Shown here: piece by piece, positions 1-64,000 of the stretch
Numbering within the stretch: position 1 is the stretch's first letter
Layout of the letters: each line of letters begins with the position of its first letter
Origin: Bradyrhizobium elkanii USDA 76
Lineage (GTDB): Bacteria > Pseudomonadota > Alphaproteobacteria > Rhizobiales > Xanthobacteraceae
Reading direction: 5' to 3'
DNA: 64,000 nucleotides
Assembly (NCBI RefSeq): GCF_023278185.1
Contig: NZ_CP066356.1
Span: forward strand, 8,300,001-8,364,000
Translations under genes and position numbers: made by a program
The notes under the pieces: generated by a model
Seen by the model: only the letters and a program-made list of their open reading frames with translations
Databases searched by the model: none
What the model was told of the DNA's origin: nothing

Positions 1-683
1 GGGCAGTAGCACTCCTCCTGGGCGATCTCGACCTGGCGCATCGTGCCGTACTGGTCGGCCGCGCCCTGCACGATCAGCACCGGCACGCGGATATAGGCGA
101 GATAGTCGGAGATATCCCAGTCGCGGAATGCCGGATCGAGCCAGGCACCGTTCCAGCCATAAAAGGCGTTGTCGACGTCCTTGTGCCAGCGCGCCAGCTT
201 CTCCTTCAGATTGGTGGTCTCATACGCCGTCTTGATCTCGGCGATCGACGTCACCGAAATGTCCTCGACGATGAAGTGCGGCGCGAGCAGCGCAAGGCCG
301 TGCAGGCGATGATCCTGATGCGCGCCGGCATAGATCGCCGCAATCGACGCGCCGTCGGAATGGCCGAGCAGCAAGCCGCGGCGGAAGCCGATCCGATCGA
401 GCAGCTTCGGCAGCACGTCGAGCGCCTCGCGATGCATGTAGTCGACCGGACGCGGCAGCTTCGCCGGCGTTGATGCGCCATATCCTGCGCGCGAATAGGC
501 GAACACGCCGGCGCCGGTCGCCGCCTGCAGCTTCTCGGGGAAGTCGCCCCACAGCCCGACCGAGCCGAGGCCTTCGTGCAGCATCACGATGGTCGGCGCC
601 GCGTCCGGCGAGGGACCGATCATGCGGTATTCGAGCTCGGCGCCGTCGATGCTGAGGAAGCGTGAGGGTGTTAGGTTTTGCAT
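1..683 (-). CDS. Alpha/beta hydrolase of the benzoate (box) locus, 3' end cut by the window edge
   Basis: The reading frame runs from an ATG at 683 off the left edge of the window, so about 227 codons are visible and the C-terminus is missing. The translation shows an alpha/beta-hydrolase core: an oxyanion-hole region LHEGLGSV near residue 40 and the nucleophile elbow GHSDGAS, giving a serine nucleophile. A later VPVLIVQGAADQYG segment is the usual strand carrying the catalytic acid. It lies just downstream of benzoate-CoA ligase on the same strand, separated by a 122-bp palindromic doublet. From that position I infer a hydrolytic step or CoA-ester housekeeping in the aerobic benzoyl-CoA pathway; the substrate cannot be read from sequence. 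Confidence 0.85.
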   Translation of the reverse strand, partial: MQNLTPSRFLSIDGAELEYRMIGPSPDAAPTIVMLHEGLGSVGLWGDFPEKLQAATGAGVFAYSRAGYGASTPAKLPRPVDYMHREALDVLPKLLDRIGFRRGLLLGHSDGASIAAIYAGAHQDHRLHGLALLAPHFIVEDISVTSIAEIKTAYETTNLKEKLARWHKDVDNAFYGWNGAWLDPAFRDWDISDYLAYIRVPVLIVQGAADQYGTMRQVEIAQEECYC

Positions 684-700
684 GCTGGAACCTTCCTCAT

Positions 701-822
701 CGTCGTCCCGGCGAAGGCCGGGATCCATAACCACAGGCGTTAGTTGTTGCGCAAAGCCGTTGAACAGCGTCTCTCGAAACGAAGGCCGCGGCGTATGGGT
801 CCCGGCCTTCGCCGGGACGACG
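701..822. repeat. Palindromic doublet, family A (copy A1)
   Basis: Two inverted copies of a short hairpin unit built on CCCGGCGAAGGCCGGG flank about 60 bp of unrelated sequence, so the whole unit is itself an inverted repeat. It fills the gap between the hydrolase and benzoate-CoA ligase genes. The same family recurs at 13384, 37835, 45100, 52585 and 58343. Confidence 0.8.
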
Positions 823-829
823 CGAGGAG

Positions 830-2362
830 CTAGTGCTCGTGTTCCCGCAACTTGAATCGCTGGATCTTCCCGGTCGCCGTCTTCGGCAGATTGTCGACCA
901 CATCGATCCAGCGCGGATATTTCCACGGGCCGATCTTCTGCTTGACGTGTTCCTTCAGCGCCTCGTGCAGGCCGGCGGCCGAGCTTTCGGGCCGCAGCAC
1001 CACATAGGCCTTCGGCTTCAGCAGGCCTTCCGGATCGGCTTCCGGCACCACGGCGGCTTCCAGCACCGCAGGATGGGTGATCAGCGCGCTCTCGACCTCG
1101 AACGGCGAGACCCAGATGCCCGAGACCTTGAACATGTCGTCGGCGCGGCCGCAGAAGGTGTAACGGCCGTCGGCATCGCGTGTGTACTTGTCGCCGGTGC
1201 GGGTCCACGCGCCCTCGAAGGTGGCGCGGCTCTTGGCGCGCTGATTCCAGTAGCTCTCGCCGGCCGAGGGCGCATCGACCAGCAGCTCGCCGACCTCGCC
1301 GTCCGCGACGTCGGCACCAAGCTCGTTGACCAGCCGCACCTTGTAGCCGGGCACCGGACGGCCGGACGAGCCGTATTTGATGTCGCCGGGCGCGTTCGAC
1401 AGAAAGATGTGCAACAGCTCGGTCGAGCCGACGCCGTCGAGGATGTCGACGCCGAACCGCGCGCGCCAGGCATTGCCGACCGATTCCGGCAGTGCCTCGC
1501 CGGCCGAGGTGCAGACGCGCAGGCGATTGCCCGCGGCTTGCGCCTTCATCGCCTCGTCGTTGAGCATCGCCGCAAACAGCGTCGGCACGCCGAAGAAGAT
1601 GCTGGGATGATATTTGTTCATCAGCGCGAACATCACCGCCGGCGTCGGCCGCTCGAAATTTAGCACCGTCGAGGCGCCGACCGACATCGGGAAGGTCAGC
1701 GCATTGCCGAGCCCGTAGGCGAAGAACAGCTTTGCCGCCGAGAGGCCGACATCATCCTCGCGGATCCCGAGCACCTGCTTGGCGTAGGTTTCCGCGGTGG
1801 CCGCGAGATTGGAATGCAGATGGCGCACGCCCTTCGGCATGCCGGTCGAGCCCGACGAATAGAGCCAGAATGCCGGCTCATCGGCATGGGTCGGCGCGGT
1901 GGCGAACACGTCGCTCTCGCGCGCGATCTCGTCGGACAACTTGTTGTGGCCGTGCGCATCCTTGCCGGAGACCACGACATGCTCGAGGTCGGGCATCCGC
2001 GCGATGATGTCCTTCACGACCGGCAGCAGCGCCTCCGACACGAACAGCACGCGGGCTCGGCAATCACCGAGGATGTAGGCGTATTGCTCGGCGGTCAGCA
2101 GCGTGTTGAGCGGCACCGGCACCACGCCGGCGCGGATCGCGCCCAGAAACACGATCGGGAAATCGACCGTGTCCAGCATGATCATGGCGACCCGCTCCTC
2201 ACGGCGGACGCCGAGCCGGCGCAGCATGTTGCCGACGCGGCGGGTCTGCTGCTGCAACTGGCCATAGGTGATTCGCGACACCGTATCGTCGAACACGACC
2301 TTGTCGCCGCGGCCTTCATCGACGTTGCGGTCGAGCAGCCAGGAGACCGCGTTGTAAGTCAT
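830..2362 (-). CDS. bclA: Benzoate-CoA ligase
   Basis: A 510-residue ANL-superfamily adenylating enzyme predicted to activate benzoate (or a close analogue) to benzoyl-CoA with ATP and CoA in the cytoplasm. The AMP-binding P-loop motif YSSGSTGMPKGV lies at about residues 168-179. An STELLH segment, the TGDKY motif and the C-terminal lysine of PKTATGKIQR near residue 497 are all present, so both half-reaction domains are intact. Length fits the benzoate-CoA ligase family (about 510-530 aa). It is divergent from boxR across a 164-bp gap, the expected arrangement for a BoxR-controlled benzoyl-CoA epoxidation locus whose boxABC genes would lie left of the window. A 4-hydroxybenzoate-type ligase is the main alternative. 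Confidence 0.88.
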   Translation of the reverse strand: MTYNAVSWLLDRNVDEGRGDKVVFDDTVSRITYGQLQQQTRRVGNMLRRLGVRREERVAMIMLDTVDFPIVFLGAIRAGVVPVPLNTLLTAEQYAYILGDCRARVLFVSEALLPVVKDIIARMPDLEHVVVSGKDAHGHNKLSDEIARESDVFATAPTHADEPAFWLYSSGSTGMPKGVRHLHSNLAATAETYAKQVLGIREDDVGLSAAKLFFAYGLGNALTFPMSVGASTVLNFERPTPAVMFALMNKYHPSIFFGVPTLFAAMLNDEAMKAQAAGNRLRVCTSAGEALPESVGNAWRARFGVDILDGVGSTELLHIFLSNAPGDIKYGSSGRPVPGYKVRLVNELGADVADGEVGELLVDAPSAGESYWNQRAKSRATFEGAWTRTGDKYTRDADGRYTFCGRADDMFKVSGIWVSPFEVESALITHPAVLEAAVVPEADPEGLLKPKAYVVLRPESSAAGLHEALKEHVKQKIGPWKYPRWIDVVDNLPKTATGKIQRFKLREHEH

Positions 2363-2414
2363 GCTCCGCTCCTCGCACCCGGACGTGCCACGCTTCCCTC
2401 TCCTGTGAATTTAA

Positions 2415-2426
2415 GAATTATAATTC
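2415..2426. promoter_or_regulatory. 12-bp perfect palindrome in the bclA-boxR divergent promoter region
   Basis: GAATTATAATTC reads the same on both strands and sits in a short AT-rich stretch (about 2405-2435) in otherwise GC-rich DNA, between the two divergent starts. It is a candidate operator for BoxR or another local regulator, or simply promoter DNA. I see no experimental signature that decides this. Confidence 0.35.
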
Positions 2427-2526
2427 ATACAAAGCCACTACGTTGGCTTGCTGTCAATCCTTGTCGGCACTATGTTTCCTAGAACCTCGGTCTGATTCAG
2501 TCAGGACCGCGCGTCGCACAGGGATC

Positions 2527-3435
2527 ATGACCGCAGCCAACGACCCGGAAACCGACTTCCTCGAACAGCTCGGCCAGCGCGTGCGCACCATGCGCGCCCT
2601 GCGCGGCATGTCGCGCAAGGTGCTCGCCAAGGTTTCCGGCATTTCCGAACGCTACATCGCCCAGCTCGAAAGCGGCAAAGGCAATGTCTCGATCGTGCTG
2701 CTGCGCCGTGTCGCAGGCGCGATGGGCGCGCATCTCGAGGACCTGATCCCCTCCAGCGAGCCCGTGCCGGACTGGGCCGTGATCCGCGACCTCCTCCGCA
2801 AGGCATCGCCGAACCAGATCGCGCAGGCCAAGGACATGCTGGCCGGCAGCAGCCCGCTGGCGCCACGCCGCGCCTCCTTCTCCGGGATCGCGCTGATCGG
2901 CCTGCGCGGCGCCGGCAAGACCACGCTCGGGCGGATGCTGGCGAAGAAGATCGGCTGGAGCTTTGTCGAGCTCAACAAGGAGATCGAGGCGCAGAACGGC
3001 CTCTCGGTTGCCGAGATCATCGCGCTGTACGGCCAGGAAGGCTTTCGCCGCATGGAGCAGGCCGCGCTGACGCAGCTGCTGGCGCGGAAGGAATTGATGG
3101 TGCTGGCGACCGGCGGCGGCATCGTCTCCGAGGCGCTGACCTTCGACCTCATCCTGTCGTCGTTCTACACGATCTGGCTGAAGGCCGAGCCGGAAGAGCA
3201 CATGGCCCGCGTCCGCCGCCAGGGCGATCTGCGCCCGATGGCCGACGACCGCTCGGCGATGGCGGAATTGCGCAACATCCTGGTCAGCCGCGAGCCGCTC
3301 TACGCCCGCGCATCCGCGGTGGTCGACACCGCCGGGCTTTCGGTCGACGCCGCCGCCGCGCGGCTGATCGATTCGGTGCGGCCGGTGCTGCAGAACGAGG
3401 CGCGCTCGTTCGGCCTGCGCAGCGTGGCGCTGTAA
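2527..3435 (+). CDS. boxR: BoxR-type benzoate regulator: XRE helix-turn-helix fused to a shikimate-kinase-like domain
   Basis: A 302-residue protein with an N-terminal XRE/Cro-type helix-turn-helix (residues about 12-70, including SGISERYIAQLESGKGN) joined to a shikimate-kinase-like domain with P-loop GLRGAGKTT at residues 125-133. This fusion defines the BzdR/BoxR family, in which the kinase-like domain binds benzoyl-CoA and releases the repressor from box promoters. I chose the ATG at 2527 because upstream in-frame codons (from a TTG at 2443) encode a tail lacking family character and would run into the divergent promoter. It is expected to control bclA and its own gene. The catalytic potential of the kinase-like domain is not established in the family. 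Confidence 0.92.
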   Translation: MTAANDPETDFLEQLGQRVRTMRALRGMSRKVLAKVSGISERYIAQLESGKGNVSIVLLRRVAGAMGAHLEDLIPSSEPVPDWAVIRDLLRKASPNQIAQAKDMLAGSSPLAPRRASFSGIALIGLRGAGKTTLGRMLAKKIGWSFVELNKEIEAQNGLSVAEIIALYGQEGFRRMEQAALTQLLARKELMVLATGGGIVSEALTFDLILSSFYTIWLKAEPEEHMARVRRQGDLRPMADDRSAMAELRNILVSREPLYARASAVVDTAGLSVDAAAARLIDSVRPVLQNEARSFGLRSVAL

Positions 3436-3471
3436 GCGGACAACCACTACCGCGTCACAACCGCTTCATCC

Positions 3472-3569
3472 CCTCATCCTGAGGAGCTTGCGCAGCAAGC
3501 GTCTCGAAGGACGAGGCCACTAGCCGGGCCTCATGGTTCGAGACGCGCTTCGCGCTCCTCACCATGAGG
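3472..3569. repeat. Palindromic doublet, family B (copy B1)
   Basis: An inverted pair built on CTCATCCTGAGGAGC and GTCTCGAAGG with their reverse complements, about 98 bp in all. It fills the gap between the convergent 3' ends of boxR and the IclR gene. Related copies are at 7521 and 17797. Confidence 0.75.
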
Positions 3570-3588
3570 GATCTCCAACGCAATGGAC

Positions 3589-4374
3589 CTACAGCAGCCG
3601 GCTCTTCACATCCTCAGCGCCCTCGCGCAGCAACGGCAGGAAGCGGTCGATCAATTCCTTGGCCGGCACACGATCGACATGCGCGCCCATGTTGATCGCG
3701 GCGACGATGGTGCCGTCGTAGCGGTGCACCGGCACCGAGATCGAGCGGAAATGCGGCTCGGCCTCGCGATCGACCAGTGAATAGCCCTGCGCGCGATCGG
3801 CGATGATGGTGGCGAGCAGCTTCTTCGGATCGGTGACGGTCTGCGACGTCACCGGATCGCGGCGCATCGCCTTCAGCCGCGCCGCGAGCTCGGCATCGGT
3901 GAGCCGGCCGAGCATCGCGCGGCCGACCGAGGTGCAGAACGCCGGCAGCCGATAGCCGATGTCGAGGCCGGCGGAGAACACCCGGGTCGGGCTCGAGCGC
4001 GCCACGAACACCACGTCGTCGCCGTCGAGCAAGGCCAGCGAGGCGATCTCCTGCGCTGCGGTCGCGATGCGGTCGAGCACCGGCTGCAACACCGTCACCA
4101 CCTGGTTGGATTGCAGGAACGAGCCCGCCAGCGTCAGCACATGCGGCGTCAAGGTGAACAGCTTGCCGTCGGTGGCAACGAAGCCGCCATGCGCGAGCGT
4201 GAACAGGATGCGGCGCGCGGTGGCGCGCGGCAGATCGGCGGCACGCGCCAGATCGCTCAGCGTTGCCGGGCCAGACACGGTGCCGAACACCTGCAGCAGG
4301 CGCAGGCCGCGATCGAGCGCCTCGACGAAATCGGTGGCGCGCTCGTCCTGGTCGGTCCGTTTCAGCTTGGGCAT
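3589..4374 (-). CDS. IclR-family transcriptional regulator (PcaR/PobR-like)
   Basis: A 261-residue regulator with an N-terminal winged helix-turn-helix (about residues 18-80, including ATLSDLARAADLPRATARR) and a C-terminal IclR effector-binding domain (about 95-255). The closest family resemblance is to the aromatic-acid IclR subgroup (PcaR, PobR, PcaU), which bind protocatechuate- or hydroxybenzoate-type ligands. It is divergent from the Rieske oxygenase at 4487, and the 112-bp gap holds a perfect dyad at 4385-4401 and a second GTTC/GAAC dyad, so it most likely regulates that oxygenase and itself. Effector identity is inference. Confidence 0.88.
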   Translation of the reverse strand: MPKLKRTDQDERATDFVEALDRGLRLLQVFGTVSGPATLSDLARAADLPRATARRILFTLAHGGFVATDGKLFTLTPHVLTLAGSFLQSNQVVTVLQPVLDRIATAAQEIASLALLDGDDVVFVARSSPTRVFSAGLDIGYRLPAFCTSVGRAMLGRLTDAELAARLKAMRRDPVTSQTVTDPKKLLATIIADRAQGYSLVDREAEPHFRSISVPVHRYDGTIVAAINMGAHVDRVPAKELIDRFLPLLREGAEDVKSRLL

Positions 4375-4384
4375 GAGGCTCGGC

Positions 4385-4401
4385 TTTTGAACGGTTCAAA
4401 A
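4385..4401. promoter_or_regulatory. Candidate IclR operator: TTTTGAAC-G-GTTCAAAA
   Basis: A perfect 8-bp inverted repeat around a single central G. It lies 10 bp upstream of the IclR start codon and just upstream of the probable -35 box for the divergent oxygenase gene. Position and symmetry suit an autoregulating IclR protein. Confidence 0.5.
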
Positions 4402-4408
4402 ATTGCGC

Positions 4409-4436
4409 TTGCTGTCCGAAACAGACATGGCATAAT
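4409..4436 (+). promoter_or_regulatory. Candidate sigma-70 promoter for the Rieske oxygenase
   Basis: TTGCTG at 4409-4414 and CATAAT at 4431-4436 are separated by 16 bp and lie about 50 bp upstream of the oxygenase start. A GTTC-N7-GAAC dyad at 4447-4461 sits at the expected transcript start and could be a second operator half for the neighbouring IclR protein. Confidence 0.4.
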
Positions 4437-4486
4437 TCGCACATTCGTTCAATAGGCGAACAAATCCAAGTCCGGGAGACGCCGCC

Positions 4487-5845
4487 ATGATGAGCCAGGA
4501 AGCGAACGATCTGATCACCCGCACCGGGCGCAAGGACCCCTGCGGCAAGCTGATGCGGAGCTACTGGCAGCCGGCGGCGCTGGTGGATGAATTGGACGGG
4601 CCGCGCCCGGTACGGCCGGTCCGGCTGCTCGGCGAAAATCTGGTGCTGTTCCGCGGCGAGGACGGAAGCTACGGGCTGATCGATCGCCACTGCGCGCATC
4701 GCGGCGCCGACCTCGCCTTCGGCCGGCTGGAGAATGGCGGGCTGCGCTGCGCCTTCCATGGCTGGCTGTTCGATACGAGCGGCCAGTGCATCGAGACGCC
4801 GGCGGAGCCGGCCGGCTCGCAGCTCTGCAAGGGCATCAAACAGCGCTCCTATCCCGTGGTCGAGAAGAGCGGCATCCTGTGGGCTTATCTGGGCGAAGGC
4901 GCCCCGCCCGCCTTTCCGGAGCTCGACTGCTTCGTCGCGCCCGGCAGCCACACGTTCGCGTTCAAGGGCCACATGAACTGCAACTGGCTGCAGGCGCTCG
5001 AGGTCGGCATCGATCCGGCGCACGCCTCCTACCTGCATCGCTTCTTCGAGGACGAGGACACCTCGGCGGCGTACGGCAAGCAATTCCGCGGCGCCTCGGC
5101 CGGCAGCGACATGCCGATGACCAAGATCCTGCGCGAATACGACCGGCCGATCATCAATGTCGAGCACACCGAATACGGCCTGCGCCTGATTGCGCTGCGC
5201 GAGCTCGACGCGGAGCGCACCCATGTGCGCGTCACCAACCAGCTGTTCCCGCACGGCTTCGTCATCCCGATGTCGACCGAGATGACGATCACGCAGTGGC
5301 ACGTGCCGGTCGACGACGAGAATTGCTACTGGTATGCGATCTTCACCAGCTACGCGGCCCCGGTCGACAAGCAGAAGATGCGCGACCAGCGGCTCGAGCT
5401 CTATACGCTGCCCGACTACAAGTCGCGCAAGAACAAGAGCAACGATTACGGCTTCGATCCGCACGAGCAGGCGACCGAGACCTATACCGGCATGGGCACC
5501 GACATCAACGTGCACGACCAGTGGGCGGTGGAATCGATGGGCCCGATCCAGGACCGCACCAACGAGCATCTCGGCCAGAGCGACAAGGCGATCGTGCAGT
5601 ACCGCCGCCTGCTGCGGCAGGAGATCGAGAAGGTTGCTGGCGGCGAGAAGCCGATGCTGTTCCTCGACGAGGCCTCCGCGCGCAGCATCCAGGGCCCGGC
5701 CACGATGGACGGCATCGGGCCGACCCAGGGCTGGGAGCTCTACTGGATGGAGGTCGACGTCAAGCGCCGCCGCGGCGCGCCGTGGGCCGCTCCCGTGCCG
5801 CGCGAGATCGCCGGCAAGGTGCATCATCTGACGGCGGCGGAGTGA
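4487..5845 (+). CDS. Rieske non-heme iron oxygenase, alpha subunit (phthalate-dioxygenase type)
   Basis: A 452-residue oxygenase that would hydroxylate or O/N-dealkylate an aromatic or amine substrate with electrons from a separate reductase. The Rieske [2Fe-2S] ligands are visible as C69-x-H71 and C88-x2-H91 (HCAH and CAFHGW). The mononuclear iron site is in DPAHASYLH (D176 bridging Asp, H179, H184). Length and single-subunit form match the phthalate 4,5-dioxygenase/vanillate demethylase class rather than the alpha3beta3 class. No ferredoxin or reductase gene is adjacent, so redox partners must be supplied from elsewhere. It starts with two consecutive Met codons behind a GGGAG ribosome site. 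The next co-directional gene is a glutamine-synthetase-like ligase. Confidence 0.88.
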   Translation: MMSQEANDLITRTGRKDPCGKLMRSYWQPAALVDELDGPRPVRPVRLLGENLVLFRGEDGSYGLIDRHCAHRGADLAFGRLENGGLRCAFHGWLFDTSGQCIETPAEPAGSQLCKGIKQRSYPVVEKSGILWAYLGEGAPPAFPELDCFVAPGSHTFAFKGHMNCNWLQALEVGIDPAHASYLHRFFEDEDTSAAYGKQFRGASAGSDMPMTKILREYDRPIINVEHTEYGLRLIALRELDAERTHVRVTNQLFPHGFVIPMSTEMTITQWHVPVDDENCYWYAIFTSYAAPVDKQKMRDQRLELYTLPDYKSRKNKSNDYGFDPHEQATETYTGMGTDINVHDQWAVESMGPIQDRTNEHLGQSDKAIVQYRRLLRQEIEKVAGGEKPMLFLDEASARSIQGPATMDGIGPTQGWELYWMEVDVKRRRGAPWAAPVPREIAGKVHHLTAAE

Positions 5846-5880
5846 TGATGGTTTCGGTGACGCGGCACGATATCCTTCAC

Positions 5881-6040
5881 CTCGCCCCGCTTGCGGGGAG
5901 AGGTCGGATCGCGTCAGCGATCCGGGTGAGGGGGTACAGGTCTATCGATAGATCGAATCGGCGGAGAGAGTTCCTCACCCCGACCCTCTCAGGGCGAGCT
6001 TTGCTCGTCGCGGCCCCGCGAAGAGCGAGGCGAGGGAGAA
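5881..6040. repeat. Palindromic doublet, family C (copy C1)
   Basis: Inverted arms of the CTCGCCCCGC-TTGCGGGG type enclose further short hairpins. It lies within the putative oxygenase/ligase transcript, and its right end supplies the AAAGGAG ribosome site region of the downstream gene. Confidence 0.7.
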
Positions 6041-6056
6041 ACAAAGGAGTGATGCG

Positions 6057-7493
6057 GTGAGTTTCGTCGAGCGTCACGGCCTGTGGTCGGATGAGCAGAA
6101 GGAGGCCGCACAGCGCCTCCGCCGCCTCGTCGAGGAGACGAACCTCGAAGTCATCCGCCTGTCGTTCCCCGACCAGCACGGCATCCTGCGCGGCAAGACG
6201 CTGATCGCCGGCGAAGCGGTGCGCTCGCTCGAGGGCGGCTGCTCCATCACCACGACGATGCTCGCCAAGGACACCTCGCACAAGACGGTGTTTCCGGTGT
6301 TCACATCAGGCGGCGGCTTCGGCATGAAGGAGATGGAGGGCGCGGCCGACGTGCTGATGGTCGCCGACCCCACCACGTTCCGCGTGCTGCCCTGGGCGCA
6401 AAACACCGGCTGGCTGCTCTGCGACCTCTATTTCAGCGACGGCCGGCCGGTGCCGTTCGCGACCCGCAACCTCTATCGCAAGGTGCTCGATCAGCTCGGC
6501 GGCCGCGGCTACGATTTCGTCGCCGGCCTCGAGGTCGAATTCCATCTGTTCAAGCTCGACGACGCCCACATGGCGCCGGAGGATGCCGGCCAGCCCGGCC
6601 GGCCGCCGTCGGTCAGCCTGCTGTCGCACGGCTATCAATACCTCACCGAGCAGCGCTACGATCTGATGGAGCCGGCGCTCGAGATCATCCGCCGCGACGT
6701 CCTCGCGCTCGGCCTGCCCTTGCGCTCGGTCGAGGTCGAGTTCGGCCCCAGCCAGTGCGAATTCACCTTCGCACCCACCGTGGGACTCGAGCCGGCCGAT
6801 ACCATGGTGCTGTTCCGCTCGGCGGTGAAGCAGATCGCGCGCCGCCACGGCTATCACGCGACCTTCATGTGCCGGCCGAAACTGCCGAACGTGTTCGCGA
6901 GCGGCTGGCACCTGCACCAGTCGCTGGTGTCGCGCGGGAGTGGCGAGAACGTCTTCATGGCCAAGGAGACGGGCGAGCCGCTCAGCGCGCTCGGCCGCGC
7001 CTGGCTGGCGGGTCTGATTGAGCACGCCCGGGCCTCGACAGTGTTCACGACGCCGACCATCAACGGCTACAAACGCTACCGCTCCTATTCGCTGGCGCCG
7101 GACCGCGCGATCTGGGGCCGCGACAACCGCGGCGTGATGATCCGCGTGCTCGGCGGCACGAATGATCCGGCAACCCGGCTGGAGAACCGGATCGGCGAGC
7201 CGGCGGCGAATCCGTATCTCTATATGGCTTCGCAAATTCTTTCCGGCCTCGATGGCGTCGATCGCAAGCTCGATCCAGGTCCATCCGCCGACACGCCCTA
7301 CGAGACCAAAGCCGCGCTGCTGCCGAAGTCGCTGCGCGAGGCTGTGTTCGCGCTCAACGACGATCCGTTCTTCCGCCAGGCGCTCGGGCCGGAGTTCGTG
7401 GACTATTACGTCTTCATCAAGAACGCGGAGATCGAACGCTTCCAGGCCGAGGTGTCGGACTGGGAGCACCGCGAATATTTCGAGATGTTTTGA
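6057..7493 (+). CDS. Glutamine-synthetase-family gamma-glutamyl ligase
   Basis: A 478-residue member of the glutamine synthetase superfamily. Recognisable family segments are EVEFHLF near residue 160, FGPSQCEFTF, the ATP/glutamate-binding SGWHLHQSL, TINGYKRYR, and NRIGEPAANPYLYMASQ. Catabolic relatives ligate glutamate to an amine (gamma-glutamyl-polyamine or -anilide synthetases); true nitrogen-assimilating GlnA is unlikely given the context. The start is GTG at 6057, with AAAGGAG at 6043-6049 seven bases upstream; the nearby ATG at 6052 opens a three-codon frame and is excluded. Following a Rieske oxygenase under IclR control, it could activate an aromatic or aliphatic amine before oxidation. 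The substrate is inference. Confidence 0.82.
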   Translation: MSFVERHGLWSDEQKEAAQRLRRLVEETNLEVIRLSFPDQHGILRGKTLIAGEAVRSLEGGCSITTTMLAKDTSHKTVFPVFTSGGGFGMKEMEGAADVLMVADPTTFRVLPWAQNTGWLLCDLYFSDGRPVPFATRNLYRKVLDQLGGRGYDFVAGLEVEFHLFKLDDAHMAPEDAGQPGRPPSVSLLSHGYQYLTEQRYDLMEPALEIIRRDVLALGLPLRSVEVEFGPSQCEFTFAPTVGLEPADTMVLFRSAVKQIARRHGYHATFMCRPKLPNVFASGWHLHQSLVSRGSGENVFMAKETGEPLSALGRAWLAGLIEHARASTVFTTPTINGYKRYRSYSLAPDRAIWGRDNRGVMIRVLGGTNDPATRLENRIGEPAANPYLYMASQILSGLDGVDRKLDPGPSADTPYETKAALLPKSLREAVFALNDDPFFRQALGPEFVDYYVFIKNAEIERFQAEVSDWEHREYFEMF

Positions 7494-7520
7494 CCTCGCC
7501 GCGGCACCACCCTTGGACCC

Positions 7521-7620
7521 GTCACCCTGAGGAGCGCGAAGCGCGTCTCGAAGGGTCGACGGCCACCAGCCGGGCCGTGCATCCTTCGAGACGCGCGAAG
7601 ACGCGCTCCTCAGGATGACG
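7521..7620. repeat. Palindromic doublet, family B (copy B2)
   Basis: A well-conserved inverted pair: CCTGAGGAGCGCGAAGCGCG on the left and its reverse-complement form ending CTCAGGATGACG on the right. It sits between the convergent ligase and LivF genes, where it could also act as a bidirectional terminator-like structure. Confidence 0.8.
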
Positions 7621-7649
7621 GGGATGGAGTGAGCGCACCTGCTCCCGCC

Positions 7650-8355
7650 TCAAATCCCCAGATACTTGTGCTGCAGATCCGGCTCGGCGATCAGCTGCTC
7701 GCTCGTCCCGCTCCACACCGTCTTGCCGCGCTCGATGATGTAGTGGCGATCGGCGATGCGGGCGAGGTTGCCGACATTCTTGTCGATCACCAGCACCGAC
7801 TGCCCGCGTCCCTTCAGCATCGACAGGCAGCTCCAGATCTCGTCGCGGATCAGAGGCGCAAGGCCTTCGGTCGCCTCGTCGAGGATCAGCAGCTTCGGGT
7901 TGGTCATCAGCGCGCGGCCGATCGCGAGCATCTGCTGCTCGCCGCCCGACAGCGTGACGCCCATATTGCCCGTGCGTTCGGCGAGCCGCGGAAACAGCGC
8001 GTGGATCTTGTCGATGGTCCACGGATCGGAGGCACCGAGGCGATTGCCTGACGCGGCGACGAGATTTTCGCGCACCGTGAGGTTGGGGAAGATCTGGCGG
8101 CCTTCCGGCACCAGGCCGATCCCGAGCTTTGCGATCTTGTAGGACGGCAGGCCGCGCACCGCCTCGCCGGCGAAGCGGATGGCACCCGATCGCGCCGGCG
8201 TCAGGCCCATGATCGAGCGGATCGTCGTGGTCTTGCCCATGCCGTTGCGGCCCATCAGCGCGACCATCTCGCCCGACTTGATCTTGAGCGACAGGCCGAA
8301 CAGCACCTGGCTCAAGCCATAGCAAGTCTCGATGCCATCCACTTCAAGCAGTGTC

Positions 8356-8363
<8 letters not shown>
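7650..8363 (-). CDS. livF: Branched-chain-amino-acid-type ABC transporter, ATP-binding protein LivF
   Basis: A 237-residue ATPase with Walker A GRNGMGKTT near residues 38-46, signature LSGGEQQM and Walker B LLILDEATEGLAP. The last two features and the short length are typical of LivF in the HAAT family. It overlaps the upstream livG by 8 bp and is the last gene of the five-gene transporter operon. It energises import together with LivG. Operon neighbours are aromatic-catabolism genes, so an aromatic acid is as likely a substrate as an amino acid. Confidence 0.92.
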
Positions 8364-9127
<764 letters not shown>

Positions 9128-9135
<8 letters not shown>

Positions 9136-10075
9136 GGCGCATCCTCCCGAGCAGGCCCATGATGCCGCCGCGCGCGAACAGCACGATCAGGAGCAGCACC
9201 GGACCGAGGATCAGCCCCGAATATTCGGTGAACTGCGACAGCAGCTCCTCGAGCAGGAGATAGACGATCGCGCCGATGACGGGACCGAACAGTGAGCCCA
9301 TGCCGCCAAGGATCACCATCACCATGAGGTCTCCGGAGCGGGTCCAGTACATCACGGCGGGGCTGACGAAATCGGTGTTGTTGGCAAGCAGCGCGCCGGC
9401 CAGGCCACAGATGGTGCCTGATATCACGAAGCAGACCAGGCGGTAGCGGTTGGCATGGAAGCCGATCGCCTGCATGCGCTGCTCGTTGGAGCGGACGCCC
9501 TGCACCACGAGGCCGAAGCGCGAATTGACGATGCGCCAGATCAGATAGAGGCCGCCGAACAGGCAGGCCAGGCAGAGGTAATAGAACTGGTTGCGATCCG
9601 ACAGGTTGATCAGGCCGGCGAAATCGCTGCGCTTGTACACGGTGAGGCCGTCGTCGCCGCCGTAGCGCGACAGCGCCGAGGCGATGTAGTAGGCCATCTG
9701 CGCAAAGGCCAGTGTGATCATGATGAAATAGACGCCGCGGGTGCGCAGCGAGAGCGCGCCGATCAGCAGCGCAAACAGCGCCGAGACGGCGAGCGCCACC
9801 GGCCACTGGATGAAGCCGGAGCCGATGCCCTCGGCGGCAAGGATGCCGACGGCATAACCGCCGATGCCGAGATAGGCGGCGTGGCCGAAGCTCATCATGC
9901 CGCCATAGCCCATGATCAGATTGAGGCTCGCGGCGGCGAGCGCAAAGATCACGATCCGGGTGAACAGCGTGAGGATGAAGATGTTGCCGGTGACCGCCGA
10001 ATAGAGCGGCAGCAGGATCAGGGCGGCACACATCAGCGCCGCGACCGCATTGGAGGCGTTGAACTTCGGCATCAT
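9128..10075 (-). CDS. livM: Branched-chain-amino-acid-type ABC transporter permease LivM
   Basis: A 315-residue inner-membrane permease with about eight to ten hydrophobic segments and the family signature AAASLNLIMGYGGMMSFGHA (about residues 48-67), which corresponds to the LivM cytoplasmic coupling region. It overlaps livH by 4 bp (start at 10075 inside the livH stop). It forms the translocation channel with LivH. Confidence 0.9.
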
Positions 10076-10989
10076 CGTTTGGCCGCCGGGAACAGCCCCT
10101 CGGGCCGCAGCACAAGGATGATGGCCATCAGGAGGTAGATCAGCATCGAGGACAGCGCCGGCGCCGCGGTGGACGCCGCCGCCCCGCTCAGCACCTTGCG
10201 CAGCAGGTCGGGCAGGAAGGCCCGGCCCATCGTGTCGATGATGCCGACGAAGATCGCGGCCATGAACGCGCCGCGGATCGAGCCGATGCCGCCGATCACG
10301 ATGATGACGAAGGCCAGGATCAGGATGTTCTCGCCCATGCCGATCTGCACGGTGAGGATCGGCGCCTGCATCAGCCCGGCGAGGCCGGCGAGCGCCGCGC
10401 CAAGGCCGAACACCAGCGTGAACAGCAGCTTGATGTTGATGCCGAGCGCCCCGATCATCTCGCGGTTGGAGGCGCCGGCGCGGATCAGCATGCCGATGCG
10501 GGTGCGCATCACGACGAGATAGAGCATTGCTGCGACCGCCAGCGCGACCACGATGATCATGAGGCGGTAGGCCGGATAGTAGACGCCGGGAATGATCTGC
10601 ACCGGCACGGTGAGCCAGGCCGGCAGCGGCAGCGCGAGACCGGCCGGGCCCCAGATCAGCCGGACGGCGTCGTTGAAGAACAGGATCAGGCCGAACGTCG
10701 CCAGCACCTGGTCGAGATGGTCGCGGCCATAGAGATGCCTGAGCGCGACATATTCCAGCACGATGCCGAGCAACAGCGTGGCACCCAGCGCCATCAGCGC
10801 GCCGAGCACGAAGCTGCCGGTCCAGGCCACGAAGGTCGCCGCGAAATAGGCGCCCATCATGTAGAGCGAGCCGTGCGCCAGATTGACGAAGTCCATGATG
10901 CCGAACACCAGCGTCAGTCCGGCCGCCAGCAGGAACAGCAGGAGGCCGAATTGCAGGCCGTTCAGCAGTTGTTCGACGACGAGATACAT
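10072..10989 (-). CDS. livH: Branched-chain-amino-acid-type ABC transporter permease LivH
   Basis: A 305-residue permease with the LivH-type N-terminal signature LAAGLTLVFGIMDFVNLAHG (about residues 21-40) and multiple membrane segments. The second conserved block GLGAALAGLAGLMQAPI is also visible. It lies 262 bp downstream of the binding-protein gene, the gap being filled by a family C palindromic doublet that may attenuate the transcript so that the binding protein is made in excess. Confidence 0.9.
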   Translation of the reverse strand: MYLVVEQLLNGLQFGLLLFLLAAGLTLVFGIMDFVNLAHGSLYMMGAYFAATFVAWTGSFVLGALMALGATLLLGIVLEYVALRHLYGRDHLDQVLATFGLILFFNDAVRLIWGPAGLALPLPAWLTVPVQIIPGVYYPAYRLMIIVVALAVAAMLYLVVMRTRIGMLIRAGASNREMIGALGINIKLLFTLVFGLGAALAGLAGLMQAPILTVQIGMGENILILAFVIIVIGGIGSIRGAFMAAIFVGIIDTMGRAFLPDLLRKVLSGAAASTAAPALSSMLIYLLMAIILVLRPEGLFPAAKR

Positions 10990-11060
10990 CGTGAGGCTAC
11001 GTCACCTTTAAATGAAACAGCGGCAGCGCGAGCACGCCGCCGCATTTGCACGTTGCGGGT

Positions 11061-11214
11061 TCTCCCTCGCCCCGCTCTTGCGGGGCCGGGACGAGCAAAG
11101 CTCGCCCTGAGAGGGTTGGGGTGAGGGGCCATCTCCACGAATCGAGCTCGCGGAAAGAGCCCCTCACCCAATCGCTTCGCGATTGACCTCTCCCCGCAGG
11201 AGCGGGGCGAGGTG
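11061..11214. repeat. Palindromic doublet, family C (copy C2), inside the transporter operon
   Basis: Inverted CTCGCCCCGC/GCGGGGCGAG arms of about 25 bp each with internal smaller hairpins. It separates the binding-protein gene from livHMGF, a position where repeats of the REP class commonly stabilise the upstream message or reduce read-through. Confidence 0.75.
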
Positions 11215-11251
11215 AATGGAAAGCAAGGCTTGGGCCAAGATCGCCCAAGAG

Positions 11252-12424
11252 TTATTTCATCGGACACTTGTCGTGGAAGCGATCCTGGTCGTCCTTGACG
11301 ATGGTCGCGACCGTCTTCAGCGACAGCTGGCCCTCGGCGTCCTTGACCACGTCCTGCAGGTAGAAGTTCTGGATCGGAATGTGGTTGTTGCCGTACTTGA
11401 ACGGTCCGCGCACCGATTTGAAGTTCACCTTCTCCATCTCGGCCTTCATCGCGTCCTTCTTCGTCAGGTCGCCCTTCACCGCGACCACGGCGCTGTTGAT
11501 GAGGTTGGCAGCGTCGTAGGACTGCGCACCGTAGAAGGTCGGGCGCAGGCCCGGATACTTCTTGCGGTAGTCGGCGACGAACTTCTTGTTCTCCTCGTTG
11601 GGCAGGTCGTTGACCCATTGCTGCGCGCCGGGAACACCGAGCGCATTGTCCTTTTGCAGCGGCAGCGACAGTTCGTCGATCGTGAAGGCGGTGTAGAGCG
11701 GGATCTGCTGCTTGATGCCGGCCTGCGCATACTGGTTCAGGAACTGGACGCCGGCCGCGCCCGGATAGAACACGAAGATCGACTCGGCCTTGGAGTTCTT
11801 CGCCTTGGTGAGCTCGGCGGAGAAGTCGAGCTGGCTCGGCCACACCGTATATTCCTCGCCGACCACCTCGCCCTTGAACGTGCTCTTGACGCCGGCCAGC
11901 ATGTCCTTGCCCGCGGCATAGTTCGGGCCGATCAGGAACACCGACTTGACGCCCTTCTGGTTCATGTACGTGCCGACCGCCTGCGGGGTCTGGTCGTTCT
12001 GCCAGGAGGTCGAGAACACGTAGGGCGAGCACAGTTCGCCGGCGAGCTGCGACGGACCGGCATTGGCCGAGATCAGGAAGGTCTTCGAATCGACCGCGGT
12101 CTTCAGCGACGCCAGCAGCACGTTCGACCAGATGTAACCGACGATGAAGTCGACCTTGTCGGACTGCACCAGCTTCTCGGTCTTCTGCTTGCCGACATCG
12201 GGCTTCTGCTGGTCGTCCTCGTAGATCACCTCGACCGGCTTGCCGTCGATCTTGCGGCCGAGATGGTCCAGTGCAAGTTCGAAGGAATTGCGCATGTCGT
12301 TGCCGATCACGGCGGTCGGACCGCTGAAGGTCGAGACGAAGCCGATCTTGACGCTGTCAGCCGCTATCGCGGGCTGCGCCAGCGCCACAGCCATGGCGCC
12401 TGCCAGCCAAAATGCCTTTTTCAT
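11252..12424 (-). CDS. Periplasmic binding protein of the Liv-type ABC transporter
   Basis: A 390-residue protein with a Sec signal peptide (MKKAFWLAGAMAVALAQPAIAA) followed by a Peripla_BP_6 fold beginning VKIGFVSTFSG. The start at 12424 is set by a strong GAGGAGG ribosome site and by the signal peptide; a longer in-frame extension upstream lacks any. It is the first gene of the operon with livHMGF. Overall resemblance is to binding proteins of the aromatic-acid-using HAAT transporters of Rhodopseudomonas and Bradyrhizobium rather than to classical LivK, but the ligand cannot be assigned from sequence. Confidence 0.88.
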   Translation of the reverse strand: MKKAFWLAGAMAVALAQPAIAADSVKIGFVSTFSGPTAVIGNDMRNSFELALDHLGRKIDGKPVEVIYEDDQQKPDVGKQKTEKLVQSDKVDFIVGYIWSNVLLASLKTAVDSKTFLISANAGPSQLAGELCSPYVFSTSWQNDQTPQAVGTYMNQKGVKSVFLIGPNYAAGKDMLAGVKSTFKGEVVGEEYTVWPSQLDFSAELTKAKNSKAESIFVFYPGAAGVQFLNQYAQAGIKQQIPLYTAFTIDELSLPLQKDNALGVPGAQQWVNDLPNEENKKFVADYRKKYPGLRPTFYGAQSYDAANLINSAVVAVKGDLTKKDAMKAEMEKVNFKSVRGPFKYGNNHIPIQNFYLQDVVKDAEGQLSLKTVATIVKDDQDRFHDKCPMK

Positions 12425-12816
12425 ATTCACTCCCCTCCTCAACCAAAGATCCCGCCAGGCTCGATCACGAGGCCCGGGGGTCACGCTTTGCGCGCGTCGT
12501 TCTGTGACGTATTTTGTGCGCGATATCGCAAGTCTGCAGCAAGCATGAACCGACGGCGCTGACTTAGAACCTTCGGCGCATACCCCAGCACCTTGCATCA
12601 TAATTCGTCTAAATCGACCATGGCAAGAAATATAATGCCGGTTGCGTGGGCAACGATTGTCGCAGGTGTTGGCCGTCTGCAACGACCTACGCCCGCACTG
12701 CAGCAGGCTTTAACGATCCGGTAAAGCACCCGGAAACCACGGGCCGGCAAGCGCCTGCGGGCTTCATGGTCCGGAAAGCATCCCTGGCCGACGCTGCCGC
12801 CAAAGGGGTGCGTCAC
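12425..12816. other. Divergent intergenic region between the binding-protein gene and the DUF805 gene
   Basis: About 390 bp without a convincing gene. It contains a perfect 10-bp palindrome GCGATATCGC at 12520-12529 and a candidate minus-strand promoter (TTGCCA, 18-bp spacer, TATGAT) at 12597-12626 for the transporter operon. The short frames here lack coding character. Confidence 0.5.
12597..12626 (-). promoter_or_regulatory. Candidate sigma-70 promoter for the binding-protein/liv operon
   Basis: On the minus strand TTGCCA (12626-12621) and TATGAT (12602-12597) are spaced 18 bp apart. It lies about 170 bp upstream of the start codon, leaving a long leader with the GCGATATCGC dyad at 12520-12529. 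Confidence 0.3.
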
Positions 12817-13365
12817 ATGCTGAACTACATCTTCGGCTTCAATGCCCGGATGGGCCGACTGGCTTTCTTCTTCTGCACCCTGGTGGTGGGCCTCGGCTTT
12901 GTGATGCTGGTCTACGGCGTCACCGGCAACGCACCGGCGAGCGGCCGGATGGACGTGCTGCTGGCGCAGGCATCGAGCAGCCCCGTGCTGGTCATTGCCT
13001 TCTACGGCATGCTCGTCATCTGCTTCATGCTGCAGTCGATGCGGGTGCGCGACATGGGCTGGGATCCGGTCTGCGTGATGGCGGCATGGATCGCCCTCCT
13101 CGTGCTCGACAGGGCCATTGCCGGACGATTTCCCGAATATGCGCTGACCTATCAGCACACCGAAACGGTGGTCGGCGCCGCCGTCAATGGCGCGATGAAC
13201 ATCGTCCTGCTGGTCTGGCGGAGTGGCGGCTATTTCGAAGAACCGCCGCCATTGCCGAGCAACGGCAGTGGCGACGGCCTGTTTGAAAGACGCAGCACAC
13301 CGGCCGCAGGCGGCAGCCGCGTTGCGCGGATCGCCAACGGCGAATTCGGCGGAAAGACGCGCTAG
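12817..13365 (+). CDS. DUF805 inner-membrane protein
   Basis: A 182-residue protein opening with the DUF805 hallmark NYIFGFNARMGRLAFF, followed by four hydrophobic segments and a polar tail of about 45 residues after the last one. Family members are small membrane proteins of unknown function, for example YhaH. The ATG at 12817 is chosen because AAAGGGG lies just upstream and the domain begins immediately. It stands alone and is followed by a degenerate family A doublet. Confidence 0.75.
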   Translation: MLNYIFGFNARMGRLAFFFCTLVVGLGFVMLVYGVTGNAPASGRMDVLLAQASSSPVLVIAFYGMLVICFMLQSMRVRDMGWDPVCVMAAWIALLVLDRAIAGRFPEYALTYQHTETVVGAAVNGAMNIVLLVWRSGGYFEEPPPLPSNGSGDGLFERRSTPAAGGSRVARIANGEFGGKTR

Positions 13366-13383
13366 CGCGCGCTCTCGCACGCT

Positions 13384-13517
13384 GTCGTCCCTGCGAAAGC
13401 AGGAACCCATAACCACATCGCCCTGTGTTGTCGAAGCAAGCTGTGGCCCCAGCATCGCACACCAATTGCCATTGGTGGCTATGGGTCCCGGATCGCGCTT
13501 CGGTTGTCCGGGACGAC
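13384..13517. repeat. Palindromic doublet, family A (copy A2, degenerate right arm)
   Basis: The left arm GTCGTCCCTGCGAAAGCAGG is intact. The right arm has drifted (GTCCCGGATCGCGCTTCGG then TCCGGGACGAC), so pairing of the two ends is weaker than in other copies. It separates the convergent DUF805 and sigma-factor genes. Confidence 0.65.
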
Positions 13518-13540
13518 ACGGAATTTGCCGCCGTCGGCGA

Positions 13541-14437
13541 CTAGCCTCTATCCACCGCCCATTCGGCGCCGTCGATCGCGTAGGACGCGTGGCGGAAATC
13601 CCTGATCGTCGCAACCTTGTCGGCCGACCAGTCGAGCAGCATGAACGATCTCGGCGGCGCGCCCTGTGCGTTCGGGTCGAACACCAGGATCGCGGGACGT
13701 CCCTCGACCTGTCCGGTCACCAGGTGCCAGTCGTCGATCTTCGAATAATTGCCGAAGTAGCGCGACACCTCGGCCTTGCCGTTCAGCCGTGTCCGGTTGA
13801 CGAGCTCGAGCCTGATGTCATCGGCGATCATGGCGCGAATGGCGTCGAAGTCGCGGGCGTTGAAGCGGCTGACATAGGCGTTGAGCCTGATGCGATCGGC
13901 CGGCGACAGGCCGGGCCGCGGCGCATCGTCCGGTTCGCTCGCAAACTCGCGCAACTGCGTGCGTCCACGGTGCAGCGCGGCTTTCACCGCGGGCAGGCTG
14001 AAATCCATGATACCGCAGATCTCCTGCAGGGAGCAGCCGAGCACGTCCATCAGGATCACGCTGGAACGCTGCGCCACCGGCAGGCGCATGAAGGTGCGCA
14101 GGCCGGTCGCGGCGATCTCGCGGCGGCCCAAATCATCGAGCTCTCCGGCCATCATGTCCACCTCCTCCGGCGCGTGGAGCGCTTCCTGGCGGTTGCGCCG
14201 CCTGAGGAAATCGAGCGCGGTATTGTGTGCGATCCGGAACAGCCAGGCTTGCGGATTCTGGATCGGCGCGGCGGACGCGAAGGCTTCCACCGCCTTGATC
14301 AGCGCGTCCTGCAGCACATCCTCGCCGTCGATGACGGATCCGACCATGCGGGCGCAGTAGCGATGCAGCCTTGGTCGCATCGCCGCCAGGAGCGCGTCGA
14401 CGTCGGTCGCGGCCGGCGCTTGGTGTGGTGACGTCAT
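13541..14437 (-). CDS. ECF sigma factor with a C-terminal SnoaL-like domain
   Basis: A 298-residue sigma factor. Region 2 is seen around GEDVLQDALIKAVEAF and NPQAWLFRIAHNTALDFLRRR. Region 4 is seen at VAQRSSVILMDVLGCSLQEI and PAVKAALHRGRTQLREF. The last about 120 residues form a SnoaL-like domain, as in the ECF41/ECF56 groups, where this tail, not an anti-sigma factor, controls activity. The start at 14437 has a GGAG site; 18 further upstream codons look unrelated. It lies 50 bp downstream of a small co-directional gene and divergent from a drug exporter, which together may form its regulon. The inducing signal is unknown. Confidence 0.85.
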   Translation of the reverse strand: MTSPHQAPAATDVDALLAAMRPRLHRYCARMVGSVIDGEDVLQDALIKAVEAFASAAPIQNPQAWLFRIAHNTALDFLRRRNRQEALHAPEEVDMMAGELDDLGRREIAATGLRTFMRLPVAQRSSVILMDVLGCSLQEICGIMDFSLPAVKAALHRGRTQLREFASEPDDAPRPGLSPADRIRLNAYVSRFNARDFDAIRAMIADDIRLELVNRTRLNGKAEVSRYFGNYSKIDDWHLVTGQVEGRPAILVFDPNAQGAPPRSFMLLDWSADKVATIRDFRHASYAIDGAEWAVDRG

Positions 14438-14487
14438 GTTGGCTCCGCCAGATCGGTGCACTGCCCGCCGGTTCAACGCGTGTCGGT

Positions 14488-14796
14488 TCACGGCTCATCC
14501 AGCATACGATAATTCCCGACAATCACCGCACTGCGAACCAGCGGCGGCTCGGCGCAACGATCGCGGATGCCGTCCTGGAAGGCCTGGAACGCGGCGAGTT
14601 TCGGGATCGGGCTCGAGCCGTCTTCGGCCGCGGTCTCGACCACGTGGATGAAGGTATCGTCCTCCAGCCGCAGGGTCAGATAGCGCACGCCGTCCGGTTT
14701 GGCCGCCTTCAGCTCGGCGAACACGGCCGACACCAGCGCGGCATTCTTCTCCGCCATCTCCGGCTTCGCCTTGTACCTGATCAGGGTCCGTCTCAT
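14488..14796 (-). CDS. Small conserved protein, probable dimeric alpha/beta-barrel fold
   Basis: A 102-residue protein whose pattern (MRRTLIRYKAKPEMAEKNAA, then LTLRLEDDTFIHVVE and a helix around FQAFQDGI) resembles dimeric ferredoxin-like alpha/beta-barrel proteins such as the antibiotic-biosynthesis-monooxygenase family. It is the first gene of a two-gene unit with the ECF sigma factor. Its function is not identifiable; in ECF41-type loci the partner is usually a small redox or decarboxylase-like enzyme. Confidence 0.7.
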   Translation of the reverse strand: MRRTLIRYKAKPEMAEKNAALVSAVFAELKAAKPDGVRYLTLRLEDDTFIHVVETAAEDGSSPIPKLAAFQAFQDGIRDRCAEPPLVRSAVIVGNYRMLDEP

Positions 14797-14865
14797 CGCA
14801 GCCTCCTTGGCCTGGTTCTGCGGCCTGAACCGGCCGCGTCAGACCCAAGGACGTTCGCGAACCGC

Positions 14866-14910
14866 CAAAGGATGCGGTCCGGCAAAAATAAATTTCGGCC
14901 GCATCCTTTG
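14866..14910. promoter_or_regulatory. Inverted repeat with 12-bp arms in the sigma/exporter divergent region
   Basis: CAAAGGATGCGG at 14866-14877 and its exact reverse complement at 14899-14910 enclose 21 bp with an AT-rich core. It is centred between the divergent starts at 14796 and 14978, so it can serve both transcripts as an operator. No terminator-like T tract follows. Confidence 0.45.
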
Positions 14911-14977
14911 CCCGTTCCGGTTCGTCCTTGCCGGCGAAGCGCGCCGCAACCTCGCGACGCGGCAACGGAGAACGACC

Positions 14978-16384
14978 ATGCAGACCCCTCAGCAGCGCGC
15001 CGAACAGCGCTGGGTGCTCGGCCTCACCGCGCTGGCATCCTTCATGATGGCGCTCGACGCCATGATCATGACCACGGCCTTCGCCACCATCCGCGCCGAT
15101 TTCGGAAGCCGGGTGGAGACGCTGCAATGGACCGTCAACGCCTTCAACCTGACCTTCGCGGTGCTGCTCCTGACCGGCGCGGCGCTCGGCGACCGGTTCG
15201 GGCGGCGCAGGATGTTCGCGGCCGGGATCGGCCTGTTCGTCGTGGCATCCGCGGCCTGCGCGCTGGCCGGCAACGCCGCGGCCCTGATCGCCGCCCGCGC
15301 CCTGCAGGGCGCAGGCGCGGCGCTGGTGATGCCGCTGGCGATGGCGATCCTGAGCGGCGCCTTCGGCCGCGAGGAGCGCGCCCGCGCGCTCGGCGTTTTC
15401 AGCGGCATCACCGGATGCGCGCTGATCATCGGCCCCGCGATCGGCGGCTTCATCACCGAGCATCTCGGCTGGCGCTGGATCTTCTGGATCAACCTTCCGA
15501 TCGGCCTCGTCGCGATCGCCCTCGTGATCGCGCGCCTGCGCGAAAATTTTGGGCCGACCGCGCCGCTCGACATCACCGGCCTCACGCTGGTCGCGCTCGC
15601 GGCGCTGGCGCTGGTCTGGGGCCTGCTGCGCGGCAACGGCGTCGGCTGGGCCAGCGCGGAAGTGGCGGGCGCGCTGATCGCCGGCGCCGCGCTGGCCGTG
15701 ATGTTCGTGCTGTGGGAGCTGCGTGCGACAAGCCCGATGGTGCCGATGCGGCTGTTCGCGACGAGGCCATTTGCATCCGGCATGGCCGCAAGCGTGCTGT
15801 TCTACGCCGCGATGTATGGCGTGCTGTTCCTGCTGCCGCAGTTCCTGCAGATCGCGCTCGGCTTCGACGCCTTCGGCGCCGGGCTTCGTCTGCTGCCGTG
15901 GACGGCGACGCTGTTCGTCACCGCGCCGATCGCCGGCGCCGCGGTCAACCGGTTCGGCGAGCGCACGCTGGTCGTCGCCGGCCTGCTGATGCAGGCGATC
16001 GGGCTCGGCTGGATCAGCGAGATCGTGAGCCCCACAGTGCCCTATTCGGCGCTGGTCGCGCCGCTGGTGCTCGCCGGCGTCGGCGTGTCGATGGCGATGC
16101 CGGCCGCGCAGAACGCGGTGCTGGGCGCGGTCGCCGTCAGCGAGATGGGCAAGGCGTCGGGCGTCTTCAACATGGGCCGCTTCGTCGGCGGCATGTTCGG
16201 CATCGCGGCGCTGGTGGCAAGTTTTTCCGCCAATGGCGCAGCCGATTCATCCGGTCATTTCGCCAACGGATTCGCGTCGGCGATGAGCCTTGCCGCAACG
16301 CTGTCGTTCGCCGGCGCGGTCGCGGGACTGTTCCTGCCGATGCGGCGGCGGGCCGTCGCCGCGGCCGCGCCGCAGGATGCGTGA
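14978..16384 (+). CDS. MFS drug exporter, DHA2 (EmrB/QacA) family
   Basis: A 468-residue, probably 14-span inner-membrane transporter using the proton gradient to export drugs or toxic aromatics. Motif A (GDRFGRRRMF near residue 70), motif C-like GITGCALIIGPAIGGFI, and the N-terminal LDAMIMTTAFATIRADF typical of DHA2 are visible. I chose the ATG at 14978 (upstream ACGGAG) because a longer in-frame extension runs back through the divergent promoter. It is divergent from the ECF sigma unit. No membrane-fusion protein is adjacent. Confidence 0.85.
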   Translation: MQTPQQRAEQRWVLGLTALASFMMALDAMIMTTAFATIRADFGSRVETLQWTVNAFNLTFAVLLLTGAALGDRFGRRRMFAAGIGLFVVASAACALAGNAAALIAARALQGAGAALVMPLAMAILSGAFGREERARALGVFSGITGCALIIGPAIGGFITEHLGWRWIFWINLPIGLVAIALVIARLRENFGPTAPLDITGLTLVALAALALVWGLLRGNGVGWASAEVAGALIAGAALAVMFVLWELRATSPMVPMRLFATRPFASGMAASVLFYAAMYGVLFLLPQFLQIALGFDAFGAGLRLLPWTATLFVTAPIAGAAVNRFGERTLVVAGLLMQAIGLGWISEIVSPTVPYSALVAPLVLAGVGVSMAMPAAQNAVLGAVAVSEMGKASGVFNMGRFVGGMFGIAALVASFSANGAADSSGHFANGFASAMSLAATLSFAGAVAGLFLPMRRRAVAAAAPQDA

Positions 16385-16499
16385 GGCCTGCTGCGATTGG
16401 GTTTTGCTATCGGGCGATCGGGCATTTCGTGTTGGAATGAGGCTGCGAATGAATACATAATCAAACGACGAAGCCGTTCGAACCCGAGAGCGACATCAG

Positions 16500-17774
16500 A
16501 TGACGCAAGCGCCGGCCAAACCTCATCGCGTGGTGATCGTCGGCGCCGGCTTCGGCGGCTTGGAAGCCGCCTTCGGTCTCGCAGGGGCGCCGGTCGAGAT
16601 CACGCTGATCGACCGCCGCAACCACCATCTGTTCCAGCCGCTGCTCTATCAGGTCGCGACCGCTTCGCTTGCCACCAGCGAGATCGCATGGCCGATCCGG
16701 TATCTGCTGCGCGACCGGCCCGAGGTGACGACGCTGTTCGCCAATGTCTGCGGCGTCGACGCGGCAGCGAAATGCGTGCAGCTCGACGACGGCGGCAGCA
16801 TTCCCTATGACACGCTGGTTCTCGCCACCGGCGCGCGCCACGCCTATTTCGGCCATGACGAATGGGAGCCGTTCGCGCCCGGCCTGAAGACGCTGGAGGA
16901 CGCGACCACGCTGCGGCGGCGCATCCTGGTCGCCTTCGAGCGCGCCGAGCGCGAGACCGATCCGGACAAGCGCGCGGCGCTGCTGACCTTCGTCATCATC
17001 GGCGCCGGCCCGACCGGCGTCGAGATGGCCGGCACCATCGCCGACCTCGCCAAGGACACGCTGCCGCAAGACTTCCGTCACATCGACACGCGCAAGGCGC
17101 GCGTGGTGCTGATCGAGGCCGGCTCGCGCGTGCTGGCAGGATTTCCCGACGATCTCTCGGCCTATGCGCAGGCCTCGCTGGAAAAACTCGGCGTCGAGGT
17201 GATGCTGGGCGAGCCGGTCACCGAATGCTCGGCCGACGGCGTGGTGTTCGGCGGCAAGCGGCTGGAGGCGCGCACCATCGTCTGGGCGGCCGGCGTGCGC
17301 GCCTCGCGCGCCGCCGAGTGGCTGAACGCGCCGGCCGATCGCGCCCATCGGCTGCAGGTCGAGCCCGATCTCACCGTGCCGGGCCACCCCGATGTCTTCG
17401 CGATCGGCGACACCGTCACGATCAAGGGCCCCGACGGCAATCCAGTGCCCGGCATCGCGCCGGCCGCCAAGCAGGAGGGGCGCTATGTCGCCGCGCTGAT
17501 CAAGGCCCGGCTCGACGGCAAGACGCTGCCGCCGTTCCGCTACAAGCATGCCGGCAGCCTCGCCCAGATCGGCAAGAAGAAGGCGGTGATCGATTTCGGC
17601 TGGCTCAAGCTGCGCGGCTCGCTGGCATGGTGGATCTGGGGTCTCGCCCACATCTACTTCCTGATCGGCGTGCGCCATCGGATTGCGGTGGCGATGAACT
17701 GGCTCTGGATCCACACCCGCGACCAGCGCGCCGCGCGGCTGATCACGCAAGGCAGCAGCAAGGTGGCGCAGTAG
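16500..17774 (+). CDS. ndh: Type II NADH dehydrogenase (NDH-2)
   Basis: A 424-residue single-subunit, non-proton-pumping NADH:quinone oxidoreductase of the inner-membrane face. The FAD dinucleotide fold VIVGAGFGGLEAAFGL is at the N-terminus, and the NADH fold FVIIGAGPTGVEMAGT is near residue 165. The quinone-site-type segment GIAPAAKQEGRYVA is near residue 320. The C-terminal WWIWGLAHIYFLIG is an amphipathic or membrane-anchoring segment. Length matches the family (about 400-440 aa). It is flanked by a drug exporter and repeats and appears monocistronic. Confidence 0.88.
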   Translation: MTQAPAKPHRVVIVGAGFGGLEAAFGLAGAPVEITLIDRRNHHLFQPLLYQVATASLATSEIAWPIRYLLRDRPEVTTLFANVCGVDAAAKCVQLDDGGSIPYDTLVLATGARHAYFGHDEWEPFAPGLKTLEDATTLRRRILVAFERAERETDPDKRAALLTFVIIGAGPTGVEMAGTIADLAKDTLPQDFRHIDTRKARVVLIEAGSRVLAGFPDDLSAYAQASLEKLGVEVMLGEPVTECSADGVVFGGKRLEARTIVWAAGVRASRAAEWLNAPADRAHRLQVEPDLTVPGHPDVFAIGDTVTIKGPDGNPVPGIAPAAKQEGRYVAALIKARLDGKTLPPFRYKHAGSLAQIGKKKAVIDFGWLKLRGSLAWWIWGLAHIYFLIGVRHRIAVAMNWLWIHTRDQRAARLITQGSSKVAQ

Positions 17775-17796
17775 GGCGGCTTGCACGCACTAGCTC

Positions 17797-17934
17797 CGTC
17801 ATCCTGAGGAGCGCCGCAGGCGCGTCTCGAAGGATGCACGGCCCCGGATCGCTTGGTGTGCGTTGATCGTCTAACGGCGATAGTGGGGCCGTCGATCCTT
17901 CGAGACGCCGCTTCGCCGCTCCTCAGGATGACGG
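17797..17934. repeat. Palindromic doublet, family B (copy B3)
   Basis: The left arm CGTCATCCTGAGGAGCGCCG and right arm ending CTCAGGATGACGG are inverted, with a longer centre (about 70 bp) than the other B copies. It sits between the convergent ndh and AraC genes. Confidence 0.78.
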
Positions 17935-17963
17935 AGCCACGATCTGTATCAAACCGCAGCCCC

Positions 17964-18914
17964 TCACCCCATCACCTGATGCGGCGAGCGGCCGAACGCG
18001 GCCTTGAAGGCGCGGCTGAAATGCGAGACGTCGCTGAAGCCGAAGCTCAGCGCGACGTCGGTGACATGGCTGAAGCGCCGCTCGGCCAGCGCCTGATAGG
18101 CGCCGGCGAGGCGCTGCTGCCACAGCCAGCGGATCGGCGTCGTGCCTTCACGCGCGAACAGGCGATTGAGCGTGCGCGGGGCCATGTTCTGCGCGGCGGC
18201 GATCGCATCGAGATCGAGCCCGGGATCGTCGAGATTGGCCAACATGTAGGCCTTGACCCGCATGAGCCTTTCGTCGCCGCGCTGGGGCGCTTCGTCCGTC
18301 AGCTCGGTCTGCAGCGTCGTCGCGAAAATATCGAGCGCCGCCGCGCCTAGCCGTATCGCCGCCGGTCCCGCCGCGTCATCGAGCCGCGTCAGCCGGCGGA
18401 TCAGCGATCCCGCCAGCGCTCCCACTTTCGACGCGCTGCCGACCCGCCGCGCCGTCAGGCGCTGCGCATCCGGCAGGCGCGCGAGCAGCAGCGGCCGCGG
18501 GATCGACACCATGATCGCGCGCGCGCTCGGGGCGAATTCGAGCGTGAACGGCTGCGCCTGGTCATGCAGCATCAGATCGCCCCGGCGCATGCGCACGTCG
18601 CGGCCGCCTTGTGCAAAGCCGACCTCGCCGCGCAGCGTGAGCCACAGCATGAAATAGTCGCGCGGATCCCTGCGGACGTCGCTCGCGCTGCGCATCACCC
18701 GGATGCGGTCGGCGGCCGGCGTCGACGACCAGATGTCGTTGATCGCAAGCGGGCCGAGATGGCGGATCGAGATCGAGGCCTGGAACGCCTCGTCGGCGAC
18801 GCGGCGGCATTCGGTCAGCGAGAATTCGCGGCAGGTGACGTGATGCCAGCGGTCGAAACTGTCACCCGGCGCAACAAGCGTTTGCGCGACGACTGTGTGA
18901 TCTGGGGTCTGCAT
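17964..18914 (-). CDS. AraC-family transcriptional regulator
   Basis: A 316-residue regulator with an N-terminal ligand-binding domain of the AraC_binding_2 type and a C-terminal double helix-turn-helix (from about residue 215). The second helix-turn-helix shows VALSFGFSDVSHFSRAFKAA, a textbook AraC signature. The ATG at 18914 is preceded by GGGAGCAAGG; the frame continues upstream but would overlap the divergent gene. It is divergent from the isochorismatase-like hydrolase, its most likely target. Confidence 0.88.
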   Translation of the reverse strand: MQTPDHTVVAQTLVAPGDSFDRWHHVTCREFSLTECRRVADEAFQASISIRHLGPLAINDIWSSTPAADRIRVMRSASDVRRDPRDYFMLWLTLRGEVGFAQGGRDVRMRRGDLMLHDQAQPFTLEFAPSARAIMVSIPRPLLLARLPDAQRLTARRVGSASKVGALAGSLIRRLTRLDDAAGPAAIRLGAAALDIFATTLQTELTDEAPQRGDERLMRVKAYMLANLDDPGLDLDAIAAAQNMAPRTLNRLFAREGTTPIRWLWQQRLAGAYQALAERRFSHVTDVALSFGFSDVSHFSRAFKAAFGRSPHQVMG

Positions 18915-19064
18915 CGGACCTTGCTCCCGCCCAACCCGGCAGCGGGATATTCTGCGTCCAGCCCTCCGTTCTGGCAAGCAGAGACCAGCGGCTGGCCAGC
19001 GCAGCCAAGAACGGCCGCCGCGGCTGGTGTAGAAAACGTCTCCCACCAGGAGAGGAGGCATCAT

Positions 19065-19718
19065 ATGGGCTACCAGTGCGACATCATCGATCCGGCGCGA
19101 ACCGTCATGATCGTTGTCGACATGCAGAACGATTTCGTGGCCGAGGGCGCCAAGCTGCGTTCGGCCCAGGCCGCTGCCATGGTGCCGCGGCTGGCGCAGA
19201 CCCTGAAGGCCTGCCGCGACAAGGGCATCCGCGTCATCTACACCGCGCATGTGCATCGCCGCGACGGCAGCGACATGGGGCTCTATGACGATCTCTATTC
19301 GCCGATCGCCGACCGGTCGTCGCTGGTCGACGGCACCGAGGGCGTCGAGATCTTCAACGACCTCGCGCCCGCCCCCGGCGAGCACGTCATCAAGAAGCAC
19401 CGCTACAGCGCGTTCTTCGCCACCGATCTCGATCTCATCCTGCGCGAATGGGGCATCACCACGGTGATCATCTCGGGGACCACGACCGAGAACTGCTGCC
19501 ACGCCACCGCGCGCGACGCCATGTTCCACAATTACAAGGTCGTCTTCCTGTCGGACGCGACCGGCACGTTCGACTATCCCGATGTCGGCCAGGGCGCGCT
19601 GTCCGCCGAGGAGGTGCACCGTGCCACGCTGACGATCCTCGCGTTCTCAACCGCGCATGTGATAACGGCGGCCGAGATGCTGGCGCGGGTGAAGGTGGCG
19701 GGTTCGAAGGCGGCGTAG
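19065..19718 (+). CDS. Isochorismatase-family cysteine hydrolase
   Basis: A 217-residue hydrolase with the family catalytic triad visible: Asp in MIVVDMQNDF near residue 22, Lys in KKHRYSAF near 113, and Cys in TTTENCCHATARDA near 147. Members hydrolyse amides or ureido compounds (nicotinamidase, N-carbamoylsarcosine or biuret amidohydrolases). An AGGAGAGGAGG ribosome site fixes the start. It is divergent from an AraC regulator and followed by a Liv-type binding protein on the other strand. A biuret- or ureide-type substrate is conceivable because allophanate hydrolase lies 7 kb away, but this is inference. Confidence 0.85.
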   Translation: MGYQCDIIDPARTVMIVVDMQNDFVAEGAKLRSAQAAAMVPRLAQTLKACRDKGIRVIYTAHVHRRDGSDMGLYDDLYSPIADRSSLVDGTEGVEIFNDLAPAPGEHVIKKHRYSAFFATDLDLILREWGITTVIISGTTTENCCHATARDAMFHNYKVVFLSDATGTFDYPDVGQGALSAEEVHRATLTILAFSTAHVITAAEMLARVKVAGSKAA

Positions 19719-19730
19719 GTTCTTCTCCCT

Positions 19731-19903
19731 CTCCCCGTTCTTACGGGGTCGAGACGAACGAAGCTCGCTCTTAGAGGGTTGGGGTGAGGGGCTCCATCCA
19801 CGAGCACAATTCGCGCAGAGTCCCCCTCACCCGCCGCGCTCCGGACGATGCTTCGCATCGTTCGGTGCGCGTCGGCCTCTCCCCGCAAGCGGGGCGAGGC
19901 GAA
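19731..19903. repeat. Palindromic doublet, family C (copy C3)
   Basis: A long inverted pair, TCTCCCTCTCCCCGTTCTTA on the left and GGGGCGAGGC on the right, with several internal smaller palindromes. It occupies almost the whole gap between the convergent hydrolase and binding-protein genes. Confidence 0.75.
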
Positions 19904-19932
19904 ACGCGAGACCGGGGCGGCAGCCACCCTCG

Positions 19933-21159
19933 TCACTTCACCAGTGAGCAGCCGCCGTCGGCCAGCGGGCGGAACGCCTGGTCGGCCGGGATGGTCGCGA
20001 TCAGCTTGTAATAATCGTAGGGGTACTTCGACTCCTCCGGCTTCTTCACCTCGAACAGATACATCGGGTGGATGACGCGGCCGTCCTGGCGGATCGTGGT
20101 GTCGCCGAACAGTCTGTCCTTGCCCTTGAAGGTCTTCATCTGCGGCACCACCGCCTTGGCGTCGTCGCTGCCGGTGGCGGCAACGGCGTTGAGGTAGGCA
20201 AGCGTCGCGGCATAGACGCCGGCCTGGTTGCCGCTCGGCATCTTGCCGTTCATGCCGGGACGCGCGGCGAAGCGCTTTGCGAACGCGCGGGTGTCGTCGT
20301 TCATGTCCCAGTAGAAGGCTTCCAGCAGCTGCAGGCCCTGCGCCACCTTCAGGCCCATGCCGTGGATGTCGTTCACGAACAGCAGGAAAGCGACCATGGT
20401 CTGGCCGCCCTGCTGGATGCCGAACTCGGCGGCCTGCTTTACCGCATTGATGGTGTCGCCGCCGGCATTGGCGAGCCCGATCACTTTTGCTTTCGAGCTC
20501 TGAGCCTGGAGCAGGAAGGACGCGAAGTCCGAGGTGCCGAGCGGATGCTTGCTGGAGCCCAGCACCTTGCCGCCGTGCTTCTCGATGTAGTTCGTCGCTT
20601 CGGCTTCAATGCCTTTGCCGAGCGCATAATCGACGGTCACGAAATACCAGTCCTTGCCGCCGCGCTGCATCATCGCGGCCGCGGTGGTGTTGCCGGTGGC
20701 CCAGGCGTCGTTGACCCATTGAATGGTGTTCGGCGAGCAGGCCTTGCCGGTGAGATCGGAGCTCGCGGTCGACGACGCCAGGAACGTCATCCGGCTATCG
20801 CGCAGGATGGTGTTGATGGCGAGCCCGACCGCCGAGTTCGGCACGTCGACGATGGCGTCGACACCTTCGACATCGAGCCATTTGCGCGCGATCGCAGATC
20901 CCACGTCGGCCTTGTTCTGGTGATCGGCATAGACGATCTCGACCTTGATGCCCTTGCCGCCGCCGCCGAAATCCTCCGCGGCCATCCGCGCGGCTTCCAC
21001 CGAACCCATGCCGTTGGTGTCCTGGAAGATGCCGGAAATGTCGTTGAGCACGCCGACGCGGACCACGTCGCCGGAAATCTCCGCGCGTGCGCTCCCCGCG
21101 GCGCAGGCCAATGCCAGCGCAAGTCCAATCCTAAATCGCCCAACCCCGAAGCCCCTCAT
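19933..21159 (-). CDS. Orphan Liv-type periplasmic binding protein
   Basis: A 408-residue Peripla_BP_6 protein with a signal peptide ending AAGSARAE and mature start VRVGVLNDISGIFQDTNG. A GGAGGGGAG site precedes the start at 21159. No permease or ATPase gene is beside it, so it must share the livHMGF set at 7.6-11 kb or another transporter. It is followed upstream on the same strand by a CYP199A-type P450, suggesting that it captures the P450 substrate or a related aromatic acid. Confidence 0.85.
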   Translation of the reverse strand: MRGFGVGRFRIGLALALACAAGSARAEISGDVVRVGVLNDISGIFQDTNGMGSVEAARMAAEDFGGGGKGIKVEIVYADHQNKADVGSAIARKWLDVEGVDAIVDVPNSAVGLAINTILRDSRMTFLASSTASSDLTGKACSPNTIQWVNDAWATGNTTAAAMMQRGGKDWYFVTVDYALGKGIEAEATNYIEKHGGKVLGSSKHPLGTSDFASFLLQAQSSKAKVIGLANAGGDTINAVKQAAEFGIQQGGQTMVAFLLFVNDIHGMGLKVAQGLQLLEAFYWDMNDDTRAFAKRFAARPGMNGKMPSGNQAGVYAATLAYLNAVAATGSDDAKAVVPQMKTFKGKDRLFGDTTIRQDGRVIHPMYLFEVKKPEESKYPYDYYKLIATIPADQAFRPLADGGCSLVK

Positions 21160-21205
21160 CGTCTCCCCTCCCTTGCCTCGCTCCTCAGCCAGCCCCGATG
21201 TCTCG

Positions 21206-22408
21206 TCAGGCCGGCGTGATCTCGACCGGCAGGCTGCTGAGCCCGCGCAGTGTGTTGTTGAACAGGCGCTTTGGCTCGCCGGTGATGTCGATCCTGGCGA
21301 CACGACGCGCCAGCGCCGCCATCATCACCTCGCCTTCGAGACGGGCGACGAGCTGGCCGACGCACATATGGATGCCCGAACCGTAGCCGACATGACCGGA
21401 CGTGCGGCGCGTGATGTCGTAGCTGTCGGGCGCTTCCCAGCGGCGCGGATCGCGATTGGCCGCGGCCAGGAACATCAGCACCTTCTCGCCTTCGCCGATC
21501 CTGGCTCCACTGAGCTCGACGTCACGCGTCGTGGTGCGGAAGAAAGTCTGGACCGGACTTTCGAACCGCACGGCTTCTTCGAAGGCGTTGCGCGCCAGCG
21601 TCGGATCGTCGCGCAGTTTCTGGAACTGGTCGGGAAAGCGGGCAAGGCAGTAGACGGCGGCGCCGATGCCGTTGACGGTCGTATCGAGACCGGCCGACAG
21701 CAGCGAGCGCACCAGCAGCGGCGCCTCGGTCGCGGTAATGGCGCCGGTATCGACATGGGCGTGGATGCAGGCACCGATGCCGCCCGGGGTCAGATTGTCG
21801 CGCTGGCATTGCTCGGCAACATAGGCCTGATGCGGCGCCGAGCGCTCGATCGCCTCCTTGCGGAGCTCGTTCGGCGGGCCGAAGGCATTGAACACCAGAC
21901 TGGCGTAGGGCAGCAGATGCTCGCGGCCTTCCGGCCTCAGGCCGAGCGCATCCGGGAAGATCGACAACGGATAGGCTTCCGCAAGGTCCGCGATCGCGTC
22001 GAACCTGCGCTTCTCCAGCAGCGCGTCGAGGCGGGCCTCTGCGGCGGCGGCAAATTGCCCGCGAAGCTGCTTCATCACGGTCGCCGACAACACCGTGCTC
22101 AGCACGGCGCGGGTCCGGGTATGGGCGGGCGGGTCGGCCTCCAGGATCAGGCTCGGCGGCCGCCACGGCTTCTCCTTGGAAAAGTCGCTGAGGCCGACGC
22201 CGCGGCTGGAGCAGAAGGTCGCGGGATCGTTCAGCACCGCATGGACTTCGGCGTAGCGCGCCACGCCATAGACATTCCACTTGTCGAGATAGACCACCGG
22301 CCCGGCCTCGCGCAGCCGCTCATGGGTCGGGAATGGATCGGCGAAGAATTCGAGCGCGAACGGATCGACGTCGAGATGCGGGACGGACGCAGCTTCTGTT
22401 GCAGTCAT
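21206..22408 (-). CDS. Cytochrome P450, CYP199A-like
   Basis: A 400-residue soluble bacterial P450. Diagnostic features are the heme ligand in GYGSGIHMCVGQ near residue 350, the EAVR (ExxR) motif, and the I-helix AGLDTTVNG carrying the acid/alcohol pair. From memory of the family, the sequence closely resembles CYP199A2 of Rhodopseudomonas palustris throughout, for example AGPVVYLDKWNVYGVARYAE. Those enzymes O-demethylate 4-methoxybenzoate and oxidise para-substituted benzoates. No ferredoxin or reductase gene is adjacent, so redox partners come from elsewhere. It is divergent from a MarR regulator and 46 bp upstream of the orphan binding protein, so the two may be co-transcribed. Confidence 0.9.
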   Translation of the reverse strand: MTATEAASVPHLDVDPFALEFFADPFPTHERLREAGPVVYLDKWNVYGVARYAEVHAVLNDPATFCSSRGVGLSDFSKEKPWRPPSLILEADPPAHTRTRAVLSTVLSATVMKQLRGQFAAAAEARLDALLEKRRFDAIADLAEAYPLSIFPDALGLRPEGREHLLPYASLVFNAFGPPNELRKEAIERSAPHQAYVAEQCQRDNLTPGGIGACIHAHVDTGAITATEAPLLVRSLLSAGLDTTVNGIGAAVYCLARFPDQFQKLRDDPTLARNAFEEAVRFESPVQTFFRTTTRDVELSGARIGEGEKVLMFLAAANRDPRRWEAPDSYDITRRTSGHVGYGSGIHMCVGQLVARLEGEVMMAALARRVARIDITGEPKRLFNNTLRGLSSLPVEITPA

Positions 22409-22490
22409 CGGGACCTCCCGAGGTTTGATCTTGTCAACACGGGCCGCATATCTATTGCTCCCGAACAGTTTCGCAGCGATGATTTGAGAG

Positions 22491-23015
22491 ATGAGCAGCC
22501 AGCCCCTCCCCCGAAAGCCCCGCCGGCCGAGACCGGCCGATCCCGCAGACGCCAGTAACGGCCCGCTGCTGGACCTTGATCGCTATGTGCCGGCGTTCAT
22601 CACCTTCATCGGCAACAAGCTGTCGAACAGCGCCACCGCGTTTTACCAGAAGAATTTCGGAGTCAACGTCACCGAGTGGCGGATCATCTCGCAACTGGCG
22701 ATCGAGCCGGGCATTCCCGCCTCCCGGATCTGCCAGGTGATCGGCTTCGACAAGGGACCGGTCAGCCGCAACCTCGCGGCATTGCAGAAGCGCGGCCTGC
22801 TGACCATCCGCACCGCGCCGGACGACGGCCGCACCCATTCGATCACACTGACCGCGCGCGGCCGCGCCATCCACGACAAGGTCATCGTCGCGGCGCTGGA
22901 GCGCGAGCGGCGGCTGCTGGCGTGCCTGAAAAAGGACGAGCGCGAGGTGCTGATCGAGCTGCTGCGCCGGCTGCACGAGAATCTCGGCGCCGTCACCGGG
23001 CAAAGCACGACCTGA
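22491..23015 (+). CDS. MarR-family regulator divergent from the P450
   Basis: A 174-residue winged-helix regulator. The core includes VTEWRIISQLAIEPGIPASR, IGFDKGPVSRNLAALQKRGL and the wing at TAPDDGRTHSITLT. MarR proteins next to aromatic-degradation genes are usually repressors relieved by aromatic acids or their CoA esters. The 82-bp gap to the P450 start makes the P450 the likely target. A perfect TAGTTGC/GCAACTA dyad 155 bp downstream of this gene is a candidate binding site. Confidence 0.85.
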   Translation: MSSQPLPRKPRRPRPADPADASNGPLLDLDRYVPAFITFIGNKLSNSATAFYQKNFGVNVTEWRIISQLAIEPGIPASRICQVIGFDKGPVSRNLAALQKRGLLTIRTAPDDGRTHSITLTARGRAIHDKVIVAALERERRLLACLKKDEREVLIELLRRLHENLGAVTGQSTT

Positions 23016-23169
23016 CCGCGTAGCCGGGCCACGGGCGGCGCGCTGCGCCACCGTGGAATTCGCCAGATCTTCCATGCGTGCCGCTCGCGCCGTGCTGCGC
23101 AACATTCTCCTCCCAAACGCGCGGCCGTTGACCGGCCCTGTCTCTATGGGAGCGGAAACTCGCACAGAC

Positions 23170-23187
23170 TAGTTGCTAGGGCAACTA
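23170..23187. promoter_or_regulatory. Candidate MarR operator TAGTTGC-N4-GCAACTA
   Basis: A perfect 7-bp inverted repeat around TAGG, a form typical of MarR-family operators. It is not in front of any visible gene: it lies downstream of the MarR gene and upstream of a repeat. The gene it once controlled may have been lost. Confidence 0.45.
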
Positions 23188-23270
23188 AAAACAGATGATG
23201 CACTGCGTCGTCGGGTCGCAAGCGGAGGGACGTGACGCCGCCATCAGGTCAGGCGAGCACGCCGCCCAGG

Positions 23271-23448
23271 CTCCCTCCCCCTTGCGGGGGAGGGCTGGGG
23301 AGAGGGGTGGCCCCGGGCTCAACTCGAGCCGTTGCGCAACGCCACGTCAACGACTTGGCTCACCGACGAACGCGTGTCCTCGTGTTCAATCGGCAGCGGA
23401 GCAAGCGGTACCCCTCTCCCTAACCCTCCCCCGCAAGGGGGGAGGGAA
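23271..23448. repeat. Palindromic doublet, family C (copy C4)
   Basis: Inverted CTCCCTCCCCCTTGCGGGGG and CCCCCGCAAGGGGGGAGGG arms enclose about 130 bp that contains no gene. Confidence 0.75.
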
Positions 23449-23495
23449 CCCTTCCGCTGGTGCCTTCCTTACGTCCGCCTTTTCTACCCCCAATC

Positions 23496-25349
23496 TCAGC
23501 CCGCGCAGGCGATCGCCTCGGACGACCCATCGTCCTCCAATACCGCCACCGCTGCGGCGCGGCGCGTCAGCACGGCGCGCTGGTTGATGTAGCCCTTGTC
23601 GGTGATCTCCCCGCCGTCGACCGAGGCGGGCTCGGCCAGCAGCAGCGCGCGGGTGGCGTGGCCGGAGGAATGGCCACCTTGCGCCTTGAGCCGTGCCAGC
23701 CCCCGCCCGATCGCGGAACGGACCGCCGGATGGCCGATCACTTCCCGCGCATCGGCGCTCTCGGGCAGGCCTGCCAGCGAACGGCAGGCGGCGAGGTTCG
23801 GAAACACCAGGAAGCGCACCTCGTCGCGGCCATGGCCGGTGACGACGATGTCCTGCGCGAGCGGCGCCAGCGCCGCGATGCCGGCGACGCGCAAGGTGCC
23901 GACGCTGACCCAGGTGCCGGAATTGAGCTTGAAATCCTCCGCCACCCGGCCGTCGAAGAACAGGCCGAGATCGGGCCATGCGGGATCCGCGAAGGTGACG
24001 GCGTCGCCGATCTTGTAAAAACCCTCGTCGTCGAAGGCCTCGGCGGTCAGCTCGGGCGCCTTCCAGTAGCCCGGCGTGACGTTGGGCCCGCGCACCCGCA
24101 CCTCCAGCTTGTCGCCCGACGGCACCAGCTTGAGCTCGGTGCCGGGAATCGGCACGCCGATATTGCCGGAGCGCTTTGCCAGGAAGTGGCAATCGGTCGC
24201 CAGCGGCGAGGTCTCGGTCGAACCCCAGGCCGACACCATCGGCAGCCGGCGGCCGACGGTCCGCAGCGACAAGTCCTCCAGCGCGTCCCACAGATTCTGC
24301 GGCAGCGCCGCGCCGGCATAGAAGGCGAATTTGGTGCCCTCGAAGAATTTTTTGCGCAGTTCGTCGTCGGTGCGCAGCGCCGCGATCAGCATGTCGAAGC
24401 CGCGCGGCACGTTGAAATAGACCGTCGGCACCACGCTGCGCAGGTTGGCCAGCGAGGTCGCGAACAGCCCGGGCGCCGGCTTGCCGCCGTCGATATAGAG
24501 CGTGCCGCCGTTGCGCAGCACCAGGTTGAAATTGTGGTTGGCGCCGAAGGTGTGGCTCCAGGGCAGCCAGTCCAGGATGACCAGATCATCACGCGACTGC
24601 TCCAGGAACGTCCAGGTCTGCGCCTTGGCCTGCTGGCTGGAGGTCAGCATGCGCTGGGTGTTGATCACGGCCTTCGGCGTCCCTGTCGAGCCCGAGGTGA
24701 ACAGGAATTTTGCGATCGTGTCCGCCGTCACGGCCGCGAACGCCTTGGCGACCTCGAGCGCTTCCGGCGTGGCAGCGACGGCACGGAACGGCAATGCGTC
24801 GGGATTGCCGCTGACGATGGTTGCGCGATGCAGCGGCTTGATTGCGGCAAGCGCCGCCGCGAACGGCCCTGTGCTCGTGGCATAGATCGCGCCGGGGTCG
24901 AGCAACTCGATCATGCCCTTCAGCTTGTCGAAATCCCGGGACATCAGCGAATAGGCCGGCGAGATCGCGGCCGAGGGCACGCCGACATGCTGCGCGGCGA
25001 GCGCGAACAACGCGTGATCGATGCCGTTGTCGGAAAGAATGACAAGCGGACGTTCAGCGCTCAGCCCTTGCGCCAGCACCCACGATGCGGCCCGCCGCAC
25101 GATGCCGAGCGCGTCGCGATAGCTGACGGTGCTCCAGGGTACCTCGGCATTGGCGCGCTCGCCGAGGAAGATGCGATCCGGCGCCAGCCGCGCCCAATGC
25201 TCCAGCCAGTCGCCGACGCAGCGGGCGCCCTGCTTCAACGGCGTGGTGGAGCGGACCAGGATGCTGCCGTCGTTGCGGCTGGCCGCAACGATCGCGGGCG
25301 TCGCAAACAGGCTGCTCGGATTGTCTCCGCTGGCGGCGGCCATCGTCAT
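23496..25349 (-). CDS. Feruloyl-CoA synthetase-like acyl-CoA ligase
   Basis: A 617-residue ANL enzyme. The AMP-binding loop LFTSGSTGTPKAV is near residue 215, and the A5/A8 regions SAWGSTETSP and LFFDGRVAEDFKLNSGTWVS are present. The KLxSG-type core and the length of about 620 aa are typical of the feruloyl/p-coumaroyl-CoA synthetase group that activates hydroxycinnamates. An AGGAGG site five bases upstream favours the ATG at 25349 over the one at 25343. It is divergent from a MarR regulator with a clear operator between them, the same layout as couA/couB-couR systems. No hydratase-lyase (Ech) gene is adjacent. Confidence 0.85.
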   Translation of the reverse strand: MTMAAASGDNPSSLFATPAIVAASRNDGSILVRSTTPLKQGARCVGDWLEHWARLAPDRIFLGERANAEVPWSTVSYRDALGIVRRAASWVLAQGLSAERPLVILSDNGIDHALFALAAQHVGVPSAAISPAYSLMSRDFDKLKGMIELLDPGAIYATSTGPFAAALAAIKPLHRATIVSGNPDALPFRAVAATPEALEVAKAFAAVTADTIAKFLFTSGSTGTPKAVINTQRMLTSSQQAKAQTWTFLEQSRDDLVILDWLPWSHTFGANHNFNLVLRNGGTLYIDGGKPAPGLFATSLANLRSVVPTVYFNVPRGFDMLIAALRTDDELRKKFFEGTKFAFYAGAALPQNLWDALEDLSLRTVGRRLPMVSAWGSTETSPLATDCHFLAKRSGNIGVPIPGTELKLVPSGDKLEVRVRGPNVTPGYWKAPELTAEAFDDEGFYKIGDAVTFADPAWPDLGLFFDGRVAEDFKLNSGTWVSVGTLRVAGIAALAPLAQDIVVTGHGRDEVRFLVFPNLAACRSLAGLPESADAREVIGHPAVRSAIGRGLARLKAQGGHSSGHATRALLLAEPASVDGGEITDKGYINQRAVLTRRAAAVAVLEDDGSSEAIACAG

Positions 25350-25488
25350 GGTTTCCTCCTCGCCCAGTCTTGTCACCCAGGTCTTGTCGCCCAGGTCTTG
25401 TCACCCATGTCTTATCGGGACCGCGCCGCAACATGGTGCGGCGCCGCGGTCCCGGCCGGGCTCTTTGATCATAATGTTGCGGACATCA

Positions 25489-25509
25489 ATTGTTGTCGTC
25501 AACAACAAT
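25489..25509. promoter_or_regulatory. Candidate MarR (CouR/FerR-like) operator ATTGTTG-N7-CAACAAT
   Basis: Perfect 7-bp arms spaced by 7 bp, centred between the divergent ligase (start 25349) and MarR gene (start 25547). CouR- and FerR-type regulators bind dyads of this size that overlap the promoter of the hydroxycinnamate-CoA ligase gene, and are released by the CoA ester. Confidence 0.55.
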
Positions 25510-25546
25510 CTTTCCCTCCCGCCTCGACCGCGCTAGCCTTGCGGTC

Positions 25547-26077
25547 ATGGCAAGCCAGCAAAAGACATCGCGCAAGGCGGCAGGAACGGCAGTGGCAACC
25601 CGCCGCCCCCGGTCGCACAGAGCAAATGGCGGGGCGCGCAGTGGCGAGGCCGGCGACGACATCGGCCTCGACGCGCTGGTCGGTCACGCCGGCTATGCGG
25701 TGCGGCGCTTCCAGCTCTGGATCTTTCAGGACTTCATCAAGACGCTGGCGACGGTCGATATCCGCCCAACCCAGTATTCGGTGATGACCGTGATCGGGGC
25801 CAATCCTGGCCTCAGCCAGATGGCGGTGGCAAAGCGGCTCGGGATCGAGCGCGCGCGGCTGGTGCATCTGCTCGACAGCCTCGAAGCACGCGACTTCGTC
25901 AGCCGCGTCCCCTCCGCGACCGACCGCCGCTCCCATGCGCTGCATCTGACCGCGCGCGGCAAGGCCGCGCTGGCGCGGTTCAAGCGGCTCGCCGCCGAGC
26001 ATGAGCGGCACGTCGCCGAGAAGATCGGCAAGGAAAATCGCGAGCAGCTGCTGCAGATCCTGGCCTGCTTCACCTGA
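25547..26077 (+). CDS. MarR-family regulator of the hydroxycinnamate ligase (CouR/FerR-like)
   Basis: A 176-residue winged-helix regulator with a basic N-terminal extension of about 30 residues, then TQYSVMTVIGANPGLSQMAV, the recognition region KRLGIERARLVHLLDSLEAR and a wing at PSATDRRSHALHLT. I chose the ATG at 25547 because the earlier in-frame start falls inside the operator dyad. The divergent layout with a feruloyl-CoA-synthetase-like gene suggests a CoA-ester-responsive repressor; the ligand is inferred. Confidence 0.82.
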   Translation: MASQQKTSRKAAGTAVATRRPRSHRANGGARSGEAGDDIGLDALVGHAGYAVRRFQLWIFQDFIKTLATVDIRPTQYSVMTVIGANPGLSQMAVAKRLGIERARLVHLLDSLEARDFVSRVPSATDRRSHALHLTARGKAALARFKRLAAEHERHVAEKIGKENREQLLQILACFT

Positions 26078-26217
26078 CCTCGCGACGAGATTTCGGCTTG
26101 ATCAGGCCTGCCTTTAAATTGGGCAGATACCTCTCAAGCCAACCGGCGCCCGTTCCCGACGAGCATTTCAAGCAACTGATATTGTGCAATAATCTGCCTC
26201 ATAACGGGCGCGGGCGA

Positions 26218-26229
26218 ATTGTACACAAT
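26218..26229. promoter_or_regulatory. Candidate GntR (FCD) operator ATTGTACACAAT upstream of atzF
   Basis: A dyad of the FadR/VanR type (TTGT-ACACAA), about 85 bp upstream of atzF. A related TTGTGCAA dyad lies 40 bp further upstream, and TTGCATACAA is found upstream of the transporter operon at 36771-36780. The GntR gene at 28156 is the obvious candidate binder. Confidence 0.4.
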
Positions 26230-26312
26230 GGCACATTGCTTGCTTCGATCGGGCTGCAATTCCCTTGCGGATGGCGTTCGACGCCGCCCGCTCACGAGAT
26301 GAGGCCAACGAC

Positions 26313-28100
26313 GTGACTGAAACTGTCGCCGCGATCGTCGCCGCGCACCGCGCCGGGACCATGACGCCGGCCCGAACCGTCGCGCGCAGCTACCAGCGCA
26401 TCCGTGAGCACAACGACCCCGCCATCTTCATCAGCCTGCGCGACGAGAAGGATGCGCTTGCCGAGGCTGGGCGGCTCGCCGATCCGACGTTGCCGCTCTA
26501 TGGCGTGCCGGTTGCGGTGAAGGACAATATCGACGTCAAGGGCCTGCCGACCACCGCCGCCTGCCCGGCGTTCTCCTATCTGCCCGCGCAGGATTCCACG
26601 GCGGTCGCCAGGCTTCGTGCGGCCGGCGCCATCATCATCGGCAAGACCAATCTCGACCAGTTCGCCACCGGCCTGGTCGGCGTGCGCTCGCCCTACGGCA
26701 TTCCCAAAAATCCGGTGCGCGGCGATCTCGTGCCGGGGGGATCGAGCTCGGGCTCCGCGGTCGCGGTCTCCGCGGGCCTCGTGCCGCTTGCGCTCGGCAC
26801 CGACACTGCAGGCAGCGGCCGCGTACCGGCAATGCTCAACAACATCGTCGGGCTCAAGCCGAGCCTTGGGCTGATCTCGACCACCGGCGTCGTGCCGGCC
26901 TGCCGCACGCTCGACTGCGTCTCGATCTTCTCGCTCACCGTCGACGACGCGCTGGCGGCGCTCGCCGTGATGTCCGGGCCCGATCAGTCCGATCCGTTCT
27001 CGCGCGGTCGGCCGCTGGCCCCGCTCGCGGCGTTTCCGGCGAAGCTGAAGCTCGGCATTCCCCAAAGCGGCCAGCTGAAATTCTTCAGCGATCATGAGGC
27101 CGAGAAGGCCTATGGCGAGGCGTGCAAGCGCTGGCAGGCGCTTGGCGCCGACCTCGTCGGGTTCGACCTCGCGCCGTTCTATGAGACCGCGCGGCTGCTC
27201 TATGAGGGCCCGTGGGTCGCCGAGCGCTATCTCGTGATCCGCGACCTGTTGGCGTCGTCACCCGAGGCGGTCCATCCGGTGACGCGCGAGATCACCGTCG
27301 GCGGATCGCGCCCCACCGCTGCGGACACCTTCTCGGCGCTGTACCGCCTCGAGGCGCTGCGCCGCGTCGCCGAGCGCAGCCTCGCACACCTTGATGCGAT
27401 CGTGCTGCCGACCGCTCCGACCGTCTATTCCACCGCTGACGTGCTCGCCAATCCGATCGAGCTCAACTCGCGGCTCGGCACCTATACCAATTTCGTCAAC
27501 CTGCTCGATATGTGCGGCCTGGCGCTGCCGGCCGCGATGCGGCCCGACGGCGCGCCGTTCGGCATCACGCTGCTCGCTCCCGCCGGCCGTGACGCGGAGC
27601 TTGCCGGCATCGGCCGCGTCTTCCATGCCGACACCGGACTGGCACTCGGCGCCAATTCACTGCCGCAGCCGCCGCTCGCCGCCGCGCCGATGCAGACCGG
27701 CTCCGGTGAGATCACCATCGCGGTGGTCGGCGCACATCTCTCCGGCATGGCGCTGAACCACGAGCTGACGACGCTCGATGCGCGCCTGCTGGAAGAGGCG
27801 GTCACCGCACCGGACTACAAGCTCTACGCACTCGACACCACGCCGCCCAAGCCCGGCATGCTGCGCATCGAGGCCGGTGCCGGCGCATCGATCAAGCTCG
27901 AACTGTGGGCGATGTCACCGGCAGCATTCGGAACATTCGTCGCCGCGATCCCGCCGCCGCTGTCGATCGGCACGATCAGGCTCGCCGACGGCCGGCAAGC
28001 CAAGGGCTTCATCGTCGAGCCCGCCGCGATCCATGGCGCGAGCGATATTTCATCCTATGGCGGCTGGCGGGCGTTCATGGCGGAAAGGGCGAAGACCTAG
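26313..28100 (+). CDS. atzF: Allophanate hydrolase
   Basis: A 595-residue amidase-signature enzyme that hydrolyses allophanate (urea-1-carboxylate) to ammonia and carbon dioxide, the last step of urea amidolyase, biuret and s-triazine pathways. The Ser-cisSer-Lys triad is visible in VPVAVKDNIDVKG and GGSSSGSAVAVSAG near residue 145. The C-terminal about 130 residues (from GEITIAVVGAHLSG) match the AtzF C-terminal domain, which has a decarboxylating role, so the protein is full length (AtzF is about 605 aa). The start GTG at 26313 follows GAGG by 8 bases; ATG 26271 is an alternative. It is convergent with an operon encoding AtzE, AtzG and AtzH homologues, completing a carboxybiuret-to-ammonia route. 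Confidence 0.9.
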   Translation: MTETVAAIVAAHRAGTMTPARTVARSYQRIREHNDPAIFISLRDEKDALAEAGRLADPTLPLYGVPVAVKDNIDVKGLPTTAACPAFSYLPAQDSTAVARLRAAGAIIIGKTNLDQFATGLVGVRSPYGIPKNPVRGDLVPGGSSSGSAVAVSAGLVPLALGTDTAGSGRVPAMLNNIVGLKPSLGLISTTGVVPACRTLDCVSIFSLTVDDALAALAVMSGPDQSDPFSRGRPLAPLAAFPAKLKLGIPQSGQLKFFSDHEAEKAYGEACKRWQALGADLVGFDLAPFYETARLLYEGPWVAERYLVIRDLLASSPEAVHPVTREITVGGSRPTAADTFSALYRLEALRRVAERSLAHLDAIVLPTAPTVYSTADVLANPIELNSRLGTYTNFVNLLDMCGLALPAAMRPDGAPFGITLLAPAGRDAELAGIGRVFHADTGLALGANSLPQPPLAAAPMQTGSGEITIAVVGAHLSGMALNHELTTLDARLLEEAVTAPDYKLYALDTTPPKPGMLRIEAGAGASIKLELWAMSPAAFGTFVAAIPPPLSIGTIRLADGRQAKGFIVEPAAIHGASDISSYGGWRAFMAERAKT

Positions 28101-28120
28101 CCGCTCCGGCGGTGCACTAC

Positions 28121-28148
28121 CTCGCCCCGCTCTCGCGGGGAGAGGTAA
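28121..28148. repeat. Single hairpin unit of family C (copy C5)
   Basis: A lone CTCGCCCCGC-TCTCGCGGGG-AGAGG hairpin between the convergent atzF and GntR genes; no inverted partner is present. It could act as a terminator-like structure. Confidence 0.55.
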
Positions 28149-28155
28149 GAAGAAG

Positions 28156-28875
28156 CTACACCGACACCGCGTAGGTCTCGTATTCCCCGCGCACCTGCTC
28201 GATATGGGCGCGCATCGCCGCGGCGGCGCCTGTCTTGTCGCCGCGCATGATGGCGACGACGACGCGGTCGTGCTCGGCGTGGGATTTTGCCAAACGCCCG
28301 AGGTTGCGGAACTGGGCGCGGCGGAACGGCTGCACGCGCACCCGCGTCGCCAGCGTGATCTCGGCGATATAGGCGTTTTGCGAGCCGGCATAGATCGCGT
28401 TGTGGAAGCGCTCATTGACCTCGTGGAAGCGCTCGGGATTGCCGGTATAGCTCAACACCCGCAATTCCTCGTGGATCGCTTCCAGCGCGTGGCGCTCCGC
28501 CGGCGTCATCCGCTCGGCGGCGAGGCCGGCGCAGATCGCCTCCAGCTCGGCCATCGCCTCGAACATGCCGGTGAGCCGTTCAAGCGAGGGCCGCGCCACC
28601 ACGGCGCCGCGATGCGCGCGGGCATCGATCAGGCCGCTGGCAGCAAGCTGCCGCAGCGCCTCGCGCACCGGGGTGCGCGAGACGTTGAATCGCCGCGCAA
28701 GGTCGGTCTCGTCGAGCCCGGCGCCCGGCGGCAGCGTGCCGCGCACGATCTCGTCGGCAAGCTGCAGCCGCAGCTCTTCGGCACGGGTGATCTTGTCGAC
28801 CAGCGATGACGGACGGTCGATGCGGCGCACCGTCATCTCGGATTCTGCACCCTGCGGCAGATCGTCCAGGCTCAT
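28156..28875 (-). CDS. GntR-family regulator, FCD subfamily
   Basis: A 239-residue regulator. The winged helix (about residues 30-95) contains DLARRFNVSRTPVREALRQL, and the FCD ligand domain contains the metal-site pattern EVNERFHNAIY and HDRVVVAIM. It is the last gene of an eight-gene operon (peptide-type ABC transporter, atzG, atzE, atzH) and probably regulates it and atzF. The start at 28875 is preceded by AAGGG; an ATG at 28908 would overlap atzH and is less likely. Effectors of FCD proteins are usually small carboxylates, consistent with a dicarboxyurea-type inducer. Confidence 0.85.
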   Translation of the reverse strand: MSLDDLPQGAESEMTVRRIDRPSSLVDKITRAEELRLQLADEIVRGTLPPGAGLDETDLARRFNVSRTPVREALRQLAASGLIDARAHRGAVVARPSLERLTGMFEAMAELEAICAGLAAERMTPAERHALEAIHEELRVLSYTGNPERFHEVNERFHNAIYAGSQNAYIAEITLATRVRVQPFRRAQFRNLGRLAKSHAEHDRVVVAIMRGDKTGAAAAMRAHIEQVRGEYETYAVSV

Positions 28876-28888
28876 CCTCGAGCGCCCT

Positions 28889-29281
28889 TCAAGCACCTTT
28901 GGGTTCATCGATGACGCTGACATGGGCCGCGACGATTCTCCAGCCCTCGGGGAAACGAATCCACGTCTGCATCTGCCGCCCCACCCTACCCGGTGCGCTG
29001 TCCCGGTAGAACAGCGTCGAGGCGATCGCGGTGTCGCGGCCATAGGTCGTGATCACGGTCCGCTCGATCTTGCGCATCAGCCCGACCGGCGAGCGTCCTG
29101 CGCGAAACGCCATGATCTCGGCATAGCCATAGAGATTCTCGCCGATGCCGTAACGCAGCGTACGGCGGTCGTCGCGGAACAGCTCGTCGAGCACGGCAAC
29201 ATCGTTCGAGACCAGCGCCTTCTCATATCGCTGGAACTGCGCGGTGACCTCGGCGACGACGTCGGGAAGATCGATATCCAT
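28889..29281 (-). CDS. atzH: AtzH-like protein (SnoaL-like fold)
   Basis: A 130-residue single-domain SnoaL/NTF2-like protein of the AtzH (DUF3225) group, with [18 protein letters not shown] and a C-terminal [20 protein letters not shown]. AtzH is reported to help convert 1,3-dicarboxyurea to allophanate after AtzE acts. It starts 1 bp upstream of the end of atzE, so the two are translationally linked. The gene order atzG-atzE-atzH matches s-triazine and biuret clusters. Confidence 0.82.
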
Positions 29282-29282
29282 G

Positions 29283-30680
29283 TTAGATCCCTCTCGGCGC
29301 TGGCGCGGCCACAACGCCCATCTGTTCGAGCGCGTAGGCGACCCGCAGCGCGACGTCCTCGCGCCAGGGCGCCGCGATGATCTGCACGCCGATCGGCATC
29401 GGTTCAAGCGGCACCGGCACGGCGACCACCGGCAGGCCGATGAAGGAGATCGGCTGGGTGTGGATGCCGATATTGGCGCGCACCGGAAGCTCGACGCCGT
29501 CGAGCGTGAAATTGGCCTGGCCGATCTTCGGCGCGGTGCACGGCGTCGCCGGCGCCAGGATCACGTCGACCGACTGGAACAGCTCCAGCACCCTGGCGCG
29601 ATACCAGCGGCGGAATTTCTGCGCCTTGTCGACATAGACCGCCGGGATCATCGCGCCCGCAATGAGACGGTCGCGCACGGCCGGATCGAAATCGTTGGGA
29701 CGCTTGCGCAGGTGATCGAGATGCAGCGCGGCACCCTCGGTCGTGGTGATGATGTAGGCCGCGGCACGGGCGCGCGCCGCTTCGGGAAGCTCCACGGTCC
29801 GCGTGGCACCGAGCGCCTTCGCGACACGCGCGACCGCCTCTGCCGCCTCCGGAAACAGATTCTGCTGGAAATAGCCGCCGGCGATCGCGACCCGCAGCCC
29901 GCCAATATCATTGGCAAGCAACGGCAAGGTCGGCTCGAGGGACTGCACAATGCAGGCCGGATCATCGGCGTCAGGTCCCTGCATGGCATCATAGGCAAGC
30001 GCGAGATCCTTCACGCTGCGCGCCAGCGGGCCGAGATGATCGAGGCTGGCGACGAACGGATAGGACCGCGCGCGCGACAGCCTGCCGTAGGTCGGCTTCA
30101 GGCCGAACGTGCCGCAGAACGACGACGGCACGCGGATCGAGCCGTTGGTATCGGAGCCGAGCGCGATCGGCACCAGCGCGCCGCCGACGGCGCTGCCGGA
30201 GCCCCCGGAAGAGCCGCCGGTCATCCGCGCCGGATCATGCGGATTGCGCGACGGGCCGTCATGCACGTTCTCGCCGGTGAAGTCGTAGGCGTATTCGCCC
30301 ATGTTGAGCGCGCCGACCAGCACTGCACCGGCCGCCTCCATCCGCTCGATCAGCGTCGCGTCGCGCGGCGACGGCGGCAGGTCGCGGTTGATCTTCGAGC
30401 CGGCGCGGGTCGGAAGACCCTGCACATCGAACAGGTTCTTCACCGCGAACGGAACGCCGGCCAGCGGGCCGACCGGTTGACCTGCGGCGATCGCGGCATC
30501 GATCGCGCTGGCCCTGGCGCGCGCGCGATCGACGGTGACGTCGGTGAAGGCGTTGAGGACCTTGTCATGCGCCGCGATCCGCGCCAGCGCAGCCTCGGTC
30601 GCGGCAAGAGCCGTGATCTTGCGGCTCGATACGGCCTGCGCGATCTCGGCGGCCGACATGGAAGCAGAAGTTTCGGACAT
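29283..30680 (-). CDS. atzE: AtzE-like amidase (1-carboxybiuret hydrolase subunit)
   Basis: A 465-residue amidase-signature enzyme with the Lys in [13 protein letters not shown] near residue 80 and the cisSer-Ser pair in [15 protein letters not shown] near residue 155. Length matches AtzE (about 460 aa), the catalytic subunit that deaminates 1-carboxybiuret and needs the small AtzG partner. The gene follows atzG by 7 bp and abuts atzH. The upstream transporter and downstream GntR complete the unit. A GatA-like or other amidase role is the main alternative, made unlikely by the AtzG and AtzH neighbours. Confidence 0.87.
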
Positions 30681-30687
30681 CGCGATC

Positions 30688-30867
30688 TCAGGTCGAATAG
30701 ACGGCAGCCGACACGACGTCGTCCGGCAGCGGGAAGTCATCGACCAGCCGCGCCAGCCGCAGCGAGACGTCGAGATTGGCGCGCACCGCGGGACGCCAGG
30801 CGTCCTCCAGCGGCAACGCCATCGCGCGGGCGACGGCGTTCATATAGTCGTCGAGATGATCGGTCAT
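30688..30867 (-). CDS. atzG: AtzG-like small subunit (GatC-like)
   Basis: A 59-residue protein of the AtzG/DUF4089 group: a helix-rich N-terminus (DDYMNAVARAMALPLEDAWR) and the hallmark ARLVDDFPLPDD near the C-terminus. AtzG wraps round AtzE as GatC does round GatA and is needed for its stability. A GGGAG site precedes the ATG at 30867; a longer frame begins inside the upstream repeat and is rejected. It lies directly upstream of atzE. Confidence 0.82.
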   Translation of the reverse strand: MTDHLDDYMNAVARAMALPLEDAWRPAVRANLDVSLRLARLVDDFPLPDDVVSAAVYST

Positions 30868-30889
30868 TTCGCTCCCAATAACGATTTTG

Positions 30890-30960
30890 CGCATGATCTC
30901 CGCGCAAACGCTTCGCGTTTGTCGCAGGGAAAACCGGTTCCTACTTTTCCGGATCATGCG
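30890..30960. repeat. Palindromic repeat, family E, directly after the transporter ATPase stop codon
   Basis: CGCATGATC at 30890 pairs with GGATCATGCG ending at 30960, and an inner CAAACGC/GCGTTTG stem lies between. The unit touches the stop codon of the ABC ATPase gene (30961) and ends about 20 bp upstream of atzG. I recognise this as a widespread Bradyrhizobium-type intergenic repeat from memory, not from a search. Confidence 0.7.
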
Positions 30961-32676
30961 TCAAGACACCGGCAGCGGCGGATGCGGGATCGCCGTCAGC
31001 AGTTCCCTTGTATAGGCATCCTGCGGATTGCCCAAGACGTGTTCGGATGTGCCCTGCTCCACGATGCGGCCGGCGCGCATCACGATGACGCGATCACACA
31101 GCAGGCGCACGACGTTGAGGTCGTGCGACACGAACAAATAGCTCATGCCCATCGACTGCTTGAGGTCCTGCAGCAGATTGAGCACCACCGCCTGCACCGA
31201 GACATCAAGCGCCGCGGTCGGCTCGTCGAGGATCACGAGCTTCGGGTGCAGCGCGATGGCGCGCGCGATGCCGACGCGGGCCTTCTGGCCGCCGGACAGC
31301 TGGTGCGGGAAGCGGTCCAACAGATTGACCGGCAGACCGACCAGCCGCGCGAGCTCCTCGCAGCGGTCGCGGAGCGCATCACGCCCACTGATGTCGCCGA
31401 GCTGCATGATCGGGTCCGCGATCGCGCGCGCCGCGGTGAAGCGCGGGTTGAGGCTGTCGGTCGGATCCTGAAACACCATCTGGATCTGGCTGCGCCGCGG
31501 CAGCCGCGCGAAGGACTGCGGCGCGATGCCGCCGATGTCCTCGCCGTCGAACATGATGCGGCCGGAAGTCTGATCCAGCAGCCGCATCACCATCATCGAC
31601 GTCGTCGACTTGCCGCATCCGGATTCGCCGACCAGCCCGACGCTCTCGCCATGGTCGACCTGGAAACTGATGCCGTCGACCGCGCGGAAGATCTCCTCCT
31701 CGACCGGCGGCTTGCGCCCGAACAGCTTTGCGAGCACCCCGCCCGCGCCCTGGCGCGGATATTCCTTGACGAGCTTTTCGACTGATAGGAGGGGCTGTGT
31801 TCGCTCGTCACCCCCGGGTTTGACGGAGGTTTGTCGCGGCGAGTTCGCCTCTTCCTCCGGCAACAGATCCCGCAGCGACACCCCGAGCCGCGGCGTCGCG
31901 CGCATCAGCTTCCTGGTGTAGGCGTGCTGGGGCGCGGCGAAGATGTCGGCCGAGACAGCGGTCTCGACCACACGGCCCTTCTCCATCACCACCACGCGGT
32001 CGCAATAGGCGGCGGCAAGGCCGAGGTCATGCGTGATCAGGATCGTCGACATCGCCCGGCGCCGGGTCAGCTCGACGATCAGGTCCATCACCGCCTTTTG
32101 GGTGGTGACGTCGAGCCCGGTGGTCGGCTCGTCGGCGATCAGAAGCTGCGGATTGCAGGCCAGCGCGAGCGCGATGACGACGCGCTGGCACATGCCGCCG
32201 GACAGCTCGAACGGATAGGCGTGGTAGCGCTCGCGTGCGCGCGCGATCTTGACCTGCTCCAGCGCCTCGATCGCCGTCTCGCCGCGATCGGTGACCTGCG
32301 CCTGCTGCACATGCTGGCGCAACACGTCCTCGATCTGGTGCCCGACCTTGCGGATCGGATTGAGCGCGGCGCGCGGGTTCTGGAAGATCATCGAGACTTC
32401 GCGGCCGCGCAGATCGCGCATCTGGCTCTCGGTCGCCGCCTTGACGTCGATGCCGGAAAACATCACCGAGCCCTCGGCGATCCGGCCGGCGCGGTCGAGG
32501 ATCCGCATCACGGCATAGGACGTGACCGACTTGCCGGAGCCGGACTCGCCGACGATGCCGACGGTCTCGCCCTTGCCGACGGATATGTCGACGTGCTGCA
32601 CCGCCTTGACGATGCCGCGGCGCGTGGTGAATTCGACGGTGAGGTCGCTGACGTCGAGCAGCGGCTGGGCGGTCAT
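30961..32676 (-). CDS. Fused dual ATPase of a peptide-type ABC transporter (DppD-DppF fusion)
   Basis: A 571-residue protein carrying two full nucleotide-binding domains. The first has Walker A GESGSGKS near residue 45 and signature LSGGMCQRV. The second has GESGCGKST near residue 355 and signature [14 protein letters not shown]. Both Walker B motifs ([24 protein letters not shown]) are intact. Oligopeptide/dipeptide importers use two separate ATPases; fusion into one chain is common in rhizobial homologues. GGAGG lies five bases before the ATG at 32676. With the two permeases and binding protein it should import the substrate degraded by AtzEGH/AtzF. Confidence 0.88.
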
Positions 32677-32773
32677 GCGCACCTCCGCTCACGGGGCGCG
32701 TCATCCAAAAATCCGCAAAACAACCCCATGCAAAGGAGCGAAGCGGTAGCACGACACCGGACCGGGACAGGCA

Positions 32774-33673
32774 TCACGTCCTCCGCTGCGGGTCGACGAT
32801 GTCGCGCAGGCCGTCGCCGAGCAGGTTGAAGCAGAACACCGCGATCATCAGCGCAAGGCCCGGGAACAGCGCGATCCACCATTCGCCAGACACCATGAAG
32901 CCGGCGCCCTCGGCGACCATGATGCCCCACTCGGCGGTCGGCGGCCGGACGCCGAGCCCTATGAAGGACAGGCCCGCGGCGTTGAGGATCGCATAGCCCA
33001 TGGTCAGCGACATCTGCACGATCATGATCGGCATGATGTTCGGCAGGATGTGCCCGAGCAGGATGCGGTATTCGCCATTGCCCGAGAGCCGCGCCGCCTG
33101 CACGAAGCCGGCGTTGCGGCGGACATTTGCCTCGGCGCGCGCGACGCGGGCGTAGAGCGGGAAGTTCACGATCGCGGTCGCGATGATGATGTTCTGCACG
33201 GTGTTGCCGAGCGCCGCGACGATGCCCATCGCCAGCACGAACAGCGGAAACGCCATGATGGTGTCGGCGATGCGGCCGACGATGCGGTCGGTCCAGCCGC
33301 CGAAATAGCCGGCGGCGATGCCGGCCAGCCCGCCCATCAGGAACACCAGCACCACGGAGGCGACGGCGATGAAGGTGTCGAGCCGCGTCGCCACGATGAC
33401 GCGGCTGAAGATGTCGCGGCCGAGCTGATCGGTGCCGAACCAGTGCGCGGCGGACGGCGGCTTCAATGCCGCCGCGGTGTCCGAGGCAAGCGGGTCGTAA
33501 GGCACCACATACGGCCCGAACAGCGCGGCAAACACGATCAGGACCAGCAGCGCGAAGGCAAAGCCGGTGACCTTGTTTTCGCTCAAGACGTAGCGGGTCT
33601 GCTCAAAAGCTGCGGCAAGCCCCGACGTGCGGACGGGGCCTGCGGGTTCGACGGTCGGAGCTACGGTACTCAT
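32774..33673 (-). CDS. Peptide-type ABC transporter permease (DppC-like)
   Basis: A 299-residue permease with a hydrophilic N-terminus, first membrane segment near residues 35-57, the OppC-type GTDQLGRDIFSRV near residue 95, and the EAA-loop region AARLSGNGEYRILLGHILPN near residue 205. It is separated from the DppB-like gene by only 2 bp. It forms the membrane channel with that protein. Confidence 0.88.
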   Translation of the reverse strand: MSTVAPTVEPAGPVRTSGLAAAFEQTRYVLSENKVTGFAFALLVLIVFAALFGPYVVPYDPLASDTAAALKPPSAAHWFGTDQLGRDIFSRVIVATRLDTFIAVASVVLVFLMGGLAGIAAGYFGGWTDRIVGRIADTIMAFPLFVLAMGIVAALGNTVQNIIIATAIVNFPLYARVARAEANVRRNAGFVQAARLSGNGEYRILLGHILPNIMPIMIVQMSLTMGYAILNAAGLSFIGLGVRPPTAEWGIMVAEGAGFMVSGEWWIALFPGLALMIAVFCFNLLGDGLRDIVDPQRRT

Positions 33674-33675
33674 GC

Positions 33676-34689
33676 TTAGCCCTCCAGCCTGACGCGGGGA
33701 TCGATCACGCCGTAGAGGATGTCGATCATCAGATTGAGCAGCACGTACATGACCGCCATGGTCAGCACGAAGCCCTGCACCGGCGCGAAGTCGGATGCGA
33801 TCAGCGCCTCGACCGCGTAGGAGCCGATGCCGGGCCAGGCGAACACCTTCTCCACCAGCACATTGGCCCCGAGCAGGAACGAGAACACCATGCTGAGCGT
33901 GGTGATGACCGGCAGCATTGCGTTGCGGAAGGCATAGGTGACGATCACCTTGCCGGGCGACAGGCCGCTGGCGCGCGCGGTGCGGACGAAGTCGGACGCC
34001 AGCACCGCCAGCATCGAGGCGCGCGTCATCCGCGCGATCGGCGCCAGCGAGAAGATCGCGAGCGTCACCGCCGGCAGGATCAATTGGCTGAGCGCGGAAC
34101 GAAACGCTTCGAAGTCCCGCGCGATCAGCGTGTCGACGAGATAGAAGCCGGTGACCGTCGGCGGCGCGCTGTAGAACACGTCGAGCCGGCCGAGCGGCGC
34201 CGGTGACCAGCCGAGCCGGAAATAGAACAGATAGACCAGCACGAGCCCGGTGAAGAACACCGGCAGCGACACGCCGGCCGTGGTAGTGACGCGGCAGAGA
34301 TGGTCGATCCAGGAGCCCGGCCGCGTCGCCGCCAGCACGCCGAGCGGGATCGCGATCACGATGGAGACGACAAGGCCGAGCAGCGTGAGTTCGGCCGACG
34401 CCGGCAGGCGGTTGCGCAGCTCGGCCGCCACCGGCTGGCCGGTGGTGAGCGATGTGCCGAGATCGCCGTGGGCGAGATCGCTGGTGTAGCGGACGAACTG
34501 CTCGATCAGCGGCTTGTCGAAGCCGAGCTTCTTCCTGATCTGATCGACCGCTTCTTTCGTCGCCGCGGGGCCGGCGAAATACGCTGCGGGATCGCCCGGC
34601 AGCGCGCGCGTCAAGAGGAACGTCACAATCACGACCCCGATCAGCGAAGGGATCGCGAACAGCAGCCGCTTGCCGATCAGGGTCAGCAT
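33676..34689 (-). CDS. Peptide-type ABC transporter permease (DppB-like)
   Basis: A 337-residue permease with the characteristic N-terminal span LIGKRLLFAIPSLIGVVIVT, the RKKLGFDKPLIEQF segment and a C-terminal YGVIDPRVRLEG tail that defines the OppB/DppB family. The EAA-type loop RTARASGLSPGKVIVTYAFR is near residue 240. It follows the binding-protein gene after a 306-bp repeat-filled gap. Confidence 0.9.
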   Translation of the reverse strand: MLTLIGKRLLFAIPSLIGVVIVTFLLTRALPGDPAAYFAGPAATKEAVDQIRKKLGFDKPLIEQFVRYTSDLAHGDLGTSLTTGQPVAAELRNRLPASAELTLLGLVVSIVIAIPLGVLAATRPGSWIDHLCRVTTTAGVSLPVFFTGLVLVYLFYFRLGWSPAPLGRLDVFYSAPPTVTGFYLVDTLIARDFEAFRSALSQLILPAVTLAIFSLAPIARMTRASMLAVLASDFVRTARASGLSPGKVIVTYAFRNAMLPVITTLSMVFSFLLGANVLVEKVFAWPGIGSYAVEALIASDFAPVQGFVLTMAVMYVLLNLMIDILYGVIDPRVRLEG

Positions 34690-34733
34690 GGCGCGATCTC
34701 AGCTCTATCGCAGGCCACAACGGGACTGCGAGG

Positions 34734-34930
34734 GCTCCCTCCCCCACAAGGCAGGGCAATCACATATGGGGCGCACGAGCTGATCGGCTGGCTTACTTCG
34801 CCTCTCCCGCTTGCGGGGGAGGCCGACGCGCTCGAAGAGCGCGGCGGGTGGGGGCTCTCTCCACGCAGGGATTCCCAATGTGGAATCACCCCCACCCCGC
34901 CCTCCCCCGCGAGCGGGAGAGGGAGCCTGA
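34734..34930. repeat. Palindromic doublet, family C (copy C6), inside the ABC operon
   Basis: The main inverted pair runs from 34797 (CTTCGCCTCTCCCGCTTGCG) to about 34928, preceded by a truncated arm at 34734. It fills the 306-bp space between the binding-protein and permease genes; I see no gene there. Like copy C2 it separates an abundant binding protein from its permeases. Confidence 0.72.
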
Positions 34931-34995
34931 GAAGCGTGCTCGCCTCACTAACGAGGTCGACACACGCGAGTGCGTCGCGCGCGCTTGTCACCGCC

Positions 34996-36618
34996 TCACC
35001 CCTTCGTCATCGCGCGATAGTCGAGGCGGCGGTGGAACCAATATTGGTAGCCGGTCACGTTCTTCTGCATCGCGACGTTGACGAAGGGCTGATAGAGCGG
35101 GATGCGCGGGATGTCGGCGAAGGCGAGATCGACGAAGCCCTTGACGTCGGCATCATAGGCCGCGGTATCGCCATTCGCGGCAGCGACGCGCGCGCCGTCG
35201 ATGAGCTTGTCCATCTCTGATGACTTGTAGCTCATCGTGTTGAAGATCGAATTGTTGCCGTGATAGCACCAGTAGAAGAAGTACTCGGGATAATCGAGCC
35301 AGCCCGAGAACACGTTGGTGAACAGCGGCATTTCCTTCTTGGTGAGCTCGGTGCGCCAGTTGGCGCCGGGCACCTTGTTGATCGTGGTCTTGATGCCGAG
35401 CTGCGCGAGGCTCTCCTGCACCAGCACGCAGAGCGGCTCGTTGACTCCAGCGAAATTCAGGTCGAACGAGATCGTGGTCTCGAAACCATTGGCGTAGCCG
35501 GCCTCCGCGAGCAGCGCCTTGGCCTTCTCCATGTCGGTGTAGTATTTGGTCGGCTGCGGCCAGGCGACCTCGGTCGGCTTGTCCTTTGCCGCGCCGAACA
35601 TCGGGTTGGCGAGACCGAACAGCACCGCATCCATGATCTTCTGATACGGCATCGCGTAGGCCATCGCCTGCCGCACCTTGGGATTGTCGAACGGCGGCTT
35701 GGTCACGTTCATGCCGATATACTGGATGCCGTTGGAGAACGGCAGCGACACCACGTTGAGCTTGCCGTTCGCCTTCATCTCCTGGAAGTCCTTGAACGGC
35801 AGCTCATAGGAGATGTCGGCGTCGCCGCGCTCGAGCAGCGCTCGGCGGTTGCCGGCCTGCGGCACCATGCGCCAGATCACGCGCTTGATCTTCGGCAGCG
35901 GACCGCAGACCCAATCGTCGTTGCGTTCCATGACGACTTCGGTGCCGGCGGTCCACTTGGTCACCTTGTAGGCGCCGGAGCCCGCGGTCTGCTGCTTGGT
36001 GAATTCGAGACCCCAGGGATCCTTTTCGCTGGCGTTCTTCTTCACGAGTTCGGAATTGACGACGCAGGGCACGATGACAGCGAGATCGGGGATCGTCAGC
36101 TTGTCCTTCTTCAGGAAGTCGACGCGCACCGTGGTGTCGTCGACGATCACGAACTGCTCGGGCTTGGTCAGCGAGCCCGCGCTCATCTGGAAGGTCGGGA
36201 AGCCGCCGACAGAGACGGCGCGATCGAGCGACCATTTGACGTCCTTCGCAGTGACCGGCGTGCCGTCGTGGAATTTGGCGTTCTTGCGCAGCTTGAAGGT
36301 GACCGACATGTCGCCGATGTTGATGTCCTCGGCGAGCTCACCCTTGAACTTGTCGCGGTCGTAATAGGGCACGCCGCCCGGACCGCTCTTCATCTCGTGG
36401 CTGATCAGGCGGTCGTAGCAATTCCACGACACCTCGTAGCCCGGCACATTGGTGCCGACGCCGTGGATGTCGAGATTGTTGGGACCGCCTTCGGAAACGA
36501 TCAGCAGCGTCTCGGAGCGCGCGTCGGCTTTGGCCGGCGACCAGATCGCGGGCGCGGTCGGCGCCAAGGCGCCCGCTGCCAGCCCGGACACCGATTTAAG
36601 AAAATCGCGACGCTTCAT
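34996..36618 (-). CDS. Peptide-type ABC transporter substrate-binding protein
   Basis: A 540-residue SBP_bac_5 family protein. The N-terminus MKRRDFLKSVSGLAAGALAP has a twin-arginine-like RRDFLK motif, so export may be through Tat. The SBP core includes FKLRKNAKFHDGTPVTAKDV near residue 95. GGAG seven bases upstream supports the start at 36618. It is the first gene of the eight-gene operon ending in gntR. Substrates of this family range from peptides to small amides; here a carboxylated urea or biuret derivative is inferred from the downstream amidases. Confidence 0.88.
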   Translation of the reverse strand: MKRRDFLKSVSGLAAGALAPTAPAIWSPAKADARSETLLIVSEGGPNNLDIHGVGTNVPGYEVSWNCYDRLISHEMKSGPGGVPYYDRDKFKGELAEDINIGDMSVTFKLRKNAKFHDGTPVTAKDVKWSLDRAVSVGGFPTFQMSAGSLTKPEQFVIVDDTTVRVDFLKKDKLTIPDLAVIVPCVVNSELVKKNASEKDPWGLEFTKQQTAGSGAYKVTKWTAGTEVVMERNDDWVCGPLPKIKRVIWRMVPQAGNRRALLERGDADISYELPFKDFQEMKANGKLNVVSLPFSNGIQYIGMNVTKPPFDNPKVRQAMAYAMPYQKIMDAVLFGLANPMFGAAKDKPTEVAWPQPTKYYTDMEKAKALLAEAGYANGFETTISFDLNFAGVNEPLCVLVQESLAQLGIKTTINKVPGANWRTELTKKEMPLFTNVFSGWLDYPEYFFYWCYHGNNSIFNTMSYKSSEMDKLIDGARVAAANGDTAAYDADVKGFVDLAFADIPRIPLYQPFVNVAMQKNVTGYQYWFHRRLDYRAMTKG

Positions 36619-36770
36619 GTGATGCTCCAACGCCTTGGGAAACGGCCTTGGAACTCAGATCGCAAGGATTGTGCCAATCCTTAACGAAAGCTTATGTCCT
36701 GCTAATGCCTTGCCGAGGCGGGAGAAAACGCCGACCGGTATCCCGGTCGGGCAAAATCTCAGATCGTCAA

Positions 36771-36780
36771 TTGCATACAA
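36771..36780. promoter_or_regulatory. Candidate GntR operator TTGCATACAA upstream of the transporter-atz operon
   Basis: Resembles the TTGTACACAA dyad upstream of atzF and the TTGTATACAA type bound by FCD regulators. It lies about 150 bp upstream of the operon start. Confidence 0.3.
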
Positions 36781-36865
36781 AGACAGGCTATATGCTCAAG
36801 ATATGAGCAGGAAATGGCTCCTGCTTGCTTTGTGGCCGACAATGGATGTCGCGCGCTGAAGAGAG

Positions 36866-37813
36866 CTAGTCGGGCCAGATCAACTCCTGCAACTGCACGA
36901 AGTCATCAACCCGGTCCGGCCAGCCCGCGATGCAGATATGCCGAAGCGGATCGCTGGCCGAGTGCAGCATCATGAGCGCCATCAGCCGCCGCTTCAGCGT
37001 GAACGTCACGTCATTGCGCGAGATGCCGAAACCCTCGAACAGGCTGCGGACCCGGCGCGGATGCCCGGCGGCCATGAAGGCGCTGGGGCCGAGCAGGTCG
37101 TACTCGCCCCACCCCGTCCGGACGTCGCCGAAGTCGAACAGGCCGGCGACGTGCCAGCCGTCGGCCCGGCGTCCGAGCAGAAAGTTCTCCGGGATGTATT
37201 CGCCGGTCAGGATCACCGGCGGCGCGCTCATCGGAATCAACTCAGTGGCGTCGCGCAAGAGATCGTCGAGCGAGGTGAGGAATTTCGCCGGCAGGCCGAG
37301 CCGTTCGTGCCGCGCCCGGCACTGCGCGATCTGGGCGCGCATGAAGGCCTCCCAGCGCGGCTCGAGCGCGAGCAGGCTGCCGGGCGGCACGCGCTGCACC
37401 TCGGCAATCACGGCCCCGATCTCGGCGAGCACACGCTCCCGCTCGGCTTCCGGCAGCGATGGCCACACCTCCGAGCCGACGGTGCCGGCGAGGTGCGTGA
37501 TGACGAGATAGGGCCAGCCGTCACGTTCGCCCTCCGCGATGAGGTCGGGAATCGGAATGCCAAGCCGTCCGCGCAACGCCGCGAGCGCGCCGCGCTCGGA
37601 CACGAATTGCGGACGCAGAAACGGCGGGAAGAGCTTGAGGATCAGGCCGTCGTCCAGCGCGATCACGAGATTGGTGCCGGTCGAGAACACATGCGGCGCG
37701 ACGCACGACAGCCCGTGGCCATCAGCAATATCACGCGCGACCGGCAGCCAGCGCGACGCGTCGCCGCGCCAGGCGCGGTAGGAGTCGTAGTTGGTCAGGG
37801 AAGGAAGATGCAT
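36866..37813 (-). CDS. APH-fold phosphotransferase family protein
   Basis: A 315-residue protein of the aminoglycoside/choline kinase-like superfamily: VIALDDGLILKLFPP holds the ATP-binding Lys region, and AGLFDFGDVRTG is the DFG-like metal site. The Brenner catalytic motif, normally HGDxxxxN, reads TGEYIPEN, so Glu replaces the usual catalytic Asp while the Asn is kept. Substrate is unknown; antibiotic resistance should not be assumed. The start at 37813 excludes a longer frame that begins inside the neighbouring family A repeat. It is flanked by repeats and not clearly in an operon. Confidence 0.72.
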   Translation of the reverse strand: MHLPSLTNYDSYRAWRGDASRWLPVARDIADGHGLSCVAPHVFSTGTNLVIALDDGLILKLFPPFLRPQFVSERGALAALRGRLGIPIPDLIAEGERDGWPYLVITHLAGTVGSEVWPSLPEAERERVLAEIGAVIAEVQRVPPGSLLALEPRWEAFMRAQIAQCRARHERLGLPAKFLTSLDDLLRDATELIPMSAPPVILTGEYIPENFLLGRRADGWHVAGLFDFGDVRTGWGEYDLLGPSAFMAAGHPRRVRSLFEGFGISRNDVTFTLKRRLMALMMLHSASDPLRHICIAGWPDRVDDFVQLQELIWPD

Positions 37814-37834
37814 TCGCGCGCGGCCTCTAACGCT

Positions 37835-37955
37835 GTCGTCCTGGCGAAAGCCAGGACCCATAACCACCGAATTTGATTGTAAGCGGGATCGCGGCCCTAG
37901 CCTCGCGCAACGATGAGCAGCCGGGGTAATGGGTCCTGGCTTTCGCCAGGACGAC
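37835..37955. repeat. Palindromic doublet, family A (copy A3)
   Basis: GTCGTCCTGGCGAAAGCCAG on the left and its inverted form ending GCCAGGACGAC on the right, about 60 bp apart. The right end (GGGGTAATGGGTCCTGGC) closely matches the right end of the GIY-YIG element at 52951. Confidence 0.82.
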
Positions 37956-38039
37956 CCTGAGTGTGTGGCGCCGCTTGCGAGCGATACATTCACATCCTCT
38001 CAGGATGACGGAGAAGCAGTTGAGCAGTCTGGATGCCCC

Positions 38040-39371
38040 TCACCTATCCGGATTGGCGCGCTCGAACTGGCGCAGCAGGCGGTTGCCGCGCTCGACGGCA
38101 TTGTCCATCGCGGCCTGCGCCGAACGCTTGCCTGAAAACACCTGCTCGAGCTCCTCCTCGATCACATCGCGGATCAGGACGAACGAGCCGAGGCGGATGC
38201 CCTTCGAATGGTCGGTCGGCGGCTTCAGCGTCACCTCCTCGATCGAGATCGAGGCGCCGGGATTGCGATCGTAGAAACCCTGCGCGCGGGTCAGATCGAA
38301 TGCGGCGCGGGTGATCGGCAGATAGCCCGTGTTCTGGTGCCAGGCGGCCTGCACCTCCGGCCGCGACAGATAGGCGAAGAACTTCGCCACGCCGGCATAC
38401 TCGGCGCGCGGCCGGTCGCGCAGCACCCACAGCGTCGCGCCGCCGATGATCGAGTTCTGCGGCGCGCCCTGCACGTCGGGTTCGTACGGCATCATGCCGT
38501 AGCCGACCTCGAATTTGGAATTGGCCCTGATGTCGGCGCGCGTGCCCGACGAACCGATGAAGATGCCGCATTCGCCCTTCTGGAAACGCGGCTCGGCCGC
38601 CTGCCCGCGGCCGCTGTAGTCGAAGGTCTTGTCGGCCTGCCACTGCGCGAGCTGCGCGATGTGGCGCACCACCAGCGGATTGTTGAAGATCAGCTGCGCG
38701 TCGAGCCCGGAAAACCCGTTGGCCTTGGTTGCGATCGGCAGATTGTGGAAGGCGGAGAAGTTCTCGACATTGATCCAGGACGGCCACGACGTGGTCACGC
38801 CGCACATCGCGCCCGCCGCGCGCAGCCGCTTGGCCACCACGCCGAGCTCCGGCCAGGTCCTCGGCGGCACACCCGGATCGAGCCCGGCGGACCGGAACAT
38901 ATCCTTGTTGTAGTAGAGGATCGGCGTCGAGGCATTGAAGGGGAACGACAGCATGTTGCCGTCGACATCGGCATAGTAGCCGGCCACCGCGGGCAGATAG
39001 GCCGACGGCGCGAATGCCTCGGATTGATCGCGCATCAGCTCGAACACCGGATAGATCGCGCCGCGGGCCGCCATCATGGTTGCGGTCGCGATCTCGTTGA
39101 CCTGTACGATCGCCGGCTGGCTGCGCGAGCGGAAGGCGAAGATCGCCGCGGTGACGGTCTCGGTGTAGTTGCCCTTGTAGGCGGGCACGATCCGGTAGTC
39201 GGATTGCGAGGCGTTGAAATCGGCGGCAAGCTTCTCGAGCTGTTTGCCGAGCTCGCCCGACATCGCGTGCCACCACATGATCTCGGTGGCCGCCCGCGCC
39301 GGCGACACAAGCAGAAGAGCCGCGACGACGAGGTGCAAAAGCTTCAAGGCGAGCTTCAAAGCGAACTTCAC
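38040..39371 (-). CDS. Orphan UgpB-like periplasmic binding protein
   Basis: A 443-residue SBP_bac_1 family protein with a signal peptide (KLLHLVVAALLLVSPARAA) and a UgpB-like mature start EIMWWHAMSGELGKQLEKL. Segments such as ARGAIYPVFELM and SFPFNASTPILYYNKDMF are typical of glycerol-3-phosphate or phosphodiester binding proteins. No UgpAEC permease or ATPase genes are present on either side. The start is GTG at 39371. It is divergent from the TRAP-binding-protein/two-component operon, suggesting that it is regulated by, or serves as a sensor for, that system. Direct function in uptake would need a permease from elsewhere. Confidence 0.82.
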   Translation of the reverse strand: MKFALKLALKLLHLVVAALLLVSPARAATEIMWWHAMSGELGKQLEKLAADFNASQSDYRIVPAYKGNYTETVTAAIFAFRSRSQPAIVQVNEIATATMMAARGAIYPVFELMRDQSEAFAPSAYLPAVAGYYADVDGNMLSFPFNASTPILYYNKDMFRSAGLDPGVPPRTWPELGVVAKRLRAAGAMCGVTTSWPSWINVENFSAFHNLPIATKANGFSGLDAQLIFNNPLVVRHIAQLAQWQADKTFDYSGRGQAAEPRFQKGECGIFIGSSGTRADIRANSKFEVGYGMMPYEPDVQGAPQNSIIGGATLWVLRDRPRAEYAGVAKFFAYLSRPEVQAAWHQNTGYLPITRAAFDLTRAQGFYDRNPGASISIEEVTLKPPTDHSKGIRLGSFVLIRDVIEEELEQVFSGKRSAQAAMDNAVERGNRLLRQFERANPDR

Positions 39372-39417
39372 GACGAGCCGTTCCCGGATGCCAACACGCC
39401 CTCATAAGGCGCCACAA

Positions 39418-39460
39418 CCGCAGATTCAACCGACACCGCAGGTTGCACCGCGGATTTAAC
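39418..39460. promoter_or_regulatory. Three direct repeats (CCGCAGATTCAAC type) in the divergent promoter region
   Basis: CCGCAGATTCAAC at 39418, CCGCAGGTTGCAC at 39436 and CCGCGGATTTAAC at 39448 are co-oriented. Tandem direct repeats are the usual binding mode of OmpR/PhoB-type regulators, and such a regulator is encoded at 44360. Confidence 0.4.
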
Positions 39461-39554
39461 GTTTGGCCGATGGCGAACCAGCGCCATTCTGCTAAAAATG
39501 CGTTGAACCTTTTCTTCCCGCCCTGGACACAAATCACAAGGGGAATTGTAGCCT

Positions 39555-40544
39555 GTGTACCGCCGCGCCGGCCTTTCGCGGATAACGATGCTTGCCGTCG
39601 CGCTGTCATGGGCAGCGGTCCCGGCGAGCGCTTTTGCGCGCGAATTCCGCACCGCCGATACCCAGAATGAGGACTATCCGACCGTCCAGGCGCTGAATTA
39701 CATGGATCGCCTGATCGCCGAACGCACCGCCGGCCGGCACCGCATCGTGGTCTTCCATTCCCGCCAGCTCGGTGAGGAAAGGGAGACGCTGGAGCAGACC
39801 CGGGCCGGCGCCATCGACCTGAACCGGACCAATGTCGCGCTGATCGGGACAATGGTGCCGTCGGTCAACGTGCTGGCAATGCCGTTCCTGTTTCGATCGC
39901 CCGAACACCTGCAGAACGTGCTGGATGGACCGATCGGCAGCGAGATCCTGAACAGTCTCGGGGCTCACGGCTTCGTCGGGCTGGCCTTCTACGATTCCGG
40001 CGCCCGCTCGATCTATAACAGCGTCCATCCGGTCCATTCGCTCGACGACGTCAAGGGACTGCGGCTGCGCGTGCAGCAATCCGAACGGATGTCGGACGTG
40101 ATGCGCGCGCTCGGCGCCCAGCCGGTCCAGATGCCCTACGGCCAGGTACTGACCGGATTCGCCACCGGACTGATCGACGGCGCCGAGAACAACTGGGCGT
40201 CCTTCGTCACCACCGGTCACTACAAACACGCCCGCTACTACACGTTGACCCAACACACTTTCAGTCCGGACGTGCTGCTGATGTCGCAAAAGGCCTGGGC
40301 CAGCCTCTCGCCCGAGGAGCAGGCGATCTTCCGCGAGGCCGCGCAGCGCTCCAGCGTCTACATGCGCGAGAGGTGGCGGGAGCTCGAGGAGCGCTCGCGC
40401 AAGCAGGCGGAGCTGGCGGGCGTCGAGATCGTGACCGACATCGACCGCAAGCCGTTCGAAGCTGCAATGGCCGGCATCTACGCCAGGGCCGAGCGCGATC
40501 CCGCGACATCGGCGCTGATCGAACGCATCCGCAACATGGAGTAA
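39555..40544 (+). CDS. Orphan TRAP-type binding protein (DctP family)
   Basis: A 329-residue DctP-family periplasmic protein with an N-terminal signal sequence ending at about SAFA. The carboxylate-binding region KGLRLRVQQSERMSDVMRAL is near residue 168, followed by the ENNWASF segment near 210. No DctQ or DctM membrane subunits are encoded nearby. Instead the gene is followed 7-34 bp later by a sensor histidine kinase on the same strand, then two more signalling genes. I infer it presents a carboxylate ligand to the kinase rather than transporting it. The start is GTG at 39555; ATG 39588 would cut the signal peptide. Confidence 0.85.
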   Translation: MYRRAGLSRITMLAVALSWAAVPASAFAREFRTADTQNEDYPTVQALNYMDRLIAERTAGRHRIVVFHSRQLGEERETLEQTRAGAIDLNRTNVALIGTMVPSVNVLAMPFLFRSPEHLQNVLDGPIGSEILNSLGAHGFVGLAFYDSGARSIYNSVHPVHSLDDVKGLRLRVQQSERMSDVMRALGAQPVQMPYGQVLTGFATGLIDGAENNWASFVTTGHYKHARYYTLTQHTFSPDVLLMSQKAWASLSPEEQAIFREAAQRSSVYMRERWRELEERSRKQAELAGVEIVTDIDRKPFEAAMAGIYARAERDPATSALIERIRNME

Positions 40545-40578
40545 CCGGATCTTGGACGCAGCAAAGCAGGACGGGACG

Positions 40579-42645
40579 ATGCGACGGCGGGCGGCCTTCG
40601 GGCCGCAGGGCCGTTTCCGCATCGTCCAGCTGCTGCGTGCGGTGCCGATCCGCTGGCGCATCCTTTCGATCGCCCTGCTCAACTCCGCGGTGGTGATCGT
40701 GCTGGCGGTGCTGATCTGGAACGGCTCGAAGGTGCTCGGCTCGGCCTGGGAGGATGTCCGCCAGGTGCGGGAATCCGACAAGATCCTGGCCAAGCTCGAA
40801 AGCGAGACCAGCCGCCTGCAGAACCTGATCCATCGCTACATCAACCAGCCGAGCCCGGACCTGTTCGCGGAAATCCTGCTGCTCCGCGAGGCCGTGCTCG
40901 GCACGCTGACCAACCGGGCCTCGACCGACCCGATGCTGTCCGGCTCGGTCGAGCAGCTGGAGCGCGTCACCAGCCGCTTCCTCGACGGCTTCGGCGAGCT
41001 GCGCACCGTGCAGACCAGAATCGCCAAGACCTATGACGAGCAGGTGCTGTCGCCGACCAAGGACATGGCCGGGCTCTATTCGATCATCGAGGGCGCGACC
41101 GGCCATCGCGACGCACTGATCTGGCCCGCGCTCGGCAAGTCGCGCGAAGCGTTCACCTCGCTGCTGGTCGCCGCCAACGCCTACTACCTCTCGCTAGCCT
41201 CATCGTCGGCCGAGGAAGCCCGCCGCAACATCGATACGATCGAGCGGACGATTCCCGTCATGACCGATCTGGCCGAGAACGATCTGCAGCGCATGGCGCT
41301 GGCGCGGCTCAAGGTCAAGACCGCCGAGCTGCGCGACGGGCTCGGCAAGCTCAGCGAGCAGCTCACCAACCGCACCGATCTGCTGCGCAACTCGATCGAC
41401 GCCAGCCAGGCGGATGCGATCGGCGCGATCGACGATCTCTCGGTGAAGATGCGCCAGCGCGAGCAGAAGGCGCAGGAGACGTTCGACAAGACGCTGACCT
41501 CGATCTCGCGCCGGGTGCTGTCGATTGCCGTGATCTTCCTCGGCGTCATCATGTCGGCCGGCGTCATGATCGCGCTGTCGATCCGCCTGCCGCTGGCGCA
41601 GATCATGGCCGCGATGCGCACCATCACCTCGGGGGACCTCGACCGGCCGGTGCAGGGCACCTCGGCCAAGGACGAGGTCGGCGCCATGGCGCGTGCGGTC
41701 GAAGTGTTCCGCGAAAACGCGATCGCCAAGCGCAAGACCGAGGACGAGCTGCGCACCGCCAAGGAGGAGGCCGAAAGCGCGCTGCTCGAGCTCAATACCG
41801 CGCAGCAGAACCTGATCGATGCCGAGCGTCTCGCCGCGCTCGGCGGCCTCGTTGCCGGCGTCGCGCACGAGGTCAACAACCCGATCGGCATCAGCCTGAC
41901 GGTGGCCTCGAGCTTTGCCCGCCGCAGCGAGATGTTCGAGAACGACCTGAAGACCGAGCCGCTGCGCCGCTCCAAGCTCGACGAGTTCGTGCGCGCCTCG
42001 CGTGACGCATCGCAGCAACTGGTCGCGAACCTGCAGCGCGCCGGCGAGCTGATCCAGTCGTTCAAGCAGGTCGCAGTCGATCGCTCGCATGCCGAGCGCC
42101 GGCAGTTTGCCTTGAGCGAATCCACCGACCAGATCGTGGCGAGCCTGCGGCCGGTGCTGAAGAAGGCCGCGATCGCGCTGTCGGTCGATGTGCCCGAGGG
42201 GCTCCTGATCGACGGCTATCCCGGCGCCTATGGGCAGATCTTAACCAATCTTTTCCTCAACGCCGTCAATCATGCCTTTGCCGATGGCCGCTCCGGCACC
42301 ATCACCATCTCGGCGCGCGGGCGCGGCGCCGACGATGTGGAGATCATCTTCGCGGACGACGGGGCTGGCATGACGCCGGACGTGCAGCGGCAGGCGTTCG
42401 ACCCGTTCTTTACGACGCGCCGCAACGAAGGTGGTACGGGCCTTGGCCTCCACATCGTCTATAACCTCGTCACCCAGCAGCTCGGTGGACGCATGATGCT
42501 GGAGTCAAGGGTAGGACAAGGCACCACTTTTCGCATTATCATGCCCAGGATCGCCAAGGGGGCTGCCAAGGGCGAGCCCACGATCGCTGACGCAGCAGCC
42601 GACGGAACCAGTCAATGGCCGAACAGGACGATGTCCTCCAACTGA
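40579..42645 (+). CDS. Membrane sensor histidine kinase of a binding-protein-linked phosphorelay
   Basis: A 688-residue kinase. It has a first membrane span near residues 27-46 and a long helical periplasmic region (to about 318). A second span (RRVLSIAVIFLGVIMSAGVM) is followed by a HAMP domain, a coiled coil, then HisKA with the phospho-acceptor in VAGVAHEVNNP (about 430) and a HATPase_c domain (NLFLNAVNHA, DDGAGMTP, GGTGLGLHIV). The start may be ATG 40579 or TTG 40552; both have ribosome sites. It overlaps the next gene by 31 bp, so translation is coupled. The upstream TRAP binding protein is a likely periplasmic partner. Confidence 0.85.
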   Translation: MRRRAAFGPQGRFRIVQLLRAVPIRWRILSIALLNSAVVIVLAVLIWNGSKVLGSAWEDVRQVRESDKILAKLESETSRLQNLIHRYINQPSPDLFAEILLLREAVLGTLTNRASTDPMLSGSVEQLERVTSRFLDGFGELRTVQTRIAKTYDEQVLSPTKDMAGLYSIIEGATGHRDALIWPALGKSREAFTSLLVAANAYYLSLASSSAEEARRNIDTIERTIPVMTDLAENDLQRMALARLKVKTAELRDGLGKLSEQLTNRTDLLRNSIDASQADAIGAIDDLSVKMRQREQKAQETFDKTLTSISRRVLSIAVIFLGVIMSAGVMIALSIRLPLAQIMAAMRTITSGDLDRPVQGTSAKDEVGAMARAVEVFRENAIAKRKTEDELRTAKEEAESALLELNTAQQNLIDAERLAALGGLVAGVAHEVNNPIGISLTVASSFARRSEMFENDLKTEPLRRSKLDEFVRASRDASQQLVANLQRAGELIQSFKQVAVDRSHAERRQFALSESTDQIVASLRPVLKKAAIALSVDVPEGLLIDGYPGAYGQILTNLFLNAVNHAFADGRSGTITISARGRGADDVEIIFADDGAGMTPDVQRQAFDPFFTTRRNEGGTGLGLHIVYNLVTQQLGGRMMLESRVGQGTTFRIIMPRIAKGAAKGEPTIADAAADGTSQWPNRTMSSN

Positions 42646-44363
42646 TCGACGATACCGAGAGCCCCCCGGAGGACTCGTCGGCCCGCAAATGGAAGATCGC
42701 CGTCATCGACGACGATCACGCCGTCCATGAAGGCACCCGCTTCGCGCTGAGCGACTACAACCTGAACGGTTCGACGCTGGAGATCCTCTCGGCCTACTCT
42801 GCGGCCGAAGGCCGCACGCTGATGCGGGACAACCCCGACATCGCAGCCGTGCTGCTCGACGTCATCATGGAGACCGACGTCGCCGGCCTCGAGCTCGTCG
42901 AGTTCATCCGCAACGAGATCAAGAACGAGACCGTGCGCATCATCCTGCGCACCGGCCAGCCCGGCCAGGCGCCGGAACGGCGCGTCATCGTGCAGTACGA
43001 CATCAACGACTACAAGGCGAAGACCGAGCTCACCGCCGACAAGCTGTTCACGTCGCTGACCGCCGCGCTGCGCAGCTACCAGCAGCTCGAGCGCATGGTG
43101 CAGACACGGCGCGGGCTCGAGATCATCATCGACGCGGCCTCGACGCTGTACGACTTCAAGTCGATGCAGCGGCTCGCCGAAGGTGTGCTGACGCAACTCG
43201 CCTCGCTGCTCAATGTCGATTGCGCGGGGATCCTGGTGCTGCGCGACGACGGCAACGCGGCCGCGGCCGATTTCTCGGTGCTGGCCTGCTCGGGCTGCTA
43301 CAGCCGCTTCATCGGCACCACCTCGTCGAAGGCGCTCGATCCGGACCTGCGGCACATGGTGGAGGAAGCGTTCCAGCGCCGCAAGAACGAGTTCGCCGAC
43401 CACCGCAGCGTGCTCTATTCGCGCACCGGCAGCGGCCGCGAGGTCGTGGTGCTGCTGCAGGCCGAGCGCCAGCTCTCCGACACCGACCGTGCGCTGGTCG
43501 AGATCTTCTCGAGCCGGCTGTCGATCGCGTTCGACAACGTGATCCTCTACCAGCAGCTGCACGAGGCCAACACCCAGCTCGAGGACCGCGTCGCGCAGCG
43601 CACCCGCGCGCTGATGCAGGCCAACCGGCGGCTCTCGGCGCAATGGCTGCGGCTGCAGCGCGCCAACGGCTTCAAGAACGAGATCCTCGGCACCGTCGCC
43701 CACGACCTGAAGAACCCGCTCGGCGTGATCCTCGGCCGCACCGAGATGCTGACCGAACTGATCGGCGCCGGCTCGCCGAAGGAAAACGTCACCTCGCAGG
43801 TCGAGCACATCCGCGACGCCACCAAGCGGCTGACCTCGATGGTCGACCATCTGATCTCTGACGCGATGGCCGATGCCTTCGACATCACCATCCGCCGCGA
43901 GCCGGTCGACGTCGCGGCCCTGGTCAACGAGGTCACCGAGGCCAATTTGCCCTCGGCCGTCAACAAGCAGCAGAGCATCTCGGTTTCGGGGCCGCAGCAA
44001 TTCGTCACGATGTGCGACGCCGACCGGATCCGCGAGGCGATCGACAACCTCGTCAGCAACGCCATCAAGTACTCGCCGATCGGCGGCAAGATCACGGTCA
44101 CGGTCAGCCATGAGGGCGACGACACCGTGATCCGGATCGTCGACCAGGGTCCCGGCCTAAGCCCCGAGGATCTCGGCCGGCTGTTCGGCCGGTTCCAGCG
44201 GCTGTCGGCCAAGCCGACCGCGGGCGAGAGCTCGACCGGCCTCGGCCTCTCCATCGTCAAGCGCATCATCGACATGCATGGCGGCCATGTGACCGCGCAG
44301 AGCCCGGGCCCCGGACAGGGGTCGACCTTTACGGTTACACTGCCGGCGACAGAGACATCATGA
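42615..44363 (+). CDS. Hybrid protein: receiver, DUF3369 and histidine kinase
   Basis: A 582-residue soluble protein. An N-terminal receiver (IAVIDDDHAV, phospho-Asp in LLDVIMETD, conserved Thr and Lys in LRTGQ and YKAKTEL) leads to a DUF3369 sensory region (about 165-320). This is followed by a coiled coil, HisKA (VAHDLKNPLG) and HATPase_c (NLVSNAIKYSP, TGLGLSIVKRI). A receiver before the kinase suggests that it accepts phosphate from the upstream membrane kinase and in turn controls its own kinase output. It overlaps the next gene by 4 bp, consistent with a single phosphorelay operon. Confidence 0.87.
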   Translation: MAEQDDVLQLIDDTESPPEDSSARKWKIAVIDDDHAVHEGTRFALSDYNLNGSTLEILSAYSAAEGRTLMRDNPDIAAVLLDVIMETDVAGLELVEFIRNEIKNETVRIILRTGQPGQAPERRVIVQYDINDYKAKTELTADKLFTSLTAALRSYQQLERMVQTRRGLEIIIDAASTLYDFKSMQRLAEGVLTQLASLLNVDCAGILVLRDDGNAAAADFSVLACSGCYSRFIGTTSSKALDPDLRHMVEEAFQRRKNEFADHRSVLYSRTGSGREVVVLLQAERQLSDTDRALVEIFSSRLSIAFDNVILYQQLHEANTQLEDRVAQRTRALMQANRRLSAQWLRLQRANGFKNEILGTVAHDLKNPLGVILGRTEMLTELIGAGSPKENVTSQVEHIRDATKRLTSMVDHLISDAMADAFDITIRREPVDVAALVNEVTEANLPSAVNKQQSISVSGPQQFVTMCDADRIREAIDNLVSNAIKYSPIGGKITVTVSHEGDDTVIRIVDQGPGLSPEDLGRLFGRFQRLSAKPTAGESSTGLGLSIVKRIIDMHGGHVTAQSPGPGQGSTFTVTLPATETS

Positions 44364-45097
44364 GCCAGAACCCGCATATCTTCATCGTGGACGATGAGGC
44401 GCCGGCCCGCGAAATGGTCGGCGATTACCTCAAGATGCACGGCTTCGGCGTGACGCTGTGTGATGGCGGCAAGAGCCTGCGCAAGGAGATCGAGGGCTGC
44501 ACGCCCGATCTCGTGGTGCTGGACCTCAACATGCCCGAGGAGGACGGACTGTCGATCATTCGCGACCTCAAGAGCAAGATCAACGTCCCCGTCATCATGC
44601 TGACAGCTACTGCCAGCCCGATCGACCGGGTCGTCGGGCTGGAGCTCGGCGCCGACGACTATGTGGCCAAGCCCTGCGAATTGCGCGAGCTGATGGCGCG
44701 CATCCGCTCGGTGCTGCGGCGGAGCGGGCCGGCGAAGACGGCGACGCCGGAACCGGCGAGTGCGAAGGCCGAAAAGGAGCAGCTGGTGCGGTTCGGCACC
44801 AAATGGCTCGATCTCGAGGCCCAGGCGCTGCGCGACGACGAGGGCAACGAGCATCCGCTGACGGCCTCCGAATTCGGCCTCCTGAAGGTGTTCGCGGCCA
44901 ACCCGAAGCGGGTGCTGTCGCGCGAGCGGCTCCTGGAACTCGCCAATGCGCGCGACGCGGAAGCCTTCGACCGTGCCGTCGACCTGCGCATCATGCGCAT
45001 CCGCCGCAAGATCGAATTCGACCCGACCAAGCCGTCGGTGATCCGCACCATCCGCGGCGGCGGCTACCTGTTCTCGCCGACCGGGGACAAGGCCTGA
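44360..45097 (+). CDS. OmpR-family response regulator
   Basis: A 245-residue regulator with a receiver domain (IVDDEAP, phospho-Asp in LVVLDLNMPEEDG, Thr in MLTATAS, Lys in YVAKPCE) and a winged-helix OmpR/PhoB output domain (LTASEFGLLKVFAANPKRVL, VDLRIMRIRRKIE). It is the last gene of the four-gene operon starting with the TRAP binding protein and the expected output of the phosphorelay. The direct repeats at 39418-39460 are its most obvious local target. Confidence 0.9.
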   Translation: MSQNPHIFIVDDEAPAREMVGDYLKMHGFGVTLCDGGKSLRKEIEGCTPDLVVLDLNMPEEDGLSIIRDLKSKINVPVIMLTATASPIDRVVGLELGADDYVAKPCELRELMARIRSVLRRSGPAKTATPEPASAKAEKEQLVRFGTKWLDLEAQALRDDEGNEHPLTASEFGLLKVFAANPKRVLSRERLLELANARDAEAFDRAVDLRIMRIRRKIEFDPTKPSVIRTIRGGGYLFSPTGDKA

Positions 45098-45099
45098 TT

Positions 45100-45222
45100 G
45101 TCGTCCCGGCGAAAGCCGGGACCCATTACCCCGACTACCTGTGGTGAGACGACGATAGGGCCACAGCGAGCTCCAACAGCGAACGGCTGTGGTTATGGGT
45201 CCCGGCCTTCGCCGGGACGACG
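45100..45222. repeat. Palindromic doublet, family A (copy A4)
   Basis: A textbook copy: GTCGTCCCGGCGAAAGCCGG at 45100 and its reverse complement ending at 45222, with a 60-bp centre. It lies three bases after the regulator stop codon and upstream of polA. Confidence 0.85.
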
Positions 45223-45297
45223 ATTTGATTGTGTGGCACCGGCGGATTCAGCGACACAAAGGCTGTCAATCCGCGCAAAAATCCCTAAGTTTCGGCC

Positions 45298-48200
45298 ATG
45301 CCGAAAACAGCCTCCAAAGCCCCCGCCAAGCCCGCATCGAAGACCGCCCCCAAGCCCGTTGCCGCCAAGGCCACGGCGAAGGGCGACCATGTCTTCCTGG
45401 TCGACGGCTCGTCCTACATCTTCCGCGCCTACCACGCGCTGCCGCCGCTGAACCGCAAATCCGACGGGCTGCAGGTCAACGCCGTGCTCGGCTTCTGCAA
45501 CATGCTGTGGAAGCTGCTGCGCGACATGCCCGAGGACAACCGGCCGACGCATCTGGCGATCGTGTTCGACAAGTCGGAGATCACGTTCCGCAACAAGCTC
45601 TATCCCGACTACAAGGCGCACCGGCCGCCGGCGCCCGACGATTTGATCCCGCAATTCGCGCTGATCCGCGAGGCGGTGCGCGCCTTCGAACTGCCCTGCC
45701 TCGAGCAGGTCGGCTTCGAGGCCGACGATCTGATCGCGACCTATGCGCGGCTCGCCAGCGAGCGCGGCGCGACCACGACGATCGTGTCATCGGACAAGGA
45801 TCTGATGCAGCTCGTCAACGACAAGGTCGTGATGTACGACACGATGAAGGATCGCCGCATCGGCCGCGACGAGGTGATCGAGAAGTTCGGCGTGCCGCCG
45901 GAGAAGGTGGTCGAGGTGCAGGCACTGGCCGGCGACTCCACCGACAACGTGCCCGGCGTGCCCGGCATCGGCATCAAGACCGCCGCGCAGCTGATCATCG
46001 AATATGGCGATCTCGATCAGCTGCTGTTCCGCGCCGGCGAGATCAAGCAGCCGAAGCGGCGCGAGGCGCTGCTCGAGAACGCCGAGAAGGCGCGGATCTC
46101 GCGCCAGCTCGTGCTGCTCGACGACAAGGTCGAGCTCGAAGTGCCGCTCGACGACCTCGCCGTGAACGAGCCCGACTCGCGCCGGCTGATCGCCTTCCTC
46201 AAGGCGATGGAGTTCACCACCCTCACCCGCCGCGTCGCCGACTACGCGCAGATCGACCCGGCCAATGTCGATGCCGATCCCGGCAACAAGAGCGGCGCGA
46301 GCGTGTTCTCGCCATTGCCGTCGTCGGATGTGACGCCGGCGCCCGGAGACGCGCCGACATCGGCCGCGGCACCGCTGCCGAAAGCCAAGCCGACCGGCGC
46401 GCGTGACGACAAGAATTCGAGCCTGAAGGGCACCCCGGCGACGCTGGCCGAGGCCCGCGGCGAGGCGATCCGGAAGACCGGCTTCGAGCGCAAGGCGTAT
46501 CGGGCGATCGGCAGCCTCGAGCAGCTCAACGCCTTCATCGCCCGCGTGCCCGACACCGGCTACGTCGCGATCGAGGCGATGTCGGAATCGATCGACCCGA
46601 TGCAGGGCGAGCTCTCGGGCCTTGCGCTGGCGCTGGCGCCGAACGATGCGTGTTACGTCCCGCTCAGCCACCGGCAGGCCGGCGGCGGCGCGGGCCTGTT
46701 CGACGCCGGCCTCGCGCCCGGCCAGATCAAGACGGCCGAGGCGCTGGCGGCGCTCAAGCCGCTGCTGGAGTCCGTCGGCATCCAGAAGGTCGGCTTCGAC
46801 GTCAAGTTCACCTCGGTGATGCTGGCGCAGCACGGAATCACGCTGCGCAACATCGACGATGCGCAGCTGATGAGCTACGCGCTCGATGCGGGCCGCGGCT
46901 CGCATGCGCTGGAGGCGCTCGCCGAGCGCTGGTTCGGCCACGCCGTCGTCAATTACGGCGGCCTCGTCGGCAGCGGCAAGGGCAAGCTGACCTTCGATCA
47001 GGTCACGATCGACAAGGCCAGCGAATATGCGGCCGAAAGCGCCGACGTGATCCTGCGGCTGTGGCGGGTGCTGAAGCCGCGTCTCGTCGCCGAGCGGATG
47101 GCGACGGTGTACGAGACGCTGGAGCGGCCGCTGGTCTCGGTGCTGGCGCGGATGGAGCGGCGCGGCATCTCGATCGACCGCCAGGTGCTGTCGCGGCTGT
47201 CGGGCGATTTCGCCCAGACCGCGGCGCGCGTCGAGGCCGAGATCCAGGAGATCGCCGGCGAGCCGGTCAATGTCGGCAGCCCGAAGCAGATCGGCGACAT
47301 CATCTTCGGCAAGATGGGATTGCCCGGCGGCAGCAAGACCAAGACCGGCGCGTGGTCGACCACCGCGCAGGTGCTCGACGAGCTCGCCGAGCAGGGCCAC
47401 GAATTCCCGAAGAAGATCCTGGAGTGGCGCCAGGTCTCGAAGCTGAAGTCGACCTATACCGACGCGCTGCCGACCTACGTCAATCCGCAGACCCATCGCG
47501 TCCACACCACCTACGCGCTGGCCGCGACCACCACGGGCCGGCTGTCGTCGAACGAGCCGAACCTGCAGAACATCCCGGTTCGTACCGAGGACGGCCGCAA
47601 GATCCGCCGCGCCTTCATCGCAACGCCCGGCCACAAGCTGGTGTCGGCCGACTACTCGCAGATCGAGTTGCGGCTGCTCGCCGAGATCGCCGACGTGCCG
47701 GTGCTGCGCCAGGCATTCCGCGACGGGCTCGACATTCACGCCATGACCGCCTCCGAAATGTTCGGCGTGCCGATCAAGGACATGCCGAGCGAGGTGCGCC
47801 GCCGCGCCAAGGCGATCAATTTCGGCATCATCTACGGCATCTCGGCGTTCGGCCTCGCCAACCAGCTCGGCATCGCCCGCGAGGAGGCCTCGGCCTACAT
47901 CAAGAAATACTTCGAGCGCTTCCCGGGCATCCGCGCCTATATGGACGAGACCAAGGATTTCTGCCGCCGCAACGGCTATGTGACGACGCTGTTCGGGCGC
48001 AAGTGCTACTACCCCGACATCAAGGCCTCCAACGCCTCGGTGCGCGCCTTCAACGAACGCGCCGCGATCAATGCGCGCCTGCAGGGCACCGCGGCCGACA
48101 TCATCCGCCGCGCCATGATCCGCGTCGAGGACGCGCTGACCGAGAAAAAGCTCTCGGCGCAGATGCTTTTGCAGGTGCATGACGAACTGATCTTCGAGGT

Positions 48201-48336
48201 GCCGGACGACGAGGTCGCGGCGACGCTGCCGGTGGTGCAGAAGGTGATGCAGGACGCGCCGTTCCCAGCGGTGATCCTGTCGCTGCCGCTGCAGGTCGAC
48301 GCCCGCGCCGCGAACAACTGGGACGAGGCGCATTAG
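45298..48336 (+). CDS. polA: DNA polymerase I
   Basis: A 1012-residue polymerase for Okazaki-fragment maturation and repair. A basic Ala/Lys/Pro tail (residues 1-28) precedes the 5'-3' exonuclease domain (from VFLVDGSSYIFRAYHALP to about 300). The 3'-5' exonuclease-like domain spans about 395-600. Polymerase motifs are intact: VSADYSQIELRLLAEI (A), RRRAKAINFGIIYGIS (B), LQVHDELIFEV (C). All four carboxylates that bind metal in Klenow proofreading (E. coli D355, E357, D424, D501) are replaced here by E426, M428, T505 and S581, so proofreading is predicted to be absent. It is monocistronic, between repeats. Confidence 0.95.
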   Translation: MPKTASKAPAKPASKTAPKPVAAKATAKGDHVFLVDGSSYIFRAYHALPPLNRKSDGLQVNAVLGFCNMLWKLLRDMPEDNRPTHLAIVFDKSEITFRNKLYPDYKAHRPPAPDDLIPQFALIREAVRAFELPCLEQVGFEADDLIATYARLASERGATTTIVSSDKDLMQLVNDKVVMYDTMKDRRIGRDEVIEKFGVPPEKVVEVQALAGDSTDNVPGVPGIGIKTAAQLIIEYGDLDQLLFRAGEIKQPKRREALLENAEKARISRQLVLLDDKVELEVPLDDLAVNEPDSRRLIAFLKAMEFTTLTRRVADYAQIDPANVDADPGNKSGASVFSPLPSSDVTPAPGDAPTSAAAPLPKAKPTGARDDKNSSLKGTPATLAEARGEAIRKTGFERKAYRAIGSLEQLNAFIARVPDTGYVAIEAMSESIDPMQGELSGLALALAPNDACYVPLSHRQAGGGAGLFDAGLAPGQIKTAEALAALKPLLESVGIQKVGFDVKFTSVMLAQHGITLRNIDDAQLMSYALDAGRGSHALEALAERWFGHAVVNYGGLVGSGKGKLTFDQVTIDKASEYAAESADVILRLWRVLKPRLVAERMATVYETLERPLVSVLARMERRGISIDRQVLSRLSGDFAQTAARVEAEIQEIAGEPVNVGSPKQIGDIIFGKMGLPGGSKTKTGAWSTTAQVLDELAEQGHEFPKKILEWRQVSKLKSTYTDALPTYVNPQTHRVHTTYALAATTTGRLSSNEPNLQNIPVRTEDGRKIRRAFIATPGHKLVSADYSQIELRLLAEIADVPVLRQAFRDGLDIHAMTASEMFGVPIKDMPSEVRRRAKAINFGIIYGISAFGLANQLGIAREEASAYIKKYFERFPGIRAYMDETKDFCRRNGYVTTLFGRKCYYPDIKASNASVRAFNERAAINARLQGTAADIIRRAMIRVEDALTEKKLSAQMLLQVHDELIFEVPDDEVAATLPVVQKVMQDAPFPAVILSLPLQVDARAANNWDEAH

Positions 48337-48342
48337 CGGCTC

Positions 48343-48468
48343 CTTCGCCTCTCCCGCTTGCGGGGGAGGCCGACGCGCGAAGCGCGGCGGGTGGGGGCTC
48401 TCTCCGCTGAAAGACTCTGCGCGGAGGCACCCCCACCCCGCCCTCCCCCGCAAGCGGGAGAGGGAGCC
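48343..48468. repeat. Palindromic doublet, family C (copy C7)
   Basis: An inverted pair, CTTCGCCTCTCCCGCTTGCG and CCCGCAAGCGGGAGAGGG, between polA and the LysE gene. Confidence 0.78.
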
Positions 48469-48566
48469 CTTGCACCGCCGCCACCACATTGCTCCGAGAG
48501 CAATTCCGAGATGGCCGCGCCGCGGATGACACGCTAGAAGTGCGCGCATTCCTCGCGAGACCCGTC

Positions 48567-49202
48567 ATGCCCCACACATCCGCTTTGCTCGGCTTTGCGC
48601 TCATCTGCCTCGGCATGGTGCTGACGCCGGGGCCGAACATGATCTATCTGATCTCGCGCTCGATCACGCAGGGGCCCGCGGCCGGCATCGTCTCGCTCGG
48701 CGGCGTGGCGCTCGGCTTCGTGTTCTACATGCTGTGCGCGGCGTTCGGCATCACCGCATTGCTGTTTGCGATTCCCTACGCCTATGACGCGCTGCGCTTT
48801 GCCGGCGCGGGCTATCTGCTCTGGCTGGCGTGGCAGGCATTGAAGCCCGGCGGCCGCTCGCCGTTCCAGGTCAAGGCGCTGAAGGTCGACGGCCCGCGCA
48901 AATTGTTCGCGATGGGCTTCGTCACCAATCTGCTCAACCCGAAGATCGCGATGCTTTATCTGGCGCTGCTGCCGCAGTTCATCGATCCCGCCGGCGGCAG
49001 CGTGCTGACGCAGTCGCTCGCGCTCGGCTCGATCCAGATCGTGATCAGCGTCAGCGTCAACGCGATGATCGCCCTGGCCGCCGGTTCGATCGCGGTGTTC
49101 CTCGGCACCCGCCCGAGCTGGCTGCTGGTGCAGCGCTGGCTGATGGGCACGGTGCTGGCGGGACTGGCGATGAAGATGGCGCTCGAGGCGCGAAGGGCCT
49201 AG
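48567..49202 (+). CDS. LysE/RhtB-family exporter
   Basis: A 211-residue inner-membrane protein with about six hydrophobic segments and the family signature GMVLTPGPNMIYLISRSITQ near residues 15-34. The second conserved block FVTNLLNPKIAMLYLALLPQ is near residue 120. LysE/RhtB proteins export amino acids or derivatives; the cargo is unknown. The ATG at 48567 is chosen because the longer frame begins in intergenic DNA. Confidence 0.85.
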   Translation: MPHTSALLGFALICLGMVLTPGPNMIYLISRSITQGPAAGIVSLGGVALGFVFYMLCAAFGITALLFAIPYAYDALRFAGAGYLLWLAWQALKPGGRSPFQVKALKVDGPRKLFAMGFVTNLLNPKIAMLYLALLPQFIDPAGGSVLTQSLALGSIQIVISVSVNAMIALAAGSIAVFLGTRPSWLLVQRWLMGTVLAGLAMKMALEARRA

Positions 49203-49209
49203 CCGACTC

Positions 49210-49311
49210 GTCATGCACGGGTTTGACCCGCGCATCCATCGCCTGCGCATGCAGGCGTCAAGACTCGCTTGCGAAGAGGATGGATTGCCGGGTCAAGCCC
49301 GGCAATGACGA
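49210..49311. repeat. Palindromic doublet, family D
   Basis: An inverted pair, TCATGCACGGGTTTGACCCG and CGGGTCAAGCCCGGCAATGA, with a CATCCAT/ATGGATT inner stem. It lies between the convergent LysE and GST genes. This is the only family D copy in the window. Confidence 0.75.
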
Positions 49312-49318
49312 CCTCTCC

Positions 49319-49945
49319 TCAATCCAGCTTCGCCTCCATGCCCCGCTTCGTCGCCGGGCGGGCCATCAGCGTCTCGTACCAGCGCTTGACGTTGGGGAAG
49401 TCGGCCAGCTCGACCTTGTGGCGCGGATGGCGCCAGGCCCAGCCGAGGATGGCGAAATCGGCGACCGAGAGATCGCCGGCAACGAATTCGCGCCCATCAA
49501 GCCGGCGATCCAGCACGCCGTAGAGTCGCCGCGTCTCCGCCATGTAGCGTTTCAGGCCGTAGGCGCGGTCCTGCTCGTTCTCCAGCGCGATGAAATGGTG
49601 CACCTGGCCCGGCATCGGGCCGAAGCCGCCCATCTGCCACATCAGCCACTCATAGACCGGAATCCGTTCCGCCAGCGGCTTCGGCAGGAACTTGCCGGTC
49701 TTCTCGCCGAGATAGAGCAGGATCGCGCCGGATTCGAAAATGCTGACCGGCTTGCCGCCCGGCCCATCCGGATCGACGATCGCCGGGATCTTGTTGTTCG
49801 GGCTGATCGCAAGGAAGGCGGGCGCCATCTGTTCGCCCTTGCCGATGTTCACCGGGATCACCTTGTAGGGCAGGCCCATTTCCTCCAGCGCCACGGAGAT
49901 CTTGCGGCCGTTGGGGGTGTTCCAGGTGTGCAGCTCGATGGTCAT
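49319..49945 (-). CDS. Glutathione S-transferase family protein (YfcG/nu-like)
   Basis: A 208-residue thioredoxin-fold plus helical-domain protein. The N-terminal [20 protein letters not shown] and the glutathione-binding [12 protein letters not shown] and [17 protein letters not shown] segments are clear. The TPNG start, lacking an early catalytic Cys, is typical of the nu class (YfcG/YghU), which act as disulfide-bond reductases. The start at 49945 is set by a GGAAGCGG site; the longer frame runs through a tandem repeat. Confidence 0.87.
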
Positions 49946-49958
49946 TTCCGCTTCCCGT

Positions 49959-49994
49959 GCAAGTGTTTGGGCAAGTGTTTGGCCGAGTGTTTGG
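49959..49994. repeat. Three tandem 12-bp units (GCAAGTGTTTGG)
   Basis: Two exact copies and a third with two changes (CCGAGTGTTTGG) lie immediately upstream of the GST ribosome site, in its 5' leader. Confidence 0.7.
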
Positions 49995-50159
49995 CGCCTG
50001 CTTACGGGGAACGGAACGGCCGCACAACCGCGCTTTCCGGAAAGCACGCCCGCGGAAATCGCGGCTTGGGCACTGTTGACGGCCCGATTTCCGCGCTGGA
50101 ATGTGCCAGTAAGCGTGGATAGATTGCCGCCCGCCTCAAACCCTCAAGGGAAAAAGTCT

Positions 50160-50723
50160 TTGTCCAAATCAGCCTCCCGCGCCCGCCTCGCCGAGATCAT
50201 CCGCAAGCGTTCGTTCGGCCGCGGCGAGATCACGCTGGCGTCGGGCCGCAAGAGCGACTTCTATTTCAACCTGAAGCCGACGATGCTCGATCCCGAGGGC
50301 GCGGCGCTGCTCGCCGAGCTCACCTATGAAGCGCTGAAGGACGACAAGCTCGACTTCGTCGGCGGGCTCGAGATGGGCGCGGTGCCGCTGGCCGGCGCGA
50401 TCGCGCAGCTGTCCTGGCTGAAGGGCCACCCGATCGCGGCGTTCTTCGTGCGCAAGAAGCCGAAGGAGCATGGCGCGAAGCTTTCCGTCGAAGGGCTCGC
50501 GAAGGGCGAGAGCCTTGCGGGCAAGCGCATCGTGATCGTCGAGGACGTCACCACGACAGGCGGCTCGGCGCTGAAGGCGGTGGAAGCCGTGCGCGAGGCC
50601 GGCGGCGAGATCGCCCTGGTCTTCACCATGGTCGACCGCGAGGAAGGCGCGACCGAGACGTTTGCCGAAGCCGGCTTGCCGTTCCGCGCGCTGTACAAGG
50701 CGGGCGAGTTCCTGAAGGACTGA
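50160..50723 (+). CDS. pyrE: Orotate phosphoribosyltransferase
   Basis: A 187-residue enzyme converting orotate and PRPP to orotidine 5'-monophosphate in pyrimidine synthesis. The PRPP-binding motif [20 protein letters not shown] is near residues 120-140. [17 protein letters not shown] is near residue 20. The start is taken as TTG at 50160 (encoding [14 protein letters not shown]), since homologues I recall begin with this sequence and AAGGG lies about 10 bases upstream. No nearer ATG exists in frame. It is followed by a block of nested repeats. Confidence 0.9.
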
Positions 50724-51155
50724 CGGTCTCTCTTCTCCCTCGCCCCGCTCTTGCGGGGTCGAGACGAGCGAAGCTCGCTCATAGAGGGTTGGGGCTCTCT
50801 CCCCGCTTACATCTGTTGAGAGACCTGTACTGGATCGATCCGCGAACTCGCTTCGCCTCTCCCGCTTGCGGGGGAGGCCGGATCGCATCGTCAGATGCGA
50901 TCCGGGTGGGGGCTCTTTCCACGAGTCCCATCGCGGTGAAACCCCCACCCCAACCCTCCCCCGCAAGCGGGAGAGGGGGCGCAGTACCGATGCCGTTGCA
51001 CCTCAAACCTCATATGCGATAGCCCGCCGTAAGCGGGGCGAGGTGAAAGGCAGTCCGCGCGGTGCGCGTTTCATGTGACGCCGTCACCCTCAATCAATCG
51101 CTCGTTTACCATCCCGCCTTAAGGTGAGTCCGCCGGGGCAGCTTGTCGCCGCGGC
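50724..51155. other. Gene-free gap filled with nested palindromic repeats
   Basis: About 430 bp between pyrE and the DUF2865 gene. Apart from the repeats at 50733-51048 only about 100 bp upstream of the DUF2865 gene remain, presumably its promoter. Confidence 0.6.
50733..51048. repeat. Family C doublet with a second doublet inserted inside it (copy C8)
   Basis: The outer left arm (CTCGCCCCGCTCTTGCGGGG at 50739) pairs with an outer right arm (AAGCGGGGCGAGGTGAAAGG at 51031-51050). An inner, complete doublet of a slightly different subtype runs from about 50852 to 50980. The outer left half matches copy C3 until its alignment breaks near the inner unit. Confidence 0.65.
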
Positions 51156-52004
51156 GTGGCGCGTCGGGTGGAGTTGGCGTTGCGTACAGAGTTGAGTGAT
51201 CGGCGCATGCGGCGCCGCGTGATGCTGGCCGCCGCAGCCTTTGCGGGTTCCATCCTGGTGGTGCCCGCGCCCGTCTCGGCCGAGGGGCTGTTCGACTTCT
51301 TCTTCGGCGGTTCCCAGAAGCAGCAGAGCCGGCAGGCGCCGCCGCAAGCCAATTTCTTCGCCGACCCGTTCGGCCTCAACCAGCAGGCCGAGCGGCAGCC
51401 GTCCGCCCCCATCTCGGCGCCGCGCGTGGCCGGTTCCGGACCGGCATATTGCGTGCGCAGCTGCGACGGCAAATATTTTCCGCTGACGATGCGCGGCAAC
51501 GCCACGCCGGCGCAGCTCTGCCAGGCCTTCTGTCCGGCGAGCGCGACCAAGGTCTATTACGGCAGCCATATCGACAGCGCCGCATCGACCGCCGGCGAAC
51601 GCTACGCCGACAGCGAGAACGCCTTCGCCTATCGCAAGGCGTTGCGCGCCGACTGCACCTGCAACGGCCGCGACCCGGCGGGGCTCGCGCCGGTCGACCT
51701 CGCGCTCGATGCCTCGCTGCGTGCCGGCGACGTGATCGCGACCACCGACGGCCTCGTCGCCTACACCGGCATCCGCGTCGGCAACGAGCAGTCCTTCGAC
51801 TTCACGCCGGTCGCCTCCTACCCCGGATTGACCTCGGCAGTCCGTGCGCGGCTCGGCGAAATGAAGGTCGCCCCCGTCAGCGCCGAGATCGCGGGCGACG
51901 CGCCCCTGCCGGAAACCGGCCGCGATGTGGCGCCGTCGGCACCGTCTTCTGTTGCGCCGAAGGGCAACGGCGCGAAGCCCGCCAAGCGGGCCGAGGCGAA
52001 CTGA
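51156..52004 (+). CDS. DUF2865 domain exported protein
   Basis: A 282-residue protein with a signal-like segment (RRRVMLAAAAFAGSILVVPAPVSAEG) followed by a proline/glutamine-rich linker. The DUF2865 domain (about residues 95-215) has CVRSCDGKYFPL and CQAFCPASATKVYYGS carrying paired cysteines, and CTCNGRD. The domain is of unknown function and common in Rhizobiales. The start is either GTG 51156 or ATG 51207 (giving a cleaner signal peptide). The low-complexity tail is rich in Ala/Pro/Lys. Confidence 0.75.
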   Translation: MARRVELALRTELSDRRMRRRVMLAAAAFAGSILVVPAPVSAEGLFDFFFGGSQKQQSRQAPPQANFFADPFGLNQQAERQPSAPISAPRVAGSGPAYCVRSCDGKYFPLTMRGNATPAQLCQAFCPASATKVYYGSHIDSAASTAGERYADSENAFAYRKALRADCTCNGRDPAGLAPVDLALDASLRAGDVIATTDGLVAYTGIRVGNEQSFDFTPVASYPGLTSAVRARLGEMKVAPVSAEIAGDAPLPETGRDVAPSAPSSVAPKGNGAKPAKRAEAN

Positions 52005-52025
52005 CGGCCTCGAGCTGAGCGCCTG

Positions 52026-52457
52026 TCAGCGCGCCACGATCACGCCGATCACGTTCGGCGCGGCCATGTATTTCTCCTCGATCGCGGCCCGCGCGGCCGC
52101 GCGGTTCTCCGGATTGAGGATGCCGCGCTTCTCGGCGAGGATCATCCAGCAATAGCCCCACCAGTCCGTCAGCATGCCGTGATCGTCGACGAGATCATAA
52201 CCCTGCTCGCCGGCGAAAATCCGCGCATGCGCTTCATCGAGCGAGTCGAGCCAGGCGTGATCCTCGTCCGAGAACAGCTCGTCGCTGAAATCATCCGTGG
52301 TGTAGCCCCAGATCGACATGCAGACCGCGTTGAACTCGCGATCGAGCTGGTCGTCGTCGATCGGCTGGCGGCGCGAGGCCTGGTGCAGCCGCGACAGCGA
52401 CCGCGCGAAATCGGCAATCCGGGTCAGGGCGAATTGATCGAAGGCGATGGTGGACAT
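52026..52457 (-). CDS. Conserved hypothetical protein
   Basis: A 143-residue acidic, soluble protein (MSTIAFDQFALTRIADFARS) with no domain I recognise. It is rich in Asp/Glu and Trp (FSDELFSDEDHAWLDSLDEA, LTDWWGYCWMILAEKRG), suggesting a compact alpha-helical fold. GAGG eight bases upstream supports the start at 52457. It is convergent with the DUF2865 gene and divergent from the GIY-YIG element. Function unknown. Confidence 0.65.
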   Translation of the reverse strand: MSTIAFDQFALTRIADFARSLSRLHQASRRQPIDDDQLDREFNAVCMSIWGYTTDDFSDELFSDEDHAWLDSLDEAHARIFAGEQGYDLVDDHGMLTDWWGYCWMILAEKRGILNPENRAAARAAIEEKYMAAPNVIGVIVAR

Positions 52458-52584
52458 GTAGTCCTCGCAGAGACTGAAAGACCATAGATATTGTGTCGGC
52501 GCAGCCGCCGAATCACAATGATATATCAAAGACTTGCTAAAGTGTTCTTAATTCGTTCTGATTGGTTTATAGACCGCCCCCGGA

Positions 52585-52983
52585 CGTCGTCCTGGCGAAA
52601 GCCAGGACCCATTACCCCAATAGGCCGACATCTCGCGAGCTTGGGCCACGAATGAGCACCGCTGGCAGCTATTACGTCTACATCCTCGCAAGCCGGCATC
52701 ACGGCACGATCTACATCGGCGTTACGAACGATCTTCGCCCGCGGCTCGAACTGCATCGTTCCGGCCGAGGCTCCAAGTTTGTGTACCAATATCAGGTCTT
52801 CCGCCTCGTCCATGTCGAGGAATTCGCCACGCCGCAGGAAGCGATCGCCCGCGAGAAGCAACTGAAGTTCTGGAAGCGCGATTGGAAGATCAAGCTGATC
52901 GAAGCGGAAAATCCGGATTGGAACGACCTGTCGGGCCTCATCTGACTATTGGGGTAATGGGTCCGGCTTTCGCCAGGACGACG
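52585..52983. mobile_element. Candidate mobile element: GIY-YIG gene between 38-39 bp terminal inverted repeats of family A
   Basis: The left end (52585-52623) and right end (52946-52983) are reverse complements over 38-39 bases with a single missing base. Each end is itself a family A hairpin. The only cargo is a 97-residue GIY-YIG nuclease gene whose ATG is 29 bp from the left repeat and whose stop codon touches the right repeat. The short family A doublets elsewhere in the window look like internally deleted forms. No flanking target-site duplication is obvious. Confidence 0.6.
52652..52945 (+). CDS. GIY-YIG nuclease family protein
   Basis: A 97-residue single-domain GIY-YIG protein of the UPF0213/YhbQ-like size. 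The motif is seen as YYVYIL and, 9 residues on, IYIGVTND. The catalytic Arg lies in LRPRLELHRSG and the metal-binding Glu in EAIAREKQLKFWKR. The ATG at 52652 is the first that gives the domain; the longer frame runs through the left terminal repeat. The gene is enclosed by inverted copies of the family A palindrome, so it is more likely part of a small mobile unit than a host repair gene. Function in DNA cleavage of the flanking hairpins is a hypothesis. Confidence 0.85.
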   Translation: MSTAGSYYVYILASRHHGTIYIGVTNDLRPRLELHRSGRGSKFVYQYQVFRLVHVEEFATPQEAIAREKQLKFWKRDWKIKLIEAENPDWNDLSGLI

Positions 52984-53021
52984 ATGTGGGCGGCACTGCA
53001 TGCCTGCCCGCAAAGCAATTC

Positions 53022-53046
53022 GGGCCGCTGACCAGGTCAGCGGCCC
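53022..53046. other. Perfect 12-bp inverted repeat with 1-bp centre (GGGCCGCTGACC/GGTCAGCGGCCC)
   Basis: A very stable hairpin about 40 bp beyond the right end of the GIY-YIG element. It lacks a T tract on either side, so a rho-independent terminator is uncertain. Confidence 0.45.
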
Positions 53047-53198
53047 GTTGAAAATGGCTTCGGAATGAAATGCGTCGGAGCTGAAAAACGTGCCCGCCCC
53101 ACGAGCGACAGCTGTGTTTGTAAAGGCTCCGTTAAGGCTTGGAAATCCGTATCACCACGGTGTTTCGGATTGCGCGCGAAAGCGCGTTGCGCGGCCGC

Positions 53199-53432
53199 TT
53201 AGTTCGCCGCCGAGAGCAGCTTGTCGCCGCAGGCGTTTGCGTAGAACTTGCCGCCGCATTGCCGCTTGATGGCGGCGCAGCGCGCGGCGGGCGATGCGTT
53301 CTGCGCCACGCTGAAGCCGCAACTCAGGCCGTCGGCGCTGCGGCCCGGTCTGCCCGCTGCATCGGCTGCGCTGGTCGCCGTGATGCACACCACGAGCAAC
53401 GCCGCGGCCGCGATCTCGATCAAGAGTCTCAT
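53199..53432 (-). CDS. Small secreted four-cysteine protein
   Basis: A 77-residue protein with a signal peptide (MRLLIEIAAAALLVVCITAT, cleavage near SAADA) and a short mature part. The mature part has four cysteines in LSCGFS, AARCAA, KRQCGG and NACGDK, suggesting two disulfides. GGAG lies just upstream of the ATG at 53432. No family is recognised. It stands alone between an intergenic hairpin and glgP. Confidence 0.6.
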   Translation of the reverse strand: MRLLIEIAAAALLVVCITATSAADAAGRPGRSADGLSCGFSVAQNASPAARCAAIKRQCGGKFYANACGDKLLSAAN

Positions 53433-53700
53433 CGTGCATGCTCCGGTCAATTGTCGCGAAATCCCGGCTTCTGCAACGCCATGGTAGACTCATGACGGCT
53501 GGTCCGGAAGGTTCCCGAAGCGGCCCGGTCCTTGCATAAAATCACGGCAGCGCTGTGTATGGCATCGTCCCTGACGGTTTCGATTGCCATGCGACGCGGG
53601 TATCATTGCGCTGGAGCGTGATCGGAAGGCTGCGGAACCGGGATTTCCGGGGAACCATGCTCCACCAATGAGATGGGGTCATGACGCGCGTCATCGCATC

Positions 53701-56244
53701 ATGTTCCGGTTTGAACGGCAGGGATTGGGCGCGTTGCAGGAACAGACAAACTACCCGGCATTGAACCAGCCGATCGACGAGCTGGCACTGACCGAGATCA
53801 AGAGCGCGATCCTGGCGAAGCTTCGCCTTGCGATCGGCAAGGACGCCACCGTTGCGACCAGACGCGACTGGTACAAGGCCGCGGCGCTGACGCTGCGCGA
53901 CCGCATCGTGCACCACTGGCTGACGGCCGAGAAGCAAAGCTACGACGCCGGCGCCAAGCGCGTCTACTATCTCTCGCTCGAGTTCCTGATCGGCCGCCTG
54001 TTCACCGACGCGCTCAACAATATGGGACTGCTGCCGCTGTTCGAGGCGGCGCTCGGCGACCTCGGCGTCGATCTCTCGGACCTGCGCAAATGCGAGCCGG
54101 ATGCGGCGCTCGGCAATGGCGGCCTCGGCCGGCTTGCGGCCTGCTTCATGGAGAGCATGGCGACGCTGGCGATCCCCGCGACCGGCTACGGCATCCGCTA
54201 CGATTTCGGCCTGTTCCGCCAGATCATGAACCATGGCTGGCAGCAGGAATATCCCGACGAGTGGCTCGCCTTCGGCAACCCCTGGGAATTCCAGCGGCCG
54301 GAGGTGGTGTACAACGTTCACTTCGGCGGCCATGTCGAGCATGTCGACGATCGCGGCCGCGACCGCGCCACCTGGCACCCGGCGGAAACCGTCGAGGCCA
54401 TGGCCTACGACACGCCGATCGTCGGCTGGCGCGGCCAGCACGTCAACGCGCTCCGCCTGTGGTCGGCGCATGCGCCCGATCCGCTCCAGCTCGACGTCTT
54501 CAACACCGGCGACTACGTCTCGGCCAGCGCCGAACAGGCGCGCGCGGAAGCGATCTGCAAATTCCTCTATCCGAACGACGAGAGCGCGGCGGGCCGCGAG
54601 CTCCGGCTGCGCCAGGAATATTTCTTCGTCTCGGCCTCGTTGCAGGATCTCGTGAAGCGGCATCTCGCCTCCGACGGCGGCCTGCGCAACCTCGCGCAGA
54701 AGGCGGCCGTGCAGCTCAACGATACCCATCCGAGCCTCGCGGTCACCGAGCTGATGCGCATCCTGGTCGACCTGCACAATTTCCGCTGGGACGAGGCCTG
54801 GAAGATCACGGTCGCGACGCTGTCCTACACCAACCACACGCTGCTGCCGGAGGCGCTCGAGACCTGGCCGGTCGAACTGTTCGAGCGGCTGCTGCCGCGG
54901 CATCTCGAGATCATCTACCGCATCAACGTGGCCCATCTCGCGCTCGCCGAGGAACGCTTCCCCGGCGACATCGAATATCGCGCCTCGGTCTCGCTGATCG
55001 ACGAGCGCAGCGGCCGCCGCGTGCGGATGGGCCAGCTCGCCTTCGTCGGCTCGCACCGCATCAACGGCGTCTCCGCGATGCATTCCGACCTGATGAAGGA
55101 GACCGTGTTCCACGACCTGCATCATCTCTATCCGTCGCGCATCACCAACAAGACCAACGGCATCACCTTCCGCCGCTGGCTGATGCTGGCCAACCCGCGG
55201 CTGACCGCGCTGCTGCGCGAAACCTGCGGCGAGGCCGTGCTCGACGACTTCTCGCTGCTCGAGCGGCTCGAGACCCATTCGAGCGATCTGGAATTCCAGA
55301 AGCGCTTCCGCGACGTCAAGCATCACAACAAGCTGGCGCTGGCGCGGCTGATCCGCGAGCGCAACGGCATCCAGGTCGACCCGTCGGCGCTGTTCGACGT
55401 GCAGATCAAGCGCATCCACGAATACAAGCGGCAGCTGCTCAACATCCTGGAGACGATCGCGCTGTACCACGCGATGAAGGACGAGCCGCAGCGCGACTGG
55501 GTGCCGCGCGTGAAAATCTTCGCCGGCAAGGCGGCCGCAAGCTACCGCTACGCCAAGCTGATCATCAAGCTGATCAACGACGTCGCCGAGGTCGTCAACA
55601 ACGACGCTTCGCTCGGCGGCAGGCTGAAGGTCGCCTTCCTCGCCGACTACAATGTCAGCCTCGCCGAGGTGATCATTCCGGCCGCCGATCTCTCCGAGCA
55701 GATCTCGACCGCCGGCATGGAGGCCTCAGGCACCGGCAACATGAAGCTTGCGCTGAACGGCGCACTGACCATCGGCACGCTCGACGGCGCCAATATCGAG
55801 ATCCGCGACAATGTCGGCGAGGAGAACATCGCGATCTTCGGCCTCGAGGCCGGCGACGTCATGGTCCGCCGCAAGCAGGGGCTCGACGCCAGCGACGTGA
55901 TCCGCAAATCGCCGCGGCTCGAGCGCGCGATCCGCGCCATCGAGAGCGGCGAGTTCTCGCCCGGCGATGCCGCGCGCTTCGCCTCGATCGGACACGCGCT
56001 GCGCTACCTCGACCACTACATGGTCTCGGCCGATTTCGACTCCTATTACGACGCGCAGCGCGGCATCGACGCGCGCTGGCGCGTGCCTTCCGCCTGGACC
56101 CGCGCCTCGATCCTCAATGTCGCGCGCATGGCGTGGTTCTCCTCCGACCGCACCATCCGCGAATATGCCGAGGACATCTGGCACGTGCCGGTGCATCCGG
56201 GCGCCTCGCCGCAGCTCGGCAACCAGCGCGAGGCGAAGGCATAA
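53701..56244 (+). CDS. glgP: Glycogen/starch phosphorylase
   Basis: An 847-residue GT35 enzyme releasing glucose 1-phosphate from alpha-glucans. The pyridoxal-phosphate lysine is in EASGTGNMKLALNGALTIGT near residue 680. Active-site blocks GNGGLGRLAACFMESMA and VQLNDTHPSLAVTELMRI are intact. Length matches bacterial GlgP (about 815-850 aa). ATG 53701 is adopted because the conserved region begins soon after; ATG 53668 has a slightly better ribosome site and remains possible. It is not in a recognisable glg operon. Confidence 0.92.
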   Translation: MFRFERQGLGALQEQTNYPALNQPIDELALTEIKSAILAKLRLAIGKDATVATRRDWYKAAALTLRDRIVHHWLTAEKQSYDAGAKRVYYLSLEFLIGRLFTDALNNMGLLPLFEAALGDLGVDLSDLRKCEPDAALGNGGLGRLAACFMESMATLAIPATGYGIRYDFGLFRQIMNHGWQQEYPDEWLAFGNPWEFQRPEVVYNVHFGGHVEHVDDRGRDRATWHPAETVEAMAYDTPIVGWRGQHVNALRLWSAHAPDPLQLDVFNTGDYVSASAEQARAEAICKFLYPNDESAAGRELRLRQEYFFVSASLQDLVKRHLASDGGLRNLAQKAAVQLNDTHPSLAVTELMRILVDLHNFRWDEAWKITVATLSYTNHTLLPEALETWPVELFERLLPRHLEIIYRINVAHLALAEERFPGDIEYRASVSLIDERSGRRVRMGQLAFVGSHRINGVSAMHSDLMKETVFHDLHHLYPSRITNKTNGITFRRWLMLANPRLTALLRETCGEAVLDDFSLLERLETHSSDLEFQKRFRDVKHHNKLALARLIRERNGIQVDPSALFDVQIKRIHEYKRQLLNILETIALYHAMKDEPQRDWVPRVKIFAGKAAASYRYAKLIIKLINDVAEVVNNDASLGGRLKVAFLADYNVSLAEVIIPAADLSEQISTAGMEASGTGNMKLALNGALTIGTLDGANIEIRDNVGEENIAIFGLEAGDVMVRRKQGLDASDVIRKSPRLERAIRAIESGEFSPGDAARFASIGHALRYLDHYMVSADFDSYYDAQRGIDARWRVPSAWTRASILNVARMAWFSSDRTIREYAEDIWHVPVHPGASPQLGNQREAKA

Positions 56245-56380
56245 TCCCGGGACGCGGAAATCGATTACGCCCGACATCATTGAAATCAGCGCCATTGCCC
56301 GCGATATTGCATGACGGACGTCATTGCTCGTCATCGCCCCTGGCGGTGACGGAAGCGCCAGTCGATACTGAAAGATCTGC

Positions 56381-57202
56381 ATGCTCACCAAGACCCCGCA
56401 CCTTTTCGATGAAGCCACCGCCGTGACCGCCGGCGACAGCCGCTGGCAGGGACGAACCAGTCCCGATTACTGGGCGTTCGTCGGCCCGTTCGGCGGCTGC
56501 ACCGCCGCGACCATCCTGCGCGCGCTGATGCAGCACCCGCAGCGCGCGGGCGATCCGCTGGCGCTGACGGTCAACTACTGCGCGCCGGTCGCCGAGGGCG
56601 CGTTCGATCTCGACGTCCGCCTGGTCAAGGCCAACCGCTCGAGCCAGCACTGGTCGGTCGAGATGACGCAGGGCGGCGGCGAGGTCGCGACGCTGGCAAC
56701 CGCCGTGTTCGCCGAGCGCCGCCCGTCCTGGTCGCACCAGCCGGCCGGGTTTCCGGGCGCCGTGCCGTTCGAACAGCTGCGCTCCTTTCCGAAGCTCAAG
56801 ATGACCTGGGCCAACCAGTACGATTTCCGCTTCGCCGAGGGCGAGCCGAAGTTCGCCGGCGGCGGCGCCGCGCAGCAGCTATCGAGCCCCTACTCAAAAC
56901 TCTGGATCGCCGACCGTGTGCCACGCAAGCTCGATGCGCTGTCGCTGATGTCGATGTCGGACGCGTTCTTCGGCCGCGTCTTCCACGCAAGGCACGAGCT
57001 GGTGCCGTTCGGCACCGTGTCGCTGACGACCTATTTCCACGCCGACGCGGCCGACCTGGATGCGGAGGACACCACCCGCGTGCTCGCCACCGCCGACGCC
57101 AAGACCTTCCACAAGAGCTACGGCGACCAGCACGGCGAATTGTGGTCGCCGTCCGGCCGGCTGCTCGCGACCACGACGCAGATCGCTTATTTCAAGGCGT
57201 AG
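56381..57202 (+). CDS. Acyl-CoA thioesterase family protein (double hotdog)
   Basis: A 273-residue protein resembling TesB-like or 4HBT_3 double-hotdog thioesterases: WAFVGPFGGCTAATILRALM near residues 31-50, ALTVNYCAPVAEGAFDLDVR, then a second hotdog with MSMSDAFFGRVF and TVSLTTYFHAD. It would hydrolyse acyl- or aryl-CoA esters. It is followed by a short degenerate copy of its own C-terminal coding region. Confidence 0.82.
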   Translation: MLTKTPHLFDEATAVTAGDSRWQGRTSPDYWAFVGPFGGCTAATILRALMQHPQRAGDPLALTVNYCAPVAEGAFDLDVRLVKANRSSQHWSVEMTQGGGEVATLATAVFAERRPSWSHQPAGFPGAVPFEQLRSFPKLKMTWANQYDFRFAEGEPKFAGGGAAQQLSSPYSKLWIADRVPRKLDALSLMSMSDAFFGRVFHARHELVPFGTVSLTTYFHADAADLDAEDTTRVLATADAKTFHKSYGDQHGELWSPSGRLLATTTQIAYFKA

Positions 57203-57254
57203 GCGTTTCGAGCGGATCGGCCACCGGCTCGTGTAGAGCCGTAGACAAATATCC

Positions 57255-57296
57255 ACATTGGTCTGTGCCGACCGCATTGCCTATTTCAAGGGTTGA
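57255..57296 (+). pseudogene. Remnant of a second thioesterase C-terminus
   Basis: In one frame the last codons before a stop read STLVCADRIAYFKG, resembling the end of the upstream gene (LLATTTQIAYFKA). No start or upstream homologous sequence remains. A tandem duplication later reduced to its 3' end is the simplest explanation. Confidence 0.4.
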
Positions 57297-57346
57297 GGGA
57301 ACATTGGCACGTCGCTTCTGTTCCACACCTTTGGGAGCACTGCTGC

Positions 57347-58324
57347 ATGTCCGAAGCCGACACGTCAAAGCCCTCGCGCATCGCCCTGCTTGGCGTTCCC
57401 ATCGAGATCGGCGCGTCGCAGGCCGGCCCGCTGATGGGACCGGACGCGCTGCGCACCGCGGGCATCGCGCGCCTGCTCGAGCAGCTCGACTTCCAGGTCG
57501 ACGACCACGGCAACCTTGCGATCCCCCAGGTGGTCGCCGACGGCCCGGTGCCGGCCAACACCCGGTTCTACGATGAAGTGAAGACCTGGACCCGCGCGCT
57601 CTCCGAGCGCGCCTATTGGCTGGCGCATTCCGGCGCGATTCCGATCTTCATGGGCGGCGATCACTCGCTGTCGATGGGGTCGATCAACGGCGTCGCACGC
57701 TACTGGCAGGAAAAGGGCCGGCCGCTGTTTGCGCTGTGGGTCGACGCACATGCCGACTACAACACGCCGGCCACCACCATCACCGGCAACATGCACGGCA
57801 TGTCGGCCGCGTTCCTGTGCGGCGAGCCCGGTCTCGACGATCTGCTCGGCGGGCTGCCGCGCGCCTCGATCCCGCCCGATCAGCTCGACCTGATCGGCAC
57901 GCGCTCGGTCGATCCGCTGGAGCGCAAGCTGCTGCGGCAGCGCAATGTGTCGATCGCGGACATGCGCCAGATCGACGAGTTCGGCGTCGCGGTGCTCACG
58001 CGCCGCGTCATCGAACGCGTCAGGGCGAAGAACGGCGTGCTGCACGTCTCGTTCGATGTCGACTTCCTCGATCCGGCGGTGGCGCCCGGCGTCGGCACCA
58101 CGGTGCCGGGCGGCGCGACCTATCGGGAAGCCCATCTCATCATGGAGCTGCTGCACGATTCCGGGCTGGTGCGCTCGCTCGACATCGTCGAGCTCAATCC
58201 CTTCCTCGACGAGCGCGGCCGCACCGCGCGCGTCGCGGTCGAATTGATCGGCAGCCTGTTCGGCCTGCAGATCACCGACCGCCAGACGCCGAGCAACGCG
58301 GTGCTGCCGGAGATGGGGGAGTAG
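57347..58324 (+). CDS. rocF: Arginase
   Basis: A 325-residue ureohydrolase converting arginine to ornithine and urea. The manganese ligands are visible in FMGGDHSLSMG, WVDAHADYNTP and SFDVDFLDP. The SIDIVELNP-like C-terminal block (LDIVELNPFLDE) marks arginase rather than agmatinase. GGGAG precedes the ATG at 57347. The urea produced could feed the allophanate/urea nitrogen route elsewhere in the window, but the genes are not linked. Confidence 0.92.
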   Translation: MSEADTSKPSRIALLGVPIEIGASQAGPLMGPDALRTAGIARLLEQLDFQVDDHGNLAIPQVVADGPVPANTRFYDEVKTWTRALSERAYWLAHSGAIPIFMGGDHSLSMGSINGVARYWQEKGRPLFALWVDAHADYNTPATTITGNMHGMSAAFLCGEPGLDDLLGGLPRASIPPDQLDLIGTRSVDPLERKLLRQRNVSIADMRQIDEFGVAVLTRRVIERVRAKNGVLHVSFDVDFLDPAVAPGVGTTVPGGATYREAHLIMELLHDSGLVRSLDIVELNPFLDERGRTARVAVELIGSLFGLQITDRQTPSNAVLPEMGE

Positions 58325-58342
58325 CGAAGCAACACACGCGAT

Positions 58343-58484
58343 GTCGTCCCGGCCTAGTGCGCAATTGCGCACGGGAGCCGGGACCCATAACCACCGATGG
58401 TCATTGTTGCGCGACGTCGGAACGACGAGTCCCATTCACAACACCCGCTGCGGAGTATGGGTCCCGGCCTTCGCCGGGACGACG
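58343..58484. repeat. Palindromic doublet, family A (copy A6, left hairpin with a palindromic loop insertion)
   Basis: The right arm is standard. In the left arm the usual GAAA loop is replaced by a 16-bp perfect palindrome GTGCGCAATTGCGCAC plus a few bases, producing a longer hairpin. Confidence 0.8.
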
Positions 58485-58563
58485 GTGGAGGATGTAACGC
58501 CGTTCGCGGCTCAGCTTGGACGGATGGAAAAGGTGCACGCTTCGCTGATTACGTCGAAAAACA

Positions 58564-58590
58564 AAAAGGCGGCCACGAGGGCCGCCTTTT
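58564..58590 (-). terminator. Rho-independent terminator of pckA
   Basis: An 11-bp stem AAAAGGCGGCC/GGCCGCCTTTT with a 5-base loop begins about 25 bp after the pckA stop codon. On the minus strand it is followed by TTTTTGTTTTT, so it fits a strong intrinsic terminator; the opposite side also ends in TTTT, giving some bidirectional capacity. Confidence 0.85.
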
Positions 58591-58614
58591 CAAATCGCGT
58601 ATCGCCTGCGCGGT

Positions 58615-60231
<1,617 letters not shown>

Positions 60232-61158
60232 GAAGAACCTCCTCGAACCCGCGTATCCTTGTTCGCGCGAATGTCGCCAATCGCGCCCCGCCGCGGTGAC
60301 CGTGATCAGAATATAGCCTCTCGGCTTCGGTCCGGCGACCTAATAGTGAGGATCGCCGGGCTTGCCAAGCCAATCGAACGGCTTTTGGCTGATTCCAAGG
60401 CAGGCCCATCATCTGGCGCAAATACCGCAGCGCGAAACCCTTTCGTCTTGCTTTCGTTTTCTCGTTGTTTTGCCGGCAGTCGGGCGACGTTTCATCGCCT
60501 TTCCCGCCGCGCACGAAGCTTTGCGATGCACAAAAAGTGCCAGCCGGCGGGCAGCGCCGTCGCCGATCGAGGCGAACGGCGCTGAGAATGCCGGGCATGC
60601 ATTTCGCGCTGAGGATGTATCGTTGAGATGAGCCGCCGCGCGATGACGCAGCGCTGCAGAGCCGAGCATGACCACCATCGTGTTGCACGCGGCACCGCCT
60701 GATCCGCATTGAGCTGCAGATGTGAGCTGCCGACGAGCAGTTTCGATTGCGCTCAACACGCCTTCGTCGAAGCCCGAGTGCATCAATGCTCAGCTGCGGT
60801 GAATGTTCCGCAACACGTTGCGTTTCGGCGGCGAGACGATCGCTGCCCTTGGCGATCGATGATAACGCAATCAGCGCGGTCGCACGCGCGCGTCGTCGCG
60901 GTCGACATTGCGATCCGGCTGATTTTCCGATGCAGCAGCGCCAGGCATTCCTGCATGCACATCGAGCCCACGGGCGATGACATGACACGCCGCGCGAAAT
61001 GATCGCGCTGTCAAACCCGCGCAGACTGGAAGCGACGCGCGGTTGAAGGACACCTCGCCCCGGCGACCGCGCAAGCGCGCCGCCTCGGCCATGCGACACC
61101 ATGCCTCGCCACGGCCGCAGCACCGCCGGGCGGACAGGTGGTTTTCTCCTATCGCTTG
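60232..61158. other. 927-bp gap without a convincing gene
   Basis: Between the pckA start and the HugZ-like gene's end. The part next to pckA must hold its promoter. Open frames here, including one of about 300 codons on the minus strand, are rich in Arg, Ser and Cys with no domain or periodicity of real proteins. No tRNA, palindromic doublet or clear terminator is visible. It may be a decayed gene or a long untranslated/regulatory region. Confidence 0.5.
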
Positions 61159-61893
61159 CTATCCTTTGGCGCGCGCCTCGCCGGCGAGCCGCACCAGCAT
61201 CTTGCGCAGCTCCGTGCCGGTGGTGACGCGCTCGGGGAAATCCAGCCGCAGCGTGTCGCGGCCGGCCTGCATGTCCATGCCGTCAGGATCGCAGCCGGTG
61301 CAGAGCCAGTCGGCACTTCCCGCGCCGAGCAGCCGCGTCGCGTAAAGATTCATGGCCTCGCGGTGATCCTCGTTCATATGCGCCACCGCGCCGGGCTCAG
61401 CTTCGAGCAGCCCCTCGGCGCCCCCGAGATCGGTCAGGAATTGCGCGGGTTTGAGGTCGACGATGCGGCCGAACCCGGCGACCAGATGGGCACCGCTCGG
61501 CTTGATCCGGAAGAACGAAAAATCCTTAAATTCCACAAAGGCTTCCGCTGACGGATGGGCGCCGATATAGCGCCTTCGGACGAGCTCCCGCCCGGCCTCC
61601 GCGACCTCCTCCGCCTGACCGGCCAGCATGATCCGGGCGCCCTCCAGCGGATCGCCCTCGGCGCGCTCGTCCAGCATCAGCGACACCCGGCTGTCGGCCA
61701 GGATGTTCTTGGTATGCAGCGCCAGGCGGGAAATCAGCAGGATCGGCGAGCCGTCGGGATGGCTGGCCAGATTGACCAGCGAGCAATAGGGATCGCCGGT
61801 GTCGGCCATCAACGTGGCGAGGGCGCCCTGGCGGCTGCGGCGGAGCAGCGAGCGGGCAAGGTGGGCAGGATCGAAGTCGGCGGTCGGTTGCAT
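61159..61893 (-). CDS. HugZ-like heme/pyridoxamine-oxidase-fold protein
   Basis: A 244-residue protein with an N-terminal split-barrel flavin-binding domain (ARSLLRRSRQGALATLMADT, SPILLISRLALHTKNI, SRVSLML) and a C-terminal DUF2470 domain (about 165-240, including AVAHMNEDHREAMNLYATRL). This two-domain form matches HugZ/HutZ heme-utilisation proteins and plant-type heme-binding relatives. A heme-degradation or heme-sensing role is possible; no heme transport genes are adjacent. It is divergent from chvI. Confidence 0.82.
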   Translation of the reverse strand: MQPTADFDPAHLARSLLRRSRQGALATLMADTGDPYCSLVNLASHPDGSPILLISRLALHTKNILADSRVSLMLDERAEGDPLEGARIMLAGQAEEVAEAGRELVRRRYIGAHPSAEAFVEFKDFSFFRIKPSGAHLVAGFGRIVDLKPAQFLTDLGGAEGLLEAEPGAVAHMNEDHREAMNLYATRLLGAGSADWLCTGCDPDGMDMQAGRDTLRLDFPERVTTGTELRKMLVRLAGEARAKG

Positions 61894-62134
61894 GGGCCTA
61901 TCGGGTCATTTTATGGGCGAATCGGGCGGGTTCCCTATGAAAAAAGGGCCTTTTCTCACGGTCCAAGGGTGCTATATGGGGACCCATCGCGTGGGTCGCA
62001 GAAGCGGATTTTTGCGGAACTCGGTCACACTTCAGCCCAGCTTGCATTGCTCGTTGACCGCGTTCGAAGCCCAATTCTACGGCGCGTCGCCAGAGTGCCC
62101 GCCGTCTAAGCCACTCTCATTGTGAAAGCAGCAC

Positions 62135-62836
62135 ATGCCCACAATCGCCCTGGTCGACGACGACCGCAACATTCTCACTTCGGTTTCGATCGCGCTCGAA
62201 GCCGAAGGCTATCGCATCATGACCTACACGGACGGTGCGTCGGCGCTGGATGGGTTTCGCACGTCGCCGCCCGACCTTGCGATCCTCGATATCAAGATGC
62301 CGCGCATGGACGGCATGGAAACGCTGCGCCGGCTGCGCCAGAAGTCCGACCTGCCGGTGATCTTCCTCACCTCGAAGGATGAGGAGATCGACGAATTGTT
62401 CGGCCTGAAAATGGGCGCCGACGATTTCATCCGCAAGCCGTTCTCGCAGCGCCTGCTGGTCGAACGGGTCAAGGCCGTCCTCCGCCGCGGCCAGCCGAAG
62501 GATCCGACCGCCGCGCCGAAGGAGCCGGACGCCCGCGCCCTCGACCGCGGCCTGCTGCGGATGGATCCGGAGCGCCACACCTGCACCTGGAAGAACGAGC
62601 CGGTGACGCTCACCGTGACCGAATTCCTGATCCTGCAGGCGCTCGCCACCCGCCCCGGCGTCGTGAAGAGCCGCAACGCACTGATGGACGCGGCCTATGA
62701 CGACCAGGTCTATGTCGACGACCGCACCATCGACAGCCACATCAAGCGGCTGCGCAAGAAGTTCAAGGTGGTCGACGACGACTTCGAGATGATCGAGACG
62801 CTGTACGGCGTCGGCTATCGCTTCAAGGAAGCCTGA
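62135..62836 (+). CDS. chvI: Two-component response regulator ChvI
   Basis: A 233-residue OmpR-family regulator. The receiver has [20 protein letters not shown], phospho-Asp in [13 protein letters not shown], Thr/Ser in FLTSKDE and Lys in FIRKPFSQR. The output domain includes [20 protein letters not shown] and [13 protein letters not shown]. It resembles ChvI/ExoR-pathway regulators of Rhizobiales, controlling envelope, exopolysaccharide and symbiosis genes. It is followed by its kinase gene 110 bp later, and pckA lies nearby as in related genomes. Confidence 0.92.
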
Positions 62837-62946
62837 TCTGCGCTTCCCGGGCGGCTTGTTAACTGACAGGCTCCGCACGGCTGGGGTAAGCTCGGGCGAA
62901 CGATTGCTTCGCGGGACGACATCCATACCAACCGGCAGCTTTGCCA

Positions 62947-64000
62947 GTGCTTGATCGAACGCAGCTCGAGCAAGGCCTGAATACCGAGGACGCGTCACAG
63001 CTCCTCGATCAGGACGCCGTTGCCGAAGATTTGGCGCAGGACAAGGGCTGGCGCCGTCCGCTCGGCTGGCTGCGCCGCGCCGGTCAGTTCTTTTTCGCGC
63101 TGTCGTTCTCGAGCCTGACGCGCCGCATCGTCTCGCTCAACCTTGCCGGCCTCGTCGCGCTGGTCGCCAGCATCCTCTATCTCTCGCAGTTTCGCGCCGG
63201 CCTGATCGAGGCGCGCACGCAGAGCCTTTTGGTCTATGCCGAGATCATCTCGGAGGCGATCGCGGCCTCGGCGACCGTCGAAGGCAATACCGTCACCATC
63301 GATCCCGATCGCCTGCTCGACCTCAAGCCCGGCGAAAGTTATGGCCAGCCGGATGAATCGGCTGACTTCCCGATCAATCCCGAGCGGGTCGCGCCGGTCC
63401 TGCGCCGCCTGATCGCGCCGACCAAGACGCGGGCCCGCATCTTCGACCGCGATGGCGGCCTGATCCTCGACAGCCGCAATCTGTTCGCGCGCGGCGACGT
63501 GCTTCGCATGGAGCTGCCGCCGCCGTCGGACAAGCCGTCGCTCTATGAGAAGACCAAGGCCACGATCAAGACCTGGCTCAACCGCGGCGACCTGCCGATC
63601 TACCGCGAGCTCGGTCCCGAAGGCGGCAGGGGCTATTCCGAAGTCGCGCAATCGCTCGAAGGCATGAAGGGCAGCGCCGTGCGCGTCACCGAACGCGGCG
63701 CGATCATCGTGTCGGTCGCGGTCCCGGTGCAGCATTTCCGCGCCGTGCGCGGCGCGTTGATGCTGACCACCCAGGGCGACGACATCGACCAGCTGGTGAT
63801 GTCCGAGCGCCTCGCCATCCTCAAGATCGGCGGCGTCGCCTCCGCCGTCATGATCATGCTGTCGCTGCTGCTGGCGAGCACGATCGCGGGCCCGGTGCGG
63901 CGGCTCGCCGACGGCGCCGAGCGCGTCCGCCACCGCATCCAGACCCGCGTCGAGATTCCCGACTTCACCGGGCGCCGCGACGAGATCGGCCATCTCTCCG
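62947..64000 (+). CDS. chvG: Sensor histidine kinase ChvG, 3' part outside the window
   Basis: About 351 codons are visible from a probable GTG start at 62947 (LDRTQLEQGLNTEDASQLLD). A first membrane span at RRIVSLNLAGLVALVASILY (about residue 65) is followed by a periplasmic domain with the characteristic ChvG region RARIFDRDGGLILDSRNLF. A second span (GGVASAVMIMLSLLLASTI) leads into HAMP (GPVRRLADGAERVRHRI). The HisKA and ATPase domains lie beyond the window. It forms the ExoS/ChvG kinase for ChvI, sensing the envelope or acid conditions. TTG 62941 is an alternative start. Confidence 0.9.
   Translation, partial: MLDRTQLEQGLNTEDASQLLDQDAVAEDLAQDKGWRRPLGWLRRAGQFFFALSFSSLTRRIVSLNLAGLVALVASILYLSQFRAGLIEARTQSLLVYAEIISEAIAASATVEGNTVTIDPDRLLDLKPGESYGQPDESADFPINPERVAPVLRRLIAPTKTRARIFDRDGGLILDSRNLFARGDVLRMELPPPSDKPSLYEKTKATIKTWLNRGDLPIYRELGPEGGRGYSEVAQSLEGMKGSAVRVTERGAIIVSVAVPVQHFRAVRGALMLTTQGDDIDQLVMSERLAILKIGGVASAVMIMLSLLLASTIAGPVRRLADGAERVRHRIQTRVEIPDFTGRRDEIGHLS

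Follow-up and report, generated by a model that had tools for sequence, protein, structure and literature searches.

Our survey supports the view that doublets of repetitive extragenic palindromes (REPs) are partnered by a particular type of GIY-YIG gene, in the manner of REPINs and RAYTs. The window, the 64-kb stretch analyzed here (C1:8300001-8364000 of the 9.5-Mb genome), contains an element that is probably a REP-associated GIY-YIG cassette, in which a minimal Slx1-like endonuclease gene is bounded by CGTC-type REP hairpins and which works like a REPIN-RAYT system. Its nuclease may well be the enzyme dedicated to nicking the hairpins of the CGTC REP superfamily and mobilizing them, in a transposition-like system that would be unrelated to known transposases, extend through the alphaproteobacteria and farther, and account for the many palindromic doublets of these genomes. 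The parallel with RAYTs and REPINs, drawn in the initial annotation of this DNA, is supported by a link that recurs across genera, is specific for REP subtypes, and is absent from 13 loci with other GIY-YIG types and from control ORFs.

The cassette and the REP doublets of its genome

The cassette occupies positions 52585 to 52983. Its left arm (52585..52623, plus strand, 39 bp) consists of a CGTC tag, the stem GTCCTGGC/GCCAGGAC with a GAAA loop, and a CCA tail, followed by the inner end TTACCCCAATAG. The right arm (52946..52983, minus strand, 38 bp) is inverted and has the same tag, loop, and tail, with the stem GTCCTGGC/GCCAGGAC minus one base, and its hairpin is weaker because of the missing base (DNA fold of -5.9 kcal/mol, compared with -9.4 kcal/mol on the left). 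With arm ends read by eye, the outer part of the inverted repeats is complementary at 19 of 19 positions and the adjoining 24 nt at 92%. Both inner ends begin with TTACCCCAA, with which several gene-less doublets of the TGG type start as well. Between the arms lies the gene for the Slx1-like GIY-YIG endonuclease of 97 amino acids (52652..52945, plus strand), identified as an ORF and by Pfam. Its ATG at 52652 is located 28 bp past the left arm and its TGA (52943-52945) abuts the right arm, so that the ORF fills the space between them. The arrangement originally described, a 97-residue GIY-YIG gene between inverted repeats of 38 to 39 bp, one of them lacking a base, is thus confirmed.

The protein matches Pfam PF01541 (E 4e-17) as its sole Pfam domain, and an NCBIfam profile search with it returned no match. 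Residues Y10, Y21, R31, and E68, which we take to be catalytic, are present. Across 182 rows, each of them is unchanged in 99% or more; this set, like the 52 rows discussed below, contains duplicates because some genes carry more than one locus id, up to three (L004/L197, L078/L158/L234, L166/L228, and perhaps others). In a structure search, the solved matches were the UPF0213 proteins 1zg2 and 1ywl, which the available text of PMC1564403 counts to the Slx1 family. As expected of an Slx1-like protein, the GIY-YIG domain stands alone and the active-site residues are conserved. The REP-linked group shares this minimal stand-alone domain with the Slx1-like/UPF0213 nucleases 1zg2 and 1ywl and differs in a C-terminal pattern of W74, R76, W78K79, N87, and W90 (at least 97% of rows), of which W74 and W78 are missing from the 1zg2 alignment. 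The gene is under purifying selection, with a median dN/dS of 0.098 and a largest value of 0.20 (13 sequences, 78 pairs). No match to the protein was found among 50,697 phage records at E 1e-5. We refer to the GIY-YIG type of the window as group A. Two observations concern other genomes: at L181 (G007:C137, from about 7833 onward, reverse strand), a TGG cassette has an apparently broken GIY-YIG frame in a genome that still holds 19 TGG copies, and in G384, from the class search, the group A profile was matched 12 times, with at least 10 strong matches on several different contigs, which hints at an expansion of paralogues.

For REPs, we used a strict detector that requires [CT]GTC, an 8-bp stem with at most one mismatch, a loop of 3 to 25 nt, the complementary stem, and CCA. 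It gave 13 matches in the 64-kb window, compared with the 0.45 that a Markov null gives for this length; the match at 59358 is probably due to chance. The five gene-less doublets reported initially for the rest of the window were all recovered, and a sixth of a related family was added. The doublets at 701..822 (CGG arms on both sides) and 13383..13518, both found by the detector, and at 37834..37955 (TGG arms) are located within blocks aligned with G004, the closest relative compared. The right arm of the third, at 37955, has the tag GGTC and was found separately after the strict detector had missed it; one arm of this doublet is identical to the left arm of the GIY-YIG cassette over 33 nt. 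The doublet at 45099..45222 is absent at the orthologous place in G004, and two others, at 58342..58484 (left arm with a long loop) and at 49209..49310 (the related CGTCAT-type family), are absent from G004. With the exception of this one GGTC, all arm tags in the window are CGTC or TGTC. Other palindromic families occur in several copies, namely the GTCATCCTGAGGAGC..TCGAAGGATG and CTCTCCCGC..GCGGGGGAGG types (window positions 17793-17937, 34782-34927, 48329-48468, and 50837-50980).

Genome-wide, a degenerate pattern covering three subtypes with up to 3 mismatches gave 277 matches and its reversed control none. In sampled stretches of this genome, chosen around listed copies, 65 REPs formed 27 inverted pairs, two of which share an arm. 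The sampled doublets are mostly about 122 bp long, with spacers of 67 to 72 bp whose ends are conserved, and two doublets fold as strong hairpins (z -8.6 and -10.2). Imperfect stems were found in 0 of 26 TGG arms, compared with 2 of 18 and 6 of 22 in the other types, and TGG spacers are more alike, all in small numbers. Judged by these sequence differences, small as the numbers are, the TGG-arm doublets, which are of the type of the resident gene, look like the youngest in this genome. Two stretches, L047 (G000:C1:501900-504000) and L048 (G000:C1:558100-560200), hold the same 372-aa transposase ORF between REP arms about 1460 bp apart. The ORF belongs to the IS110 family (Pfam PF02371 and PF01548, scanned in L047); consequently, the doublets are also targets of an IS110-type element, and because of this gene both stretches were rejected as larger autonomous elements.

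Recurrence and subtype specificity of the pairing

Group A loci from Bradyrhizobium were the best 110 of at least 170 matches in 117 genomes, taken by score in listing order and not drawn at random; in all loci beyond the window, only [CT]GTC hairpins were sought. Among these best 110 loci, a CGTC REP is present within 250 bp upstream of the gene in 91 and downstream in 89, on at least one side in 99 and on both sides in 81. The order, class, and phylum searches, each represented by its best places (up to 30 per search), extend this pattern: REPs lie on either side of 12 and on both sides of 9 among 19 group A loci from the order (two of them from Bradyrhizobium), of 26 and 17 among the 29 best loci elsewhere in the class, each from a different genome, and of 8 and 5 among the 10 best loci outside the class. 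For the 27 loci that the phylum search was the first to return, the numbers are 14 and 8, and the weakest set, 17 in-class loci of that search, has 6 and 3. The outcome set beforehand as refuting the link, that GIY-YIG genes of this clade are generally not flanked by the repeats, did not occur, with REPs on both sides of 81 of the best 110, 17 of 29, and 5 of 10 loci. REPs cluster close to the gene: within 100 bp, their density is 8.3 per kb in the genus and 7.1 in the class, falling to 0 to 0.5 beyond 250 bp; it drops from 4.2 to at most 0.9 per kb in the order set and from 7.0 to 0 to 0.6 outside the class, and the null gives 0.003 per kb. In the class set, 27 of the 65 REPs near the gene face inward. 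Stem sequences vary between genomes; tag and tail recur, both being requirements of the detector.

When the loci from the order, class, and phylum searches are pooled, the detector finds nothing on either side of the gene in 23 of 75 group A rows. Six of these (L173, L229, L232, L235, L237, and L247) show by eye flanking inverted CGTC-like hairpins with longer loops or a variant tag, and ten loci (L160, L168, L172, L174, L194, L233, L240, L242, L244, and L245) have no inverted match scoring above 11. Of 35 matching named plasmid records, 12 were examined. Detector matches within 250 bp are present on plasmids of Azospirillum lipoferum 4B, Sinorhizobium meliloti, Rhizobium sp. CIAT894, Shinella, and Neorhizobium, as well as in a record named Aeromonas caviae and, on one side only, in Photobacterium. 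Plasmids of Novosphingobium aromaticivorans and Sphingobium carry inverted hairpins that were seen by eye and missed by the detector, and the plasmid records of Rhizobium tumorigenes, Planktothrix, and Spirosoma gave no detector match near the gene. On A. lipoferum 4B plasmid AZO_p3 (L269, NC_016623.1), the group A gene is located between sufB and sufC with a REP doublet on each side.

Two comparisons show what flanking by REPs amounts to for other genes. None of 13 loci with other GIY-YIG types, two of them from this genome, has a CGTC REP on either side, let alone both, and this remained so with a looser tag allowing CCTC; two of them, L161 and L169, are flanked by inverted repeats of another family. 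Control ORFs were defined mechanically (at least 200 aa, overlaps included) in REP-bearing stretches of this genome, picked for containing REPs, and in the window. REPs on both sides were found for 0 of 111 and 0 of 102 of them and a REP within 250 bp on either side for 27 of 111 and 18 of 102 (45 of 213).

The REP type follows the protein. For 99 of the 111 genus loci (12 were dropped for want of an outward REP or because of a short protein), protein similarity and REP similarity are correlated with a Mantel r of 0.71, the largest of 2000 permutations reaching 0.13. When REPs were shuffled only among paralogues within a genome, 0 of 2000 permutations reached the observed r (largest 0.58), and among the 48 loci that have genome-mates, 45 (one tie) carry a REP nearer to that of the closest protein in another genome than to those of its genome-mates. 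Since within-genome shuffles fall short and the comparison with genome-mates points the same way, species relatedness is not the cause of the correlation. Thirteen REP labels require 16 changes on the protein tree, with a possible minimum of 12 and a shuffled mean of 60.5, and the bootstrap of this tree, which is based on few columns, has not settled. The TGG type of the window forms one clade (support 100/99), and the CGG, GCC, CGTCCGC, GTCGCCCG, and ATCGCCCG labels do not form single clades. Both arms of a cassette have the same stem, taken as 8 nt in the genus loci, at 56 of 76 genus loci (shuffled mean 12.4) and 13 of 22 others (1.6). The comparison of element-borne GIY-YIG phylogeny with repeat subtypes, proposed in the initial annotation, thus came out in favor of the link.

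Repeat copy number, taken from exact counting of three subtypes across 117 genomes, was compared with gene presence, using E-value limits (1e-33 and 1e-46 in the genus, 1e-27 in the class) chosen after the lists had been seen; because of this and because the genomes are related, the p-values given here are too small. Genomes with a GIY-YIG match at or below 1e-33 (57) have a median of 84 copies, compared with 7.5 in the 60 others (p 6e-13), most of which still have a more distant group A gene. Each of the 15 genomes with the clade of the window (at or below 1e-46) holds at least 8 TGG copies (median 48; p 1.4e-10), and G108, the sole genome without any GIY-YIG match, holds 5 copies in all. Exceptions occur in both directions, as 15 of the 60 genomes with only weaker matches have at least 20 copies and 3 of the 57 close-match genomes fewer than 8. 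Copy number follows the gene in the medians, and the exceptions leave room for recent spread of doublets in strains lacking the gene, an outcome named initially as refuting the link. G004 contains 84 TGG copies despite its GCC-type cassette, and in the present genome CGG copies (92) outnumber TGG copies (62), yet it has no CGG-type gene. At the level of the class (190 genomes), one common CGTC pattern was detected in 22 of 54 with a group A gene and in 11 of 136 without (Fisher p 4.5e-7), and at least 10 copies of it in 10 genomes with the gene and 1 without.

History of the site and alternative explanations

The TGG, CGG, and GCC cassettes share one chromosomal site. The left-flank motif of this site was found in 52 rows, with some genomes counted twice, and the cassette is located there in some three dozen, so that this copy is old, mainly inherited, and seldom moves. 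In the motif-bearing rows without a cassette (L178, L179, L180, L183, L184, L186, L188, and L190), unrelated sequence is present at this place and no bare doublet was found. G004 carries a different GIY-YIG/REP type (GCC) at the same site. It is about 90 to 97% identical nearby; the two sequences part near 52563 and rejoin near 53017, so that REP, GIY-YIG gene, REP, and outer collars form the unit that differs (52563..53016, limits set by eye in the site alignment) between flanks that align, the left one at 96% identity (near-identical at the site) and the right one at 86% and then 95%. Fixation at one site in all relatives, named initially as an argument against a mobile system, thus applies to the common site, and it does not apply to the subtypes swapped there between close relatives or to the CTG-type genes, which sit elsewhere. 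The swap could be the result of ordinary homologous recombination; on the aligned sequences, either a homologous import or an element-driven event would fit. The left and right flanks of the site (L186-L191 compared with window positions 52562-53200) are far apart in G002, G005, and G008, each on one contig, which indicates a rearrangement breakpoint near the GIY-YIG site; in G012 they are on different contigs, which is less telling.

The comparison with G004 comprised 32 aligned blocks (91,725 bp) that include four doublet sites of this genome. Across these roughly 92 kb, three doublets are present only here and three only in G004, and one single arm only here. The gaps at doublet sites hold unrelated intergenic sequence, so that no insertion footprint can be read; clean empty sites and target-site duplications, the hallmarks of a classical insertion sequence or MITE, were sought in this alignment and none was seen, the junctions not being clean. 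Mobility of the element, as claimed in the initial annotation, is something we infer only.

The main rival to a mobilizing enzyme is a caretaker role without mobility, in which the nuclease acts on REP hairpins and cruciforms by cutting or resolving them, protecting replication or limiting harm without moving REPs, and is kept adjacent for regulation or by linkage. Yeast Slx1 nucleases cleave at junctions of arrested forks according to the accessible part of PMC1564403, and purifying selection, the long retention of the gene at one site, and the strong hairpins of the two folded doublets agree with such a role. Yet a caretaker needs neither matching REPs at both ends of its gene nor REP subtypes that track its phylogeny among paralogues of the same genome, and where a close gene is missing, REPs tend to be few, not many, apart from the 15 of 60 exceptions; we regard it as a minor, though serious, possibility. 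Less probable still, and in our judgment unlikely, is that REPs are recombination hot spots between which small GIY-YIG genes of some other function ride by homologous exchange. The swap in G004 within otherwise alignable flanks, the raised divergence over about 600 bp rightward, as in an imported tract, and a leftover GCC-type arm beside the TGG-type cassette of locus L010 are all compatible with hitchhiking of this kind, which would, however, not be expected to produce the specific pairing of protein clades with REP subtypes, nor the contrast with 0 of 213 control ORFs (all of at least 200 aa) and 0 of 13 other-type GIY-YIG loci having REPs on both sides.

That another enzyme, a RAYT or an IS transposase, moves the CGTC REPs and the GIY-YIG gene is adjacent by chance or through REP insertion nearby appears quite improbable. 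It would account for genomes that hold REPs without a close GIY-YIG gene, and an IS110-family element does lie inside two REP doublets of this genome; but it leaves the co-phylogeny of protein and REP without a cause, and Di Nocera et al. (PMC3733652) report having found no transposase gene that CGTC REPs bracket systematically. A search of this genome for the Y1 transposase domain (Y1_Tnp, PF01797) gave no match, with 5 of 14 control genomes positive, and a RAYT was therefore rejected as the mobilizer here. An effect of sheer abundance, by which repeats this common flank many genes, has next to no probability: flanking on one side, seen within 250 bp for 45 of 213 control ORFs, is in keeping with it, and flanking on both sides, in none of the 213 controls and in 81 of the best 110 of at least 170 GIY-YIG loci, refutes it. 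The Markov null, the control ORFs, and the other GIY-YIG types together led us to reject chance and abundance as the cause of the pairing.

Proposed mechanism and relation to known systems

We favor a mobilizing nuclease, and its fold (Slx1 cuts at junctions, according to the accessible part of PMC1564403) together with the RAYT analogy leads us to infer hairpin recognition and nicking that would move or copy inverted REP pairs. Recognition of the CGTC-tagged hairpin would take place in single-stranded or extruded DNA and be followed by a nick at the hairpin foot. By this nick, the nuclease would open the way for inverted pairs (the doublets, about 122 bp long) to undergo excision, copying, or insertion in trans. 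Its own cassette it would rarely mobilize in cis; like RAYTs, the gene is here inherited mostly by vertical descent, and the short doublets would do the spreading. In this way the nuclease would fill, for CGTC REPs, the role ascribed to RAYTs in the case of GTAG REPs, by unrelated chemistry.

The pairing gives a testable candidate enzyme for CGTC REPs, a superfamily that, in the printed sources as far as they were available, is stated to lack one; these repeats are widespread in alphaproteobacteria, and the same sources left their spread open for want of an enzyme. It would point to at least two origins of REP systems, with enzymes unrelated to each other, and would assign a function to a group of small GIY-YIG nucleases of bacteria. 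If hairpin specificity proves true, a nuclease of 97 aa would be useful as a minimal DNA tool.

The repeats themselves fit a published group. Di Nocera, De Gregorio and Rocco (2013, PMC3733652), in the part of the paper at hand, divide REPs into GTAG and CGTC superfamilies, the latter found mainly in alphaproteobacteria, Bradyrhizobium included, and characterized by CGTC tags, 8- to 9-bp stems, CCA tails, and inverted dimers; Rickettsia palindromic elements were included by these authors. The repeats of this genome have all of these features, with a CGTC or TGTC tag, a stem of 8 to 9 bp, a CCA tail, and mostly head-to-head inverted dimers. They agree with the published description, as far as available, in the CGTC/TGTC tag, the 8-bp stem, the 4-nt loop of the main types, the CCA tail, and the dimers, and differ from it in that longer loops also occur in the present genome. 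An associated enzyme is not reported in the available text, in which "GIY" has 0 occurrences. A literature search that did not cover preprints found no GIY-YIG gene linked to REPs among the titles and abstracts listed, and no paper joining GIY-YIG with "repetitive extragenic palindromic" or with palindromic and Bradyrhizobium; papers mentioning both GIY-YIG and REPIN were, by title, all on restriction enzymes. "GIY" likewise has 0 occurrences in the accessible text of PMC12306157, PMC6006769, and PMC3116915, and neither GIY-YIG nor RAYT occurs in that of PMC5082802 on Bradyrhizobium REPs. Of the initial description as undescribed, the part concerning the link between GIY-YIG gene and REPs stands within the searched literature, and the part concerning the repeats does not.

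Among selfish elements, GIY-YIG homing endonucleases and Penelope elements have the same nuclease fold (PMC1564403, text as available). Unlike these, the protein described here has no NUMOD and no reverse transcriptase, PF01541 being its only domain, and is just 97 aa long; homing-endonuclease features are absent, with neither NUMOD nor another DNA-binding domain and an intergenic place of the gene. The closest likeness is to REPIN-RAYT systems, with which, according to the available portions of PMC3116915, the cassette shares dispersed inverted doublets of hairpin REPs, an enzyme gene that is present once, passed on mainly by vertical descent, and adjoined by REPs, and the pairing of different REP types with different enzymes. 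A REP type specific to the enzyme lineage and REPs dispersed as inverted doublets are present here as well; a Y1 transposase between the REPs and a GTAG tag on the window arms are absent. In REPIN-RAYT systems the enzyme is a Y1 HUH transposase and the tag GTAG, whereas here they are a GIY-YIG nuclease and CGTC or TGTC. As enzyme and tag differ, the cassette would work like a REPIN-RAYT system without being a member of it.
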